A DNA stretch of 64,000 nt. Origin: Qipengyuania pacifica (GTDB taxonomy: Bacteria; Pseudomonadota; Alphaproteobacteria; Sphingomonadales; Sphingomonadaceae). Both the position numbers and the translations under genes were made by a program. The notes beneath the pieces are model-generated. The model searched no databases, was not told the origin of the DNA, and was given only the letters and a program-made list of their open reading frames with translations. Shown piece by piece: positions 1 to 64,000 of this stretch (the first letter of the stretch is position 1; each line of letters starts with the position of its first letter). The stretch is from the NCBI RefSeq assembly GCF_019857205.1, contig NZ_JAHWXO010000011.1:1-64000 (forward strand), in the 5' to 3' direction.

Positions 1-122
1 CCCGCCCCGGCCGAGCCATCCTCGCGATTGCGCTTGGTCCATTTGCCGGTTGCGGTGTTTTTTACCTGACTGCGATCGTCGACCGAGCCGATGCGATGTT
101 CGTCACCTGTATTGCGTGCCAT
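1..122 (-). CDS. Small hypothetical protein, N-terminal part (runs off window)
   Basis: The reading frame opens with ATG at 122 behind a strong ribosome binding site (AAAGGAGG) and stays open to the window edge, giving 40 residues that begin MARNTGDEHRIGSVDDRSQV and are rich in Arg, Lys, Asn and Gly. The sequence resembles small, uncharacterised basic proteins common in Sphingomonadales that share a GSVxxRxQ..N..TGxWTKR pattern. No function can be assigned. The call rests on the strong Shine-Dalgarno sequence and this resemblance from memory; the C-terminus lies outside the window. Confidence 0.6.
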   Translation of the reverse strand, partial: MARNTGDEHRIGSVDDRSQVKNTATGKWTKRNREDGSAGA

Positions 123-318
123 TGTTGGCCTCCTTTGAAAGACCAACGGGTGGAGATTCCGGGGCGTTCCTACAAAAGTGGCGGTAGCCTGTCTGACGCA
201 AAACGATGAAGAAGGAGCCGCTGATTGAAAATTGCCATAGAAAATCACGAAGTCGTCGCTGAACTAGGGCAATCTTTCTCAGGGTGTTGGCATTGTAGCT
301 GACTTCGGCCGGCAAAAA

Positions 319-1674
319 TCACAAAAGCGCAAACCTGTCGACGACCGAATTTGCAAGATATGGGAGCACTTCCAGCCGGTCACGAAAATTGTAACCGAAA
401 AACGACTGACGGAATCCTCTAAATCTCGTACCGTTCTCATCGATTTCTTTTGAAGAATGAAATTCGAGAATCTCTAGTATCCGCTCAATGTTAGAGTGTT
501 CTTCCCAGTCTCCAGCACGCAGGATTTTTTCAATATCTGTGTATTCGAACTTGCGCTGCTTGATCTTGGCGAATGCATCCGGATGCATACATTTCAAGAA
601 GCACAGATAGGCAATTAGGTAAGCCGGCCGATATTCTTTATCCGTGTGAGAAGCGTGCGCCAGCGCTGCGGTAGAAGCAATCCTTTCTATTTGCCGAAAG
701 GTAAGATCAAACGCCCCGGCAATCTCAGCTACCGATTCCTCAATATCCCTGGCCTCCTCCGAGGAACTGCCGAGTAAGTCGGCAATCACCTTTCGCGTGT
801 AAACAACCGGTGCTGAGGAATTGCGATACGAACCGCTTTCCTCGAAGAAGATTGAGAAATCAAAAAATTTATCAAGGTATTCTTTGCTCGAAGACCCTAA
901 GCCATAACGGTGTGTTACGGAATTTTGTAAAAATTCCTTATTCGCGACTAATACAAAGTGAAGGCCGTCAACATCGAAGAAATGCTTCAGCGTTTCAATA
1001 AGCTTCAACGCAAAGTCAGGTCGACATCGGTCTAGCTCGTCTATTATGAATATGTACCTACCCTTTTGATCCCCATCTTGATCTCCAGAGTCTGCAATTA
1101 TTTCCGATAGGCCCGCTCTGAAAACCGAAAATGTTGCTTCAGCTTTGGACTGTTCTTCTAAAATACTTTCCGCAGCTCGTTCCGCAAGATCAGCAGCGGC
1201 GTCTGCAATAGTTCCCGAAATCTCATCGGTCATATCAAGGTCTGAAATTGAAAGAGCACCAAGCGTACCCGCTTTCACCCCGACTTTCGCACCCGCTACA
1301 ATTAGCTTTTTCGAAACCGCCACAGCCTTGGACTTGAATGAGCGAATGGCGGCATCGTTTTTTCCACGTCTTGCTTCCAGTTGCCTCAAGATCGAGGCAC
1401 TTAGCGCGACAAATGGGTTATCGACATAGTCGTTCTCAAAAGCGCTGAAATAGTTCGTAGCAAAGCCCTCTTGATCAAGGCCAATTGACCACTTTTTGAC
1501 AAAGGTAGTCTTTCCTGAGCCCCAGCGCCCATGCAACAAAGCTACAGTACCGTGCTCCAAAGAACTGTACATTCTCGACAAACGTAGCGCCAAGTCGACG
1601 CGAGACAGAGCTTCTGAACCGCTATCGTACGGCGTTTCGAGAAAATCTTCCGGTAAATGAGGCCGAATACGCAA
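319..1674 (-). CDS. KAP-family P-loop NTPase
   Basis: A 451-residue P-loop NTPase. The Walker A motif GRWGSGKTT is at residues 49-57 and Walker B with the following acidic residues (YIFIIDELDRCRPD) at 207-220; this spacing and the DELDRC signature are typical of the KAP family, named after Kidins220/ARMS and the phage-exclusion protein PifA. A moderately hydrophobic stretch (about 117-143) lies between the Walker motifs, where KAP proteins often carry membrane segments. The start is TTG, supported by GGAG five bases upstream. It begins 25 bp after thiC on the same strand, but its base composition is clearly more AT-rich than thiC, so it is probably acquired. A role in phage defence is possible from family precedent only. 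Confidence 0.8.
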   Translation of the reverse strand: MRIRPHLPEDFLETPYDSGSEALSRVDLALRLSRMYSSLEHGTVALLHGRWGSGKTTFVKKWSIGLDQEGFATNYFSAFENDYVDNPFVALSASILRQLEARRGKNDAAIRSFKSKAVAVSKKLIVAGAKVGVKAGTLGALSISDLDMTDEISGTIADAAADLAERAAESILEEQSKAEATFSVFRAGLSEIIADSGDQDGDQKGRYIFIIDELDRCRPDFALKLIETLKHFFDVDGLHFVLVANKEFLQNSVTHRYGLGSSSKEYLDKFFDFSIFFEESGSYRNSSAPVVYTRKVIADLLGSSSEEARDIEESVAEIAGAFDLTFRQIERIASTAALAHASHTDKEYRPAYLIAYLCFLKCMHPDAFAKIKQRKFEYTDIEKILRAGDWEEHSNIERILEILEFHSSKEIDENGTRFRGFRQSFFGYNFRDRLEVLPYLANSVVDRFALL

Positions 1675-1699
1675 ATTATCTCCAATCGTCAGTCAAGCG

Positions 1700-3757
<2,058 letters not shown>

Positions 3758-3879
3758 GTGCGCGAGTGTAGGGGCCTGCGCGCCGGCACGCAATAGGACC
3801 GGCCATGCGTGGGTGCCGCGGAAAGGCTTCTACGTTATTTACCGTAGTTTAAGCGCGCCCGGGTTATGGGCGCGGCGTC

Positions 3880-5808
3880 GTGATTTGCCAGCGTGTCGCT
3901 TTTGCGGGTGTTGCCCGCCCCCTTGCCCGGCGCGCCAGGGAATGGATCGCTGCGCTGTGCGTCATGATCGCCGCAGTCATGCTGCTGACCCCGCAGGACG
4001 CCAGTGCGCAGGATTGTTCGCGAGCAGGTGCGCGCGGGGCGGCGCCATCGTCGTGGCAGACTTACTGCTGGCTCAACATGAGCAATTACAGCGATGCGCA
4101 GGCGCGTTCCACCGGGCAGCCGATGAGCTATGTCCTGCCGGATGGATCGCGCCTGACGTTCCGCCTCCAGGTTGCGGTGACGCCGACCGCCACCGGCACC
4201 GCTCTGGTCAGCGCGGCCGCGCCGAGCTGGACCGGGGCGGCGGTCGGCAACAGCAGCTTCCTGAACATTCCGGGACGCCCGATCCTGTATCAGGCTACGA
4301 ATGGTACCGTAACGACGCTCACGCTGACCAATATCGCCATCATTCCCCCCGGCGGGGTGACGCAGGCCAACCAGTATGCGTTCGTAGTGGCCGATGCGGA
4401 ATCGACCGACAATTCGGAATACCAGCAATATACGACGAACGGCGGCGCCTGGCAGTTGCTCGACCGCGTGGCACCGCGCAGCGGTACGCAATATCCGGTC
4501 AGCACCGGGATCAACACAACCACTTTCCGCACCGCCGGTGGAGGCCAGACAGGAAATGTCGGCGCGTATATCGTCAGTTCGCTGAACCCCACATCGGTGA
4601 CCATCACGATGCAAGGGTCCGGTCTGCAGGGCGTAATGCTGGCGATACGGTTCGCCTCGATCACCTTGAGCAAGACGATCGCCGGGACCCGGATCGCAGA
4701 CAACGACCAGTTCCGCTTCGTGATCGAATCCCAGAACGGCGCGACCACCTATGCGTCGGGACAGACGAGCGGAACCGATCTCGGGCCGTTTCCGGCCGCG
4801 GTCTTCTCCTCGACATCCGGCGTGCCGCTCGTGCTTCGCGAAGCCATGGTGGCGGGCAGCACCAGTGCGCTGGCCGATTATCGTGCCAGCCTGACCTGCA
4901 CCAATATCAACAGCGGTTCGACCACGAGCCTGCCCCGCGACGTGGTGACGAACAGTTACAATTTCGGCACGTTGCAGTTCGGCGATTTCGTCGATTGCGT
5001 TTTTACCAACACGCCGCTGCCACGCCTGCAGTTGCGCACGGCGATCGCCGCGCCCGGCCGGATTTTCGGCACCGATCAGTTCACCTTGGCAATCCGCAAT
5101 CAGACGGCGAATACCGAGCTGGCAAGCTTTACCACGACCGGAATGGGAACAACGGCCACGCCCGCGGCCACAGGCCTGCTGGGCGCGATTGCCGGTAATT
5201 CCTATCTGCTTTCGGAAACCGCGAATGGTTCGACCGTGCTGACCCGCTATTCTCCGACGCTGGCATGCGCCAATCGCAATGCGACATCGACGACGGCGCT
5301 ACCCGCGGGAGGCGCGACGGGAACGCTGACCCCGCAACTTGGGGATGTTATCACTTGCACGATCACGAACACCCGGTCCGCGGCACGGCCGATCCTTTCG
5401 GTCGACAAGACGTCGCGCATCGTGTCCGACCCCACCGGCAGCGCCAATCCAAAGGCGATCCCCGGGGCAGTGATCGAATATACGGTGACGGTCACCAATT
5501 CGGGCGATGCGCCAACGGACGCGTCCACCCTGAGGCTCGTCGATATACCCTCTGCCGCATTGGCGTGGCGGACGGATTTCCCGCCGGTCTTTATCGATGG
5601 CGCGACGGTAAGCGGACTTGCGTTCAACGGCGCAAGCAACGTCGCCTATTCCAACCAGCCCGGCGGGACCGTCACCGGTTATTCCCCGCTAGCACCCTTC
5701 GATCCTGCCGTGACCGGTATCCGTTTCTCCCCCTCTGGCACGCTGAGGGCATCGAACGGAACTGCGCATCCCAGTTTCACCCTGCGATACAGGATGGTCA
5801 TCGAATGA
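3880..5808 (+). CDS. Secreted surface protein with CshA-like N-terminus and DUF11-type C-terminus
   Basis: A 642-residue protein with an Arg-rich n-region, a hydrophobic core around residues 23-36 and a likely signal peptidase site after ASA near residue 44. Residues about 45-260 resemble the non-repetitive region of CshA/CshB fibrillar adhesin-related proteins (W..YCWLNMSNYSDA; a YVLPDGSRLTF block). Two Ser/Thr-rich prealbumin-like repeats follow (about 265-390 and 390-500; ITLSKTIAG.., each ending in CxFTN or CTITNT), then a DUF11-like beta domain (about 505-640; VIEYTVTVTNSGDAPTD). No sorting motif or C-terminal anchor was seen. The GTG start has a weak ribosome site and is the least certain part. 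It is probably exported; substrate or partner unknown. Confidence 0.7.
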   Translation: MICQRVAFAGVARPLARRAREWIAALCVMIAAVMLLTPQDASAQDCSRAGARGAAPSSWQTYCWLNMSNYSDAQARSTGQPMSYVLPDGSRLTFRLQVAVTPTATGTALVSAAAPSWTGAAVGNSSFLNIPGRPILYQATNGTVTTLTLTNIAIIPPGGVTQANQYAFVVADAESTDNSEYQQYTTNGGAWQLLDRVAPRSGTQYPVSTGINTTTFRTAGGGQTGNVGAYIVSSLNPTSVTITMQGSGLQGVMLAIRFASITLSKTIAGTRIADNDQFRFVIESQNGATTYASGQTSGTDLGPFPAAVFSSTSGVPLVLREAMVAGSTSALADYRASLTCTNINSGSTTSLPRDVVTNSYNFGTLQFGDFVDCVFTNTPLPRLQLRTAIAAPGRIFGTDQFTLAIRNQTANTELASFTTTGMGTTATPAATGLLGAIAGNSYLLSETANGSTVLTRYSPTLACANRNATSTTALPAGGATGTLTPQLGDVITCTITNTRSAARPILSVDKTSRIVSDPTGSANPKAIPGAVIEYTVTVTNSGDAPTDASTLRLVDIPSAALAWRTDFPPVFIDGATVSGLAFNGASNVAYSNQPGGTVTGYSPLAPFDPAVTGIRFSPSGTLRASNGTAHPSFTLRYRMVIE

Positions 5809-5879
5809 TCGCACATTACCCTCGTCGATATGCGGGTTGAAGCGGATACGCCCATGCTCCGACAGGCGAATGGCTTATC

Positions 5880-5894
5880 TGCGAATGATTCTCA
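5880..5894 (+). promoter_or_regulatory. Fur-type 7-1-7 operator
   Basis: The sequence TGCGAATGATTCTCA is a 7-1-7 inverted repeat with six of seven positions paired, close to the Fur pattern TGATAATNATTATCA. It lies 66 bases before the ATG of a TonB siderophore receptor, and a near-identical box precedes the second receptor in this window. Iron repression by Fur is inferred from sequence and context. Confidence 0.75.
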
Positions 5895-5959
5895 TTAGCC
5901 TTGACTCTTGCAATTAATTCGCAGTAGCGGGCCCTCATATTCGAACGCGAGGGTTTACA

Positions 5960-8101
5960 ATGCGAATGTTGAAGTCCGCCGTGCTTTGCGCAACGGCGCT
6001 TGTCCCGTTCCCGGCGCTGGCCAACGTTGCCGACGAGAGCGAACAGCGCACCATCATCGTGACCGGTGCGCGCGATCAAGGTACGACCGCCACGAAGACG
6101 GACACGCCGATCATCGAAACGCCGCAGCCGATAACGGTTATCGATGACGAACTGTATCTGGCGCAGGGCGCAGTAAGTATCGGCGACACGCTGAACTATG
6201 TTTCCGGCGTGACGGCCAACCCGTATGGCCCCGACAGCCGTGTCGATGGCGCTTTGGTGCGCGGGATCAACGCGCTGCAGTTCCGCGACGGTATGCGGGA
6301 CATTTTCAGCTATTACGCCAGCATCCGTTCCGACCCGTATAATTTCGACCAGGTCGAACTGGTGCGCGGCCCGGCGTCGGTCCTGTTCGGTCAGGGCGCG
6401 CTGGGCGGGATCATCAATCTCGTGTCCAAGCGTCCGGAATTCGAAGCCGGGGGAGAGGTTTCGCTGCGTTACGGTTCGTTCGACCGCAAGGAAGCGCTGG
6501 TCGATGTAACCGGCCCCGTGAGCGATACGGTTGCAGCCCGGATGGTCGCGCGGGTCCGCGATGCCGATACGCAGACCGATTACGTGCCGGATGACCGGAT
6601 TCTGTTCGCGCCGTCCATCACCTTCCAGCCGACATCCGACACCGAACTCACCCTTATCGGCCTTTACCAGGAAGACGACAGCGGTTCGACGTCGCAGTTC
6701 CTGCCGCTGGTCGGCACTATCCTGCCCAATCCCAACGGGCAGCTTCCCAACGACCTGTTTGTCGGCAAACCAGGATGGGACCGGTACGACGGCCGACTGC
6801 TGCAGGGCACCGCGCTGCTCGAGCATCGCTTCGGCGATAGTGTCCGGGTCAACCTCAAAGCCAGGTATATCGACAGCGACCTGACTTATTTCACGCATTA
6901 TCCCGATAGCTATACCAACCCGGCAAACCCCTTCGTCCTGCTCGACCCGGCAACCGGCCAACCGGTACTCGACGACGAAGGCGGCTTCGTGCCCGATCCC
7001 GAACAGCGCACGATGCGCCTGTATGCGGACGGAACCCTCGCCCGGATGGAAATCTTCTCCACCGACAATAACGTGCAATTCGATTTCGCTACGGGAGCGG
7101 GCATCGAGCACACGGTATTGGCGGGCGTCGATTACAGCACCAATTCGGTTTACAAGACCGGCGGCTTCGCCACCGAAGTGTTCGATATCTACGATATCGA
7201 TTACGGCGCCCTGTCCGACTTTGGTGGCGGCCTGCCCAGCCCTGCCTATGTCGCCGAAGATGTCGATCAGGATCAGGTGGGCATTTACCTTCAGGACCAG
7301 ATCCGCTTTGCCGACCGGGTGTCGATCGTACTTGGCGCGCGGCGTGACTGGACCAGCGCCAGAAGCATGGGCGGCCCTGCACGGCGCGATTCTGCAACGA
7401 CGTTCCGGGCAGGTATAATCGGCGAAGTGGTCGAGGGCGTTTCGCCCTTCTTCAGTTATACCGAAAGCTTCGAGCCCATCGCAGGTACAGCCAGCGACGG
7501 AAGCGCCTTCATTCCCAAGACAGGGCGCCAGTTCGAAGCGGGCATCAAATTCCACCCGACCGACGCCGTACTGATCACCGTGACCGGGTACGACATCCGG
7601 GAAAGCAATCGTCCCGTTTCGGATGACAGCACCCCAGACCCCTTCGACCAGATCCAGATCGGCGAACTTAATTCCAGAGGCATAGAGTTCGAAAGCAGCG
7701 CATCGTTGCCCGGCGAGCTGACCGTCATCGCCAATGCGAGCTATAACGAGGCCGAAGTAGCCGGGACCGACCGCCAGATCGATAATGTGCCCAAGGTCAA
7801 CGCATCGCTCTGGACGACGAAGGGTTTTGTGCTGGGGGATGACGTCTCGCTGCTGCTGGGCGCAGGCGTGCGCCATGTCGGCAAGAACCGATCCTTCGGA
7901 CCGGCTTTTCCGGATGGCATCGTCACGCCGTCTTTCACCCTGGTCGATGCGTTGGCCGAAGTCGCATTCGCGAACTGGAGCGTGGCCATCAATGCGACCA
8001 ATCTGTTCGACAAAAGCTATTATTCGGCCTGCCTCGCACGCGGCGACTGCTTCGTCGGCAGCGAACGCAATGTGATGGGCACCGTGAGCTACCGCTTCTG
8101 A
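5960..8101 (+). CDS. TonB-dependent siderophore receptor
   Basis: A 713-residue outer-membrane receptor. A signal peptide (MRMLKSAVLCATALVPFPALA) is followed by a TonB-box-like IIVTGA. The plug domain spans about residues 45-160 (PQPITVIDDELY; ELVRGPASVLFGQGALGGIIN), then a 22-strand barrel ending in the terminal aromatic residue of VSYRF. The plug motifs fit the ferric-siderophore receptor subgroup. The substrate cannot be read from the sequence. A Fur-type box lies upstream. Its TGA stop overlaps the ATG of the next gene (TGATG), so it heads an operon with a small membrane protein and a PepSY protein. Confidence 0.92.
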   Translation: MRMLKSAVLCATALVPFPALANVADESEQRTIIVTGARDQGTTATKTDTPIIETPQPITVIDDELYLAQGAVSIGDTLNYVSGVTANPYGPDSRVDGALVRGINALQFRDGMRDIFSYYASIRSDPYNFDQVELVRGPASVLFGQGALGGIINLVSKRPEFEAGGEVSLRYGSFDRKEALVDVTGPVSDTVAARMVARVRDADTQTDYVPDDRILFAPSITFQPTSDTELTLIGLYQEDDSGSTSQFLPLVGTILPNPNGQLPNDLFVGKPGWDRYDGRLLQGTALLEHRFGDSVRVNLKARYIDSDLTYFTHYPDSYTNPANPFVLLDPATGQPVLDDEGGFVPDPEQRTMRLYADGTLARMEIFSTDNNVQFDFATGAGIEHTVLAGVDYSTNSVYKTGGFATEVFDIYDIDYGALSDFGGGLPSPAYVAEDVDQDQVGIYLQDQIRFADRVSIVLGARRDWTSARSMGGPARRDSATTFRAGIIGEVVEGVSPFFSYTESFEPIAGTASDGSAFIPKTGRQFEAGIKFHPTDAVLITVTGYDIRESNRPVSDDSTPDPFDQIQIGELNSRGIEFESSASLPGELTVIANASYNEAEVAGTDRQIDNVPKVNASLWTTKGFVLGDDVSLLLGAGVRHVGKNRSFGPAFPDGIVTPSFTLVDALAEVAFANWSVAINATNLFDKSYYSACLARGDCFVGSERNVMGTVSYRF

Positions 8102-8676
8102 TGGCGGGGGACGTGCTCATTCTCGTAAGCGCCGGGTCTGCCATCCTCGGCATCGCGATATTGCGATACTCTTGGCGCCGCACAGGTCGATCTGTCCCGC
8201 AAAACACCGCCGGGTGGTTTTTGCTCGCCGTCGGTGCCGCTGGCGGATGGAGCGGCGCAGGAGCGTGGGGTCTGACCGTCATAATGCTGGTTGGGACGGC
8301 CGCAGCCTGCATCGCGCTGATCCCTGGCGCCTTTGAAATGCCCAAGGCTTCGCGGCGAGCAAGGGCCGCGGCAAACGGGGCGAGCGGCGCCGAAGCCGGG
8401 GATTGGCGCCGCGGCCTGATGACTTTCGCGCTGACGGGACCAGCGGCATTGGTCGTGACAATCGCCATCGCCCTTGCCGCACGCGATCTTGCCATGCGCT
8501 GGCCGGTGGCAGAAGCCGATGGCAATGTCATGGTACTCGGCCTTGTTCCGCTCGTCTGGCCGTTGCTGACCTTCGCGATGCTGATGTGCACGAAGCGCAC
8601 ATCGCAGATCGCCATGCTGGCCATCCCGCTCACCCTGTCGCTCGTTCCGCTCATCCTGCTGGGAGGCCGCTCGTGA
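8101..8676 (+). CDS. Integral membrane protein of iron-uptake operon, unknown function
   Basis: A 191-residue hydrophobic protein with about five or six predicted membrane segments (roughly residues 4-20, 39-53, 56-75, 107-128, 145-163, 170-187) separated by a short basic, Ala-rich cytoplasmic-type loop near residue 85. I do not recognise a named family. It starts on the TGATG overlap with the receptor gene and its end overlaps the GTG start of the PepSY gene, so the three genes are translationally coupled. Position suggests a helper in siderophore uptake or in reduction of the ferric siderophore; this is an inference from context. Confidence 0.7.
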   Translation: MAGDVLILVSAGSAILGIAILRYSWRRTGRSVPQNTAGWFLLAVGAAGGWSGAGAWGLTVIMLVGTAAACIALIPGAFEMPKASRRARAAANGASGAEAGDWRRGLMTFALTGPAALVVTIAIALAARDLAMRWPVAEADGNVMVLGLVPLVWPLLTFAMLMCTKRTSQIAMLAIPLTLSLVPLILLGGRS

Positions 8677-9989
8677 AACCACTCTTCGCCAAGCAAACCG
8701 TTCGCAAAGGGGTTTCCGCCCATTCCGCCATCGGCCTCGTCTGCTGCGCGCTGCTCTACCTGATCTGCGTGACCGGCACGGCCATCGTGCTGTTCGAGGA
8801 AATCCAGCGGTTCGAACAGCCGGGTGCGCCCGAAATGGACCGGATCGCACCGCAAGCGGTCGATGCGGGTATCGCCAATGTCGTGGCAGCCGAGGAAGGC
8901 GCCACACCGACCACCCATCTTTACGTACATATGCCGACGAAAGCGCTGCCCCGGACCACGATCACTACGGACACGCAGGCCTTTCATATCGATGCGCAGG
9001 GCGCGATTGCCGTGCCGGAAGAAAACGCCTGGGCGGAGTTCCTGCTGGCCTTGCATTACCGGCTCAACCTGCCGGCCATCTGGGGCATGAGCCTGGTGGG
9101 ACTGTTCGGCGCGATGATCGTGGCGTTGGCTGTCAGCGGGATCGTGGCGCACCCGCGCATTTTCCGCGATGCGTTTCGACTGCGCGCACGGCGTAACGAT
9201 GAAGTGTCCACGCTCGACTGGCATAACAGGCTGGCGGTGTGGACCCTGCCCTTTGCACTCGCGATTGCTCTGACGGGGGCGATGATCGGTCTGTTCTACA
9301 TCTCGGGCTACAGCCTGGCAGCAGCGGACTATGACGGGGATAGCGAGGCTGCGATTGCGCCTGTCTTCGGAACGGAACCGGACGAGGACGAGGCAGCAGC
9401 GCCCCTGCCCAAGGTGACGCCCGCCCTGGACTATATGACCCGCAACTATCCCGAGGTCCGCGTTTCCTATGCCATCCTGCACGATCCCGGCACGCGCGGG
9501 CAGCATGTGCAGATTGTCGGCGTACATGGCCAACGCCTGATCTTCGGCGAATATTACGCGTTCGGAGCGGACGGCACATTCAATGGCACCGCCGGATTGG
9601 CGGACGGGACGCTCGGCCAGCAGATCGCGGCGTCGATCTATAATCTGCATTTCGGGAATTTCGGCGGCCTGGCGGTAAAGCTGGCCTATATCGTGTTCGG
9701 GATCGCGCTCACCATCGTGGTGTCGACGGGCACCTTCATCTGGTTGAACAAGCAGGACCGGAAGGGCAGCCCGCGCCCGTCCATCAGGGCAAGCTGGTGG
9801 GGCATCACGATCGGCATGCCGCTGGGTATCGCGGCGACGCTGGCAGCGCGCATGACGATGGGCAATGAAGCGCCCTTCGTGGCCATATTCTGGATCGTGA
9901 CGCTTGCGGCGGTGGCGATCGCGCTGATGGCATCGCGCAGATCGACAATCGTCAAGGCAAAGCCCGCGGTGCCGGAATTTGCCCCCTAG
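8673..9989 (+). CDS. PepSY-associated TM helix protein (probable siderophore-iron reductase helper)
   Basis: A 438-residue inner-membrane protein of the PepSY_TM family. The GTG start at 8673 forms a GTGA overlap with the preceding gene and is preceded by GGGAGG; a longer upstream opening in the same frame lies inside that gene and is not credible. Four main membrane segments are seen (about 18-38, 133-155, 190-212, 340-362) with two more near the C-terminus, and His residues flank the helices (LALHYRLNLP, LDWHNRLAVW, NLHFGNFG), as expected for the family. Such proteins sit beside ferric-siderophore receptors and are proposed to reduce or release iron at the inner membrane. Confidence 0.85.
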   Translation: MKPLFAKQTVRKGVSAHSAIGLVCCALLYLICVTGTAIVLFEEIQRFEQPGAPEMDRIAPQAVDAGIANVVAAEEGATPTTHLYVHMPTKALPRTTITTDTQAFHIDAQGAIAVPEENAWAEFLLALHYRLNLPAIWGMSLVGLFGAMIVALAVSGIVAHPRIFRDAFRLRARRNDEVSTLDWHNRLAVWTLPFALAIALTGAMIGLFYISGYSLAAADYDGDSEAAIAPVFGTEPDEDEAAAPLPKVTPALDYMTRNYPEVRVSYAILHDPGTRGQHVQIVGVHGQRLIFGEYYAFGADGTFNGTAGLADGTLGQQIAASIYNLHFGNFGGLAVKLAYIVFGIALTIVVSTGTFIWLNKQDRKGSPRPSIRASWWGITIGMPLGIAATLAARMTMGNEAPFVAIFWIVTLAAVAIALMASRRSTIVKAKPAVPEFAP

Positions 9990-10038
9990 CCCCCGATCGG
10001 TATAGCGGTCCCACACGTTTCAGGAGGATTGCACACAC

Positions 10039-12093
10039 ATGACTTTTCGCGCGCCGTTAACTGCGGGCATTCTGCTCGCCACCGCCTCGCTCGCCGCGCA
10101 GGCACAGGCCCGGCCGATGACGCCGGAAGATGTCGCCCGGTTGGAAAGCGTGGGCACGATTGCCGTGTCGTCCGATGGCAGCCGCATCGCCTATACCACC
10201 GCGAGCTTGCCCGATGTGACCGACGGCGAAGAGAACGGTTCCACCGAAGAGCGCCTCAATCTCGCTTATGGCCCCAACAATGCGCGCGCCTTCCTGCCCG
10301 AAGACATCGACGTGTCGGGCATTTCCTTCTCGCCCGATGGCCGGATGATCAGCTTCGTCTGGGCGGACGAGGACGAAAAGTCAGCCGTATGGGGCATCCC
10401 GGTCGATGGCGGCGGTCAACGCAAACTTGCTGCCGTCAACGGCGCCGGCGTGCGTTCCTATGCCTGGTCACCCGATGGCACGACAATCTGGATGCTCGCC
10501 GGAGCAGAGGAAGACAAGGCGCGCGACAATCAGTCCAAGGCTGGCTTCAATGCGATCGTCTACGAAGAGGAAGCGAAGCTGACGCGCCTGTTCTCGGCCC
10601 GCGTGGGCGAAACGCTCGATACCGATCCGAAGGCCGTGACGATCCCCGGCTATGTCAGCGCCTTCCGCGTTGCGCCCGATGGCCGCCACGCCGTGGTCGA
10701 CAGCGCGCCCACTCCGCAGATCGACGATGCCTATACCTCGAAGCGCGCGCATATCCTCGACCTGACAAGCGGCAAGGTGCTGCGGGTGGTCGAAACGCCC
10801 GGCAAGCTCGGTGATATCGAGATTTCGCCGGACGGGACGCAGCTTTCGATGATTGCCGGGGTCGACATGAACGATCCTGCTGAGACGACGCTGCATCTGG
10901 TCGACATGGCAACCGGGCAGTATCGCGCGCTCAACGCCGGTGCGCCCGAAGCCGCGGTCGACGCCGAATGGCTGGCCGACGGACGGCTGGCGGCAGTGAT
11001 CCACAAGGGCGCGCAGAGCGCTCTGCGGATCTATAATGCCGACGGTTCGGTCGCCGCGGAACACGATGGGGGCGAGCTTATCCTGTCGAGCATCCAGGCT
11101 GGCGGAAACACCATCGCGGTGGAAGCGAGCAGCCCGCAGCATCCGACCGAGCTCTTCGTCTGGAAGGACGACGGCTTCCAGCGCTGGACCACGCATAACG
11201 ATTGGCTGAAGGAGATCGACTTCGGCAAGCAGCGCGCCTTCACCTATACCGCGCGTGATGGTCAGGAAGTCGAAGGCGTTCTGATCGAACCCGTGGGCGG
11301 GGCCAAGCGCGGTGGGGCGCCCCTGATCCTTAACGTCCATGGCGGCCCGGAAGCACATGACAGCAATGGCTGGCAGACCGCCTATTCGAAGCCGGGACAG
11401 GTTGCCGCCGGACAGGGCTATGCCGTGTTCCTCCCCAATTATCGCGGCTCCACCGGCTACGGCACGGCTTTTTCCAAGCAGCACACCGGCAATTACACCG
11501 ATCCGGAATTCACCGATCTGGTCGATGCCAAGCGCGCCCTCGTCGACGCGGGAATAGCCGATCCGGACCGTACCGGCATCACCGGCGGATCCTATGGCGG
11601 CTACGCCACCGGCTGGGCCGCAACCGCACTGAGCGACGAGTTCGCCGCCGGCGTCATGTTCGTGGGCATTTCCAACCAGGTCAGCAAGTTCGGAACGACC
11701 GACATCCCATACGAGATGTACAATGTGCATTCGGGCAAATGGCCGTGGGACGACTGGCAGGCCATGCTGGAGGTATCGCCGATCTACCATGTCGACAAGG
11801 CGAACACGCCGCTGCTGATCATGCACGGCGCCGAAGATACCCGCGTTGCCCCCAGCCAGAGCTACGAGCTTTATCGGAGCATGAAGGTGCGCAAGCCTGA
11901 CGTGCCAGTGCGGCTCGTCCTGTTTCCGGGCGAAGGTCACGGCAATAGCAGGGCCGCCGCCCGGTACGATTATAACCTGCGTATGATGCGCTGGTTCGAC
12001 ACCTATCTGAAGACGGGCGACCGCAAGGCGAAACTACCCGCCACCCGTCCCGATCTTCCAGCAGGCACGACCGGCACCGCCAGCGCGGACTGA
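10039..12093 (+). CDS. Exported S9-family peptidase (prolyl oligopeptidase / acylaminoacyl peptidase type)
   Basis: A 684-residue serine peptidase with a signal peptide (about residues 1-24, ending AQAQA). The N-terminal part carries WD40-like beta-propeller repeats (SPDG and AWSPDGTTIW motifs); the alpha/beta-hydrolase domain spans about 420-665. The catalytic triad is visible: Ser518 in GGSYGG, Asp600 in HGAEDTRVAP and His634 in GEGHGN. It probably cleaves oligopeptides in the periplasm. It starts behind AGGAGG, 49 bp after the PepSY gene, so read-through is possible, and it ends at a strong terminator. Confidence 0.92.
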   Translation: MTFRAPLTAGILLATASLAAQAQARPMTPEDVARLESVGTIAVSSDGSRIAYTTASLPDVTDGEENGSTEERLNLAYGPNNARAFLPEDIDVSGISFSPDGRMISFVWADEDEKSAVWGIPVDGGGQRKLAAVNGAGVRSYAWSPDGTTIWMLAGAEEDKARDNQSKAGFNAIVYEEEAKLTRLFSARVGETLDTDPKAVTIPGYVSAFRVAPDGRHAVVDSAPTPQIDDAYTSKRAHILDLTSGKVLRVVETPGKLGDIEISPDGTQLSMIAGVDMNDPAETTLHLVDMATGQYRALNAGAPEAAVDAEWLADGRLAAVIHKGAQSALRIYNADGSVAAEHDGGELILSSIQAGGNTIAVEASSPQHPTELFVWKDDGFQRWTTHNDWLKEIDFGKQRAFTYTARDGQEVEGVLIEPVGGAKRGGAPLILNVHGGPEAHDSNGWQTAYSKPGQVAAGQGYAVFLPNYRGSTGYGTAFSKQHTGNYTDPEFTDLVDAKRALVDAGIADPDRTGITGGSYGGYATGWAATALSDEFAAGVMFVGISNQVSKFGTTDIPYEMYNVHSGKWPWDDWQAMLEVSPIYHVDKANTPLLIMHGAEDTRVAPSQSYELYRSMKVRKPDVPVRLVLFPGEGHGNSRAAARYDYNLRMMRWFDTYLKTGDRKAKLPATRPDLPAGTTGTASAD

Positions 12094-12111
12094 CGCCTGT
12101 GAGACCAAGAA

Positions 12112-12151
12112 GGGGGCCGCGCGACACTGGATCGTGCGGCCCCCTTTTTTT
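12112..12151 (+). terminator. Rho-independent terminator
   Basis: A nine-base-pair perfect stem (GGGGGCCGC / GCGGCCCCC) with a 15-base loop is followed by seven T residues, 18 bases after the S9 peptidase stop. It separates that gene from the convergent DUF885 pair. Confidence 0.93.
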
Positions 12152-12168
12152 ACCACTGCACGACCAGG

Positions 12169-13947
12169 CTATTGGCCGCCGGCTGCGATCCATGCATCGA
12201 TCTTGGCTTCCAGTACCGCGAGCGGGACGTTGCCGCTGTTGAGCACCTGGTCGTGGAACCGGCGAACGTCGAAACCATCGGCTAGCGCCGCTTTGGCGCG
12301 AGCACGCAGTTCCTTGATTTTCAATTCGCCTATCTTGTAGCCAAGCGCCTGCCCCGGCATGGCGATGTAGCGAGCGACCTCGTTTTCCGCGTAATCGCGC
12401 GCACTGCCGTTCTCGACCATGTAATCGGCCGCTTGCTGGCGGGTCCATCCGAGGGCATGAATCCCGGTATCGACAACCAGCCGGACGGCGCGTTTCAACT
12501 CGCCATCCTCCAGGGCCTGCAGCCGCTCCACCGGATCATCGTAGAGACCCAGCTCATATCCGAGGCTTTCGGCGTAAAGTGCCCATCCTTCGCCGAACGC
12601 GGTGTACCAGCCGTGCTTTAGCGTATCGGGCAGGTTCTCGTCTTCGATGGCGAACATGATCTGGTAGTGATGGCCGGGGTTGCCTTCGTGCATGTACAGC
12701 CGGACCGATGGGCTCAGTTCGCGTTCGGCGGCATTCCAGCCGCTGAAGTAGAAGGTGCCCGGCCGATTACGCTCGGGGTCGCCCGCCTGATAGGACGCCG
12801 CGAGGAAGAACTGTTCGCGATAGGGTTCGTAAGGTTCGATCCGCAGCGGTGTTTCGGGTCCGCTGAGGAACATCGGGCCGATCTTGCTGTCGACTTCCTT
12901 GGCGGTTTCGTACCAGGCTGCCTGCAAGGTGTCCTTCGTTTTGTAGATTTGCGGGCGACGTTCACCCCGCTCCGCAATCGTCTGCTCGCGCGCCTTGCTG
13001 ATCCGCGCGACTTCAGACAGACCGAGATCGTGAACCTCCTGCGCGGTTAGCGGCAGAGTAGTCATTTCGGCGATGCGATAATCGTAAAAGGCGTCGCCGC
13101 CCGGCATGGCAGAAAGACCAACCGTATCGCGTGCCTTGGGAAGATAGGTATCTGCCAGATAAGCCCGCAGACGACGGATTGCCGGATAGAGCGTTTGATC
13201 GATCGACGCTGTCAAATCTGCACGAGCCTGCTCTTTCTGACCATCGGTGAAACTGTCAGGCAGTGCCCGCAGCGGCGCATAATAGGCATTCTCTTCCGCA
13301 GGCGTCGAAAGCTGTGTGTCGAGCTGTTCGATCATCATCTCGACCGTCAGTCGCGGCAGGGTGATGCCCTGTTCCAGCCCGTCATCGAACCGCGCGATGA
13401 CGTCTTCCACCATTTGCCCGTAAGCCTCGTGGCGAGCGATATTGGCGGCGTAATCGCCCGGCGTCTTGAACGGCATCACACCATCGGGGGCGGAAAATCC
13501 CGGATAATCGCCCTGAATGCCGGTGAAGTGATCCAGCGGCAGCGCCAAGCGGATTTTCAGGATTTCCGGCTGCAACCCGGCGAGCGTACGCTCACCGGCA
13601 TAACGGAACGTATCGTAGGCGATCTGGTCCTGTGCGCCCAGCGCGGATCGATCGATCGTTGCCAGTTCGGCCAACTCTGCTTCGGTTGCTACGCGGTCAG
13701 CCGCAAAGCTTGCCGGCGAAAAATCGCCGAGCTTGTCCGCATCCGAAAAATCGCCCCTGTAAAATGCGGATATGGGCGAGCGGTCGAGTGCAGCGGCTTC
13801 GCTTCGGGCGAGAAGATCGCGCAGTTTCTGTCCTTCGCTGTGCTGAGCGGTTGGAGCCGTGCCAGGCTGGGCAAGCGCAGCCGGAGCCGCCACCGCAGTA
13901 ACAGCGATGGCAAACGCGGAAGCGGCTGTCAGAGCAATGCGGTTCAT
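12169..13947 (-). CDS. DUF885 family exported metallopeptidase-like protein (copy 2)
   Basis: A 592-residue protein with a signal peptide (MNRIALTAASAFAIAVTAVA..ALAQ), which sets the ATG at 13947. The family zinc-site motif HEGNPGHH is present, with a downstream Glu in the FGEGWALYAESLGYELG block, giving the HExxxGHH...E arrangement of DUF885 proteins. It is probably a periplasmic peptidase, substrate unknown. It begins 26 bp after the stop of its paralogue, with which it shares most motifs, so the two are a tandem duplication in one operon. Confidence 0.88.
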   Translation of the reverse strand: MNRIALTAASAFAIAVTAVAAPAALAQPGTAPTAQHSEGQKLRDLLARSEAAALDRSPISAFYRGDFSDADKLGDFSPASFAADRVATEAELAELATIDRSALGAQDQIAYDTFRYAGERTLAGLQPEILKIRLALPLDHFTGIQGDYPGFSAPDGVMPFKTPGDYAANIARHEAYGQMVEDVIARFDDGLEQGITLPRLTVEMMIEQLDTQLSTPAEENAYYAPLRALPDSFTDGQKEQARADLTASIDQTLYPAIRRLRAYLADTYLPKARDTVGLSAMPGGDAFYDYRIAEMTTLPLTAQEVHDLGLSEVARISKAREQTIAERGERRPQIYKTKDTLQAAWYETAKEVDSKIGPMFLSGPETPLRIEPYEPYREQFFLAASYQAGDPERNRPGTFYFSGWNAAERELSPSVRLYMHEGNPGHHYQIMFAIEDENLPDTLKHGWYTAFGEGWALYAESLGYELGLYDDPVERLQALEDGELKRAVRLVVDTGIHALGWTRQQAADYMVENGSARDYAENEVARYIAMPGQALGYKIGELKIKELRARAKAALADGFDVRRFHDQVLNSGNVPLAVLEAKIDAWIAAGGQ

Positions 13948-13973
13948 GGCCGTTCGGGTCCCTTTCGCTGCGC

Positions 13974-15761
13974 TCACTGCCCACCCCCAGCAATCCACGC
14001 GTCTATTTTGGATTCCAGCACCGGCAGCGGCATGTCGCCTGTATTGAGCACCTGCTCATGGAACCTGCGCACGTCGAAGTTTTCGCCCAATGCGGCCTGC
14101 GCCTTGGCGCGCAGTTCCTTGATCTTCAGTTCACCCGTTTTGTAGGCGAGCGCTTGCGCGGGCATCACGATGTAGCGCGCCGTCTCGCTCTCGGCGAAAT
14201 CGCGGGGTTGCCCGTTGGCAACCATATATTCGATCGCCTGATCGCGGCTCCAGCCGAGGGCGTGCATACCGGTATCGACAACCAGCCGCACGGCGCGCAG
14301 CAATTCACCGCCCTGAAGGGCTGCAAGGCGATCAACCGGATCGTCATACAGGCCAAGTTCGTAACCCAGGCTTTCGGCATACAGGCCCCAGCCTTCGCTG
14401 AAAGCGGTGAACCCGCCGTAGCGCATGAATTCGGGCAATTCCTCATTCTCGATAGCGAACATCGACTGGAAGTGATGGCCGGGATTGCCCTCGTGCATGT
14501 ACAGCGCGATCGACGTGCCCAGCTTGCGCTCTGCAACATTGTAGCCGCTGAAATAGAAGGTGCCTGGCCGCGATCCGTCGGCTTTCCCAGCCATATAGCT
14601 GGCGGCAAGGTTGAACTTTTCACGGTAGGGTTCGTAAGGTTCGATACGCAGTTCGGTCTTTGGAATGCGTAGGAACAATTGATCCATCAACGGATCGACC
14701 CGTTCGGCGACGTCATACCACGCGGCCTGCAAGTCCGCCTTGCTGGTATAGGTTTCACCCGTACGCCCTGCGGCCTCCGCTTTCGCTTCCTCGATCGCAG
14801 TGTTGATGCGCGCGACTTCGGCGAGACCGGTGTCGTGGACCTGCTGCGCGGTCAGCGGGAGGGTCGTGTTATCCTCGATGCGATAGGCATAGTAAGCTTC
14901 GCCGCCGGGGTTGTCGGTTGCAGCAATGCTTGTGCGCGCTTGCGGCAGATATTCGTTGGCCAGATAATCCCGCAGCTTCTTGAACGCAGGCATCAACGTG
15001 CCGGTAAGTACCTCGCGATGCTCCTTCGTCAGCCGTTCCTGTTCGGCCTGCGAAATGCTGTCGGGGAAATTTGCAACCGGAGACCAGTAGGGGCTTTCTT
15101 CGATCGGCGCATCGAGCTGAAGATCGAGTTGTTCGATCATCAATTCTACCGACATGCGCGGCAAAGTGATGCCCGATGCTGCGCCAGTCTTGAAGCGCGC
15201 GATCGCCTGATCGACGATCTTCGCCATTTCACGGTGACGGCTGAAATTGTTTTCGTAGTCCTCGACCGTGTCGTACGGCATCAGCGCGCCGGGCGCGGAA
15301 AAACGCGGGTAGAACACATGCATCCCGCGGAAATGATCGATCGGCAGCGCAAGCACGGTGGGCAGTATCTCGGGCGAGGTCATCGCCAGCGTCCGCTGTT
15401 GAGTGTATTCGAAGACATCATAGGCGATGCGATCGGTTTCGCTCAGAGCATCGCGGTCCACGGTCGCCAATTCGGCCAGATTCGCCTCCGCAGCGGCGCG
15501 CTCTTCGGCGTAGCTGGCGGGAGAGAAATCTCCCAGCTTGTCCGCATCGGAAAAGTCCCCGCGAAAGAAGGCGGTAATGGGATTGCGATCGAGCGCTTCG
15601 GCTTCGCTGCGCTCGAAAAGTGCATGCAGTTTGGCAGCATCGTGTTCGCTGGCAGACATGCCGGCATGGTGCCCCGAATGATCCTGCGCGAAGGCAGGTA
15701 CGGACACGGTGGCGCAGGCGATGGCGATCGCCGATGCGAGGCGGCTGAAATTACGGCTCAT
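13974..15761 (-). CDS. DUF885 family exported metallopeptidase-like protein (copy 1)
   Basis: A 595-residue paralogue of the downstream gene. The ATG at 15761 follows GGGGAG and opens a signal peptide ending near VPAFAQ; a His-rich stretch (DHSGHHAG) follows. The conserved blocks are DRNPITAFFRGDFSDADKLG, MHEGNPGHH and FSEGWGLYAESLGYELG. The two copies diverge mainly in the N-terminal third, so they may differ in substrate. Export to the periplasm is inferred from the signal peptide. A 102-bp gap separates it from the hut genes upstream, leaving room for its own promoter. Confidence 0.88.
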   Translation of the reverse strand: MSRNFSRLASAIAIACATVSVPAFAQDHSGHHAGMSASEHDAAKLHALFERSEAEALDRNPITAFFRGDFSDADKLGDFSPASYAEERAAAEANLAELATVDRDALSETDRIAYDVFEYTQQRTLAMTSPEILPTVLALPIDHFRGMHVFYPRFSAPGALMPYDTVEDYENNFSRHREMAKIVDQAIARFKTGAASGITLPRMSVELMIEQLDLQLDAPIEESPYWSPVANFPDSISQAEQERLTKEHREVLTGTLMPAFKKLRDYLANEYLPQARTSIAATDNPGGEAYYAYRIEDNTTLPLTAQQVHDTGLAEVARINTAIEEAKAEAAGRTGETYTSKADLQAAWYDVAERVDPLMDQLFLRIPKTELRIEPYEPYREKFNLAASYMAGKADGSRPGTFYFSGYNVAERKLGTSIALYMHEGNPGHHFQSMFAIENEELPEFMRYGGFTAFSEGWGLYAESLGYELGLYDDPVDRLAALQGGELLRAVRLVVDTGMHALGWSRDQAIEYMVANGQPRDFAESETARYIVMPAQALAYKTGELKIKELRAKAQAALGENFDVRRFHEQVLNTGDMPLPVLESKIDAWIAGGGQ

Positions 15762-15863
15762 TAATGTAGCTCCCCAGATATGCGCCGGGAAGCTAGCTGC
15801 ACTCGCTCCGGTAGCAAAGCCCTCTCGACCAACGGTCGGCAAGGGCCCGCGAAATGCGTGGAC

Positions 15864-17537
15864 CTATGCGCCCAGAATGCCGGGAAGGTGCAGGCCCTTT
15901 TCTCTCGCGCAATCGAGCGCATCCTCGTAGCCCGCGTCGGCGTGGCGCATCACGCCGCTGGCCGGGTCGTTCCACAGCACGCGCTCGAGCCGCCGCGCGG
16001 CATCCTCGGTCCCGTCGGCCACGATGACCATGCCCGCATGCTGCGAAAAGCCCATGCCGACCCCGCCCCCGTGATGCAGGCTGACCCAGGTCGCTCCGCT
16101 CGCCGTGTTGAGCAGCGCGTTGAGCAGCGGCCAGTCGCTGACCGCATCCGAGCCGTCCTTCATCGCTTCGGTTTCCCGGTTGGGGCTGGCGACGGATCCG
16201 CTGTCGAGATGGTCGCGACCGATCACCACCGGTGCTTTCAGCTCGCCGCTGGCGACCATCTCGTTGAATGCCATGCCCAGGCGGTGGCGGTCGCCCAGCC
16301 CGACCCAACAGATCCGTGCCGGCAAGCCCTGAAAGGCGATCCGTTCGCGGGCCATGTCGAGCCAGTTGTGCAGAGCGTGGTTGTCGGGCAGCAGTTCCTT
16401 CACCTTGGCGTCGGTTTTGTAGATGTCTTCCGGATCGCCCGACAGCGCGGCCCAGCGGAACGGTCCGATCCCGCGGCAGAACAGCGGGCGGATATAGGCA
16501 GGTACGAAGCCGGGGAAGGCAAAGGCATTTTCCAGCCCTTCCTCCAGCGCGACCTGGCGAATGTTGTTGCCGTAATCGAGCGTCGGCACGCCCGCCTCCC
16601 AGAAGGCGATCATAGCTTCGACCTGCCTGCGCATGGATGCGCGCGCGGCCTTTTCCACCGCCTTGGGATCGCTTTCGCGTTTGGCGCGCCATTCGCCCAT
16701 GGTCCAGCCTTCGGGCAGGTAGCCGTTGACCGGATCATGCGCGCTGGTCTGGTCGGTAACGATGTCGGGCCGCACCCCGCGCTTCACCAGTTCGGGAAAG
16801 ATTTCGGCGGCGTTGCCCAGCAGGCCGACCGACTTCGCCTCGCCCGCGGCGGTCCAGCGCTCGATCAGGGCAAGCGCTTCGTCCAGGCTTTCGGCCTTCT
16901 CGTCGAGATAGCGCGTGCGCAGGCGGAAATCGATGCTCTCGGGATTGCATTCGACCGCCAGGCAGCAGGCCCCGGCCATCGCCGCGGCAAGCGGCTGCGC
17001 CCCGCCCATGCCGCCAAGCCCGCCGGTCAGGATCCACTTGCCCGTCAGATCGCCGCCATAATGCTGGCGACCCGCCTCAACGAAGGTTTCGTAGGTACCC
17101 TGAACGATGCCCTGCGTGCCGATGTAGATCCACGAACCGGCCGTCATCTGGCCGTACATCATCAGGCCCTTCCTATCGAGCTCGCTGAAATGGTCCCAGT
17201 TCGCCCAGTGCGGCACGATGTTGGAATTGGCGATCAGCACGCGCGGGGCATCGGCATGCGTGCGGAACACGCCCACGGGCTTGCCCGACTGCACCAGCAG
17301 CGTCTCATCGTCCGCTAGGGTCTTGAGGCTCGACAGGATCGCTTCGAAATCGCTCCAGCTGCGCGCCGCGCGGCCGATACCGCCATAGACCACCAGCTCG
17401 TCAGGGTTTTCCGCCACCTCGCGGTCGAGATTGTTCTGGATCATGCGGAACGGCGCTTCGGTCTGCCAGCTGCCGCAGGTGAGTTCGGGGCCGGTCGGCG
17501 CCTTGATGTCGCGGGCGTTGCGGCGGTCGATACTCAT
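15864..17537 (-). CDS. hutU: Urocanate hydratase HutU
   Basis: Converts urocanate to imidazolone-propionate using tightly bound NAD; second step of histidine degradation, cytoplasmic. Its 557 residues equal the usual length for the family. Conserved family segments include [17 protein letters not shown] (dinucleotide binding), [41 protein letters not shown] and [20 protein letters not shown]. Its ATG overlaps the stop of hutG by four bases (ATGA). It is the last gene of the leftward hut operon. Confidence 0.98.
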
Positions 17538-18322
17538 GCAAGGTCTCCGAATGTGCTCTGGATGCCGCCGAACACTGCGGCGATCGTATCGCGCAGGCTG
17601 GCGGCCTTGTCGGGGGAGTAGGCGAAGGGCGGTTCCTCCGCTTCGAGATAGGTCGACTGCGCGATTTCCATCTGGATCGCGTGAACCTTGCGGTCGGGCC
17701 GGCCGTAATGCCGCGTGGTCCAGCCGCCGCGGAACCGCCCGTTGACGACATGGCTATAGGGCCCGGCGGCACAGGCGTTCGCGACCGCCGCCTCGATCGC
17801 GGGATGGCAGGTCGCGCCATTGTCGGTGCCGATATTGAGATCAGGCAGCCGGCCTTCGAACAGGAATGGCAGGCACGACTGGATCGAATGGCAATCGTAC
17901 AGAACGGCGAAACCGTGGACGCCGCGCACCCGCTCCAGTTCGGCCTGCAAGGCCGTGTGATAGGGGCGGTGAAACGCCTCGCGACGGCGCGCGATTTCGG
18001 CGTCGCCCGGTTCTTCGAGCCACAGGGGGTGGTTTTCGAAATCGACCATCGGGACCAGCCCGGTGGTGTTCTGCCCGGGATACAGCGTCGCGCCATCGGG
18101 CGGACGGTTGGCATCGATCACATAACGGTTGAATTCGGCCCGCACGATCGTGGCATCGGGTACCAGATCGTCGTAGAGCTGCGGAATATGCCAGTCCGTA
18201 TCGGCGAGCTTGCGGCCCCGCGCGGTAAGGTTCGCCGCGATGTCCTGCGGCACGAACGTGCCCGAATGCGGCTGGGCCAGCACGATCGGGCCGTCGCCCG
18301 CTATGACCGTGACCGGGCTCAC
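17534..18322 (-). CDS. hutG: N-formylglutamate deformylase HutG
   Basis: Hydrolyses N-formyl-L-glutamate to glutamate and formate, the last step of the five-step hut route. The 262-residue protein carries the family features [28 protein letters not shown] and [12 protein letters not shown] with the His and Asp/Glu residues expected for a metal site. The GTG at 18322 is chosen because it forms a GTGA overlap with the hutH stop; longer openings in this frame would lie wholly inside hutH. It overlaps hutU by four bases at its other end. Confidence 0.95.
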
Positions 18323-19851
18323 CCGGCGAATTCCGCGATCGAGGAAAAGGCAACGCCTTCGCTCAGGAGCCGGGAGCCCAGCAATTGCGCCATGGCGGCG
18401 ATATCGGGTTCCATCAGCCGATCTTCGGTAAGCGTGGGCGAGGCGTCGCGGATACGCGCGATAACCGCGCCCAGCGTGTCGCTGGTGGCGAGAGGCGCGC
18501 GAAACTCGACGCCCTGTGCTGCCGTCATCGCCTCGATCCCGACGATTGCGGCCAGATTGCCGTTCATTTCGATCAGGCGGCGCGCGCCGTGGCAGGCCAT
18601 GGACACATGGTCTTCCTGATTGGCGGACGTCGGGGTGGAATCGACCACGCGCGGATTGGCCAGCGCCTTGTTCTCGCTCATCAGCGCGGCGCTGGTGACC
18701 TCGGCGATCATCAGCCCCGATTGCAGGCCCGGCGACGGCGCAAGGAAGGCGGGCAGCCCGAAACTCAAGGCGGGATCGACCAGCAGGGCGATGCGCCGCT
18801 GGGCGATGGCGCCGATTTCCGAAACGGCGATGGCGATACCGTCTGCCGCCATGCCGACGGGTTCCGCGTGGAAATTGCCGCCCGACACGATGGTGCCGTC
18901 GCTCAGCACCAGCGGGTTGTCGGTCGCGGCATTGGCCTCGATCCGCAGGACTTCGCCGGCATGCGCCAGCTGGTCGAGACAGGCGCCGATCACCTGCGGT
19001 GCGCAGCGCAGGCAATAGGGGTCCTGCACACGCAGATCGTCTTCGCGGTGGCTTTCGCGGATCTGCGATCCGTCGAGCAGGTCGCGAATGATTTGCGCCG
19101 CCACGATCTGGCCGCGATGGCCGCGCAGCCGGTGGATCTCATCATGGAATGGCGCGGTCGAACCCATCGCCGCATCGAGCGACAGCGCCGTGGTGACAAG
19201 CGAATTGATCGCCAGCCGCCAGCTGTCGAACAGCGCGGCAAAGGCCAGAGCGGTGGACACCTGCGTGCCATTGAGCAGCGCGAGCCCTTCCTTGGCTTCG
19301 AGCACGAGCGGTTCGAGGCCTGCGCGCTGCAGGGCCGCGCCCGCCGCCATGCGTTCGCCCCTGTAGAAGGCGTCGCCCTCCCCGATCAGGGTGGCGGCGA
19401 CATGGGCCAGCGGGGCAAGATCGCCCGATGCGCCGACCGATCCCTTTTCCGGGACCACGGGGGTCACGCCAGCTTCGACCAGCTGCTGCAACCGTTCGAC
19501 AACCACGGGCCGGACCCCGGATGCCCCGCGCCCCAGCGAAAGGCACTTGAGCGCGATGATGAAGCGCACGATCTGCGGATCGAGGGGCGGGCCGAAGCCT
19601 GCGCTGTGCGAAAGCACCAGATTGCGCTGGAGCGTGCCGAGATCGGTTTCGCCGATGCGGACGCTGGCAAGCTTGCCGAAGCCGGTGTTGACGCCGTAGA
19701 TCGCATCGCCCGAGCCGAGCGCCGCGCCGAGGCGGTCGGCCGACTGGGCTACGGCATCCATCGCCGGCTGGTCGATCCGGAAGGAGCCGGGCGAACGGTA
19801 CAGTTCCTCGATCTGCACCAACCCCAGCGAACCGGGCGACAATTCAAGCAT
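18319..19851 (-). CDS. hutH: Histidine ammonia-lyase HutH
   Basis: Deaminates L-histidine to urocanate, the first step of the pathway. The 510-residue protein has the Ala-Ser-Gly triad that cyclises to the MIO electrophile at 141-143 ([14 protein letters not shown]), matching the usual position near 142-144, plus [10 protein letters not shown] and TQVSTALAF blocks. The ATG at 19851 overlaps the end of hutI by eight bases; an upstream extension in the same frame lies inside hutI and is rejected. Confidence 0.98.
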
Positions 19852-21061
19852 CGTGATATGATCCTGCAGTGATCCGGCCGCGCAGCAAGTGCCCGCCGAT
19901 CCAGTAGCTGAGATAATCGGGGTGAGAGACGCCCCATACCGCGAGGTCGGCGCGCTTGCCCGCCTCGATCGTGCCGTGGTCTTCCTCCAGCGCCAGCGCC
20001 TTCGCGGCATGGCGGGTCGCCCCGGCGAGCGCTTCTTCGGGGGTCATGCGAAAGAGGGTGCACCCCATGTTCATGGCGAGGCGCAGCGAGGACAGGGGCG
20101 AGCTGCCCGGATTGCAATCCGTGGCGAGCGCCATCGGCACGCCGTTCTCGCGCAGCGCGTCCAGCGGCGGCAGGCGCGTTTCGCGCAGGGCATAGAATGC
20201 CCCTGGCAGGAGGACCGCGACCACGCCTTTTTCGGCCAGGATGGCAGCGTCCTCGGGCGCGAGCCATTCGAGATGATCGGCAGACAAGGCGCCATATTCG
20301 GCGGCCATTACCGAGCCCTTGAGGTCGCTCAGCTGCTCGGCATGCAGCTTGACCCGCACGCCCAGTTCGCGTGCCTTGTCGAACACCTTGCGGATCTGCG
20401 CGGGCGAAAAGCCGATGCCTTCGCAAAACCCGTCGACCGCATCGACCAGACCTTCGACGACGGCGGCCTCGAGGCCCGGGATCACGATTTCGTCGATGTA
20501 GCGGTCGGCCTCGCCCTCGAATTCGGGAGGCAGCGCGTGGGCCGCGAGCCAGCTTGTGCGGATGCGGACGGGGCGGTGCCCCTCGATCGCGCGCGCAACG
20601 CGCAGCATGCGCATTTCCTGTTCGATGGTCAGGCCATAGCCCGATTTGACTTCGATCACCGCGACACCGTCTGCGAGCAAATCGTCGACGCGGCGCACAG
20701 CGCTGGCAAGCAGGTCCTCATCCGTTGCTTGCCGCGTCGCAGAAACAGTAGAACGGATGCCGCCACCGGCCTTCGCGATCTCTTCATAGCTCGCGCCCTC
20801 GAGACGAAGTGCAAATTCGCGGCTGCGATCGCCGCCAAAAACGAGATGCGTGTGGCAATCGACCAGCGCGGGCGTGACGAGTGCCCCCTCCAGCTCGACC
20901 TTCTCCCAATCGGCGTAATCCTGCGGCAGATCGGTTGCATCCCCGACCCAGGAAATCCGCCCCCCTTGCACTGCAATCGCAGCGTCTTCGACCAGACCAT
21001 AGCCCGTCGCCTCTGCGACCAGCGTCGCGGCCTTGCAGTGGGTGAAAACTCGGCCTGCCAT
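19844..21061 (-). CDS. hutI: Imidazolonepropionase HutI
   Basis: Amidohydrolase that opens the ring of imidazolone-5-propionate to N-formimino-L-glutamate. About 405 residues. The metal-site motif [12 protein letters not shown] is near residue 68, and [18 protein letters not shown] and [10 protein letters not shown] supply the later His and Asp ligands. Two starts are possible: ATG at 21073, which sits directly against AAGGAG with no spacer, and ATG at 21061, twelve bases from the same site; the latter is given here. It is first in the leftward operon and faces hutF across a short gap holding a HutC-type operator. Confidence 0.95.
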
Positions 21062-21089
21062 ACTCTTGCGCATCTCCTTACCGTGTGAT

Positions 21090-21103
21090 TATGTATGCAC
21101 ATA
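21090..21103. promoter_or_regulatory. Putative HutC operator between hutI and hutF
   Basis: TATGTATGCACATA is an inverted repeat (TATGT/ACATA around four bases) similar to the TGTATxTACA-type sites bound by HutC in pseudomonads. It is central in the 50-65 bp divergent gap, where one site could repress both arms until urocanate accumulates. Promoter elements were not resolved. Confidence 0.6.
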
Positions 21104-21126
21104 TTACCAAAAAGGCGCAACGGTAA

Positions 21127-22497
21127 ATGGCTGGCATCATCTCCGCACGGCAGGTTCTAACGCCCTCTGGATGGCTTGCCGACCACGCCATTCACCTCGA
21201 CGAACTTGGCACTATCGTGGAGATATCCCCGCGCGGTTTCGATCCCGCCACTGCTGTCGGGACTGCACTGCCCGGCCTCGCCAACGTCCACACGCACAGC
21301 TTTCAGCGCGCCATGGCAGGGCTAGCCGAAGCGCGGGGCCCGCAGGGGGCGGACGATTTCTGGACGTGGCGGAAAGTGATGTACCGGTTCCTGGATATAT
21401 TGACGCCGGACCACATCGAATCCATCGCTGCACTGGTGCAGATGGAAATGGCACAGGCGGGCTATTCCGCATCGGCCGAATTCCATTACGTGCACCACCA
21501 GGTCGGCGGCAAAAAGTTCGACGACATCGCCGAATTGTCCAACGCCATCTTTGCGGCGAGCCAGACCAGTGGCATCGGCCTCACCCATCTGCCGGTACTC
21601 TATACTTATGGCGGGCTGGACAGGCGTTCGCTGAATGGTGGCCAGTTGCGGTTCGGCAATAGCGTCGACCAGTTCGAGGCGCTGTATACGCGGATCGCCG
21701 ACAACAGCCGCGGTCTGCCGGAAGACTTCCGCCTTGGCGTTGCCCCGCATTCGCTCCGGGCAGTCGATCGGGACGGGATCGAGACATGCCTGGCGCTCTG
21801 CCCTGAAGGGCCCATCCATATCCATGCCGCCGAACAAATCAGGGAAGTTGAAGAGGTAGAGGGCCATCTGGGCGCGCGTCCTGTTCGCTGGCTGATCGAC
21901 AATATGCCGGTGGACGAGCGCTGGTGCCTGATCCATGCAACTCATCTCGATGCAAACGAGGTTAAGGCCCTTGCCGCTTCGGGCGCGGTGGCGGGCCTTT
22001 GCCCGACCACCGAGGCAAACCTTGGCGACGGGATTTTCGCAGCCCGTGACTATTTTGCGGCTGGCGGGCGCTACGGCATCGGTTCGGATTCCAACATTCG
22101 CCTGTCGGTTGCGGAAGAACTGCGCATGCTCGAAGTTTCGCAGCGACTGAAGCACCGCCAGCGCGCGGTGCTGACCGATGACGCGACCCGGTCCAACGGG
22201 CGCTATCTTTACGAGCGGGCGGCTCGCGGCGGTGCGCAGGCAATCGGACGGAAAGCAGGCACTATCGAAATCGGGATGCGGGCCGACATCGTCGGCCTGC
22301 GCGATGATCTGCCCTTCCTCGACTGGCCGCAACCGGACCAGCGGCTCGATGCGTGGATTTTCGGCGTGGAAGCACACGCCGTTAGCGACCTGTGGTCCGC
22401 GGGCCGCCATATCGTGCAAGACGGTGAGCATATTCGCGCTGCCGACATCCGTGCGCGCTTCGCCCGCACTATCCGGGAACTGGGCGCCGCCCTGTGA
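21127..22497 (+). CDS. hutF: Formimidoylglutamate deiminase HutF
   Basis: Converts N-formimino-L-glutamate to N-formyl-L-glutamate and ammonia. The 456-residue amidohydrolase has the metal-site signature NVHTHSFQRAMAG (about residue 56), HIHAAEQIREVEE (His ligand), CLIHATHLD and GIGSDSNIRLS (Asp ligand). Its presence with hutG shows that this organism uses the five-step formylglutamate route, not the one-step HutG-type formiminoglutamase. It is transcribed away from hutI and its stop overlaps hutC by four bases. Confidence 0.96.
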   Translation: MAGIISARQVLTPSGWLADHAIHLDELGTIVEISPRGFDPATAVGTALPGLANVHTHSFQRAMAGLAEARGPQGADDFWTWRKVMYRFLDILTPDHIESIAALVQMEMAQAGYSASAEFHYVHHQVGGKKFDDIAELSNAIFAASQTSGIGLTHLPVLYTYGGLDRRSLNGGQLRFGNSVDQFEALYTRIADNSRGLPEDFRLGVAPHSLRAVDRDGIETCLALCPEGPIHIHAAEQIREVEEVEGHLGARPVRWLIDNMPVDERWCLIHATHLDANEVKALAASGAVAGLCPTTEANLGDGIFAARDYFAAGGRYGIGSDSNIRLSVAEELRMLEVSQRLKHRQRAVLTDDATRSNGRYLYERAARGGAQAIGRKAGTIEIGMRADIVGLRDDLPFLDWPQPDQRLDAWIFGVEAHAVSDLWSAGRHIVQDGEHIRAADIRARFARTIRELGAAL

Positions 22498-23186
22498 ATG
22501 CACAAACGCACCGCGGCATTCGCGAAGCCATTCGTGCCCGCATCGTGGCGGGCGAATGGAAACTGGGTGAACTGATCCCGGGCGAGGTCGATTTCGCCGA
22601 GCAGTATGGCTGTTCGCGGACCACGGTGAATCGCGCTCTTCAGGCCCTGGCCCAAGAAGGCATCGTGGAACGCAAGCGCAAGGGCGGCACCCGCGTACGC
22701 CCACTGCCCCTCCCCCAGGCGCAGGTCCGCATTCCGCTGGTGCGCGAACAGGTTGAAGACATGGGACGAACCTACAGCTGCGAAATCGTAAAGCGCCGGA
22801 AGACGCAACCACCCGTCACAACTTCGCTTAACCTTCAGATCGCGGAAGACAGATCGGCAGCCTATCTGGAGACCCTGCATCTTGCGGATGGGCAGCCTTT
22901 CGCTTTCGAAACACGCTGGGTAAACCTTGCTACGGTACCCGATTTCGAAACTGCCGACCTCGGCACGCTGAGCGCAAACGAATGGTTGGTTCGCAAAGTC
23001 CCCTTCACGCGCGGCGAGGTAGAACTGTCGGCGATATCGGCTGACGCGAGAATAGCGCAAATACTGAGTATCGGGCGCGGAGAGGCGCTTTTCACCATGC
23101 GCCGAACGACGTGGCTCGGCGAACGCTCTGTCACGACCATGGCGTTGCACTATACTCCCGGATATCGGCTGGATTTCACGATCTAG
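22494..23186 (+). CDS. hutC: Histidine-utilisation repressor HutC (GntR family, UTRA domain)
   Basis: A 230-residue GntR-type regulator. Residues about 5-70 form the winged helix-turn-helix (LIPGEVDFAEQYGCSRTTVNRAL) and residues about 85-228 form a UTRA ligand domain ending in YTPGYRLDF. The known HutC binds urocanate and then leaves hut promoters. The GTG start makes a GTGA overlap with hutF. Adjacent target genes and the palindrome in the hutI-hutF gap support the assignment. Confidence 0.93.
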   Translation: MNAQTHRGIREAIRARIVAGEWKLGELIPGEVDFAEQYGCSRTTVNRALQALAQEGIVERKRKGGTRVRPLPLPQAQVRIPLVREQVEDMGRTYSCEIVKRRKTQPPVTTSLNLQIAEDRSAAYLETLHLADGQPFAFETRWVNLATVPDFETADLGTLSANEWLVRKVPFTRGEVELSAISADARIAQILSIGRGEALFTMRRTTWLGERSVTTMALHYTPGYRLDFTI

Positions 23187-23201
23187 GTCGAAACGAACGG
23201 G

Positions 23202-23804
23202 CTAAGGTTCCAACCGCTTCAGATCGTGCCTTGTGTCGATATCGGCGATGGAGCCGGGATCGTCGGTTGGAACACGGATAACACCGCTTTTGCCGGCAAG
23301 GACGGCGCGAGCGCCCTGATCGCCCTTGAGACTTTCGATCAGAGGAAATAGCTTGCTGGACAAAGCCACCGGATGCCCCGGGATACCTTTACACTCGGGA
23401 TACGCTGCCGGGGCGCCGCCAGCTACCTCTGTCAGCACACGATCGGCCAGTCCGGGATCGAGATCGGGCATGTCGCCCAGAAAGATCGCTACCGCGCGCG
23501 TGTCCTGTGGCAGCGTTCGCAGCCCGAATGTCAGCGACGCCGACAACCCTTCTTCCCACTGCCTGCAGCGAACCAGAGAAAGACGGCGATCGGCGAACGG
23601 TGCCAAGGCTGCCGCGACGTCATCGGCCTGCGCTCCAAGAACAGCCGTTACGCTGGTTACACGGGATGAAAGGGCTGCTGCGACGGACCAGTAGATGAGC
23701 GGGCGTCCGCGAAAAGGGGCAAGCAGTTTCCCGCCTCCGAACCGACTACCCGTCCCCGCGGCGAGGACGATGGCATGGCACCCGGTCGCTTCAGGCAGCG
23801 ACAT
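23202..23804 (-). CDS. MocA-type molybdenum cofactor nucleotidyltransferase
   Basis: A 200-residue protein of the MobA/MocA NTP-transferase family. The nucleotide-binding signature LAAGTGSRFGGGKLLAPFRG starts near residue 14; GDMPDLDP and GHPVALS are further family motifs, the last typical of MocA-like cytidylyltransferases. It likely converts molybdopterin-Mo to the CMP dinucleotide form used by xanthine-oxidase-family enzymes. The ATG at 23804 overlaps the end of the xdhC-like gene by 14 bases; an earlier ATG at 23831 is possible. It is the last gene of the oxidoreductase operon. Confidence 0.85.
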   Translation of the reverse strand: MSLPEATGCHAIVLAAGTGSRFGGGKLLAPFRGRPLIYWSVAAALSSRVTSVTAVLGAQADDVAAALAPFADRRLSLVRCRQWEEGLSASLTFGLRTLPQDTRAVAIFLGDMPDLDPGLADRVLTEVAGGAPAAYPECKGIPGHPVALSSKLFPLIESLKGDQGARAVLAGKSGVIRVPTDDPGSIADIDTRHDLKRLEP

Positions 23805-24774
23805 GCGGTTTGCGCGAGGGAGCAACGACACGGCGTGTGTCCCCGCGGCAGGCGTCCACTATTTCGGCGACGACCGACAGTGCCACCTCCCATGGAGACG
23901 ACGCCCCGATGTTCAGACCAATGGGAGCCGAAAGCCGTGCGATCGCTGGCTGATCCAACCCGGCAGACCGCAGGCCGGCGAGGCGTTGGTCCAGCTTGCG
24001 ACGCGAACCGAGCACCCCGACATAGCCTGCAGGCGATTGCAGGGCAGGGATCAGGGCGCTTTCATCCTGTTCGAGATCGTGAGTCGCCACGGCGACGGCC
24101 GTCCAGCGGTCGGGCGCCGGATCGTTCATGGCCTCTGCAAGGGTCCGCCGATCATAGGATACGCCAATGGGCGGATGGGCTTGCGGTCCGAATGGAGCAA
24201 GAATGGATACGTCCCAGCCGACGGTCTGGCCGAGCCCCGCAATCGCAAGTGCAAAGGGATCGGAGCCGATGACCACCAGCCTCTGACACGGAAAGTAATG
24301 ACGGACGATCAGGGCTGGCGCGGTGTCATCGCCATGTTCCTGCGCAATGCATTTTCGCAGCCGTCCATCGCTGATCCAGACAGCGGGTCGGCGCGCAGTT
24401 GTAAGCGATCGCAGATCGGCGAGCGCCGCATCGGTCGGCGACACCCGCTCGATGATCACTTCGATACTGCCGCCACAGGGCAGGCGGATGTCAATCAGCG
24501 GACTTCCGGTTCCATAGACGATAGTGCGGGGTTGCCCGTCATCGATTACCTCGCGCGCATTCAGCGCCACGTCGTCTTCGATGCAGCCACCCGACAGAAA
24601 GCCCCAGCTTTCTCGCGCGGTGACGACCATCTGTGCACCAACTGGCCGCGGGCCGCCATCGGCCTTCACGATGGTGGCCAGGGCAAAGGCATCGCCCCGA
24701 TTTGCCACCTCGAACATACGCGGCCGGACATCGTCTTCGAGCCCGCTCATCAGCCAGGCAGAGTTTTCAGCCAT
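23791..24774 (-). CDS. XdhC/PaoD-family molybdenum cofactor insertion chaperone
   Basis: A 327-residue protein with the XdhC/CoxI N-terminal domain (LATIVKADGGPRPVGAQM, GFLSGGCIEDDV) and a C-terminal Rossmann-like domain (RLVVIGSDPFALAIAGLGQTVG; YVGVLGSRRK; PIGLNIGASSPWEVALSVVAE). Members bind the mature molybdenum cofactor, assist its sulfuration and insert it into the target enzyme. It lies 29 bp downstream of the large subunit gene and matches the position of paoD in E. coli. Confidence 0.92.
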   Translation of the reverse strand: MAENSAWLMSGLEDDVRPRMFEVANRGDAFALATIVKADGGPRPVGAQMVVTARESWGFLSGGCIEDDVALNAREVIDDGQPRTIVYGTGSPLIDIRLPCGGSIEVIIERVSPTDAALADLRSLTTARRPAVWISDGRLRKCIAQEHGDDTAPALIVRHYFPCQRLVVIGSDPFALAIAGLGQTVGWDVSILAPFGPQAHPPIGVSYDRRTLAEAMNDPAPDRWTAVAVATHDLEQDESALIPALQSPAGYVGVLGSRRKLDQRLAGLRSAGLDQPAIARLSAPIGLNIGASSPWEVALSVVAEIVDACRGDTRRVVAPSRKPHVAA

Positions 24775-24803
24775 CCTTGCGATTTACACCCCGTCTGCTG
24801 CGA

Positions 24804-27005
24804 TCACGCAAGCGCCGGTAACCGGTCGAGATATTTATCGACCGTAATCGGGTATTCGCGCACCCGCACACCGGTGGCGTTGTAGACGGCATTGGCAACC
24901 GCCGCATTGGGCCCGCAAATACCAAGTTCGCCCACGCCCTTCGCCTTCATCGGGGAAACGATGGGATCCAGCGTGTCGAGGAATATGCATTCCTGGTGAG
25001 GAATGTCCGCATGAACCGGCACTTCGTAACCGGCCAGATCATGATTGGCGAAAAAGCCGAACCTTTTATCGACATGCAGGTCTTCCATCAGTGTTGCGCC
25101 CGCTGCCATGACCATTCCGCCGATTACCTGACTGCGCGCAGACAGCGGGTTCAGGATGCGCCCGGCATCGCAAACGGCCAGCATGCGCGTGATGTGCACT
25201 TCGCCGGTAAAGGCATCGACGCGCACTTCGGCGAAATGGGCGGCATAGGTGCCCACATCGTAATCCGATTTGAAATCGCCATAGGTCATTTCGCCATCGG
25301 CACTGAGTGCCCCGGCTTCGGTGATCTGCCAGCCCTGTCCATCCAGCGTCGCGAGGCCTCCTTGGAAATCCGCCGCATCGCCATCGAAGCCGAGCTTTTC
25401 GCCAATCATCCGGCGCAGATTGACGCAGGCTGCGTAAACGCCCGCAGTCGAGCTTGCGGCGCCCCATTGCCCCCCGGAGCCCGACGAGACGGGGAAGTTC
25501 GAATCCCCCAGTTCAACCGTTACGCTATCGAGCGGGAGACCCATGGTTTCGGCGGCGGTCTGCGCAATGATGGTGTAGGAGCCGGTGCCGATATCGGTCA
25601 TGTCGGTTTCGACCTTGAGCTTGCCGTCCGCGGACAGGCTGACACGCGCGGCCGATTTGGCCGTCGGACCCGCACGGTATCCGGCAGCCACGCCCATGCC
25701 CGTCAGCCAGCGACCGTTGCGCGCCTGGCCTGGCTGGGCCTTGCGTTCGGACCAACCGAAGCGTTCGGCCCCTTCCTTCAGACAGCGGGCGAGATGGCGA
25801 TCCGATATCTTGGTTTCGGGGTCGCCCGGAACGACACCGTGTGCATCGTTGAGGATACGCAGTTCCACAGGATCGATGCCCGCCTGTTCGGCCAGTTCGT
25901 CCATCGCGACCTCGAGTGCCATATGACCCGGCGCTTCGCCCGGCGCGCGCATGGCATTGCCTTCGGGAAGATCGATCTGCGAGACATAGGAAGCGGTCAG
26001 CCGGTTGGCTCCGGTATAGAGTTTGGGCGTTTGCAACGTGCCATGCTCGCCATCCTCGCCGGTGATATTTGCCGACCAGCACTCATGCGCGATGGCGGTG
26101 ATCCTGCCATCCGATCCCGCCCCCAGGCGCACGCGCTGGATGGTGGCCGGGCGATGGGTCGAATTGTTGAACATCAGCGGGCGCTGCATCGCGATCTTGA
26201 CCGGGCGCTTTGCCGCCTTGGCCCCCAGCGCGGCCATCACCGCGTCGGCGCGGATGAACAGTTTCCCGCCGAAACCGCCGCCGACATAGGGCGAATCCAC
26301 CCGCACATTGTCGGCCTCGATACCAAGGATCGATGCCAGCGCCCTTTTGCCCCAGTTGATCATCTGGTTCGACGTCCACACCGTCAGCTTGTCGCCTTCC
26401 CAGGCAGCTATGGTGGCAAACGGTTCCATCATCGCATGCGCTTCGTCAGGCGTGGTGTAAGTGGCATCGATCTTCACGGCCGCACCGCCGAAAGCCCCAT
26501 CGAAATCGCCCAGGGTGTCCTTCATCGATTCGCCGCTGAAGCCGGTGCCGATTTTGGCCGCGCTTTTGACGCGGGCAAGATCGTGGACGCCATCGGCGGC
26601 ATCGTATTGCGTACGGATCAGGCTGGCGGCGGCCCTGGCCTGTTCGAACGTTTCGGCCACCACGACGGCGATCGCCTGATGATAATGGGCGATGTCGCGG
26701 CCGCCGAAGAGCGGTGCATGATTGTAGGGGCTGGTCCCAACCGGCTCATGTTCGGTCGCCGCAACGATCGCGACGACCCCGGGCGCCCGGCGGGCATCGC
26801 CCAGCTCCATCGACCGGATCCGGCCCTTGGCAATCGCCGCGCCGACGATCCAGCCATAGGCCTGACCAGCGACGACGTCGTGCCGCTCTGCCGCATAGGG
26901 CGCGGCGCCCGACACCTTGAGCGGCCCGTCGATACGCGGAGTGGACTTGCCGACTAGCTTGGCGCGGTCGAACAGGTTCTCAGTCGCAGGAGCGTTAAAT
27001 TCCAT
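24804..27005 (-). CDS. paoC: Aldehyde/xanthine oxidoreductase molybdopterin-binding subunit (PaoC-like)
   Basis: A 733-residue large subunit of the xanthine oxidase family. It binds the Mo-cytidine dinucleotide cofactor; the catalytic Glu falls at 693 in KGVGELG, very close to the position in E. coli PaoC, and GGGFGGKLF (molybdopterin contact) is near residue 242. The start at 27005 follows AGAGG and lies five bases after the stop of the FAD subunit. It has no signal peptide of its own, so in the family model the assembled trimer is exported by the Tat signal on the small subunit. Likely substrates are aromatic or aliphatic aldehydes, by family analogy only. Confidence 0.92.
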   Translation of the reverse strand: MEFNAPATENLFDRAKLVGKSTPRIDGPLKVSGAAPYAAERHDVVAGQAYGWIVGAAIAKGRIRSMELGDARRAPGVVAIVAATEHEPVGTSPYNHAPLFGGRDIAHYHQAIAVVVAETFEQARAAASLIRTQYDAADGVHDLARVKSAAKIGTGFSGESMKDTLGDFDGAFGGAAVKIDATYTTPDEAHAMMEPFATIAAWEGDKLTVWTSNQMINWGKRALASILGIEADNVRVDSPYVGGGFGGKLFIRADAVMAALGAKAAKRPVKIAMQRPLMFNNSTHRPATIQRVRLGAGSDGRITAIAHECWSANITGEDGEHGTLQTPKLYTGANRLTASYVSQIDLPEGNAMRAPGEAPGHMALEVAMDELAEQAGIDPVELRILNDAHGVVPGDPETKISDRHLARCLKEGAERFGWSERKAQPGQARNGRWLTGMGVAAGYRAGPTAKSAARVSLSADGKLKVETDMTDIGTGSYTIIAQTAAETMGLPLDSVTVELGDSNFPVSSGSGGQWGAASSTAGVYAACVNLRRMIGEKLGFDGDAADFQGGLATLDGQGWQITEAGALSADGEMTYGDFKSDYDVGTYAAHFAEVRVDAFTGEVHITRMLAVCDAGRILNPLSARSQVIGGMVMAAGATLMEDLHVDKRFGFFANHDLAGYEVPVHADIPHQECIFLDTLDPIVSPMKAKGVGELGICGPNAAVANAVYNATGVRVREYPITVDKYLDRLPALA

Positions 27006-27009
27006 CTGA

Positions 27010-27960
27010 TCAGCCTCTCGCGTCTGCAAGGATGCCCGCAAGTGCCCGTTCGGCGAGCGGGATCTTGAACTTGTTCTGTTCGGTCGGACGGGCATCGGCA
27101 AAGGCCTCGGCCACCACAGCCGATGCCCCTTGCTGAAGCAGCGCGTCCGCCGCCTCCACACGCCACGGCTTGGGCGCTACACCGCCGAAAGCAACGCGTC
27201 CTGTGCCGTCAGCCTGTATGACCGCCGCCACAGACACCAGCGCAAAGGCGTATGACCGACGATCGCGGACTTTCTGGTAGAAATGCTGTCCGCCCAGCGG
27301 CTCCGGCAGAACCACGGCCGTGATGAGTTCGCCGGGCTCAAGCACCGTTTCGGTCTGAGGGGTGTCGCCCCAGAGGCGATGGAAATCGGCAATCGGTATT
27401 GCCCGCGCCGTCCCGTCTGGTTTCACGGTTTCGACCACTGCGTCGAGCACCCGTAGCGCCACGGCCATGTCTCCGGGATAAGTGGCAATGCAGGCATCAG
27501 AAATGCCGATGACACCCAACTGCCGCGAAAACCCGCCTAGCGCTGCGCAGCCATCGCCCGGCTTGCGCTTGTTGCAGGGCATGTTGGTGTCGTAGAAATA
27601 TGCACAGCGGGTCCGCTGCAACAGGTTTCCGCCAGTGGTGGCCTTGTTGCGCAACTGTCCCGACGCGCCTGCCTGGATCGCCCGCGTCAGCACGGCGTAA
27701 TCCCGCCGCACGGCAGGATGGGCAGACAGGGCAGTATTGGAAACAAGCGCGCCGATCCGCAACCCGCCTTCCGGCGTTTCCTCGATCGCATCGAAGCCCA
27801 AGTCCTGTACATCGACGAGATGAGTGGGCGTCTCCACCTCGATCTTCATCAGATCCAGCAGATTGGTGCCGCCGGCGATGAATTTGGCCCCCTGCGTTTC
27901 TGCAACCGTTTTGGCCGCGTCTGCCGCCGTTTTCGCCCGTTCGTAAGTAAAGCTGCGCAT
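27010..27960 (-). CDS. paoB: Oxidoreductase FAD-binding subunit with extra Fe-S cysteines (PaoB-like)
   Basis: A 316-residue middle subunit of the CoxM/FAD_binding_5 type. The FAD motifs [13 protein letters not shown] (about 27-39) and [10 protein letters not shown] (about 108-117) are visible. Right after the latter come Cys119, Cys129 and Cys138 in a charged insertion, with Cys157 as a further candidate; this corresponds to the unusual [4Fe-4S] site of E. coli PaoB, absent from ordinary CoxM proteins. The gene lies three bases after the small subunit and five before the large one. Confidence 0.92.
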
Positions 27961-27962
27961 GA

Positions 27963-28595
27963 TCAGGCCCCCGCCACTTCGGCCATCGCCTCGGCGATGT
28001 TGGAATAGGCGCCGCAGCGACAGATATTGCCGCTCATCCGTTCGCGCATCTCCACATTGCTCGGCTGCATTGCCCCATCGAGATCTTCGGTGACATGGCT
28101 CGGTATGCCTTTGCGAATCTCATCCAGTACGGCGACCGCCGAACAGATCTGCCCCGGAGTGCAATAGCCACACTGATAGCCATCATGCTTCACGAATGCG
28201 GCCTGCATCGGGTGGAGCCTGTCGGCAGAACCGAGTCCTTCGATCGTCGTTACCTCGTCACCCTCGTGCTGTACCGCCAGGCTGAGACACGAATTGATCC
28301 GCTCGCCATTCACGATCACCGTGCAGGCGCCGCACTGGCCATGATCGCACCCCTTCTTCGTGCCGGTTAGCTGCAAATGCTCACGCAAGGCGTCCAGAAG
28401 CGTTGTCCGCGTATCGAGGTCGAGCTGGCGATCTTCGCCGTTCACGGTAAATTTGAGGGGCACGGTAGCCTCAACGGCAGAAGCCCCGGAATTTTCCTGC
28501 GCAAATGCGATCGACGCTCGGCTGGCCGCTGCCGAAGCCACTCCCCCTGCCAGAACGCCCCTGCGAGAGACCTTGAGAAATCCGTCCTGAGCCAT
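27963..28595 (-). CDS. paoA: Oxidoreductase 2Fe-2S subunit with Tat signal (PaoA-like)
   Basis: A 210-residue small subunit. The twin-arginine signal SRRGVLAGG lies at residues 10-18, followed by a hydrophobic stretch and cleavage near AFAQ. The plant-type ferredoxin cluster is bound by [16 protein letters not shown] and a later Cys, and the second cluster by [10 protein letters not shown] and GNICRCGAY. The ATG at 28595 follows AGGAGG, and upstream in-frame residues are not conserved. As first gene of the five-gene operon it places the enzyme in the periplasm. No promoter was confidently identified in the 185-bp gap upstream. Confidence 0.94.
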
Positions 28596-28780
28596 GGGCG
28601 CCTCCTGTTTTCCTGCCTTGCCATCACTATGGCAGCAAAGCTCCCGATACCAAAATGCTGATTTGCGACCATGCCGTGACTGCTTGGATGCCGACGTGGG
28701 TGCTTTTGACTTCGCCAGCAGCGGAGCAGTCGCCCGGCGAATTTGTGCAACGAGCACCTTGCTCGCTACAACGTAGAGCT

Positions 28781-30772
28781 TCAGAACCGAAACGCGCGAC
28801 TATGCATGCTTCGATCGGTGACGAGGCGCGCTACGCTTGTCAGAGAGACGGCGGCACCGTGGCATGCAGTAGCGATCACTTGCATCGGGTCGCCGCCCGT
28901 CTCACGGGCCAACGGTGGCGGCGCATCAGCAGTCTCCACCGCAGTTTCATCATGTCCGGGGACACGAAGGCGTTCTATCACGGCTTCCAACTTTGCCGAA
29001 GCTTCCAAAGCGCGAGCTGGCGATCGCTTCACGCCGGCGCTATCCAGTTCGCGCACCGCAAGCGCGATTTCATGAACCCAATAGCTGGTAAGGACGAGCT
29101 GGCGCGTTATCCCGTCCCGCTGGCCGCTGGCACGCGCCCCGGGAAAAATACGCAATGGCTCGATCACGTCCCGCATGTTTGAAACCTTCGCCTCGAAATC
29201 ATGCAGTGCGGCAGTCAGCTGCAGCCGGTCAATCGGGCCATCCGGTAGTGATGTTTCCAGCACAGCACGGGTTGTATCAAGAAGATCGTTCAATTGCTCA
29301 CGGGCATAGGCATCTGTGCTCTTCGGCAGCACGAACGCTGCGACGATGATCCCGGCAGTTGCACCGATCGCCGTTTCTTCAACCCTCAGCACCATCAATG
29401 CGTCGGTGAAGCGCCCCGTTGCCAGAAACAGCAAGGCAACGGTCACCGTGATCCAGAAAGCCATCCAGGTATACGATTGAGTGAAGGCGTAAAAAACGCA
29501 GAAAATCGCGAGCGGCATCAGCGCCAGAGCGACATGAATGTTGCCCTGCAGGGCCCAGACAACGCCCATTGCCACCAGAATGCCTGCCAAGGTTCCGAAT
29601 GTGCGCTGGAGGGACTTGGCCAGCGCTTGGCCGCGCGAAAATGTGCCTGTGAACATAACGAACACGGTTATGACCGCCCAATACCAGCGTTCGGGCGAGA
29701 GCATCACCCCGCCCAGGATAGCGAGCGCTGCAGCCGCCGCCGATTGAATAGCGGAACGAAATTGCGCTCGGACTGGCGCGGCCGGTGGCACTTTTCGCGA
29801 CCTCGCGGCGTCGAGATCAGGCGGTAGCAACAGCGCTTGCTCGAGCCTGTCTATCCCAGAGCCAATCAGCGCAAGGTCGCCGTTGTGCGAGAGCGGCGTG
29901 TAATCGATCAGCGCTTTCGAAAGGCTCTCCAGTTCGCGCTTGTCGGCATTCGGCATGCCGACCCGTTCCAGCTGGTCCTGAAGCTGTAATGCAAAGCGCT
30001 CTGCCAGAGCCAGGATGGATAGAAGGGCTTCGGCAAGCGGCCGGTGAGCAAGCCGCCCGCCCGGAAGATTGTCCAACTCGTTTTCGGCAATGTTCACCGC
30101 ATTGGCAACCCGGGCCAATTCCCGCTTCAAGTGAGGAGCTTTCTGCGTTTCACCGAAGCGTGCAGCCACTTCCAGCATGCCCCCCATGCGCATCCGTATC
30201 GAGCTGACTGCCCAACGCATACGCCGCCAGGGCCTGTGCGGCACGACCAGTTGGTGTACGATCAATGCGCAAACTGCGCCGATTACCACTCCGACCCACT
30301 GCCAGTGGAGCATCTGCGTGTCGGGTTTGAGAAACGCACCGAAGAAATAGCTGACATTCGCGGCAAGCCCGACCGGGATCCAGGGGCCGCCAAATTGACG
30401 TGCATATGCCACTGCTCCGATCAGCAGCACGAAAACGAAATGATTTATCCAACTCGTATGTAGCAGAGCCGAAAGCGTAAACATCGCACCTGCCGATGCG
30501 GACAAGGCGAGTATCTTGCCAATCCGCGCCCGCGTCTCGTCGTCGCTTATCGCCGCGCAGCTGAAAACCGTGACGGGAAAGGCAATGAGAAACGCCGTGA
30601 CGGGTGCTCCAAACGCCCCACCGGCCAAAACGGTCACCGCCATCGTCAGCACAAAGGCGAACATGGCACGCGCACCGCGGGCAGTCCGCAGCAGCCCGGG
30701 ATCGGCACGTACCAACATCCGCCGGGCGCCCGGCGGCAAGGCATTTACGAACAAGGTGAGGAGGGTTGGCAC
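28781..30772 (-). CDS. FUSC-family membrane protein (aromatic acid efflux / AaeB-like)
   Basis: About 663 residues with two clusters of membrane helices (N-terminal about 35-175, central about 350-500 in GTG-start numbering), each followed by a soluble alpha-helical region. This two-halved FUSC/YccS/AaeB layout is used for export of aromatic acids or other toxic small molecules, usually with an HlyD-type partner that is not present here. The frame opens at TTG 30826; GTG at 30772 or an ATG at 30718 are equally possible starts, and GTG 30772 is given because AAGGC lies just upstream. No close link to the neighbouring pao operon is evident. Confidence 0.82.
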   Translation of the reverse strand: MPTLLTLFVNALPPGARRMLVRADPGLLRTARGARAMFAFVLTMAVTVLAGGAFGAPVTAFLIAFPVTVFSCAAISDDETRARIGKILALSASAGAMFTLSALLHTSWINHFVFVLLIGAVAYARQFGGPWIPVGLAANVSYFFGAFLKPDTQMLHWQWVGVVIGAVCALIVHQLVVPHRPWRRMRWAVSSIRMRMGGMLEVAARFGETQKAPHLKRELARVANAVNIAENELDNLPGGRLAHRPLAEALLSILALAERFALQLQDQLERVGMPNADKRELESLSKALIDYTPLSHNGDLALIGSGIDRLEQALLLPPDLDAARSRKVPPAAPVRAQFRSAIQSAAAAALAILGGVMLSPERWYWAVITVFVMFTGTFSRGQALAKSLQRTFGTLAGILVAMGVVWALQGNIHVALALMPLAIFCVFYAFTQSYTWMAFWITVTVALLFLATGRFTDALMVLRVEETAIGATAGIIVAAFVLPKSTDAYAREQLNDLLDTTRAVLETSLPDGPIDRLQLTAALHDFEAKVSNMRDVIEPLRIFPGARASGQRDGITRQLVLTSYWVHEIALAVRELDSAGVKRSPARALEASAKLEAVIERLRVPGHDETAVETADAPPPLARETGGDPMQVIATACHGAAVSLTSVARLVTDRSMHSRAFRF

Positions 30773-30915
30773 TGCCTTGCCGATACAGCAATTGCGGATG
30801 GGTGCGACAGTGTAATGCTGGGTCAAGCAAATACCTGCCGCTATTGCTCAAATGTTCTCGGCGGTCATGAATGGGGCCGCCAGGGACATGGCAGGATTTC
30901 GGTAAACCATGAAAG

Positions 30916-30991
30916 TGGTGCCGCTTAGGTGACTCGAACACCTGACCCCATCATTACGAATGATGTGCTCTACCAACTGAGCTAAAGCGGC
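30916..30991 (-). tRNA. tRNA-Thr (CGT)
   Basis: A 76-base cloverleaf including an encoded CCA. The acceptor stem GCCGCTT pairs with AAGCGGC. The anticodon loop TTCGTAA gives CGT, and the T-arm contains GGTGTTCGAGTCACC. It lies 22 bp from the tRNA-Cys gene on the same strand. Confidence 0.97.
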
Positions 30992-31013
30992 ACTTTCGCA
31001 CTGCTGCGAGAAG

Positions 31014-31087
31014 TGGAGGCCCGAGCCGGAATCGAACCGGCGTGCAAGGATTTGCAGTCCTCTGCGTAACCACTCCGCCATCGGGCC
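31014..31087 (-). tRNA. tRNA-Cys (GCA)
   Basis: A 74-base cloverleaf with encoded CCA. The acceptor stem GGCCCGA pairs with TCGGGCC, and the discriminator base is T (U73), as expected for tRNA-Cys. The anticodon loop CTGCAAA gives GCA, and the T-arm contains CCGGTTCGATTCCGG. Confidence 0.97.
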
Positions 31088-31212
31088 TCGCCCGGCCTCT
31101 CGGCACGGGAAGCGGCGCACTAGCGATTCTCGCACCCAAAGGCAATCACCACATGACACCTTACGTAACGTCAGTCTTTACGCGTGGCCGGTTAGCGGCA
31201 ATGTGATCGACC

Positions 31213-31992
31213 ATGAGCATTGCCAATCTTCTCGATCCGATCACGGCCCAAGGCGGGCAAACACGCTTTTCCGGTCTCGACCAGTGGATGCAGGGCCGGA
31301 CGCTTTATGGCGGTGCATCGGCGCTTGTCGCCTATACTGCAGCCACCCGCGCCTTTCCCGATCTGCCACCCCTTCGCGCCGCACAGGTCGCCTTCGTGGC
31401 GCCGACCGGATCAGATATCGAGGTCAGACGCGAAATCGTGCGGCAGGGGCGCAATGTGACGCAGGTGCGCAGCGAACTGTGGTGCGAAGGCCAGTGTGCG
31501 CTGAGCGCTTTCTGGCTGTTTGGCACCCTGCGCGAGGCGAATGCAGTCCATCCCGCTGCACCGATCGAGGAATGGCCCGGGCCGCCCGAAGATGCGGAGG
31601 ATGCCATGAATGGGAAGGGGCCGGCCTTCATCACCAATAATTTCGAGATTCGCCGCGCGCAGGATGTGCGGGGCCCGGGCGCGCCGATCGTGCGGCGGTG
31701 GGCGCGCCTGACCGATCGCGACGCGCTCGATCCGATATCGCAGCTCATTCTGATGGGCGATGTGCTTCCGCCAGGCGCGATGCGAGTCATGAAACGACAA
31801 GGTCCGCTCAGTTCGATCAACTGGTCATTCAACCTGCTCGACACCGAACCGACCACACGCGATGGCTGGTTCCTGTCGGAAAATGCCAGCCAGCACGCCG
31901 ATCACGGCTATTCTTCCGAGCGGCTTCGCCTCTGGAATGCCGACGGCCATCAAGTGCTGGACGGTATGCAGAGCGCCGCGATCTTCGGCTAG
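31213..31992 (+). CDS. Acyl-CoA thioesterase-family protein (double hotdog)
   Basis: A 259-residue protein that looks like a TesB-type double-hotdog thioesterase. The N-terminal half contains GRTLYGGASALVAYTAA and LRAAQVAFVAP, and the C-terminal half ends in the conserved block DGWFLSENASQHADHGYSSERLRLWNADG, with Asp and Gln/Thr residues at the usual catalytic positions. It likely hydrolyses acyl-CoA in the cytoplasm; chain length is not predictable. It is a single gene, convergent with the ABC-F gene and separated from it by 41 bp. Confidence 0.85.
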   Translation: MSIANLLDPITAQGGQTRFSGLDQWMQGRTLYGGASALVAYTAATRAFPDLPPLRAAQVAFVAPTGSDIEVRREIVRQGRNVTQVRSELWCEGQCALSAFWLFGTLREANAVHPAAPIEEWPGPPEDAEDAMNGKGPAFITNNFEIRRAQDVRGPGAPIVRRWARLTDRDALDPISQLILMGDVLPPGAMRVMKRQGPLSSINWSFNLLDTEPTTRDGWFLSENASQHADHGYSSERLRLWNADGHQVLDGMQSAAIFG

Positions 31993-32033
31993 GTGCAGGA
32001 GACCGAGCGGGCGCCGAGCCCTCTCTGTTGCGG

Positions 32034-33605
32034 CTAGAGACAGATTTCCCGCTCCAGCGCGATAGCCCTGCGAAATGCCGCGTCATGGCTGACGCACAGA
32101 ATGGCTCCGTCATAATCGCGCAAGGCCATTTCGAGCAGTTCGATCGCGTCGATATCAAGGTGGTTGGTCGGTTCGTCGAGGATCAGCAATTGCGGCGGAT
32201 CCGGCCGCGCGAACAGACAGGCCAGAGCCAGCCGTACCTTCTCCCCGCCGGACAGCGCACCTGCCAGTCGGTCGGCCCAGTGGCCCCGAAAGCCGAACCG
32301 GGCCAGCGCAGCATGCGCCTCCTGCCGATCCAGCGCCGGATTGTGTCGCCGCATCGCGGCAATCAGCGTTTCATCATCACCCAGCAATGCCAGGTGCTGG
32401 TCGAGCACAGCGATACGATCCCGGTCCGCTTCGATCTGCCCGGTGGCGGGTTCGGCTGTACCGGTCAGCAGGTGGATGAGGCTGGTCTTTCCGGATCCGT
32501 TCGCCCCGACGAGCGCGATACGCTCGGGGCCGCGGATATGGATGTCGAGCGGGCCGAACAGACGGCGCGGACCGAAATCGCGTGCCACACCCGAAGCATC
32601 GACGAGCACATGGCGCGAGGACAGCCCGCAGGAGCCAAGCGCGATATGCACGGGCACCACGCGCTCGACCCGCGATTGCGCATCGCCCAGCGCCTCCTGC
32701 GTTGTGCGGGCCAAATCCTGCCTGACAGCCAGTGTGCGGGCGCCAGTCTTTTCCGCCCGCTGCTGCTGGGCATAGAGATGCATTTTGGGTTCCGCCTTGC
32801 GCGCGGCGACGGCGCGGCCGCGCTTGTCGCGCCGAGCCTGCTTTTCCAGTTCACGCTGCTGGGTGCGCTGTGCCGCCTTGTGATCCGCCTTGGCCGCCTC
32901 GAGCGCATTGATCGCACGAGCGCGCTCCCCATCGCGATAGTCGCGAAATGCCGACCAGGCACCGCCGAACACCGTGGCCCCGGCCGTGGACAGATCGACG
33001 ATGCGGTCGACGTTTTCCAGCAGTTCGCGGTCGTGGCTGGCGCACAGGATCGCCCCATGCCACCCCGTCAACAGCCGGATAATGGCATTGCGCCCGTCGC
33101 GGTCGAGATTGTTGGTCGGTTCGTCGAGGAGCAGGATAGCGGGGTCGGGAAGCAGCAGCGCGGCCAGCTTCAACCGCATCCGCTCTCCGCCGCTGAAACT
33201 CGCATAGGGGCGGGTCCAGTCGACTGCGGGGAGATCGACCTGCGCCAGCGCCGCCTCCAGTCGTGCCGACAGGGTCCAGTCGGCACGATCGATATCGTCC
33301 TCGCGCGGCCTTCCCTCCTCTATCCGCCGCAGCCGTGTCAGGTCTTCTGTAGCACCCAGCACATCTGCAACGATGCGATCCCCCGCAATGCTTTCCTGCC
33401 GCAGAAAGCCGACGGCGCCATTGCATAGGATGGAGCCGGAGTACGAACCGTCACCCACGATCGCGCGCAGCAGCGTGGTCTTGCCCGACCCGTTCCTGCC
33501 GAACAGACCGATGGCTTCGCGACCGACGGTCAGCGATAGGGCCGGGAAAAGCGGAGTACCGTCGGGAGTCGCGACGGACACGGAATCGAGAACGAGATTG
33601 GGCAT
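32034..33605 (-). CDS. ABC-F family ATPase
   Basis: A 523-residue soluble protein with two ATP-binding cassettes and no membrane segment. The first cassette has Walker A GRNGSGKTT (about 36-44) and FSGGERMRLK with LLLDEPTNNLD; the second has GANGSGKTS and LSGGEKVRLAL with LILDEPTNHLD. A basic, Ala/Arg/Gln-rich coiled-coil linker (about 210-270) separates them. ABC-F proteins act on ribosomes in translation rescue or antibiotic resistance. Which subfamily this is cannot be decided by eye. Confidence 0.92.
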   Translation of the reverse strand: MPNLVLDSVSVATPDGTPLFPALSLTVGREAIGLFGRNGSGKTTLLRAIVGDGSYSGSILCNGAVGFLRQESIAGDRIVADVLGATEDLTRLRRIEEGRPREDDIDRADWTLSARLEAALAQVDLPAVDWTRPYASFSGGERMRLKLAALLLPDPAILLLDEPTNNLDRDGRNAIIRLLTGWHGAILCASHDRELLENVDRIVDLSTAGATVFGGAWSAFRDYRDGERARAINALEAAKADHKAAQRTQQRELEKQARRDKRGRAVAARKAEPKMHLYAQQQRAEKTGARTLAVRQDLARTTQEALGDAQSRVERVVPVHIALGSCGLSSRHVLVDASGVARDFGPRRLFGPLDIHIRGPERIALVGANGSGKTSLIHLLTGTAEPATGQIEADRDRIAVLDQHLALLGDDETLIAAMRRHNPALDRQEAHAALARFGFRGHWADRLAGALSGGEKVRLALACLFARPDPPQLLILDEPTNHLDIDAIELLEMALRDYDGAILCVSHDAAFRRAIALEREICL

Positions 33606-33746
33606 GGATCACCGGAGCAGAGAATTGTCGGAAAGGACGAATTTTCGCTCAGATGTTCATCGATGCCTTGCTCCTGTCAGTTCGGCCATACCGGGCCGCG
33701 CTCGCAATTTGGCGACGGATGTCGCAAAGTGCAAGCGGCCAGCGCC

Positions 33747-34544
33747 TCAGTCGGCGAAGCGGGGCGGGCGCTTTTCCATTTCCGCCATGACCGCCTCGAC
33801 CTGATTGGGCGTGCGCATGATGCCATCCTGTTCGCGGCTTTCCGCCAGAAGGATGGCATCTTCGCCTTCTTCCTGCATGACCTTGAACAGGCGCTTGGAG
33901 CCGCGGATGGCATCGGGGTTCTTGTTGGCGATGGTTTCTGCCAGCGCGGTGGCCTTGGCCAGAGGATCGTCGTCGATCATGGTGGCGAAGCCCAGGCCGA
34001 GAGCCTCTTCGCCAGAGAATTCCCGGTTGGTATAGGTCAGCTCGCGGAGGGTGTCGTCACGCACCAGGCCGCGCCAGAGGGTATAGCCGCCCATGTCTGG
34101 GACGAGGCCCCATTTCATTTCCATAACCGCCATGCGCGTTGCCGGATGGACCACGCGGATGTCCGCGCCGCTGGCGATCTGGAGACCGCCGCCGAAGCAG
34201 ACGCCGTGGACGGCGGCGATGACTGGGACGGGGCATTTGCGCCAGGTCATCGCGGCTTCCTGCGCGCGGTTGGCATTGCCGTGCGTGCGGTCGACGAGCT
34301 TTGCCTGCGGGTTCGAGCCGCCGGCCGCCATGCTGGACAGATCGAGCCCGGCGCAGAAGGCGCGACCTTCGCCAGACAGGACTGCCACCCGCAAACCCTT
34401 CATTTCGCGCAGGGCCTGGCCTGCTTCCAGCACGGCTTCGAACTGCGCGCCATCAAGCGCATTCATCTTGTCGCCGCGCGTGAAGCGGACCTGTGCCACG
34501 CCATTATCGGCGAGATCGATCGAAACGCGATCCTGGAAATTCAT
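33747..34544 (-). CDS. Crotonase / enoyl-CoA hydratase family protein
   Basis: A 265-residue crotonase-fold protein. The oxyanion-hole segments are GRAFCAGLDLSSM and the later GVCFGGGLQIASGADIRV; EMKWGLVPDMGG follows. The Asp in place of one of the usual two catalytic Glu residues suggests an isomerase or unspecialised crotonase. The ATG at 34544 gives the normal N-terminus (MNFQDRVSIDLADNGVAQV). It lies 60 bp downstream of the aminotransferase gene on the same strand. Confidence 0.88.
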   Translation of the reverse strand: MNFQDRVSIDLADNGVAQVRFTRGDKMNALDGAQFEAVLEAGQALREMKGLRVAVLSGEGRAFCAGLDLSSMAAGGSNPQAKLVDRTHGNANRAQEAAMTWRKCPVPVIAAVHGVCFGGGLQIASGADIRVVHPATRMAVMEMKWGLVPDMGGYTLWRGLVRDDTLRELTYTNREFSGEEALGLGFATMIDDDPLAKATALAETIANKNPDAIRGSKRLFKVMQEEGEDAILLAESREQDGIMRTPNQVEAVMAEMEKRPPRFAD

Positions 34545-34604
34545 GCCTAAATCCTCTCTCCCGGCGCCGACGGTTCGCCGCCTACATGTCAATCATACGT
34601 TTGA

Positions 34605-35786
34605 TCAGCCGTGTTCGGCGAGAAAACGCTTCACGTTTCGGGCAGCCTGTCTGATGCGCTGTTCGTTTTCGACCATGGCGATGCGTACGAAGCCTTCGCC
34701 TTCTTCGCCATAACCCACACCTGCCGCGACCGCGACGCCGGCATGTTCGAGCAACTGCTTGGAGAATTCCAGGCTGCCGACATTATGGAAGGCTTCCGGG
34801 ATCGGCGCCCAGGCGAACATGCTGGCGGGCGGCGAGGGAATGTCCCATCCGGCGCGGCCGAAGCTTTCGACCATCACATCGCGGCGATGCTGATAGCGCG
34901 CGCGGTTTTCCTCCACCACGTCCTGCGGCCCGTTGAGCGCAGCACAGGCGGCCGCCTGGATCGGAGTGAAGGCGCCGTAATCGAGATAGCTTTTCACCCG
35001 CGTCAGCGCCGAGATCAGTTCCTGATTGCCGACCGCGAAACCCATCCGCCAGCCGGCCATGGAATAGGTCTTGGACATGGAGGTGAATTCGACCGCCACG
35101 TCCTTGGCGCCGGGCACCTCGAGGATCGAGCGGGTGGGCTTCCCGTCGTAATAGAGTTCGGAATAGGCGAGGTCCGAGAGGACCCAGACCTTGTTCTCTT
35201 TCGCCCAAGCGACCAGCCTTTCGTAGAACGCGAGATCGACCGTTTCCGCCGTGGGATTGCTGGGATAGTTCACCACCAGCACCGTCGGGCGCGGGACGGT
35301 ATAGGCCATCGCGTTGTCGAGCGCCTTCCAGTAATGTTCGTCCGGCGTGGTCGGCACGCTGCGGATGGTGGCCCCGGCAATGATGAAGCCGAAGGTATGG
35401 ATCGGATAGCTGGGGCTTGGCGCCAGCACCACATCGCCCGGCGCGGTGATGGCCGTGGCCATGGACGACAGGCCTTCCTTCGATCCCATCGTCACCACGA
35501 CTTCGCGTTCGGGATCGAGATCCACATTGAAGCGGCGACCGTAATAATTCGCCTGAGCCTTGCGCAGGCCCGGTATGCCTTTCGACTGGGAGTAGCCATG
35601 CGCGCTGGGCTTGGCCGCGACTTCGCATAATTTGTCGATCACATGCTGGGGTGGCGGGCGGTCCGGATTGCCCATGCCGAGATCTATAATATCCTTGCCC
35701 GAGCGCCGCGCCGCATGCCGCATCGCGTTCACTTCGGCGATGACATAAGGTGGCAGACGCTTGATGCGGTAGAATTCGTCGGACAT
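34605..35786 (-). CDS. Class I/II aminotransferase, AlaC/YfdZ type
   Basis: A 393-residue PLP enzyme. The PLP lysine lies in SMSKTYSMAGWRMGF, and the PLP-phosphate and ring contacts include DLGMGNPD, VVNYPSNPT and SDLAYSELYYDG. The whole pattern is that of the glutamate-pyruvate aminotransferase AlaC of E. coli. It most likely interconverts alanine and pyruvate; LL-diaminopimelate aminotransferase is a related alternative. The ATG at 35786 follows AAAGAG. It is divergent from phaC. Confidence 0.88.
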   Translation of the reverse strand: MSDEFYRIKRLPPYVIAEVNAMRHAARRSGKDIIDLGMGNPDRPPPQHVIDKLCEVAAKPSAHGYSQSKGIPGLRKAQANYYGRRFNVDLDPEREVVVTMGSKEGLSSMATAITAPGDVVLAPSPSYPIHTFGFIIAGATIRSVPTTPDEHYWKALDNAMAYTVPRPTVLVVNYPSNPTAETVDLAFYERLVAWAKENKVWVLSDLAYSELYYDGKPTRSILEVPGAKDVAVEFTSMSKTYSMAGWRMGFAVGNQELISALTRVKSYLDYGAFTPIQAAACAALNGPQDVVEENRARYQHRRDVMVESFGRAGWDIPSPPASMFAWAPIPEAFHNVGSLEFSKQLLEHAGVAVAAGVGYGEEGEGFVRIAMVENEQRIRQAARNVKRFLAEHG

Positions 35787-35836
35787 TCGAGCTCTTTCGG
35801 GCGTTGGTTGAGTCACACTGATTACCTATTCACCAT

Positions 35837-35861
35837 GCAGGTGCAAACGCCGCAGGTGCAA
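35837..35861 (+). repeat. Direct repeat upstream of phaC
   Basis: GCAGGTGCAA occurs twice, 15 bp apart start to start, just before a TAATAT that could be a -10 element (35871-35876). TGC-rich repeats at this place fit a regulator site for the polymer synthase gene, but half-site symmetry is weaker than in the phasin promoter. Confidence 0.45.
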
Positions 35862-35921
35862 GCAGACGCGTAATATCCTATTGCTGCCCAAACAGGCGCT
35901 TGAAACGCCAGAGGAGCGAGA

Positions 35922-37787
35922 ATGACCGACGACGGCCCCGATCCCTTCACCAACATGTTCGAAGCACCCGCGAAATTCGCGCGCACGATGTTCGCGCCCT
36001 TCGCCGAGGCGAGTTCCGGAACGCCGCTGAGCGCGGAGGACATGCGCGAGTGGACCGCCGTCGGCGCGAAGCTGCAGGGGATGTGGCTGGAATACCAGAC
36101 CGAGCAGCTGACCAATCCGCAGGCGCTGGCCGCCTATATGGACCCGACCCGCTGGATGAAGCTGGCGCAGGACTGGTACCGCCAGATGCCGATCGCCAAC
36201 CCTGCGCAGCAACAGGCGCTGATGCAGGAAGGCATGGCGATGTGGCAGCAGGTGCTGGGCCAGTACGGCCTTGGTCCGGATGGCCAGCCCGAAGCGAAGG
36301 GCGAGCCCGACCTGCCGCGCACGGACCGGCGCTTTGCCGATCCGCGCTGGCGTGCCCACCCCGCCTATGCGCTGATCCACCAGACCTATCTGTTCCTGGC
36401 CGAACGCGTGGCCGACATGGTCGACAAGATGGAGGGCCTGTCGGACGACAAGCGCGAACAGCTGCGCTTCACCACCCGCACGATCACCGAAGCGGCAAGC
36501 CCCGCGAACTTTCCGTTGCTGAACCCGGTAGTGATGGAGCGCACGCTGGAGACGCGCGGCGAGAATCTGGTGAAAGGCATGGAGCATCTGATGGCCGATC
36601 TGCGCCGCGGGCAATTGTCCCATACCGATGCCAGCGCCTTCAAGCTGGGCGAGAATATCGCCGTGACGCCCGGCAAGGTCGTTCACGAAACGCCGATGTA
36701 CCAGTTGATCCAGTATTCCCCGACAACCGAAACGGTGCTGGACGTGCCGCTGGTGATCTTCCCGCCCTGGATCAACCGATTCTATATCCTGGACCTCAAC
36801 GCCAAGAAAAGCTTCGTGCGCTGGGCGGTGGAACAGGGCATCACGGTGTTTATGGTCAGCTGGAAATCGGCCGATGCCAGCATGAAGAACGTGATCTGGG
36901 ACGATTATGTGCGCGCCCAGATGGACGCCATCGACCACATCCGCGAGCGGTTGAACGTGAAGAACGTGCACGCCATCGGATATTGCGTGTCCGGCACCAC
37001 GCTGGCGGCGACGCTGGCACTGCTGCATCGCCGCGGCGAGCAGGACAAGGTGAAGAGCGCGACGTTCTTCACCGCACAGGTCGATTTCGAAAAGGCGGGC
37101 GAACTGCTGAATTTCGTCGACGACAATCAGCTGGGCATGGTCAAGGCGATGAGCGCCGATGGTTATCTGGACGGTCGTTATATGGCGGCGACGTTCAACA
37201 TGCTGCGCGGCACCGATCTGATCTGGAATTACGTGGTCAGCAATTACCTGCTGGGCGAGGATTATCCCGCCTTCGACCTGCTGCACTGGAACGGCGATGT
37301 CACCAATCTGCCCGCCAAATGGCATCAGCAATATCTGACCGACCTATACCGCGACAACAAGCTGGTCGAAGCGGACGCGCTGAGCGTGGACGGCACGCCG
37401 GTCGATATCGGGCTGGTGAAAACACCGACCTATGTCCAGGCCGGCAAGGAAGACCATATCGCCCCTGCCGAAAGCGTCTGGCGGATCAACGATCATTTCA
37501 GCGGACCGCTGAAGTTCGTCCTGGCAGGTTCGGGCCATATCGCGGGCGTGGTCAATCCGCCCGATGCGAAGAAATACCAGTACTGGACCAATGACGGATC
37601 GCCGCGCACGCTGGCAGAGTTCCGCGAGGGCGCCGAAGAACATCCCGGAAGCTGGTGGCCCGACTGGATCGACTGGCTGCACCAGCAGGACGATGCGACC
37701 GTACCTGCAAAGGGCAAGCGCAAGCCCGGCGGCAAAGGCGACACGGTCATCGAAGATGCGCCGGGACGCTATGTTTCGACACGCTAA
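35922..37787 (+). CDS. phaC: Class I poly(3-hydroxyalkanoate) synthase PhaC
   Basis: Polymerises (R)-3-hydroxyacyl-CoA into storage polyester on the granule surface. The 621-residue length and single-subunit form are class I. The lipase-like box is GYCVSG with nucleophile Cys355; the other triad members are Asp511 in GKEDHIAP and His539 in GSGHIAGVVNPP. The synthase segments PPWINRFYILDL and FMVSWKSAD are present. The ATG follows GAGCGAG. The phasin gene follows 107 bp downstream behind its own promoter. Confidence 0.96.
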   Translation: MTDDGPDPFTNMFEAPAKFARTMFAPFAEASSGTPLSAEDMREWTAVGAKLQGMWLEYQTEQLTNPQALAAYMDPTRWMKLAQDWYRQMPIANPAQQQALMQEGMAMWQQVLGQYGLGPDGQPEAKGEPDLPRTDRRFADPRWRAHPAYALIHQTYLFLAERVADMVDKMEGLSDDKREQLRFTTRTITEAASPANFPLLNPVVMERTLETRGENLVKGMEHLMADLRRGQLSHTDASAFKLGENIAVTPGKVVHETPMYQLIQYSPTTETVLDVPLVIFPPWINRFYILDLNAKKSFVRWAVEQGITVFMVSWKSADASMKNVIWDDYVRAQMDAIDHIRERLNVKNVHAIGYCVSGTTLAATLALLHRRGEQDKVKSATFFTAQVDFEKAGELLNFVDDNQLGMVKAMSADGYLDGRYMAATFNMLRGTDLIWNYVVSNYLLGEDYPAFDLLHWNGDVTNLPAKWHQQYLTDLYRDNKLVEADALSVDGTPVDIGLVKTPTYVQAGKEDHIAPAESVWRINDHFSGPLKFVLAGSGHIAGVVNPPDAKKYQYWTNDGSPRTLAEFREGAEEHPGSWWPDWIDWLHQQDDATVPAKGKRKPGGKGDTVIEDAPGRYVSTR

Positions 37788-37817
37788 GTAGCCGACATTA
37801 ATAGACTTTCCGGATTA

Positions 37818-37832
37818 TTGTGCACTGCACAA
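37818..37832. promoter_or_regulatory. Putative PhaR-type operator, upstream site
   Basis: TTGTGCACTGCACAA is a perfect 7-1-7 inverted repeat just upstream of the phasin -35 element. TGC/GCA-rich palindromes are the type of site reported for the alphaproteobacterial PHA regulator PhaR. The phaR gene itself is not in this window. Confidence 0.65.
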
Positions 37833-37839
37833 AAAATCC

Positions 37840-37867
37840 TTGACTTCGCTGGTGCAATGCCTATTTT
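37840..37867 (+). promoter_or_regulatory. Predicted phasin promoter (-35 TTGACT, -10 TATTTT)
   Basis: TTGACT at 37840-37845 and TATTTT at 37862-37867 are separated by 16 bases, a good housekeeping-sigma arrangement. It lies between two TTGTGCA boxes, the second of which overlaps the -10, so a bound repressor would block RNA polymerase. Confidence 0.65.
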
Positions 37868-37880
37868 GTGCAGTGCAACA
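37866..37880. promoter_or_regulatory. Putative PhaR-type operator, downstream site
   Basis: TTGTGCAGTGCAACA repeats the upstream box with the left half unchanged and a two-base imperfection in the right half. It starts within the -10 hexamer and ends 14 bases before the ATG. A further partial TGCAATGC lies between the two boxes. Confidence 0.6.
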
Positions 37881-37894
37881 AAGCGAGGTCTCCC

Positions 37895-38707
37895 ATGGCT
37901 GATAGCCAGAGTAAAATCGATGCGGCCGCCGAAAAGGCATTTGCCGACGCCGCCGAGAAAAAGACCGCGGATTCGGCCAAGCAGCCGGTAGACGCCAAGG
38001 CAGTCGAAAAGGCTGTCGATGCTGGAGCTTCCGCTCCGGTCAAGGCCGATGCCGTCGCCAAGGCCGTCGCTGCCGAGCCCGCCCCCAAGGCCAAGGCATC
38101 TGCAGGAAAGACCAAGCCGAAGAAGGCACTTGCAAAGAAGAAGGCCGCACCGAAAACCGCTGCTGCCAAGACTACACCGGCGTCCTCGACCAAGGGCGCT
38201 CCTGCCAAGGCGACTCCCGCCAAGCGCAGTTCGATTTCCCAGTTGAAGGATACGATCATGGCCACTGCCAACAAGACCACCAATATCGAATATACCGCCA
38301 AGGCGAAAGAAATGGCTGCCGACATGCAGACCCGCGCCAAGGCCGCTTATGAAAAGGGCACCGAAATGACCAAGGACGCCGTCGAGTTCCAGAAGGGCAA
38401 CATCGAAGCGCTGGTCGAATCGGGCAAGATCCTGGCTGCCGGCATGCAGGACATGGGCCGCACCTATATGGACGAAGCCAAGTCGGCTGCCGAAACCGTC
38501 CAAGGCGACGTCAAGAAGTTCGCTGCGATCAAATCGCCGACCGAACTGTTCCAGCTGCAGGGCGAAATCGCCCGCCGCAATTTCGACGCCATGGTTTCGA
38601 CCACTTCGAAGAACACGGAAGCCATGCTGAAGCTGGCCAACGAAGCCTTCGCACCGGTTTCGAACCGCATGAGCCTGGCCGTCGACAAGGTTTCGAAGGC
38701 CGCCTGA
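37895..38707 (+). CDS. Phasin-family protein with Lys/Ala-rich N-terminal extension
   Basis: A 270-residue granule-associated protein. Residues about 1-120 are low-complexity and rich in Ala, Lys and Pro, with KTKPKKALAKKKAAPKTAA and PAKATPAKR blocks resembling histone H1 or the AAKP tail of Pseudomonas PhaF. Residues about 122-270 form the amphipathic helical phasin_2 domain (MTKDAVEFQKGNIEALVESGKI; SPTELFQLQGEIARRNFD). An internal ATG at 38258 (residue 122) has GAAGGA seven bases upstream and would make a 149-residue protein of normal phasin length. The first start at 37895 follows GCGAGG. Control by a PhaR-like repressor is predicted from two operator-like boxes. Confidence 0.93.
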   Translation: MADSQSKIDAAAEKAFADAAEKKTADSAKQPVDAKAVEKAVDAGASAPVKADAVAKAVAAEPAPKAKASAGKTKPKKALAKKKAAPKTAAAKTTPASSTKGAPAKATPAKRSSISQLKDTIMATANKTTNIEYTAKAKEMAADMQTRAKAAYEKGTEMTKDAVEFQKGNIEALVESGKILAAGMQDMGRTYMDEAKSAAETVQGDVKKFAAIKSPTELFQLQGEIARRNFDAMVSTTSKNTEAMLKLANEAFAPVSNRMSLAVDKVSKAA

Positions 38708-38778
38708 GCGCGTTCGACCGAATTCAATTCCGCCGGGCCCTCTCTCCTCTCTCCCAAAGCCCGGCGAATTGGACACCG

Positions 38779-38815
38779 TGGGCCGGATGGTTTCGAACCA
38801 TCCGGCCCATTTTTT
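38779..38815 (+). terminator. Rho-independent terminator after the phasin gene
   Basis: A 14-base-pair perfect stem (TGGGCCGGATGGTT / AACCATCCGGCCCA) with a three-base loop is followed by six T residues, 72 bases after the phasin stop. Confidence 0.95.
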
Positions 38816-38904
38816 GTCGTTTACGCCGCGCAGCCGTGCTTTCTTGTCCTGCAAATGGCTTTGCTGGCCGCTGACGCCTTGCGATTTGGCAAACCGATAC
38901 GATA

Positions 38905-39279
38905 ATGGGTCACGTAATGTTTTATTCCCCGCCCCGCCTGCCCGTCCGCGCCGCCGGAAACGACGACGAATCGCGTGACGGCGAAGGCCAGCTGGGTATT
39001 GCCACCAAGACCCGGGCCAAGCCCAAGAAGCCGAGCCAGTACAAGGTTTTGCTGCTGAACGACGATTACACGCCGATGGAGTTCGTCGTCATCGTGCTGA
39101 AGCGGTTCTTCAAGATGGACATGGAAGAAGCGACCCGCGTGATGCTGCATGTTCACCAGAAGGGCGTGGGCGTATGCGGGATCTTTCCGTACGAGGTCGC
39201 CGAGACCAAGGTCCATCAGGTGATGGATTTCGCGCGGCAGAACCAGCACCCGCTGCAATGCACGCTCGAAAAGGCCTGA
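38905..39279 (+). CDS. clpS: ATP-dependent Clp protease adaptor ClpS
   Basis: Delivers N-degron substrates to ClpAP. The 124-residue protein has a disordered N-terminal extension (to about residue 45) and the adaptor core [17 protein letters not shown]...[22 protein letters not shown], with the NDDYTP ligand-pocket residues and the conserved His pair. Two starts four codons apart (38905, 38917) are possible. It stands alone between the phasin terminator and lptF; clpA is not adjacent. Confidence 0.95.
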
Positions 39280-39363
39280 ATGCCCGCCGCGCCCACGAAG
39301 GGCATGACCTGCGCTCAAAAGCGCGCTAGGGCCGTGGTCCAAGACAACTGATCCGGCGAAATC

Positions 39364-40584
39364 TTGCTCAAGTTCCTGCCCAGCATCGACCGTTACATCT
39401 TCAGGCTCGTCATCGTGCCGATGCTGTCGGTCTTCGCCATCGCGGCATCGCTGCTGGTGCTCGACAAGATGCTGCGGCTGTTCGATTTCGTCGCGATCGA
39501 AGGCGGTCCTGTCGGCGTCGTGTTCAAGATGCTGATCGCGTTGGTGCCCGAATATGCGAGCCTGGCCATTCCGCTGGGCCTGCTGCTGGGCGTATTGCTC
39601 GCCTTCCGCAAGCTGGCGACCAGCAGCGAACTCGACGTGTTTCGTGCCGTCGGCCTCGGCTATGGGCGATTGCTGCGCGTGCCGTTTGCGATCACGGCCG
39701 TGCTTATGATCGTCAATGTGGCGCTGGTGTTCTTCATCCAGCCGGTCAGCCGTTATTATTACGAGCAGATGGAATACGAACTGCGATCGGGTGCGCTGGG
39801 CGCATCGATCAAGGTGGGCGAATTCACCACGCTGGCCGACCGGATGGCGCTGCGGATCGACGGCAGCGAAGACGACGGACGCCGGCTGCAGGGCATTTTC
39901 GCCCGCGTGGCGAACGACAAGAACCAGGTGCTGTCGATTTCCGCCAAGGAAGGCGCTTTCCTGGCAACGTCCGACAATCCCGACACGATCATCCTGCGCC
40001 TGACCAATGGTACCATCGTGCAGGAAACCGGCAGCCAGACGCCGCGCGTCCTTACCTTTACCCGGCACGATCTGCCGATCGACCTGCCCACGGTCGACCA
40101 GTTCCGCGCCCGCGGCGATGCCGAACGCGAATATATCCTGCCCGAACTGCTGCGGATCGGGTGGAATTCATCGCTGCCGGAAGGGCAGCGCGACGCCAGC
40201 CAGGCAAGCTTCAACTTCCGGCTGGTGGAAGTGGTGATGATGGCGCTGATGCCGCTATTGGCCGTGGCGCTGGGCGTACCGCCCAAGCGATCGACCAGCG
40301 CGCTGGGCGTGTTCCTGTCCATCGTGATGGTGGTCGCCTATCACAAGGTGAACCAGTACGGCGAAGATGTCGCCGCGCTGGGCCGGGTCGATCCGATCCT
40401 GGCATTGTGGGGGCCATTCTTCCTGTTCGCGGCACTGATCATTTGGATGTATTGGCGGGTGGCCCATGTACCCGGCGGGCAGGCCATCGGTGCGCTGGAA
40501 ATCTGGTTCGAGAAGATGACCAAGCGGATCGGCAGGCTGTTCCGTCGCCGTTCGGTCAAGATCGATCTGGCTGCGGCCGAATAA
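39364..40584 (+). CDS. lptF: LPS export permease LptF
   Basis: A 406-residue YjgP/YjgQ-family permease of the LptB2FG transporter that extracts LPS from the inner membrane. There are three N-terminal membrane helices (about 15-38, 50-75, 95-117), a periplasmic beta-jellyroll-like domain (about 125-265) and three C-terminal helices. The start used is TTG at 39364 with a weak ribosome site; no better upstream start is available and the first helix begins soon after it. lptG follows after nine bases, so the two are an operon. Confidence 0.93.
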   Translation: MLKFLPSIDRYIFRLVIVPMLSVFAIAASLLVLDKMLRLFDFVAIEGGPVGVVFKMLIALVPEYASLAIPLGLLLGVLLAFRKLATSSELDVFRAVGLGYGRLLRVPFAITAVLMIVNVALVFFIQPVSRYYYEQMEYELRSGALGASIKVGEFTTLADRMALRIDGSEDDGRRLQGIFARVANDKNQVLSISAKEGAFLATSDNPDTIILRLTNGTIVQETGSQTPRVLTFTRHDLPIDLPTVDQFRARGDAEREYILPELLRIGWNSSLPEGQRDASQASFNFRLVEVVMMALMPLLAVALGVPPKRSTSALGVFLSIVMVVAYHKVNQYGEDVAALGRVDPILALWGPFFLFAALIIWMYWRVAHVPGGQAIGALEIWFEKMTKRIGRLFRRRSVKIDLAAAE

Positions 40585-40593
40585 CGGGATCCG

Positions 40594-41694
40594 ATGCAAC
40601 TCGACTTCTTCCCCTCGCGCACGCTGACCGTCTATCTGGCAAAGCTCTTCACCGTACGCATCGCGGCGATGCTGTTCGTGCTGGTGCTGGTGCTGCTGAT
40701 GCTGGACCTGCTGTCGAAGAGCGGCGAAATCCTCGCCGTGCCCGGCAACGGGCAAGGCGAATTGCTGACCTATGCGGGATTGCGCGTGCCGCAGCTTATC
40801 TCACGCTTCCTGCCCTATTCCGTGCTGCTGGCGACGCTGATCACGCTGGTGACGCTGAACCAGAACAGCGAGGTGATCGCGATGAAGGCGGCCGGCCTGT
40901 CGGCGCATCAGGTGCTGGCACCGCTGTTGCTGACGGCAGGCATCGTGTCGGTGGCGACCTTCGTCTTCAACGAACAGGTCGTGACGAAATCGACCCAGAC
41001 GCTGAAGGCGTGGGAGGCGGTCGAATACGGGCCGATCCCGACGGAAAGCGGGGTGAAGACCAACGTCTATCTGACCGATGGCGACAATATCCTGACCGCC
41101 GCCTATGTCGCCGGATCGGGCGAGGCGATCGCCATGCGCAAGGTGACCTGGTACCGGCGCAATCCCGACGGGATGATCGTGGAGCAGATCGATGCGGACC
41201 GGGCACGCTATGCCGGGCCGGGATGGCGGCTCGAAGGGGGGCTGACCCGCTTCAACGTCCAGAATGCAGTGACCGACGATCCGGCCAGCGTCGTGGTGGG
41301 CGAAGGCCTGCTGCCCGAACAGATCGACCTGGCGAAGATCGACCCCGATGGCGAACCCTTCTGGACGCTGGGAAGCTCGATCGCAGAATTCGAACGCGCC
41401 GGGCGCCGCACATCCGAACTGCGCGCGAAATGGTGGCACAAGATTTCGGGGCCGCTCTCGGCTTTCCTCATGCCGCTGCTGGGCGCAGTCGCCGCTTTCG
41501 GACTGGCGCGGTCGGGCCAGCTGTTCGTGCGCGCGGTGATCGGGATGGCGCTGGGCTTTGCCTATTTCGTGGTCGACAACGCAGCGCTGGCCATGGGCAG
41601 TTTTGGCGGCTATCCGCCCTTCCTTGCAGCCTGGTCGCCGTTCCTGCTGTTCCTGCTGATCGGCGAAACCGTGCTTATCCGCACGGAGGAATAG
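40594..41694 (+). CDS. lptG: LPS export permease LptG
   Basis: A 366-residue partner of LptF with the same layout: helices at about 13-38, 60-80 and 99-121, a periplasmic domain (about 135-275) and three C-terminal helices ending at EE. The conserved pattern MKAAGLSAHQVLAPLLLTAG is the cytoplasmic coupling region that contacts LptB. Its presence with lptF shows that an LPS-type export system is retained, as expected even in glycosphingolipid-bearing Sphingomonadales. A terminator follows. Confidence 0.93.
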   Translation: MQLDFFPSRTLTVYLAKLFTVRIAAMLFVLVLVLLMLDLLSKSGEILAVPGNGQGELLTYAGLRVPQLISRFLPYSVLLATLITLVTLNQNSEVIAMKAAGLSAHQVLAPLLLTAGIVSVATFVFNEQVVTKSTQTLKAWEAVEYGPIPTESGVKTNVYLTDGDNILTAAYVAGSGEAIAMRKVTWYRRNPDGMIVEQIDADRARYAGPGWRLEGGLTRFNVQNAVTDDPASVVVGEGLLPEQIDLAKIDPDGEPFWTLGSSIAEFERAGRRTSELRAKWWHKISGPLSAFLMPLLGAVAAFGLARSGQLFVRAVIGMALGFAYFVVDNAALAMGSFGGYPPFLAAWSPFLLFLLIGETVLIRTEE

Positions 41695-41740
41695 GCCGGG
41701 AAAAGTTTGGTTTACCCTGTCGATGGCAGGGTGAAATGCG

Positions 41741-41777
41741 AAGGCCGTTCCCACCCACCGAGGGGAGCGGCCTTTTT
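41741..41777 (+). terminator. Rho-independent terminator after lptG
   Basis: AAGGCCG pairs with CGGCCTT, with possible extension by TTCCC/GGGGA, followed by a T run. It lies 46 bases after the lptG stop, just before the end of the convergent desaturase gene. Confidence 0.8.
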
Positions 41778-41793
41778 GCTGCGCAGCGCGCCG

Positions 41794-42891
41794 TCAGCCG
41801 CGCGGGCGCATGGTGTTGCGCGCGATCCGTGCGACCAGCACGCCCATCCCGGCATGGTTTGCACCGTGATAGCTCGAAGTATTCTCCAGCTCCGCCACCA
41901 GCCGGCGATGGGCTTCGGGAAGGGAGTGATAGGGCATTGAGGGCATGAGGTGGTGCAGCGCATGATAGCGCAGGCCCACGGGGGCCCACAGTTCGGCGAT
42001 GCGCCCGGGCGGCGGCACGTTGACGCTGTCGAGGAACTGCGCGGTGACAGTCATCGCGTCGCCTTCATTCTCCCACAGATGCGCGACCAGCGTGCGCAGC
42101 TGGTTGAGCACGGCAACCACGGAGAAGATCGCCAGGGCCACCAGCAAGGGCTTCCAGCCGAAGGCAAAGATGCTGCCGATCAGCACCCAGCTCCACAACA
42201 TGCCGCCGAGCTCGAGCCAGAACACCCGCCGCGGCAGATCGCCTTCGGGCGGGCGGCGGCGAAATTCGGGATTGATCGCCAGCGCGCTGAAACGCTGCCA
42301 CGTCAGCTGGCGCACGGGCGGAAAAAGCGCGCCCAGCGGCACCAGCACGGCGAAGCGGAACAGCAGCGCAGCAGGCGCAAGAAGCGCGACGAGCACGAAG
42401 GTTGGCAGGCTGAGTGGCTTCATCAGCGCCAGCGGCAGATATTCGGGATCCGCGGTGGTCCCGTATTGCGTGCGCTTGTGATGCAGCGTGTGCACCTGTT
42501 CGTACATGAAGGAAGGCGTCAGCATGGGGACACCGACAAGCGCATTCCATGCGGTGCGGAAACCCGGCAAGGCACCGTTCCTGAAATGCGAAATTTCGTG
42601 GATGAACAACAGCGCGCGATAGAGCGCGAGCACCGCCAGAACGCCCAGTCCGATGGCGAGAGGCACGCTTTCGACAAGAATCGCGCCCGCCAGTAAGCCA
42701 TAGCCGACCAGCGCCGATCCGATCATATCGGGCCAGTAGATATCCGCCCGATGGTCGGAAATGTCCTTGGTCAGGTCGCGCGCGGCCCGGAGCATCGCCT
42801 TGTCATCCGGAATTTGCGCGTGCCAGCCCGATCCCGCGTCACGACGCGAGACGATATCGGCGGCCGAAATCTGTGTCTGTTGCACGTTCAT
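41794..42891 (-). CDS. Membrane fatty acid desaturase
   Basis: A 365-residue di-iron membrane enzyme. The three histidine boxes are HEISH at 98-102, HTLHH at 134-138 and HALHH in the C-terminal third (followed by LMPSMPYHSLPEAHRRL). About four membrane segments flank the boxes. It should introduce a double bond into acyl chains of lipids; substrate and position cannot be told. It is divergent from the YghO-like acyltransferase gene across a 148-bp gap, so the two might share regulation. Confidence 0.9.
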   Translation of the reverse strand: MNVQQTQISAADIVSRRDAGSGWHAQIPDDKAMLRAARDLTKDISDHRADIYWPDMIGSALVGYGLLAGAILVESVPLAIGLGVLAVLALYRALLFIHEISHFRNGALPGFRTAWNALVGVPMLTPSFMYEQVHTLHHKRTQYGTTADPEYLPLALMKPLSLPTFVLVALLAPAALLFRFAVLVPLGALFPPVRQLTWQRFSALAINPEFRRRPPEGDLPRRVFWLELGGMLWSWVLIGSIFAFGWKPLLVALAIFSVVAVLNQLRTLVAHLWENEGDAMTVTAQFLDSVNVPPPGRIAELWAPVGLRYHALHHLMPSMPYHSLPEAHRRLVAELENTSSYHGANHAGMGVLVARIARNTMRPRG

Positions 42892-43039
42892 TATTAAGCT
42901 TCCCGGGAGGCCTTAGCCGAAATAACGCGAGCGATACAGCACCCGCTGTCGATCATAGTGATCGCGCATCCGCGTTTCCTTGACAAAGATCAGCTAGCGC
43001 ACTCAGGGCTAACGCAATCTGAACGAAGGTATTGCGCGA

Positions 43040-44203
43040 ATGTCCGATGCAAATGTGGTGATTGAACTGGTCGAGGGCAAGGCGGGGCGGGCGGCCTTCG
43101 TCAATACCGGTCGCGACTTTGCGGCGCGTGAACCACACTGGGTCCCGCAACTGCGTTCCGAACAACTGGAACTGGTCAATCCGGAGAAGAACCCGTTTTT
43201 CGGCCATGCCGCACACCAGCTTTTCCTGGCCCGTCGCGGCGGCAAGCCGGTAGGACGCATTTCCGCGCATATCGACCGCCTGGCGCTCGAACTGCCGCGC
43301 GAGCAGGGATTTGGCCCGGGCGCCGGCATGTTCGGCTATTTCGACGCCGAGGACGAAACCGTCGCCCATGCTCTGCTGAAACGCGCCGAAGAATGGCTCG
43401 CCAGCCAGGGCATGAACCGTGCCATCGGGCCGATATCGATGTCGATCTGGGAAGAACCGGGTCTGCTGGTCAAAGGGCAGGATCACGATCCGATGATCAT
43501 GATGGGGCACCACCCGGCCATCTACCGCGAATGGATCGAAAGTGCAGGTTACTCGCGTACGAAGACGTTGCTGACATACGATCTGGACGTAACCAGCGAC
43601 TTTCCGCCGCTGATCCGCCGCATCGTGCAGTCGGGGCAGCGTAACGACCGCATCACCCTGCGGCCCGTCGATGTGAGCCGATGGGACGAGGAAGTGGAAA
43701 CCATCCTCGCCATCCTGAACGATGCGTGGTCCAACAACTGGGGCTTCGTGCCCTTCACCAATGCCGAGATCGCCTATGCCGGCAAAAAACTGAAGCCGAT
43801 CATCCACCCCGATCTCAATCTGATCGCCGAACTGGATGGCAAGCCGGTCGCGTTCATGCTGACGTTCCCGGATATGAACGACGTGCTGCGCAAGGTCGGT
43901 GGCAAGCTGTTTCCGTTCGGCTGGTTCCATATCCTTCGCTGGTTACGCAAGCCGCGGCGAATGGGCATGCGTGTACCACTCATGGGCGTGCTTCGAGAGC
44001 TGCACAATTCGCGGCTCGCCAGCCAGCTGGCCTTCATGATGATCAGCCAGATCCGTGACGTAGCGGTAGACAAATACGAGACCCGCCGGGCCGAGATCGG
44101 CTGGATCCTCGACGACAATCAGGGGATGATGGCGATTGCCGATGCGATCCAGAGCACCATCAATCGCGAATATGCCATTTTCGAAAAGTCGCTGATCTCC
44201 TGA
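43040..44203 (+). CDS. YghO-like GNAT-fold acyltransferase
   Basis: A 387-residue soluble protein with two acetyltransferase-like halves (about 1-190 and 200-387). Motifs include HQLFLARRGGKPVGRISAHIDR and the block WVPQLRSEQ at the N-terminus, and VAFMLTFPDMNDVL in the second half. It resembles E. coli YghO and alphaproteobacterial proteins often labelled GNAT or dATP pyrophosphohydrolase. As I recall, a GNAT-type protein of Caulobacter has been described as a bacterial ceramide synthase; that role would suit a sphingolipid-making Sphingomonadales but is not demonstrated here. Adjacent to a desaturase. Confidence 0.75.
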   Translation: MSDANVVIELVEGKAGRAAFVNTGRDFAAREPHWVPQLRSEQLELVNPEKNPFFGHAAHQLFLARRGGKPVGRISAHIDRLALELPREQGFGPGAGMFGYFDAEDETVAHALLKRAEEWLASQGMNRAIGPISMSIWEEPGLLVKGQDHDPMIMMGHHPAIYREWIESAGYSRTKTLLTYDLDVTSDFPPLIRRIVQSGQRNDRITLRPVDVSRWDEEVETILAILNDAWSNNWGFVPFTNAEIAYAGKKLKPIIHPDLNLIAELDGKPVAFMLTFPDMNDVLRKVGGKLFPFGWFHILRWLRKPRRMGMRVPLMGVLRELHNSRLASQLAFMMISQIRDVAVDKYETRRAEIGWILDDNQGMMAIADAIQSTINREYAIFEKSLIS

Positions 44204-44323
44204 GAGTTATCGGCTGTCGCATTTGCGCCACTTCGTGGAACTGAAATGCAACTGCCGGGAACCCCGGCGGCCACCATCCCGTTGTTGGATGAAGCGCGGC
44301 ACTCGCCAATTTCAAGAGACCCG

Positions 44324-44755
44324 ATGAAGCAGCAATCCGTTACGACCGCGCGTAAGAAGCTGCCTGCCTTTGTGCTGGTGGTCGAAGATGACGCGGTGCT
44401 CGGCCTCACGATAGAGAATGCGCTGCTGGATGCCGGCGTGAAGCAGGTTGCCTTGTCGACGTCTACCGAAGAGGCGATGGAACATCTTCGCGACGAACGC
44501 CCCGATGCGATCGTGCTGGACGTTCATCTGGCCGACCGAGACGATGGCTGGGCGATTGCCGAACTGGTCCGCACCCTTGGGCCGGACAGCCCGCGCATCA
44601 TCTTTTCGACCGGTGCGCCGCAGGACATTCCCGAAGATATTGCCGCGCTCGGCTGCGTTCTGGAAAAGCCTTACGATGCCGCCATTCTGGTCGATTTGCT
44701 GCGCGAACCCGAAAAGAAGGGGCTTATTTCCCGCCTTCGCGACGTTCTGCGTTAG
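44324..44755 (+). CDS. Single-domain response regulator (receiver only)
   Basis: A 143-residue CheY-like protein without an output domain. The receiver residues are complete: acidic pair Asp22/Asp23, phospho-acceptor Asp66 in VLDVHL, Ser95/Thr96, and Lys115 in LEKPYD. The ATG at 44324 follows AAGAGA; an upstream ATG at 44246 would add 26 unconserved residues. It may relay phosphate or act by protein contact. No histidine kinase is adjacent. Its last 32 bases overlap the convergent gene on the other strand. Confidence 0.88.
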   Translation: MKQQSVTTARKKLPAFVLVVEDDAVLGLTIENALLDAGVKQVALSTSTEEAMEHLRDERPDAIVLDVHLADRDDGWAIAELVRTLGPDSPRIIFSTGAPQDIPEDIAALGCVLEKPYDAAILVDLLREPEKKGLISRLRDVLR

Positions 44756-45089
44756 CGTCCACAGCGCGTAACAGGCTGCGCATCATGTCACCGCCGACAC
44801 GGCCTGCTTCGGGTGCCATCTTCCGCAATGTGAGGTCAGGATCGATATCCTGCGCTTTCTCACCCGCCATATCGGCGGCAGCCTGCGCCAGCGGGGCGAT
44901 CGGCATGTCGAGCAGCACTTCGGTCATTGCCTGCATCATCAGCTTCATTTCGCGCTGGCGCTCTGGGTCGCGCAACTGGTGGCTCAGATCGCCAAGTGCC
45001 GCCACTGCATCATCAACATTAGCCTGCGCAACGGCAGGTGCGGGCAACGCAAGCGCACCGAGCATCACGGGAAGTACGAGTTTGCGCAT
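44724..45089 (-). CDS. Small secreted protein, unknown function
   Basis: A 121-residue protein with a signal peptide (MRKLVLPVMLGALALPAPAVAQ, cleaved after AVA) and a helical, Met-, Leu- and Asp-rich mature part of about 100 residues (LRDPERQREMKLMMQAMTEVLLDMPIAPLAQAAADMAG). I do not recognise a characterised family, though the sequence looks typical of conserved Sphingomonadales hypotheticals. The ATG at 45089 is chosen because it opens the signal peptide. Its 3' end overlaps that of the receiver gene by 32 bases. Confidence 0.75.
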   Translation of the reverse strand: MRKLVLPVMLGALALPAPAVAQANVDDAVAALGDLSHQLRDPERQREMKLMMQAMTEVLLDMPIAPLAQAAADMAGEKAQDIDPDLTLRKMAPEAGRVGGDMMRSLLRAVDANAERREGGK

Positions 45090-45163
45090 GAAAGACCCCG
45101 GCGAAATGTGAGATTCGGTGAGCGATCTAGGCGCCGTGCGGTGACTTTTGTCTGAACGCAGCT

Positions 45164-45523
45164 TCACAGCCCCGATGCGTCCAGCATCATCAGGCAGGCG
45201 GGCATTACCTCGTCGATCCGTTCGGGCGTATCGAGCAGATCCGCGCTCTCCCTTTTCACGAGCGCCATGATGGTTTCGCGATCCGCGCCCAGATCGTCCA
45301 TCAGCCGTGCAGTCGCGCGGACGAAGAATTCCTGCCCGCGGGGCGCCATGGCGGGATACTGCACTGCCGCAGCGTCCCCATCAGCCTGCTGGCGATGAAC
45401 GATGCCGAAGGCGACCGAACAGCGCAGCGCGCTCGATTGTTCGAGCGTAAGTTTCGGCAGCGGCGGCGCGCCGGTCGTCGCTTGGGCTAGTGTCAGGGCG
45501 ATGGGGGCGAGAAAGGTCAGCAT
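45164..45523 (-). CDS. Small secreted protein, unknown function
   Basis: A 119-residue protein with a short N-terminal hydrophobic signal (MLTFLAPIALTLAQATTG) and two Cys residues (ALRCSVAF; MPACLMML) that could form a disulfide. It lies 74 bp upstream of another small secreted protein gene on the same strand, so the two may be cotranscribed. Function unknown. Confidence 0.7.
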   Translation of the reverse strand: MLTFLAPIALTLAQATTGAPPLPKLTLEQSSALRCSVAFGIVHRQQADGDAAAVQYPAMAPRGQEFFVRATARLMDDLGADRETIMALVKRESADLLDTPERIDEVMPACLMMLDASGL

Positions 45524-45638
45524 GACGCGCTTCTAGACCTGCCAGTCTGAACCGCAAGCGACCAGCGCCAATCGCGGCTTGCCAGCCTATGGCGAGCGCT
45601 TAAGGTGGCGAATCGAAACTCAAAGGAGAGAGTACCGG

Positions 45639-46013
45639 ATGTACAGTCACATGATGGTGGGTTCGAACGACATCGATCGGTCGAAAACATTCTACGACGC
45701 GACCTTCAAGGCGATCGGCGGAAAGGAAGCCATCGTCGACGAAAAAGGGCGCCTTATGTATCTTCATAACGGCGGTGCTTTCCTGGTCACCAAGCCGATA
45801 GACGGCAAGGACGCCACCCCCGGCAACGGCAGCACCGTAGGGTTTGCGATGACGCCGGAACAGGCGGATGCATGGCACGCCGCTGGCGTGGCGAACGGCG
45901 GCACCGCGATCGAAGACCCGCCGGGCGAACGCCCCGGTTCGGGCATGTATCTCGCCTATTTGCGCGATCCCGATGGCAACAAGCTGTGTGCCCTTCACCG
46001 CATCGGATCGTAA
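45639..46013 (+). CDS. VOC-family protein (glyoxalase/dioxygenase fold)
   Basis: A 124-residue vicinal-oxygen-chelate protein with paired beta-alpha-beta-beta-beta modules: MYSHMMVGSNDIDRSKTFYDATF starts the first and the second ends in YLAYLRDPDGNKLCALHR. The ATG at 45639 follows AAAGGAG. Candidate metal ligands include His4 and the terminal Glu/His region, but the enzyme activity cannot be assigned. The next gene begins seven bases later, so they form an operon. Confidence 0.88.
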   Translation: MYSHMMVGSNDIDRSKTFYDATFKAIGGKEAIVDEKGRLMYLHNGGAFLVTKPIDGKDATPGNGSTVGFAMTPEQADAWHAAGVANGGTAIEDPPGERPGSGMYLAYLRDPDGNKLCALHRIGS

Positions 46014-46019
46014 AACCAC

Positions 46020-46523
46020 GTGCAAAGAGGCGAAGCGGGATTGCTGGCCGACCTGGCGACGCTTGCGATCCCGTTTGCCGCGCATGAGCATGCCGCGGTT
46101 TTCACCGTCGAGGAGAGCCGGTCGATCGACGCGGACATTCCCGGCGCTCACACCAAGAACCTGTTCCTGAAGGATGCAGGCGGGGCTTTCTGGCTGGTTA
46201 CTGTTCCCGCACAGGCCCGGGTCGATCTGAAAGCCCTTCCCCATGCCATCGGCTGCAAACGCGTCAGTTTCGGCAAGGCCGACGATATGGAGCGCCTGCT
46301 GGGCGTAGCGCCCGGATCTGTGACGCCGCTGGCGATGATCGAGGCGCAGCCGGGCAGCATCACCGTGGTGATCGACGAGGAACTCGCCAGAAGCGCCCGG
46401 ATGAACGTCCATCCCTTACGCAATACCGGGACATTGGGCCTCGCTGGCGCCGACGTGCTCGCGCTGGTGCGGCACTGGGGTCACGACCCGGTGGTGGCGG
46501 CCATACCGAAGAAATCAGCCTGA
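46020..46523 (+). CDS. Prolyl-tRNA editing protein, ProX/YbaK family
   Basis: A 167-residue YbaK/EbsC-domain protein. The HTKNLFLKD motif (about 44-52) and the block GCKRVSFGKADDMERLLGVAPGSVTPLAMI are characteristic of the PrdX/ProXp-ala branch, which deacylates Ala-tRNA(Pro) made in error by prolyl-tRNA synthetase. The start is GTG at 46020, six bases after the VOC gene. It ends four bases before the convergent metW stop. Confidence 0.88.
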   Translation: MQRGEAGLLADLATLAIPFAAHEHAAVFTVEESRSIDADIPGAHTKNLFLKDAGGAFWLVTVPAQARVDLKALPHAIGCKRVSFGKADDMERLLGVAPGSVTPLAMIEAQPGSITVVIDEELARSARMNVHPLRNTGTLGLAGADVLALVRHWGHDPVVAAIPKKSA

Positions 46524-46527
46524 AAGA

Positions 46528-47127
46528 TCAGCGCGAAAGTTCGAAGACAGCGAATTCGGCGCGCATATTGGCGCCCGCCCGCGATACCGGCCGCTTGCCG
46601 GCAAAATACCAGTCCCGCACTATCGTAGCGCCTTTTTCGCGAGCCAGTTCGCGAAAATCGTGGACCGTGACGTGGTGGATGTTCTGCGTTTCATACCAGC
46701 TTACCGGAATGCTCCGCGTCACCGGCATCCGCCCGCCGAACATCAGCGCCGCGCGCGTGCGCCAGTGAGCGAAATTGGGAAAGCTGACGAAGGCCCGCGT
46801 GCCCACCCTGAGCAATTCGTCGAGCATCCGGTCGGGCCGCGAGGCGGTCTGCAGCGTCTGGCTGAGGACGGCATAATCGAAGCCCTTGTCGGGATAATCG
46901 CCGAGGTCGCTGTCCGCATCGCCCTGCACCACCGAAAGGCCCTGCGATACGCAGCGCTCGACACAGGTGCCGTCGATTTCGATCCCGCGCACGTCGCAGC
47001 CCTTCTTGCGCAGGGCCATCATCAGCACGCCGTCCCCGCAACCGATATCCAACACCCTGCTGTCGGGGGTGATCCGACTGGCAATCGCTGCCAGATCGGG
47101 ACGTTGATCGATTGCCGCCACGCTCAT
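46528..47127 (-). CDS. metW: Methionine biosynthesis protein MetW
   Basis: A 199-residue SAM-methyltransferase-like protein with the cofactor loop [28 protein letters not shown] and the family block [23 protein letters not shown]. MetW is required with MetX for homoserine acylation in many proteobacteria. Its ATG overlaps the metX stop by four bases (ATGA), supporting coupled synthesis. Confidence 0.94.
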
Positions 47128-48212
47128 CCCAGGAACCCCCCGATCACCCGGTCAAGCGCCGGCACATCGAGCAGGAAACTGTCATGCCCATGCGGTGCAG
47201 ACAGTTCGACGAAGCTGACCGCAGCACCTGCAGCATTGAGCGCATGCACCACATGGCGACTTTCGCTGGTTGGATAAAGCCAATCGCTATCGAAGCTGAC
47301 GAGGCAGAACCGCGCATCCGTGCCGGCGAAAGCATCGGCCAGTTTGCCGCCATGTTCTTCGGCCAGATCGAAATAATCCATCGCCCGCGTGATATACAGA
47401 TAGCTGTTGGCATCGAAGCGGCGGGTAAATCCGCTGCCCTGATAGCGCAGATAGCTTTCGACCTGGAAATCGGCATCGAAGCCAAAGCTCTTGGCCTCAC
47501 GGTCCTGAAGGTTGCGGCCGAACTTGCCCGTCAGCGCCTCTTCGGAAAGATAGGTGATATGCGCTGCCATGCGCGCAACGGCCAGGCCGTTGTCGGGCCC
47601 ATCGCCGCCGTAATAACTCCCGTCCTGCCAGCGTGGATCGGCCATGATGGCCTGACGGCCAAGTTCGTGAAAGGCGATATTCTGCGCCGAGTGCCGGCTG
47701 GTCGATGCAATCACCAGCACGCGGCGCGCCCGATCGGGCCAGTTCGCCGCCAGGCTGAGGGCCTGCATCCCGCCCATCGAACCGCCGACCACGGCGTGGA
47801 GCGTTTCTATATCGAGCATATCCAGCAACCCGATATGCGCCCGGACCATGTCGCGGATGGTGATGACGGGAAAGCGCATGGCGTAAGGACGGCCATCGCT
47901 CGCCTCGCTCGCCGGGCCTGTAGAACCCATGCAACTGCCGATGACATTGGCACAGATGATATGAAAACGGTCCGTGTCGATCGGCTTGCCCGGCCCGACC
48001 ATCCGTTCCCACCAACCGGGCTTGCCCGTTATCGGATGCGGCGAGGCGACATACTGATCGCCCGTGAGCGCGTGGCACAGAAGGATCGCGTTCGATCGAT
48101 CCGCATTCAGTTCGCCATAGGTTTCGAACGCCAGTTCCACGCGCGTCAGTTCGCCCCCGCCATCGAGCGGCAGCGAACCGGGGAGCGTCAGTGTTTGCGA
48201 GTGGGCGTTCAA
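47124..48212 (-). CDS. metX: Homoserine O-acyltransferase MetX
   Basis: Acylates homoserine in the first committed step of methionine synthesis. A 362-residue alpha/beta hydrolase with the nucleophile elbow [10 protein letters not shown] and the segments [23 protein letters not shown], and a C-terminal [11 protein letters not shown] with the catalytic His. Acetyl-CoA or succinyl-CoA use cannot be settled by eye. The start is TTG at 48212, with AAGG upstream and no in-frame ATG nearby. It is divergent from hisC. Confidence 0.93.
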
Positions 48213-48306
48213 ATCGGACCTTGGGGTGAAACAATCAAACCCTGTCTCTATCGCCTAGCCTTGCGCTTGTCGAAGGGCCGATATTCTTTCATGCGAAGAA
48301 ACTGAC

Positions 48307-49422
48307 ATGGCAGCGAGCGAGAAAATGGACCGGCCCAACATGAAACCCTGGATCGAGGGCATCCATGCCTATGTTCCGGGCAAGTCGAGGGGTGAGGACG
48401 GGCGCAAGCTGATCAAGCTGTCGGCCAACGAGAACCCGATGGGTTGCAGCCCGGCCGTGCTCGCCGCTCTGGCGCAGGGGCAAGAACCCAGCCTCTACCC
48501 CGACCCCGACGCCACGGCGCTGCGCGAAGCGATCGGCGCACTTCACGGCATCGATGCGGCGCGGATCGTGTGCGGCACCGGTTCTGGCGAATGCCTCCAT
48601 GGCGCGGTACAGGCGTTCGCGGGCCCCGGCGACGAGGTGCTGTTCCCGCGCTATTCCTTTTCGCTCTACCCCCTGCTTGCGCACAAGGTCGGCGCGACGG
48701 TCGTGCTGGCTGAAGACACGGACTATGCGCCCGACGTGGACAAGCTGCTCGCCGCGGTGACGGAGCGCACACGGGTCGTCCTGCTCGACAATCCCAACAA
48801 CCCGGTCGGCACATGGCTGCCGCGTGACGAAGTCGCCAGACTGCATGCCGGGCTGCCGACGAATGTGCTGCTGGTGATCGACCAGGCCTATGCCGAATTC
48901 CTCGACGAAGGCGAGGACGATGGAGGTATGGAACTGGCCGCAAACAACGACAATGTGCTCGTCACCCGAACGTTCGCCAAGGCCTATGGCATCGCGGGCG
49001 AACGCGTGGGCTGGGCGACCGGCGCGCCGCATCTGATCGATGCGCTGAACCGGCTGCGCGGGGCGTTCAACATCACGGCGAGCGGGCAACGTGCGGCGCT
49101 GGCGGCGCTGTCCGACCAGAGCTTCGTCGCCGCATCGCGGGATGCGAACATTGCGGCACGCACGCGCTTCGTCGAACAGATCGAGGCGCTGGGAAACCAT
49201 GGGCTTCGCGCGCTGCCGAGCAAAGCGAATTTCGTGCTGGTCGTATTCGAAGGCGCGCTTGCGGCGGAAACTGCACTGCAGGCCATCGCCGCTGCCGGCT
49301 ACGCCGTGCGCCACCTGCCCGGCCAGGGCCTGCCGCAGGCGCTGCGGATCACCATTGGCACATCGGCCCAGATGGACGAAATCGCTGCCGTGCTGCGCGG
49401 TGTTTGCGGAGCGCAGGCATGA
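48307..49422 (+). CDS. hisC: Histidinol-phosphate aminotransferase (HisC family)
   Basis: A 371-residue PLP aminotransferase. The PLP lysine is in [17 protein letters not shown], and the segments [25 protein letters not shown] and IDQAYAEF are typical of HisC. Because the prephenate dehydrogenase gene follows with an ATGA overlap and no other his genes are near, it may act on aromatic as well as histidinol-phosphate substrates. The ATG at 48307 is the first in frame after the divergent metX gap. Confidence 0.94.
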
Positions 49423-50324
49423 CTATCGAACGCGTCGCCATCGTCGGGCTCGGGCTGATCGGCGGATCGGTCGGGCTGGCGGTGCAGGAGATGCTACCCG
49501 GCATGGCGACGACGGGATGGGATGCCGATACCGATGTGCGCCAGCGCGCAGCCGGGCGCCGGCTTGTGGGCGAGGTCTGCGACACGGTTGCCGAGGCGGT
49601 ACGCGGGGCGGATCTGGTGATCCTTTGCGTACCCGTCGGAGCGATGGGCTATGCTGCCGAAGCGATCGCACCTCATCTCGAACCCGGCGCGATCGTCAGC
49701 GACGTCGGATCGTCCAAGCGCAGCGTTGGCGATGCCCTTGCGGCCGCCCTTCCGGCTGCCATCGTCATTCCCGCGCACCCCGTCGCCGGGACGGAGAATA
49801 GCGGGCCGGATGCCGGATTTCCCGAGCTCTTCCGGCATCGCTGGTGCATTGTCACGCCCGGCAAGAATACACCCCCGGACGCTGTGGACGCGCTCACCCG
49901 GTTCTGGGAAGGACTGGGGGCGACGGTGGAGATCATGGATGCCGAACATCACGACCTGGTGCTCGCCGTGACCAGCCATATTCCCCACCTCATCGCCTAT
50001 ACGATCGTCGGCACGGCCAGCGATCTGGAGGATGTGACGCGGGGCGAGGTGATCAAATATTCGGCCGGCGGGTTCCGCGATTTCACGCGTATCGCCGCCA
50101 GCAACCCCACCATGTGGCGCGATGTCTTCCTGTCCAATCGCGACGCCGTGCTTGAAGTACTGGGCCGCTTCAACGAAGATCTCAGCCGCCTTCAGCGCGC
50201 CATCCGCAATGGCGACGGCGACACGCTGTTCGACCTGTTCGACAAGACCCGCACCATCCGCCGCTCGATCATCGAAGAAGGCCAGGACGATGCCAGACCC
50301 GATTTCGGGCGCGGAGATCATTGA
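49419..50324 (+). CDS. tyrA: Prephenate/arogenate dehydrogenase TyrA
   Basis: Oxidative decarboxylation of prephenate or arogenate in tyrosine synthesis. A 301-residue protein with an N-terminal Rossmann motif ([14 protein letters not shown]) and the family signatures [23 protein letters not shown] and [12 protein letters not shown]; no chorismate mutase or ACT domain is fused. It overlaps hisC by four bases. Part of its 3' end occurs again as a degenerate copy at 52636-52797. Confidence 0.95.
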
Positions 50325-50474
50325 AGCGCTGCATCGTCAGGGGAATCGTACCGTCTCGGCGCGCCCATTAACCACAATGATACCCCCATTTGCGGGTCTG
50401 GAAAGAAAGCTGCGACGTTATATTGTCGACTGACTGAGCTCGCTTGCACATCAACAACCTCGGAGCCATGTCTG

Positions 50475-51968
50475 ATGGCGATTCGCATGTTTTTCCGGGA
50501 TTTCGCGTTTTCGGCAGGCGAGTTGCTTCTACCCAAATCGATCCGGAACAGAGGCGCGCTGCTCGCGATGAGGCGCCTAGCGAGTGCGTGGGCGAGAGAC
50601 GGTTATGTCCTGTCCTATCCAAAGTCCGGCAGAACCTGGCTTCGAACGATGCTCGGCAGCATGGTGTGCGCTCAGTATGGGCTCAAGGTTGAAAACCCGA
50701 TGGAGCTTCAGCACTTCTGGAAACTTTCGTCGGACATTCCGAACATCGGCTTCACTCATGACGACAGCCCAAATCTCAAGTTCGGGCACGAGGTAGACCA
50801 AGACAAGTCCCGCTATCGCAATAAGCGGGTTCTGCTGCTCACACGCGACCCGCGTGACGTTCTGGTATCCTACTATTTCGACGCCAAGAACAGAATGAAG
50901 GTGATCGATTGCGACATCTCGACCTTCATTCACGAAGAAAAGGGCAGCGTCGACGCAATCGTAGCGTTCTATAATGCGTGGGCCGAAGCGCGTTATGTGC
51001 CGCGTGATTTTCTCTGGGTTTCTTACGAGGAAATGCATGCAGATCCTCGGCAGGTCATCCGCAGCACGGCGAAATTTCTCGGTCTTCCCGATCCGGACGA
51101 AACCCTGCTTCAGGAAATCGTCGAAAAGGCATCGTTCCGCAACATGCGCAAGGCCGAACTGCACGACAGCTTCGGCCATGAGCGCCTACGCCCGGCAGAT
51201 CCGCATAATCCGGAAAGCTTCAAGGTACGCCGAGGGAAAGTGGGGGGCTATGTCGATTATCTTTCCAGCGAAGACATCGCCTATGTCGATGCCTACATAG
51301 ACCGGCACCTCCATCCGTTCTTTGCCTGTTATTACAGCAAAGAGAAGGTGGCGCCCTCCGGGAAGGAACTTGCTCCCACCACAGGACAGATCCAGGCACC
51401 TACCATCGCCAGTATTGAACTGGCGCAGAACACCGAATTGCGTGCGAGCAACGACAACCATCGCCGCGAGCGATTCATGCGGCTGGCCGCAGCAGTCGCC
51501 TTGTTCGCCAGCGGCTGGATCGCCAACGAGCTCGATGCGAATTTCGCACCGCCCGCGAGCGCGGCATCGCTTATCAGTGAAGCGCAGGAAGCCTATGTCG
51601 CGAGCAGCGTGCGCGCGAAAATGGTTTCGCAAATAGAGACCAGCGACGTCGACAGAGGCGAGATTTTCGATGCCACCGGTGTCGATCTGCCGGAAATTCC
51701 CGTCGACTGGGTCGTGACCGATGCCCAGCTCTACCCTTCCGATCTGGGAAATTCGGTCGTGCTGACCATGGTCACGGCAGATGACGAGCGAGTATCCCTG
51801 TTTGCAGCAGAAGAAGACACATCCATTGGCGACAGCCCGTCGATGGAGCTGAACAACGGCGTTCCGGTTGCGTACTGGGAAGATGGCGAGGCCGCGCTCG
51901 CCCTGGTTGGGGAACTGGAGGGGCCCCGGTTACTGGAGCTTGCAACTACTCTCGATCGCGAATCCTGA
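50475..51968 (+). CDS. Sulfotransferase fused to a membrane-anchored anti-sigma-like domain
   Basis: A 497-residue protein of unusual design. Residues about 40-290 are a PAPS-dependent sulfotransferase: the 5'-phosphosulfate loop YPKSGRTWLR is at 48-57 and the 3'-phosphate motif TRDPRDVLVSYYF at 123-135. A linker (about 290-330) leads to one membrane helix at about 335-351. Residues about 360-497 look like the periplasmic part of class I anti-sigma factors (DLPEIPVDWVVTDAQLYPS; VPVAYWEDGEAALALVGEL). The zinc anti-sigma helix that binds sigma factors is not present, the sulfotransferase taking its place. It lies in a mosaic island after tyrA, on the tyrA strand. Substrate unknown. Confidence 0.8.
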   Translation: MAIRMFFRDFAFSAGELLLPKSIRNRGALLAMRRLASAWARDGYVLSYPKSGRTWLRTMLGSMVCAQYGLKVENPMELQHFWKLSSDIPNIGFTHDDSPNLKFGHEVDQDKSRYRNKRVLLLTRDPRDVLVSYYFDAKNRMKVIDCDISTFIHEEKGSVDAIVAFYNAWAEARYVPRDFLWVSYEEMHADPRQVIRSTAKFLGLPDPDETLLQEIVEKASFRNMRKAELHDSFGHERLRPADPHNPESFKVRRGKVGGYVDYLSSEDIAYVDAYIDRHLHPFFACYYSKEKVAPSGKELAPTTGQIQAPTIASIELAQNTELRASNDNHRRERFMRLAAAVALFASGWIANELDANFAPPASAASLISEAQEAYVASSVRAKMVSQIETSDVDRGEIFDATGVDLPEIPVDWVVTDAQLYPSDLGNSVVLTMVTADDERVSLFAAEEDTSIGDSPSMELNNGVPVAYWEDGEAALALVGELEGPRLLELATTLDRES

Positions 51969-52003
51969 TCCCTGCCTCAGGAGATCATAATCGTGGCGCG
52001 ATA

Positions 52004-52654
52004 TCAGAGCCCCTCTTCATTGAGCGCGTTGATTGCCGCGAGGACGCGTTTCTCGATCTCGGGACGGGGCAGCCCCGGCGGGATCGGCTCACCGAAGCGG
52101 TAGATGATCCGGCCCGGCTTTTTCAGCCGTTTATGGTAGACCGGCCCGCTATTCACGGCGACGGGGACCACTGGCAGACCGAGCATCTTGTAAAGTCCGG
52201 CAAAGCCCGATTGCAGCGGGCGTACCTCACCATGGGGTACGCGCGTGCCTTCGGGGAAGATCACCAGCGGGCGTCCGTCAGCAACCAGTGCCTTGGCCGA
52301 TCGGATCATCTGCATCAGCGCTTTGGCGCCAGCCTCGCGGGCCACAGGCACAAGGCCGAAAGACGCAGCGGCGCGGCCCCATAGCGGAATGTTGAAGAGT
52401 TCCTGCTTGGCGAACACGCTTGGCGTGTCGAACAGGGCGGGCGCATCGATCGCCTCGAAGAAGCTCTCGTGCTTGATCGCATAGAGCACCGGTTCTTCGA
52501 GCGGGGCGCCTTCCAATACCAGTTCGCAGCCGAGCAGATTGACCAGACACCAGCGCTGCCACTGCGCCCAGTTGCGCACGCGCCGACGGAAGGCCTCGAC
52601 GCTGAAAGTCAGGGCGATAAGCGATACGGAGGTAAAAGTACTGAGCCGGTTCAT
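52004..52654 (-). CDS. Truncated duplicate of lysophospholipid acyltransferase (plsC-like copy 1)
   Basis: A 216-residue copy of the gene at 54072-54755. The acyltransferase motifs are intact (IKHESFFEAID; IFPEGTRVPHGE), but the first 20 or so residues of the full copy, a likely membrane helix, are missing. They are replaced by MNRLSTFT, whose codons are antisense to the tyrA remnant that abuts the break at 52633/52634. The C-terminus also differs (ALNEEGL against ALND). No convincing ribosome site precedes the new start. It is either a degraded copy or a soluble variant. Confidence 0.7.
   Translation of the reverse strand: MNRLSTFTSVSLIALTFSVEAFRRRVRNWAQWQRWCLVNLLGCELVLEGAPLEEPVLYAIKHESFFEAIDAPALFDTPSVFAKQELFNIPLWGRAAASFGLVPVAREAGAKALMQMIRSAKALVADGRPLVIFPEGTRVPHGEVRPLQSGFAGLYKMLGLPVVPVAVNSGPVYHKRLKKPGRIIYRFGEPIPPGLPRPEIEKRVLAAINALNEEGL
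52017..52633. repeat. 617-bp direct repeat, copy 1 (plsC block)
   Basis: It aligns without gaps to 54076-54692 at a constant offset of 2059 bases, with eight mismatches counted by eye (about 98.7% identity). Both copies are in the same orientation, so recombination between them would delete about 2.06 kb. Confidence 0.95.
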
Positions 52655-52797
52655 CGGAGATCTCAGCGGCCTTCAGCGGGCCATCCGCAATGGCGATGGC
52701 GACACGTTGTTCGGCCTGTTCGATAAGACCATCCGCCGCTAGATCATCGAAAAAGGCCAGGACGATGCCAAATGCGATTTCGGGCGCGGAGATCATT
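52636..52797 (+). pseudogene. Degenerate copy of the tyrA 3' end
   Basis: It matches 50155 to about 50321 of tyrA from AAGTAC through GGCGCGGAGATCATT. Compared with the intact gene it has a six-base deletion (AAGACC[CGCACC]ATCCGC) and an in-frame TAG (CCGCTAGATC), plus scattered substitutions; roughly 90% identity by eye. It lacks the rest of tyrA. It is more diverged than the neighbouring plsC repeat, suggesting an older event or a foreign donor. Confidence 0.88.
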
Positions 52798-52880
52798 GCG
52801 GCAAACTCAAGATCTTAGCCGAGCAGTACCTACTCAGCGGAAAGTCAGACGTTGCTCTTCTCGACCTTTTGGGCTTGTAT

Positions 52881-54020
52881 TTAAGTTAGCGAGCATGGTC
52901 TAGCCGTACGTCTGTTATTTTCTGCGTTCACACGCTTCGCCCCGCTAAATAAGCGTTTACAACTTTGGGGAACTTTATTTTGATATAATTTAGATATCTC
53001 CATCTGCTTGCATTGGTACGTGCCATCGAGCACGTTGTCGCGGAATACATTCTCGAAGCTAGGGCATTCTCCCGACCGCTTTGTACAATCACTTCTTACG
53101 TCATTGTTGCAATACCAGTCCGAGTAGCCAGCCGCTCCGGACTTGATCAAGGTATTACCCACGATCGTATTGTTGTTTGATACATCACGAAGTCGAATGG
53201 CATCGCCGCTTACGTTTTCAAAGCGGTTTCTGATAATTGTATTACGATCTGACTGATGCGCCAAATACAATGCATGTATTAATCCCGACCCTCTTCCAAC
53301 GTTCTGAATGTTTAAGAATTTGTTATTAATTATTTTAGTTCTATTGGAGTTCACCAAGCGGATCGCAGCCGTTGATGGCCCGAGCGCCTCATTGTAGCCA
53401 TTTCCTATTTCTATGAAGGCCAAACCGCTAACAGTATTCCCACCAGCCAATTTCGACGGAGAATCTCGATTTCCGTTGAATGAAATGGCTGTGCCATAGT
53501 GTTTAACAACGAGATTATAAAAATGAATATTACTGGGCGCGTTGGCGCTCTCCCTTAGAGCAAACCATGTTCCTCCATCACATTGAACGGAATAAACGTT
53601 CGACTTGGAACAGCCGTCAAAAATCGGGGGGGGCTTGCCCTCATCCAATGGTAAGAACATAATGGAGTTGTGGGGCATGGTGAACGTCCACTTCACCCGC
53701 TGGTTATAGTACGTTCCCGAAGCAATCCATATTTTGACATCATTCTCAGGTTTTGATCGAAGTAGAATTTCGTGCGCCGCCGCAATGGTCGAAACCGGTT
53801 CATCTCGCGAGAGCCCACTGTTCGTATCGTCACCGTCCGGCGATAAAAATATTTCTATGCTATTGGCTTGGCCGGGCAGTTTCGTCGCGCCTGTCAGCAC
53901 TAAGATTAAACCAAGTAAAGCTAACGATAGGGCGCCCAACTTCAATTGAGTCCCTAACGGGGGGTGATGAAGACCTTGAGGATGAGATAATCGCATTAAT
54001 TGAGCAACGTTCTTTTGCAT
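52881..54020 (-). CDS. Secreted right-handed beta-helix protein, horizontally acquired
   Basis: A 379-residue protein with an N-terminal hydrophobic segment (about 28-47) acting as a signal or anchor, then the DUF1565-like opening IEIFLSPDGDDTNSGLS and repeated parallel beta-helix turns with Asn ladders (TKIINNKFLNIQNV; NTIIRNRFENVSGDAIRLRDVSNNNTIVGNTLIKSG). Six or so Cys residues in the C-terminal third may form disulfides. The fold is used by polysaccharide lyases, epimerases and surface proteins; no catalytic set was recognised. Base composition is strikingly AT-rich against its neighbours. It lies between the two plsC copies. Confidence 0.75.
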   Translation of the reverse strand: MQKNVAQLMRLSHPQGLHHPPLGTQLKLGALSLALLGLILVLTGATKLPGQANSIEIFLSPDGDDTNSGLSRDEPVSTIAAAHEILLRSKPENDVKIWIASGTYYNQRVKWTFTMPHNSIMFLPLDEGKPPPIFDGCSKSNVYSVQCDGGTWFALRESANAPSNIHFYNLVVKHYGTAISFNGNRDSPSKLAGGNTVSGLAFIEIGNGYNEALGPSTAAIRLVNSNRTKIINNKFLNIQNVGRGSGLIHALYLAHQSDRNTIIRNRFENVSGDAIRLRDVSNNNTIVGNTLIKSGAAGYSDWYCNNDVRSDCTKRSGECPSFENVFRDNVLDGTYQCKQMEISKLYQNKVPQSCKRLFSGAKRVNAENNRRTARPCSLT

Positions 54021-54071
54021 AAAGTGGTGCCACCGGTGACACTTGCACGTAAAGTCTGCCGAGGCTGCGAT

Positions 54072-54755
54072 TTAGTCATTGAGCGCGTTGATTGCCGCGA
54101 GGACGCGTTTCTCGATCTCGGGACGGGGCAGCCCTGGTGGGATCGGTTCACCGAAGCGGTAGATGATCCGGCCCGGCTTTTTCAGCCGTTTGTGGTAGAC
54201 CGGCCCGCTATTCACGGCGACGGGGACCACTGGCAGACCGAGCATCTTGTAAAGTCCGGCAAAGCCCGATTGCAGCGGGCGTACCTCACCATGGGGTACG
54301 CGGGTGCCTTCGGGGAAGATCACCAGCGGGCGTCCGTCAGCAACCAGTGCCTTGGCCGATCGGATCATCTGCATCAGCGCTTTGGCGCCAGCCTCGCGGG
54401 CCACAGGCACAAGGCCGAAAGACGCAGCGGCGCGGCCCCATAGCGGAATGTTGAAGAGTTCCTGCTTGGCGAACACGCTTGGCGTGTTGAACAGGGCGGG
54501 CGCATCGATCGCCTCGAAGAAGCTCTCGTGCTTGATCGCATAGAGCACCGGTTCTTCGAGCGGGGCGCCTTCCAATACCAGTTCGCAGCCGAGCAGATTG
54601 ACCAGACACCAGCGCTGCCACTGTGCCCAGTTGCGCACGCGCCGACGGAAGGCCTCGACGCTGAAAGTCAGGGCGATAAGCGATGCGGAGGTGATCAGCA
54701 GGCTGCCGATGTAGAAAGCGAAGTAAAAGGCGATATTGCGGATGAGGCGCATCAC
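54072..54755 (-). CDS. Lysophospholipid acyltransferase family protein (PlsC-like, full copy)
   Basis: A 227-residue 1-acylglycerol-3-phosphate acyltransferase-type enzyme. An N-terminal membrane helix (about 7-30) precedes the acyltransferase motif IKHESFFEAID (HxxxxD-type, near 75) and the substrate motif FPEGTR (near 150). It begins three bases after the ydcF-like gene stop, so it ends the ftsE-ftsX-ydcF operon; this is the expected ancestral position. The C-terminus (ALND) lies at the edge of the homologous block shared with copy 1 and may have been altered by the insertion. Confidence 0.9.
   Translation of the reverse strand: MMRLIRNIAFYFAFYIGSLLITSASLIALTFSVEAFRRRVRNWAQWQRWCLVNLLGCELVLEGAPLEEPVLYAIKHESFFEAIDAPALFNTPSVFAKQELFNIPLWGRAAASFGLVPVAREAGAKALMQMIRSAKALVADGRPLVIFPEGTRVPHGEVRPLQSGFAGLYKMLGLPVVPVAVNSGPVYHKRLKKPGRIIYRFGEPIPPGLPRPEIEKRVLAAINALND
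54076..54692. repeat. 617-bp direct repeat, copy 2 (plsC block)
   Basis: Second copy of the block at 52017-52633. Its upstream flank continues into the normal plsC N-terminus, while the flank of copy 1 switches to tyrA-derived sequence. Confidence 0.95.
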
Positions 54756-54758
54756 GGA

Positions 54759-55289
54759 TCAGCTCGGCAAGCCTTGCGACACCACTGCGGCGAGCAACTT
54801 GTTATATTCCAGAAACAGCGTCGCCAGGCTGGGGTGGGACGTGACGGCATCCTCCACTACGCGGATATCGGGTGGCAGCGTTTCTTCGAATTCCGAACTG
54901 GCGCGGGCCATGTGCCAATCGGTCGTCACCAGACGGACTGAGGTAAACTTGTTTTCACGCAGCCACTGGGCAGCTTCACCCGCATTGGTGCGCGTGTCCA
55001 CAGCAAGGTATCCTAGCTTTACGCAGCATTCCATCGTGCCGCGCGACACGTCGAATTCAGCTGCAAATTCGGCGGGACGAACCTCGGGATCGACACCGGA
55101 CACAAACATTTCCTTCGCCAGCCCCTGATCCACCACCGACAGTCCCCGCGCAATCCGGCCTGGACCTCCGGTCAGTACGATTACGGCATCGGTCGGCTCG
55201 CCCGCGAGAGGCTTGGGCAGCGAAACGGCAAAACCGAGGAAGCCGAATGCGTAAACCAGCAAAGCGGCGGCAAAGAAACGGAGGATCAC
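54759..55289 (-). CDS. YdcF/DUF218-family protein
   Basis: A 176-residue protein with one N-terminal membrane helix (about 4-24) and the DUF218 signature DAVIVLTGGPGRIARGL, followed by MFVSGVDPE, DTRTNAGEAAQWL and LVTTDWHMARA. DUF218 proteins are envelope-linked and some act in cell-wall precursor metabolism. The GTG at 55289 forms a GTGA overlap with the ftsX stop, so it belongs to the ftsEX operon. Confidence 0.88.
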   Translation of the reverse strand: MILRFFAAALLVYAFGFLGFAVSLPKPLAGEPTDAVIVLTGGPGRIARGLSVVDQGLAKEMFVSGVDPEVRPAEFAAEFDVSRGTMECCVKLGYLAVDTRTNAGEAAQWLRENKFTSVRLVTTDWHMARASSEFEETLPPDIRVVEDAVTSHPSLATLFLEYNKLLAAVVSQGLPS

Positions 55290-56218
55290 AGAATTTTCCT
55301 GAGCGTGGCAAGCACGGTGAACCGCGCCGTCAGCACCGCTAGAACAACCGCCCCCACGGGGACAAGTGCCAAGACCAGCCAGTCCGACATTTGCAGCCCG
55401 CCCCCTGCAACCAAGCCGGAATCGAGCGCCGAGAACTGCAGGCCCATCAGCCATACCGCTGCAGCGCCGATTACGAAGCCGAGCGTTCCGCCGACCGCCG
55501 CATCGGCAAGGATGGATCGCTGGAAGATCCGCGCGATCTGGTCGTCGTTACCGCCAAGCAAGTGAACGATCTCGATCGTGTCGCGATTGGTGCCGAGCGC
55601 ATTGCGCGCTGCCAGCCAGACCGCGGCTGCCCCGGTGAAGGCCAGCAGGCCGATCAGCCCCAATGCCGCCCAGCCCAGTGCCGACAATGCAGACAGCACC
55701 GGCGCAAGCCATTGCGCCTGTGCATCGATACGCGCGGCGGGCGCACGCTCGGCCAGCAGGTGGCGCAGCCGTTCGAGTGTCGTCTCGTCGGCGTCGTCGG
55801 TCAGCCGCAGATCGATCAATGCCGGGATAGGGACGGTATCCTGTGGGTTGTCGATACCCAGCCAGGGTTCGAGCAATTGCTCGACCCTTTCCTGAGGCAC
55901 GATCTCGAGTTCTTCGACAGCGCCGTCCTGCGACAAAATGGCGGCGGCCTCCTGCGCCTGTCGGTCGCGCTGGCGCGGATCGGCTTCGACGATCTGCACT
56001 GTTGCACTGCCCGCCAGATCGCCCCGTGCCCGATCGGATAGATTGTCCAGCGCCAGCCCACCGCCCGCGGCAAGTACGGTGAGCGCCACCATGATCGCGA
56101 TGACCCACGGCATCGGCCCGCCCAGCCGTGCACGGGGCAGCAGATGTGCGGCGCGGCGCCCACGGAAGGGCGCAAGCCCGCGTTCCACAGCCCGGGTGAG
56201 CGCCGGCGGTTTCGTCAT
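55286..56218 (-). CDS. ftsX: Cell division protein FtsX
   Basis: A 310-residue permease of the FtsEX complex, which couples divisome ATP hydrolysis to control of peptidoglycan hydrolases. The first membrane helix lies at about 37-58, a periplasmic loop at about 60-170, and three more helices at about 180-205, 230-255 and 280-302. It starts with an ATGA overlap on ftsE. The basic N-terminal tail (GRRAAHLLPRARLGG) is usual in alphaproteobacteria. Confidence 0.92.
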   Translation of the reverse strand: MTKPPALTRAVERGLAPFRGRRAAHLLPRARLGGPMPWVIAIMVALTVLAAGGGLALDNLSDRARGDLAGSATVQIVEADPRQRDRQAQEAAAILSQDGAVEELEIVPQERVEQLLEPWLGIDNPQDTVPIPALIDLRLTDDADETTLERLRHLLAERAPAARIDAQAQWLAPVLSALSALGWAALGLIGLLAFTGAAAVWLAARNALGTNRDTIEIVHLLGGNDDQIARIFQRSILADAAVGGTLGFVIGAAAVWLMGLQFSALDSGLVAGGGLQMSDWLVLALVPVGAVVLAVLTARFTVLATLRKIL

Positions 56219-56934
56219 GTACCGGCCCCGACCCGGCGCGGGGGATAGCGAAGGGCGCCGGTCGGATCGGCCAGCATTCCCTTGTCGAGCCGCATGATCA
56301 GCGAATCGGGAACCTTGCGCAGCAAATGCACATCGTGGGTCGCGACCACCACAGTGGTGCCCAGCCGGTTGAGCGCTTCGAACAGGCGGATGAGCTTGAG
56401 CGCCATTTCGGGATCGACGTTTCCGGTCGGCTCGTCAGCCACCAGCATGTCGGGCCGTCCGATTACCGCGCGAGCAATCGCGACACGCTGCTGCTCGCCG
56501 CCCGAAAGAGTGGCGGGCCGCGCATCGGCCCGCTGCGCGAGTCCGACCCATTCCAGCATGTCGGCAACCGGCGCCTGCAAATCCGCTTCGCGTACGCCGG
56601 CAACGCGCAGGGGCAGGGCGACATTGTCGAAGGCGGACAGATGGTCGACCAGGCGGAAGTCCTGGAACACCACGCCCATGCGCCTGCGATAGGCGGGCAA
56701 ACGATCGCGCGGCAGCGTGATCACATCGGTGCCGAACATCCGGATCGCCCCGCGCGAGGGACGCTGGGCGAGATAGAGCAGCTTGAGCAAAGACGTCTTG
56801 CCGGCCCCGCTGGCTCCTGTGAGAAAATAGAAACGGCCTGGAAACAGAGTGAACGATACGTTGGACAGCACTTCGCGATCGGTACCGTAACGCAAGCCGA
56901 CATTGTCGAATTGCACGATCTCATCTTCGGCCAT
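56215..56934 (-). CDS. ftsE: Cell division ATP-binding protein FtsE
   Basis: A 239-residue ABC ATPase. Walker A GASGAGKT is at 40-47, followed by the Q-loop GVVFQDFRL, the signature LSGGEQQRVAIARA and Walker B DMLVADEPTGNVD with the switch His in VVVATHDV. The ATG at 56934 is preferred over a GTG at 56940. It is the first gene of the operon ftsE-ftsX-ydcF-plsC and is divergent from the zinc-ribbon gene. Confidence 0.95.
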   Translation of the reverse strand: MAEDEIVQFDNVGLRYGTDREVLSNVSFTLFPGRFYFLTGASGAGKTSLLKLLYLAQRPSRGAIRMFGTDVITLPRDRLPAYRRRMGVVFQDFRLVDHLSAFDNVALPLRVAGVREADLQAPVADMLEWVGLAQRADARPATLSGGEQQRVAIARAVIGRPDMLVADEPTGNVDPEMALKLIRLFEALNRLGTTVVVATHDVHLLRKVPDSLIMRLDKGMLADPTGALRYPPRRVGAGT

Positions 56935-57094
56935 GCTCACTGCCCGGCCAGTGGGATAAAGAGAAAAGGAGCACCCGCCATCGTCGCAAACAGCCTATAA
57001 CCACGCTTGCATGTGGAAAAAAGCGGTTCTTGCGCTTTGCGAACAGGCCTGTCGCTTGTCGTGATTCGCATGGCACCTTAAGGCTTGGGTCATC

Positions 57095-57946
57095 ATGATC
57101 ATTGCCTGTCCTGCCTGTGCCACGCGCTACGTCGTTCCCGACAGCGCTATCGGTATCGAAGGGCGGACCGTGCGCTGTGCGAAATGCAAGCACAGCTGGT
57201 TCCAGGATGGACCCGATGCGGATCGGCTCGCGGCAGTTCAGGATATTCCTGCGCCCTCACCCGCACCGCCCCCTCCGCCGCCGGCGCCGCCCAAGGCTTC
57301 GCCGCCCCGCACCAGCGCAGCGGTCTATACCGATCCCGCAGTGGCGGATCGCGGTAATCAGGCTCCCGCAGCAGAAGAGATGCCGCCGCGGGATGGACCG
57401 GATTTCGACGAGACTGCCCCGCCCTATGGCGATGTGCAGGACGATCTGCCTCCTCCCCCCAAGCCGGAAGACGAGCGCGGGCCGTCGCGCTTCGATCATG
57501 CCCCGCCCTTCAGGCGGCGGCTCAACATCAATCGCCTGTGGACCTGGGCGGCAGCGATCTTTGCGGTGATCGCCCTCGGGACCGTGGTGGCGGTCAATTA
57601 CGTCGGCGTGCCCGAATGGGTGCCGGTCACGCGTCCACTGTTCGGCGCTGCCCAACCCGATCTCGAACTGTCGTTCCCCGTCGAGCAGCAGGAACGACGC
57701 ACGCTTCCCAACGGCACCGAGTTTTTCGGGGCGCGGATCATCGTCAAGAACACGGCGCGCGAAACCCGGCCAATCCCGCCGATCCTGATCGTCCTGCGCG
57801 ATCAGCGCGAACGGCAAGTCTACAGCTGGGTCGTGCAGCCGCCGCAGTCGAGCCTTGCGCCAGGCGAGGATCTGACGATCAATGAAGCGGTAACCGATGT
57901 GCCCAAATCGGCGGTTTTCGCCGATGTGGGCTGGGCACCGCGCTAG
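57095..57946 (+). CDS. MJ0042 zinc-ribbon membrane protein
   Basis: A 283-residue protein. The N-terminal zinc ribbon (CPACATRYVVP...RCAKCKHSWFQ, residues 5-36) has the CxxC...CxxC pattern. A Pro/Ala/Asp-rich disordered linker (about 50-145) is followed by a single membrane helix (about 153-173) and a DUF3426-type beta domain (FFGARIIVKNTARETRPIPPI). Such genes commonly lie beside ftsE in Sphingomonadales; their role is not established. It faces away from ftsE across a 160-bp gap. Confidence 0.88.
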   Translation: MIIACPACATRYVVPDSAIGIEGRTVRCAKCKHSWFQDGPDADRLAAVQDIPAPSPAPPPPPPAPPKASPPRTSAAVYTDPAVADRGNQAPAAEEMPPRDGPDFDETAPPYGDVQDDLPPPPKPEDERGPSRFDHAPPFRRRLNINRLWTWAAAIFAVIALGTVVAVNYVGVPEWVPVTRPLFGAAQPDLELSFPVEQQERRTLPNGTEFFGARIIVKNTARETRPIPPILIVLRDQRERQVYSWVVQPPQSSLAPGEDLTINEAVTDVPKSAVFADVGWAPR

Positions 57947-58057
57947 GTTTCCATTTCACGCAATAAAGATGCTTGCCGGGGCGATGCACCGCTGCTAGTG
58001 GCGCGCTCCTACCGACGGGGGCGACGCCAAGCGGATTCGCTCCCGAGCAGACTGTGT

Positions 58058-58144
58058 GCGGTCGTGGCGGAACTGGTAGACGCGCAACGTTGAGGTCGTT
58101 GTGGCCGCAAGGCCGTGGAAGTTCGAGTCTTCTCGACCGCACCA
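58058..58144 (+). tRNA. tRNA-Leu (GAG)
   Basis: An 87-base class II tRNA with encoded CCA. The acceptor stem GCGGTCG pairs with CGACCGC. The anticodon stem CAACG/CGTTG encloses loop TTGAGGT, giving anticodon GAG at 58092-58094. A long variable arm (GGCCGCAAGGCC) and T-arm with GTTCGAGTC are present. Confidence 0.97.
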
Positions 58145-58322
58145 AACAGTCCATCCCCCTGACAATCGGCTCCGACGACGGAGCCATCGGATGGCGTTGA
58201 TCGCGGCGCCGCGTCGACGGCGAATGCGCCGCCCGATCGCGTGCGGCCGGTTTGGATCAGGCGCGCTGACGCGGCGTTGATCCTATCCAAACTCAGCCAT
58301 AGCGAGCGCGCGGACCTGCTAT

Positions 58323-58337
58323 TGAGAGCCATTATCA
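58323..58337 (+). promoter_or_regulatory. Possible second Fur-like box
   Basis: TGAGAGCCATTATCA keeps the full right half (ATTATCA) of the Fur 7-1-7 pattern, while the left half matches only partly. It lies 59 bases before the receptor GTG start, a more usual operator position than the stronger box downstream. Confidence 0.4.
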
Positions 58338-58369
58338 TTGACGGCACCATGCGATCCACCTAGGCGGCT

Positions 58370-58384
58370 TGCGAACGATTCGCA
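58370..58384 (+). promoter_or_regulatory. Fur-type 7-1-7 operator overlapping the leader of the second TonB receptor
   Basis: TGCGAACGATTCGCA is a 7-1-7 palindrome with six of seven pairs, differing from the box at 5880-5894 at only two positions. It abuts AGGAGG and ends 11 bases before the GTG start. Its presence within an upstream in-frame TTG opening argues that translation begins downstream. Confidence 0.65.
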
Positions 58385-58395
58385 GGAGGGTGTTC

Positions 58396-60891
58396 GTGAG
58401 GGGTTATCTATCGATCGGTGCGGCGGCTGTGGCCCTGCTTCATACGCCGGCTGCAGCGGAGCCGGTCGAACAGGGTGAAGCGGACCGAAGCCCGCAGATC
58501 GGTGCGCCCTCTTCGGGTTTGCTAAATGCGCCAGCTTCAGCAGAGCAGGCCGAACAGGCGGGCGCCGACCTAAGCCCGCGGATCGGTGCGGCCGCTTCAG
58601 GTCTGCTCCATGCGCCAGCGTCAGCAGGGCAGGTCGAACAGGCGGGAGCGGACCTAAGCTCGCACAACGGTGCTACATCTGTGGTTTCGCTTCATGCGCC
58701 TGCTGCATCGCGACAGGTCGAACAGCGTGATGCGGATCAAGGGCCGCAAATCGGTGCGGCGGCTGTGGCCCTGCTTCATGCGCCCGATGCTGCGGAGCCG
58801 GTCGAACAGCATCAGACGGCCCCAGGCTCGCAGAACGGTGTGAGCGCCATTTCCCATGACGAAGCGGATGCCATCGTCGTCACCGGGCGCGCGCAGAAGC
58901 TGTACCGGGTGGAAGAGACCAGCTCGGGAAAGCTCGACACCCCGCCCCTCGAATCCAGCCTCGTCATCACGACGATCACGGAGCAGTTGATCGAAGATCA
59001 GGGCGCACGCGATGCACAGGATCTATATCGAAACATCTCCGGTGTGAGTTTCTTCTCCTACGCCGGAGTGACGGCGCGCGGCTTCCGGCAGGAGGAAATC
59101 TTCTATGACGGACTGCGCGGCGACCCCTATGCCGGCTTTTCCGTCCCGCAGCTGTTCAACGTCCAGCGGGTCGAATTCCTGAAGGGACCGAGCGGAATGC
59201 TCTATGGCCCCGGCGCACCGGGCGGCCTGTTCAACTACATCACCAAGAAAGCCCAGGCCGACAGGTTCGAAGGTCAGGTCAAGGCGATCGCCGGCACCGA
59301 AGATCGCTGGGGCGGTTCGGCCGAACTCAACGTGCCGCTTGGTCGAGGCTTCGCGGCACGCGGCGGCCTGTTCTACGAAGATCGCGGCACCTTCCGGTTC
59401 AATGCCGCTTCGCGCACGCTGATTGCCGACGGCGGGGTGTCGTTCGATCCCGGTCCGATCCGCGTGGACATCCAGGCGACCCGCTACGACCAAGAGCTCG
59501 ACGCCAACCGCATTCGCGGTGTGCCGGTGGACGATAACGGCAAGTTCCTCACCGATCGGCGGTGGAATCACAACGAGCCGGGCGATTTCCTGAATCTCGA
59601 ATCCGATGTGTTCCAGATGCGCCTCGAAGCCGAACCGTTCGATGGTCTCTCGCTCGATGCGACGGCACGCTACAACAATGCGGTCGAGGTGCAGAACTAT
59701 CACGAGCCACGCGGCCTGTTCGATTCCGACGGGGACGGCGTGATCGATGCATCGATCCGCGAATTTCGCGACCAGATGCGCACGCAGGAAACCTGGTCCT
59801 TCGGCGGCAATGCGGTCTGGGCGACGCAGCTGTCCGACACGATCGGAAACCGTGTGCTTGCCGGGTTCGACCATTTCATTTCGGACCAGTATTTTCAGGG
59901 CCGCTCGCTGCGCGGGACAACGCAGGCCACACCCGGCCTCCCCAACCCCATCAGCCTGTTCGATCCGCAATACGGCCTGTCCGACCCTACAACCTACGAG
60001 CAGGGGCCGTTCAATGTGACGCTGACCGAAGGGACGCGCACCGGTTATTACCTGTTGAACGAACTCACGATCGGCAGACTCATCCTTACCGGGGGTATTC
60101 GCCGCGACAGCTTCCGCGACGATGCCGACGGAACGGTGTTCGAAGACAAGGAAACGACCTATCGCGCAGGTGCAGTCTATCGGATCACAGACGATATTTC
60201 CGCCTTCGGGCAATATGCCACCAGTTTCGAGCCGCAGAGTGCGAGTTCGCAGAACCCGCTGGCCGGCGGCCCGTTCGCACCGACCGAGGGCGACATCTAC
60301 GAGGGTGGGCTGAAAACCGCGCTGATGGGCGGCCGCATACAATCGTCCCTTTCCGCCTATCGCATTCGGCGAACGAATATCCTTCAGACCGACCCACGGG
60401 GCGATATCGGCGATGACGGGGTCGACGATCTCGTGTCGATTGGCGAAATCACCAGCAAAGGGATCGAGTTCGATCTGGCGGCGGACATCACGCCCGATTG
60501 GGTAGTCACGGTTGCCTATGGCTATAACGACACCCGCATCACGGCGGACAATGGCGGTGGCGGCTTTTCGAACGCTGTAGGCGACCGTTTCGCCAACGCA
60601 CCGGAACATCAGCTCGGCTTCTGGACCCGCTATCAGTTTCCCATGCTCGGTCTGGCGGCGGCAGTCGGCGGCGATTACGTATCGAGCCGCGTGAGCATCG
60701 ATGGCCAGCCGGTCAACGCGTACATGGTGTTCGACGCCTCGCTCATCTACGAGACCGGCCCGATCCGGGCGATGGTGCGCGTCGACAATCTGTTCGACAA
60801 GACTTACGCCGCGTCGGGTTTCATCTCGCGCACCGGACACTTCCCCGGCGAGCCGCGTTCGGCCTTTCTCGAAATCGGCTACCGCTTCTGA
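58396..60891 (+). CDS. TonB-dependent siderophore receptor with repeat-bearing N-terminal extension
   Basis: An outer-membrane receptor of about 831 residues. GTG at 58396 is chosen because AGGAGG lies six bases before it and it opens a signal peptide (MRGYLSIGAAAVALLHTPAAA). Residues about 8-147 consist of five 28-residue repeats; a TonB-box-like AIVVTGR follows near 157. The plug (DTPPLESSLVITTITEQLI; VEFLKGPSGMLYGPGAPGGLFNYITK) and a barrel ending in IGYRF are normal. It resembles the ferric-siderophore subgroup. Its stop overlaps the PepSY gene start (TGATG), as in the first receptor operon. Confidence 0.9.
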   Translation: MRGYLSIGAAAVALLHTPAAAEPVEQGEADRSPQIGAPSSGLLNAPASAEQAEQAGADLSPRIGAAASGLLHAPASAGQVEQAGADLSSHNGATSVVSLHAPAASRQVEQRDADQGPQIGAAAVALLHAPDAAEPVEQHQTAPGSQNGVSAISHDEADAIVVTGRAQKLYRVEETSSGKLDTPPLESSLVITTITEQLIEDQGARDAQDLYRNISGVSFFSYAGVTARGFRQEEIFYDGLRGDPYAGFSVPQLFNVQRVEFLKGPSGMLYGPGAPGGLFNYITKKAQADRFEGQVKAIAGTEDRWGGSAELNVPLGRGFAARGGLFYEDRGTFRFNAASRTLIADGGVSFDPGPIRVDIQATRYDQELDANRIRGVPVDDNGKFLTDRRWNHNEPGDFLNLESDVFQMRLEAEPFDGLSLDATARYNNAVEVQNYHEPRGLFDSDGDGVIDASIREFRDQMRTQETWSFGGNAVWATQLSDTIGNRVLAGFDHFISDQYFQGRSLRGTTQATPGLPNPISLFDPQYGLSDPTTYEQGPFNVTLTEGTRTGYYLLNELTIGRLILTGGIRRDSFRDDADGTVFEDKETTYRAGAVYRITDDISAFGQYATSFEPQSASSQNPLAGGPFAPTEGDIYEGGLKTALMGGRIQSSLSAYRIRRTNILQTDPRGDIGDDGVDDLVSIGEITSKGIEFDLAADITPDWVVTVAYGYNDTRITADNGGGGFSNAVGDRFANAPEHQLGFWTRYQFPMLGLAAAVGGDYVSSRVSIDGQPVNAYMVFDASLIYETGPIRAMVRVDNLFDKTYAASGFISRTGHFPGEPRSAFLEIGYRF
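58417..58836 (+). repeat. Five tandem 84-bp coding repeats in the receptor N-terminus
   Basis: Units start at 58417, 58501, 58585, 58669 and 58753, all exactly 84 bp, with a partial sixth from 58837. Each encodes 28 residues with the pattern GAxxxxLLHAPAxAxxVEQxxAD, and units 1 and 5 are nearly identical. The first unit contains the hydrophobic core of the signal peptide. Confidence 0.95.
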
Positions 60892-62138
60892 TGGAAATGG
60901 CGCGCACGCTCGATAGCGGGGTACGCCCGCTCGACAAGGCCAAGCCCAGGCCCAAGGCTGCGCGCATATGGTGGGTCGTGCATCAGTGGACCGGGCTGAA
61001 GCTCAGCCTGTTCATGACCTTCATTCTCTTTACCGGGACGCTGGCGGTATTGAGTGCGGAAATCGACTGGGTCCTTCAGCCGAGCCTGCGGGTTGCGCCA
61101 TCCACTGTCGAAGGCCCGGTCGCCTGGGCGGACATCGCCGAGAATGCGTCCGAATATTCCGGCGTTTCAAAGGTCACATATATCAACGCGCCAACCGCTT
61201 CGGCCTTTGCTGCGAAGGTCACGGTCGAGAACAGGAATGGCGAGCTGTTCTTCCTGCACGCGCATCCCACAACCGGCGAAATTCAGGGAACCGGCCCCTG
61301 GGCAGGCGCGCAGCGTGTGCTCAGGAACATGCACCGCCATCTCAACTTGCCCACGTGGCTTGGCGTGCCGATCGTCACATCGCTCGCCTTCCTGTTGCTG
61401 ATCACCCTGATCACGTCTTTCTTCGTGTACAAGAAGTGGTGGAGGGGCTTTGCCAAGCCGCTGCGCAAACGCGACGCCCGTACATGGTGGGGCGACTTTC
61501 ACCGCCTGGTAGGGGTGTGGTCGCTGTGGTTCGTCGCGCTGATTTCGTTGACCGGCGTATGGTATTTCATTGAAAGCCTGGGCGGCCAGGCTCCTCCCCA
61601 ACCGAAGGTAGAACGCGAAGCCGCCGCCAGCGAGCGGACCGGCAGCGGCAACTTGCGCGCTTCAATCGATGCCGCGCTCGCAGCCTATCCGGGCCTTCGC
61701 GTGGAGGCGGTAGCCTTGCCCACCGACGATGCGGTACTTCAGATCAACGGCGATTTCGAAGCGGTGCTGGTCCGCCCACGTTCGAACGCGGTCTATGTGG
61801 ACACCAGCACGAACGAGGTGCTGCTGACGACCGATGGACGCGATCTCAATCTTCACCAGCGCATCGGCGAAATGGCAGACCCGCTGCATTTCGGATCTTT
61901 CGGCGGCTACTGGACCAAGCTGGTGTGGTTCCTGTTCGGTCTGGCGATGACGGCGCTGTCCGTTTCGGGGGCAGCCATCTATTCGCTGCGGATCGCACGC
62001 GAGCGAGGTGACAGGGTAGCGATCCGGCGGGGCTTTACAGGCATGTGGCAGGGCATGGGCCGCTGGCGTGCGCTGTCGGTGGCGCTCATCGGGATCGGGT
62101 TTATCCTGATCGCCTTCCTGATCCTGGGCATCCAGTAG
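60891..62138 (+). CDS. PepSY-associated TM helix protein
   Basis: A 415-residue inner-membrane protein of the PepSY_TM family, coupled to the second receptor by a TGATG overlap. Membrane segments lie at about 35-58, 160-182, 203-225, 345-368 and 388-410, with a periplasmic PepSY-like loop between the first two. Conserved His residues flank the helices (WVVHQWTGLKL, NMHRHLNLPTW, GDFHRLVGVW, LNLHQRIGEM), suggesting haem or metal redox. It likely supports iron release from the siderophore taken up by the receptor. Confidence 0.88.
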   Translation: MEMARTLDSGVRPLDKAKPRPKAARIWWVVHQWTGLKLSLFMTFILFTGTLAVLSAEIDWVLQPSLRVAPSTVEGPVAWADIAENASEYSGVSKVTYINAPTASAFAAKVTVENRNGELFFLHAHPTTGEIQGTGPWAGAQRVLRNMHRHLNLPTWLGVPIVTSLAFLLLITLITSFFVYKKWWRGFAKPLRKRDARTWWGDFHRLVGVWSLWFVALISLTGVWYFIESLGGQAPPQPKVEREAAASERTGSGNLRASIDAALAAYPGLRVEAVALPTDDAVLQINGDFEAVLVRPRSNAVYVDTSTNEVLLTTDGRDLNLHQRIGEMADPLHFGSFGGYWTKLVWFLFGLAMTALSVSGAAIYSLRIARERGDRVAIRRGFTGMWQGMGRWRALSVALIGIGFILIAFLILGIQ

Positions 62139-62168
62139 CCCGCGGTCAGGCAGACCCGCCCCATCCGA

Positions 62169-62921
62169 CTAGGCCGAGGATCGCGCCAGCAAGCCCCGGA
62201 TATCTTCCAGGTCCTGGAGCTTGTCGACATCGACGGCAGCAAGCCCGTTGGAAGCCCTTACCAACCGCGCTTCGATACCGATCCGCCGCCCCAGTTGCGC
62301 AATACCATCGCCCAGACCGAGACGGCCCAAGGCATATGAGACAAGCGTGGACACCCCAAGCTTGCCGACTATCCGCCATGGCCGCTTGCGATCTTTTTCG
62401 ACATTGTTCCACGTCGCAAGGGCATGCTCGGCCCGGGAGGTTCGCAGGTAGAACAGATTGCAGCCCGACCATTCCCCGTCGGCAAACCGCAGATAGGTTC
62501 GCCGGCTACCCGGCAAGGCGCGTTCGATGTCATCCCGTTTCGCCAGCGCGACGCCGAGATCGGCATCGTCCGGGGTCCCATCCACCAGTTCGCGTACCCA
62601 TTCCGGACGCAGCAGGGCATGATCGGCGGTGGTCAGGACGAGCGGTGCGCCGAACCGGGCAAAGCCGATGCCGGCACTTTCACTCGGCCCCGCCCCTGTG
62701 GGCACAACCTCGCATTCCAGCAATCGGGCGAGGTCTGCGACAGGTCCTTCGTCGCATGACACACCGATGCGCTCCATCCCGGCCAGTCGCAGCGCCGCCA
62801 CGACCCGCTCGAGCAGCGGCCTGCCCTCTATCTCTATAAGCGCCTTGTGCGGTTTGCCTTCCAGTCCGGCAAGCGGATCGCCGCCGGCGCGCGTGCCGGC
62901 CAGCACCAGTGCCGATGTCAC
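62169..62921 (-). CDS. MobA-like NTP transferase family protein
   Basis: A 250-residue nucleotidyltransferase-fold protein. The N-terminal LVLAGTRAGGDPLA and KALIEIEGRPLLERV correspond to the nucleotide-binding loop and lysine of the family, and VLTTADHALLRPEWV to the metal-binding Asp. The GTG at 62921 overlaps the stop of the flippase gene by four bases, linking it to envelope polysaccharide or lipid head-group synthesis instead of molybdenum cofactor synthesis. It ends 31 bp from the convergent PepSY gene. Substrate unknown. Confidence 0.82.
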   Translation of the reverse strand: MTSALVLAGTRAGGDPLAGLEGKPHKALIEIEGRPLLERVVAALRLAGMERIGVSCDEGPVADLARLLECEVVPTGAGPSESAGIGFARFGAPLVLTTADHALLRPEWVRELVDGTPDDADLGVALAKRDDIERALPGSRRTYLRFADGEWSGCNLFYLRTSRAEHALATWNNVEKDRKRPWRIVGKLGVSTLVSYALGRLGLGDGIAQLGRRIGIEARLVRASNGLAAVDVDKLQDLEDIRGLLARSSA

Positions 62922-64000
62922 TTGGCCTGCTCCGCCTTCACCAGACTGCGCATCACATGCCACACGGTCGCGCTCATCAGCACCCACAATACGGCCATGC
63001 CGAAAGCTACCGCGATACCGACGCCGATCGGTCCCATCGGTGACAGCAGCATGATCCCTGCACCCAGAACGGCGACGGCCGCCAGCCGGATCATCAGCGG
63101 ATATTGGGCATGCCCTGTCGAATAGAGCATCGGCTCATAGGCGACCGATGCGAGTTCGAACGACGCCGCGACCGCCAGCGGGATGAGCACCGCCGCACCG
63201 GCGATATAGGCATCGCCGCCGATCAGCATCAGCAGCGGTTCGCCCAGGAAAATGGCGACCAGAGTGACACAGACCCCGCTCAACGCTGCAATAAGCGACA
63301 CCTGGCGCACCAGCTTGCGGAACATGTCGATGGCCTGCGTGGTGCGTGCGACCGCGAATTCGGGAAAGATCGCGCGCGTCAGTATGCCCGAAAGCTTGCC
63401 GATGCCCTGGCCCAGCTGGTCGGCGAGGCGGTAGAGACCGGCCGCGCTCGTACCCAAGAGCAAGCCGACGGCGAGCACCGGCCCCTGCTTGTAGATCGCA
63501 TCGAGCGTCGAACTGCCGTAAGTTATGCCGAAGAATTTAGGCAGATCGGGGTGCGTGGCCACGGTTTCGCGGAAATGGCCGAAGTTTTCGCGATTGAGCG
63601 CCTTGGGCACCAGGCGCCAGGCGACCACCCAGTATAGCAATCCCGTGAGCAGATCGAAGAAGGCCCAGGCGAACAGAAAGCGCCCCACGGTCGGCCCGAC
63701 CAGAATGATGATCAGCGAAGCGATCAATCGGCCCGCAGGAACCACGGCTTCGACATAGGTGCCCAGATCGAACCGGTCGAGCACGCGAACGATGCCATTG
63801 GGCGTCGTCATCCGCGACCACAGCAGGGCGACGTTGAACCAGAAAGCCATGTCGATGAATTCGGGATTGAGCGAAAGCGCTTCCCCGAAGCCGTAATAGA
63901 CGACGAAGGCGACCATCGTACCGAGCATCGCGCCGGACACGTCGATGGCGCCGCACAGCCACACGATCCGCCCGAAACTGCGCCAGTCCTTGAGGCGCGA
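62918..64000 (-). CDS. Polysaccharide/lipid-linked oligosaccharide flippase, C-terminal part
   Basis: The frame is open from its stop at 62918 to the window edge, giving 360 residues without a credible start. About nine hydrophobic membrane segments, the order of soluble loops and YGSSTLDAIYKQGPVLAVGLLLGTSAAGLYRLADQL fit the oligosaccharide flippase (Wzx/RfbX-like, MOP superfamily). It likely flips lipid-linked sugars across the inner membrane. It is cotranscribed with the NTP transferase downstream. Confidence 0.85.
   Translation of the reverse strand, partial: SRLKDWRSFGRIVWLCGAIDVSGAMLGTMVAFVVYYGFGEALSLNPEFIDMAFWFNVALLWSRMTTPNGIVRVLDRFDLGTYVEAVVPAGRLIASLIIILVGPTVGRFLFAWAFFDLLTGLLYWVVAWRLVPKALNRENFGHFRETVATHPDLPKFFGITYGSSTLDAIYKQGPVLAVGLLLGTSAAGLYRLADQLGQGIGKLSGILTRAIFPEFAVARTTQAIDMFRKLVRQVSLIAALSGVCVTLVAIFLGEPLLMLIGGDAYIAGAAVLIPLAVAASFELASVAYEPMLYSTGHAQYPLMIRLAAVAVLGAGIMLLSPMGPIGVGIAVAFGMAVLWVLMSATVWHVMRSLVKAEQAK

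Follow-up and report, generated by a model that had tools for sequence, protein, structure and literature searches.

Anti-sigma factors are links between the state of the cell envelope and transcription. Membrane-bound ECF anti-sigma factors, such as WP_262292104.1 of Phyllobacterium zundukense, carry a sigma-binding domain, a hydrophobic segment and a periplasmic domain. RseB and MucB, the periplasmic regulators of sigma E, are separate periplasmic proteins. In RsgI, it is the extracellular part that varies, the sigma-binding part being constant. Clostridium thermocellum is reported to have several such anti-sigma-type proteins, which sense different inputs and have their transmembrane helix cut by RseP (PMC12203970). 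In RsiV, an anti-sigma factor of Bacillus subtilis, signal peptidase is reported to make the first cut once lysozyme binds (PMC6066255).

The open reading frame at 50475-51968 (+) of the window (the whole 64-kb stretch of Qipengyuania pacifica DNA that was analysed) encodes an intact protein of 497 aa, which combines the receiving half of such an anti-sigma factor with an enzyme. The frame is uninterrupted, as the original prediction had it, and runs through a sulfotransferase domain, a linker, a short hydrophobic segment and an anti-sigma-type periplasmic domain. The last two have their homologues in membrane-bound ECF anti-sigma factors of the RsiW type (COG5662). Here, however, an enzyme replaces the sigma-binding domain and no ECF sigma gene lies alongside, and the hydrophobic segment of this protein, of the other sulfotransferase fusions and of the Methyltransf_24 fusions described below is weaker. 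Compared with stand-alone PAPS sulfotransferases (PF00685), the PAPS motifs and the whole domain are alike, but the linker, the hydrophobic segment and the periplasmic domain are added. The likeness to the RsgI proteins lies in there being several anti-sigma-type proteins with different inputs, but here the sensor part is constant and the cytoplasmic part varies. In its layout the protein recalls RsiV (PMC6066255): a cytoplasmic module, one hydrophobic segment, a signal-peptidase-like site and an extracytoplasmic domain, although the cytoplasmic part is now an enzyme and no amphipathic helix was found after the site. In the titles and abstract beginnings of the literature searched, mostly freely accessible papers, no enzyme fused to an anti-sigma periplasmic domain was found.

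The sulfotransferase and its tail

The sulfotransferase domain (PF00685; residues 44-280; 50604-51314, +) matches Pfam Sulfotransfer_1 at 7.2e-25, scoring 88.3 bits against a curated cut-off of 22. Both PAPS-binding motifs that had been reported originally can be read complete in the translation: YPKSGRTWLR at residues 48-57 (50616-50645, +) and TRDPRDVLVSYYF at residues 123-135 (50841-50879, +), the 5'-PSB and 3'-PB motifs, respectively. PKSGRTW is present in all four sulfotransferase fusions and in two of the three stand-alone homologues, and RDPRDV in all seven of these proteins. A PDB sequence search with the product returned 39 distinct chains at E <=0.001, mostly named sulfotransferases. 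Motifs and domain matches identify the product as a PAPS sulfotransferase, with glycan sulfation as its putative activity; PAPS supply is plausible, since an APS kinase gene is present in the genome. The nearest stand-alone sulfotransferases, from three genomes of the same bacterial family (L091, L092 and L093), are 63-64% identical (65-66% over residues 1-285) and, at 304-324 aa, end after the enzyme domain. All three are surrounded by polysaccharide genes, and it is these neighbourhoods that speak for a glycan as the acceptor. A Wzz/GNVR chain-length gene was identified by Pfam at L091, and a BLAST relative of that gene at L093; L092 has other cluster genes in common with these two neighbourhoods. 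Sugar-transferase-like and acyltransferase-like genes nearby were named by eye, as were all genes in these neighbourhoods and in those of the FkbM fusions (see below) except where Pfam was run.

The enzyme is followed by a linker (residues 289-334; 51339-51476, +) that is 46% identical to that of the Q. qiaonensis copy, against 88-89% for its flanks. Beyond the linker, and behind some basic residues, comes the short hydrophobic segment LAAAVALFASGWIA (residues 337-350; 51483-51524, +), which forms a helix (residues 336-355) in the predicted model. The membrane helix originally proposed for about residues 335-351 was recovered as a hydrophobic segment, but a weak one, with 14 uncharged residues and a best 19-residue Kyte-Doolittle mean of 1.21; the usual threshold for a membrane helix is 1.6. 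The anti-sigma-type periplasmic domain (residues 364-497; 51564-51965, +), which is recognised by a profile described below (A1), was modelled together with the hydrophobic segment at a mean pLDDT of 88; in the model, two helices are followed by six strands, and one more helix closes the chain. In fold comparisons it comes nearest, though weakly, to the C-terminal domains of RseB and MucB. It is without a sequence match in the PDB, where a sequence profile of the C-terminal domain found nothing useful. Searched by themselves, residues 318-497 gave no match in Pfam and just one irrelevant sub-threshold model in NCBIfam. The enzyme half of the full-length model is poor (mean pLDDT 67), and so no conclusion is drawn on how the domains pack.

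The same architecture, sought in other genomes, is intact in Q. qiaonensis (85% identity over the full length), in an Erythrobacter MAG (68%) and in Aurantiacibacter rhizosphaerae (65%), and the four copies, including that of the window, lie in four different surroundings. The window and Q. qiaonensis have in common, at different loci, a unit of 81.5% DNA identity (50340-51972, +) that consists of the ORF and about 135 bp upstream and nothing beyond. Between these two copies, dN/dS is 0.057/0.87 in the enzyme half and 0.058/0.734 in the hydrophobic segment taken together with the periplasmic domain. At ratios of about 0.07-0.08, purifying selection acts on both halves, but not on the linker. 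Two conserved halves that flank a freely varying linker argue for a working two-domain protein. PAPS domain, hydrophobic segment and anti-sigma-type domain occur together in four genomes and are selected in the two compared. The fusion is no artefact, given its full-length recurrence at different loci and the purifying selection that acts on either half.

Anti-sigma factors and enzymes that share the tail

With residues 323-497 as query, matches were found in 40 of 298 genomes of the bacterial family. The profile A1, built from 30 such periplasmic domains, matched in 20 of 396 genomes sampled from the order, in 52 of 397 from the family and in 38 of 289 from the class, these samples overlapping. 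For the 76 distinct members that were read, the type of N-terminus was determined by blastp comparison with eight seeds at E 0.001. An anti-sigma-like N-terminus was assigned to 43 of them, and at 42 of these 43 an ECF sigma gene lies within the stretch read, as detected with an ECF profile that had been built from 5 of the anti-sigma loci that it later recovered; the exception is L075 in genome G196, where the 3.5 kb read contain no such gene. One member of this type (L018) reaches the zf-HC2 cut-off exactly, another (L028) matches an NCBIfam anti-sigma model below its cut-off, and the sigma gene at L171 matches Sigma70_r2 and r4_2. By tblastn, residues 237-495 of the ORF match the P. zundukense stretch in which the anti-sigma factor WP_262292104.1, so named by PGAP, lies beside a sigma-70 gene. 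Outside the family, 17 of the 19 members read are of the anti-sigma type, two are unclassified and none is an enzyme fusion (about 20 other class-level matches are left out of this count). It is these homologues in other genomes that link the C-terminal domain to the anti-sigma type, the profile libraries having given nothing useful, and its sequence marks it as a homologue of the periplasmic region of ECF anti-sigma factors. The anti-sigma texture that had been perceived in the C-terminal residues is borne out.

Three of the 76 members are unclassified by N-terminus, two of them with an ECF gene nearby. The third, a sensor domain in genome G156 (L090, 7935-8915, +), stands without an ECF gene, and in no frame does it have an N-terminal domain resembling those of the other members; it is perhaps a remnant, or one more partner. 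At three anti-sigma loci (L094, 10124-11761; L095, 9315-10973; and L175, 7020-8678), a similar oxidoreductase-like gene, named by eye, adjoins the anti-sigma gene.

Enzyme fusions account for 30 of the 76 members: 22 with Methyltransf_24 (in 21 genomes and 8 genera), three with an FkbM methyltransferase (2 genera), three with a glycerophosphotransferase-like domain (2 genera) and two with a sulfotransferase. Beyond the 76, there are two more sulfotransferase fusions and one methyltransferase-sensor fusion, the latter (L187) on the 1-Mb plasmid plas1 of Croceicoccus marinus. The glycerophosphotransferase-like label stems from one sub-threshold Pfam match and from motifs named by eye, and later searches did not reproduce it. 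The tail has been reused on three clear enzyme classes and probably on this fourth, and most of the enzymes that carry it look like surface-glycan tailoring enzymes. One FkbM fusion (L088) lies inside a polysaccharide cluster, beside another sulfotransferase gene, and another (L087) does not. No polysaccharide cluster was evident, by eye, within 6 to 9 kb on each side of any of the four sulfotransferase fusions; an acyltransferase-like gene precedes that of the Erythrobacter MAG. That related bacteria have joined the same tail to other enzymes too suggests that the module is portable and couples the chemistry of the surface coat to what happens outside the inner membrane.

Where did the sulfotransferase obtain its tail? 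In two maximum-likelihood trees of the periplasmic domain, the sulfotransferase sensors nest within the Methyltransf_24 sensors at starred forks, and the FkbM sensors cluster with the anti-sigma factors. (Both trees leave out the three members unclassified by N-terminus; ten distant anti-sigma rows, included in the first, were dropped from the second.) Because of this nesting, the better fit is an exchange of the enzyme on a protein that already joined enzyme and sensor: the sulfotransferase likely gained its tail from a methyltransferase fusion, not straight from an anti-sigma factor, and the FkbM fusions possibly had a separate origin. Both the swap and the separate origin are tentative, since AU tests reject neither a single clade for the methyltransferase sensors (p 0.053 and 0.175) nor one for all fusions together (p 0.189). 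The original idea that a sulfotransferase took the place of the sigma-binding module is right in that an enzyme stands there, but a direct swap is doubtful.

Possible roles of the tail

Why would an enzyme carry the receiving half of an anti-sigma factor where there is no sigma factor gene? The explanation that we place first, and to which we give about even chances, is that of a sulfotransferase for surface glycans that a module taken from an ECF anti-sigma factor tethers to the inner membrane, with the periplasmic domain as its input. The simplest mechanism would have the enzyme on the cytoplasmic side, attached to the membrane close to lipid-linked glycan intermediates, and the tail on the outside. 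With the enzyme in the cytoplasm and the tail in the periplasm, the sulfotransferase would work on membrane-bound polysaccharide intermediates prior to their export. The domain that in its relatives reports the state of the envelope to a sigma factor would now control or place the enzyme, and its input would be passed on through the short hydrophobic segment, either as a conformational change or by way of regulated cleavage. If the tail does sense, this would amount to a short circuit from the periplasm to surface-coat chemistry. Uncharacterised methyl- and sulfotransferases would gain a likely place of action, and the anti-sigma-type periplasmic domain a second setting in which to find its ligand.

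Tethering with input has two live rivals. In the first, which we consider rather unlikely, the tail is a passive anchor that just places the enzyme at the membrane or at a glycan-export complex, without sensing. The presence of the same tail on several enzyme classes able to benefit from access to lipid-linked glycans would be expected of such an anchor, and so would its being optional. Many methyltransferase relatives do have frames that leave no room for a tail: the methyltransferase domain gave 66 matches in 65 of 254 family genomes, the nine best all belong to fusions, and among the remaining 57 there are 46 with frames of just 242-304 aa. However, the conservation of the periplasmic domain (90% identity to the Q. 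qiaonensis copy, dN/dS 0.06) equals that of the enzyme, which is beyond the need of a mere anchor, and to judge from the trees a domain with signal-receptor relatives would have been chosen at least once, perhaps twice.

The second rival, more doubtful again, takes the protein for a cleaved precursor or a substrate of regulated proteolysis. Just past the hydrophobic segment lies A-S-A (residues 361-363; 51555-51563, +), a motif of the kind described by the (-3,-1) rule of signal peptidase, and it is the combination of a weak segment of 14 uncharged residues with this A-x-A that makes cleavage possible. The two would together form an internal signal sequence, cut by signal peptidase always or on ligand binding, and the enzyme would come free, be removed or stay behind on a short anchor. 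RsiV, with its first cut by signal peptidase upon lysozyme binding, is the precedent (PMC6066255). In the alignment of enzyme fusions, [AV]-x-A is found at the position of A-S-A in 24 of the 29 (of 30) that are ungapped there. In each of the 24 Methyltransf_24 and sulfotransferase members measured, the uncharged run is exactly 14 residues long and the 19-residue mean stays below 1.6, a value that 28 of the 43 anti-sigma members reach or exceed. On the other hand, the FkbM and the glycerophosphotransferase-like fusions reach 1.6 in two of three cases each. Within the following helix, 23 of the 30 enzyme fusions have another [AV]-x-A match, which shows what alanine-rich sequence yields by itself, and sequence composition may account for part of the conservation. 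Nor is the helix after the A-x-A site amphipathic, unlike the guard element of RsiV: for the hydrophobic moment, the mean z is -0.72 relative to shuffled sequences, and a permutation test on the family mean gives p 0.80.

Tentatively, and with less confidence than in cleavage as such, one may imagine a portable receptor cassette in Erythrobacteraceae and their relatives, a sensor tail of anti-sigma origin attached to several enzymes of surface glycans, in which a periplasmic cue leads to cleavage at the conserved A-x-A site and the location or life-time of the enzyme is switched. Envelope signals would then alter the surface coat at the level of the enzyme, without a sigma factor or transcription. 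The membrane-tethered sulfotransferase with a periplasmic input keeps first place in our ranking.

That the protein still acts as an anti-sigma factor, its enzyme domain binding a sigma factor, is very improbable. The C-terminal domain is that of anti-sigma factors, but the N-terminus consists of a sulfotransferase and a poorly conserved linker, without a sigma-binding domain of the anti-sigma type. In contrast to the anti-sigma members, none of the 30 enzyme fusions has an ECF sigma gene in the stretch read, which is 7 to 20 kb for 23 of them (64 kb for the window) and 2 to 3.5 kb for the rest; there is none at the named loci L184-L187 either, nor anywhere in the 64-kb window. Counting long stretches only, an ECF gene is found at all nine anti-sigma members and at none of 23 enzyme fusions. 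Moreover, for 23 of the 27 genomes that carry fusions, the search lists contain no anti-sigma member of this family (one of the 23, G014, has a weak, unread match at E 0.0019). From this difference in ECF neighbours, the product of the ORF at 50475-51968 is not an anti-sigma factor; enzymes have recruited the sensor half of one.

The locus between tyrA and plsC

The fusion gene occupies an insertion site bordered on the left by a prephenate-dehydrogenase-like gene, tyrA (49404-50324, +; named by eye, and matched in 37 of 60 genus genomes), and on the right by a complete plsC-like gene (54072-54755, -). A truncated second copy of this acyltransferase-like gene, plsC (also named by eye), follows the fusion gene at 52017-52633 (-) and is 98.7% identical to 54076-54692. 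Next to it lies a 3'-end fragment of tyrA (52636-52798, +), 87.6% identical to the complete gene, and then the second insert of the site, a gene for a right-handed beta-helix protein (52881-54020, -; PF13229, sub-threshold). Within 50155-54692 of the window, the truncated plsC copy and the tyrA fragment thus separate two unrelated inserts. The difference in identity between the plsC copy and the tyrA fragment hints at recombination with a foreign allele.

The original prediction had considered a simple recombination chimera in an unstable locus. The duplication does disturb the locus, but a dead chimera or an assembly artefact born of it has next to no chance of being the explanation, given the intact full-length homologues in three other genomes, the four different surroundings and the strong purifying selection on both halves. 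The same recurrence refutes an assembly artefact and rules out a frameshift between two genes.

Upstream of the fusion gene, 80-95 bp ahead of the start codon, ATACCCCCATTTGCGG (50380-50395, +) is identical in both Qipengyuania copies, whose upstream regions have otherwise diverged, and is a possible regulatory element. A look ahead of the remaining two sulfotransferase fusions (Erythrobacter MAG and A. rhizosphaerae) did not find it. Since it is common to the two Qipengyuania copies only, and its 15-base core occurs in a single copy in the genome, no regulon can be derived for it. Viral contigs scanned with the query gave nothing; among plasmids, 231 records match part of the query and none covers 80% of it in one place.

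At the 29 loci of the genus that were read with 1.5-kb flanks, tyrA and plsC lie side by side in 11 and are separated by a gap of 0.5 to 1.4 kb in 4, with no plsC in reach in the remaining 14. The tyrA-plsC site may collect lone tailoring genes, since in Q. qiaonensis (L181, 5429-7885) its place is taken up by genes for a TylF-like methyltransferase and a PhyH dioxygenase.
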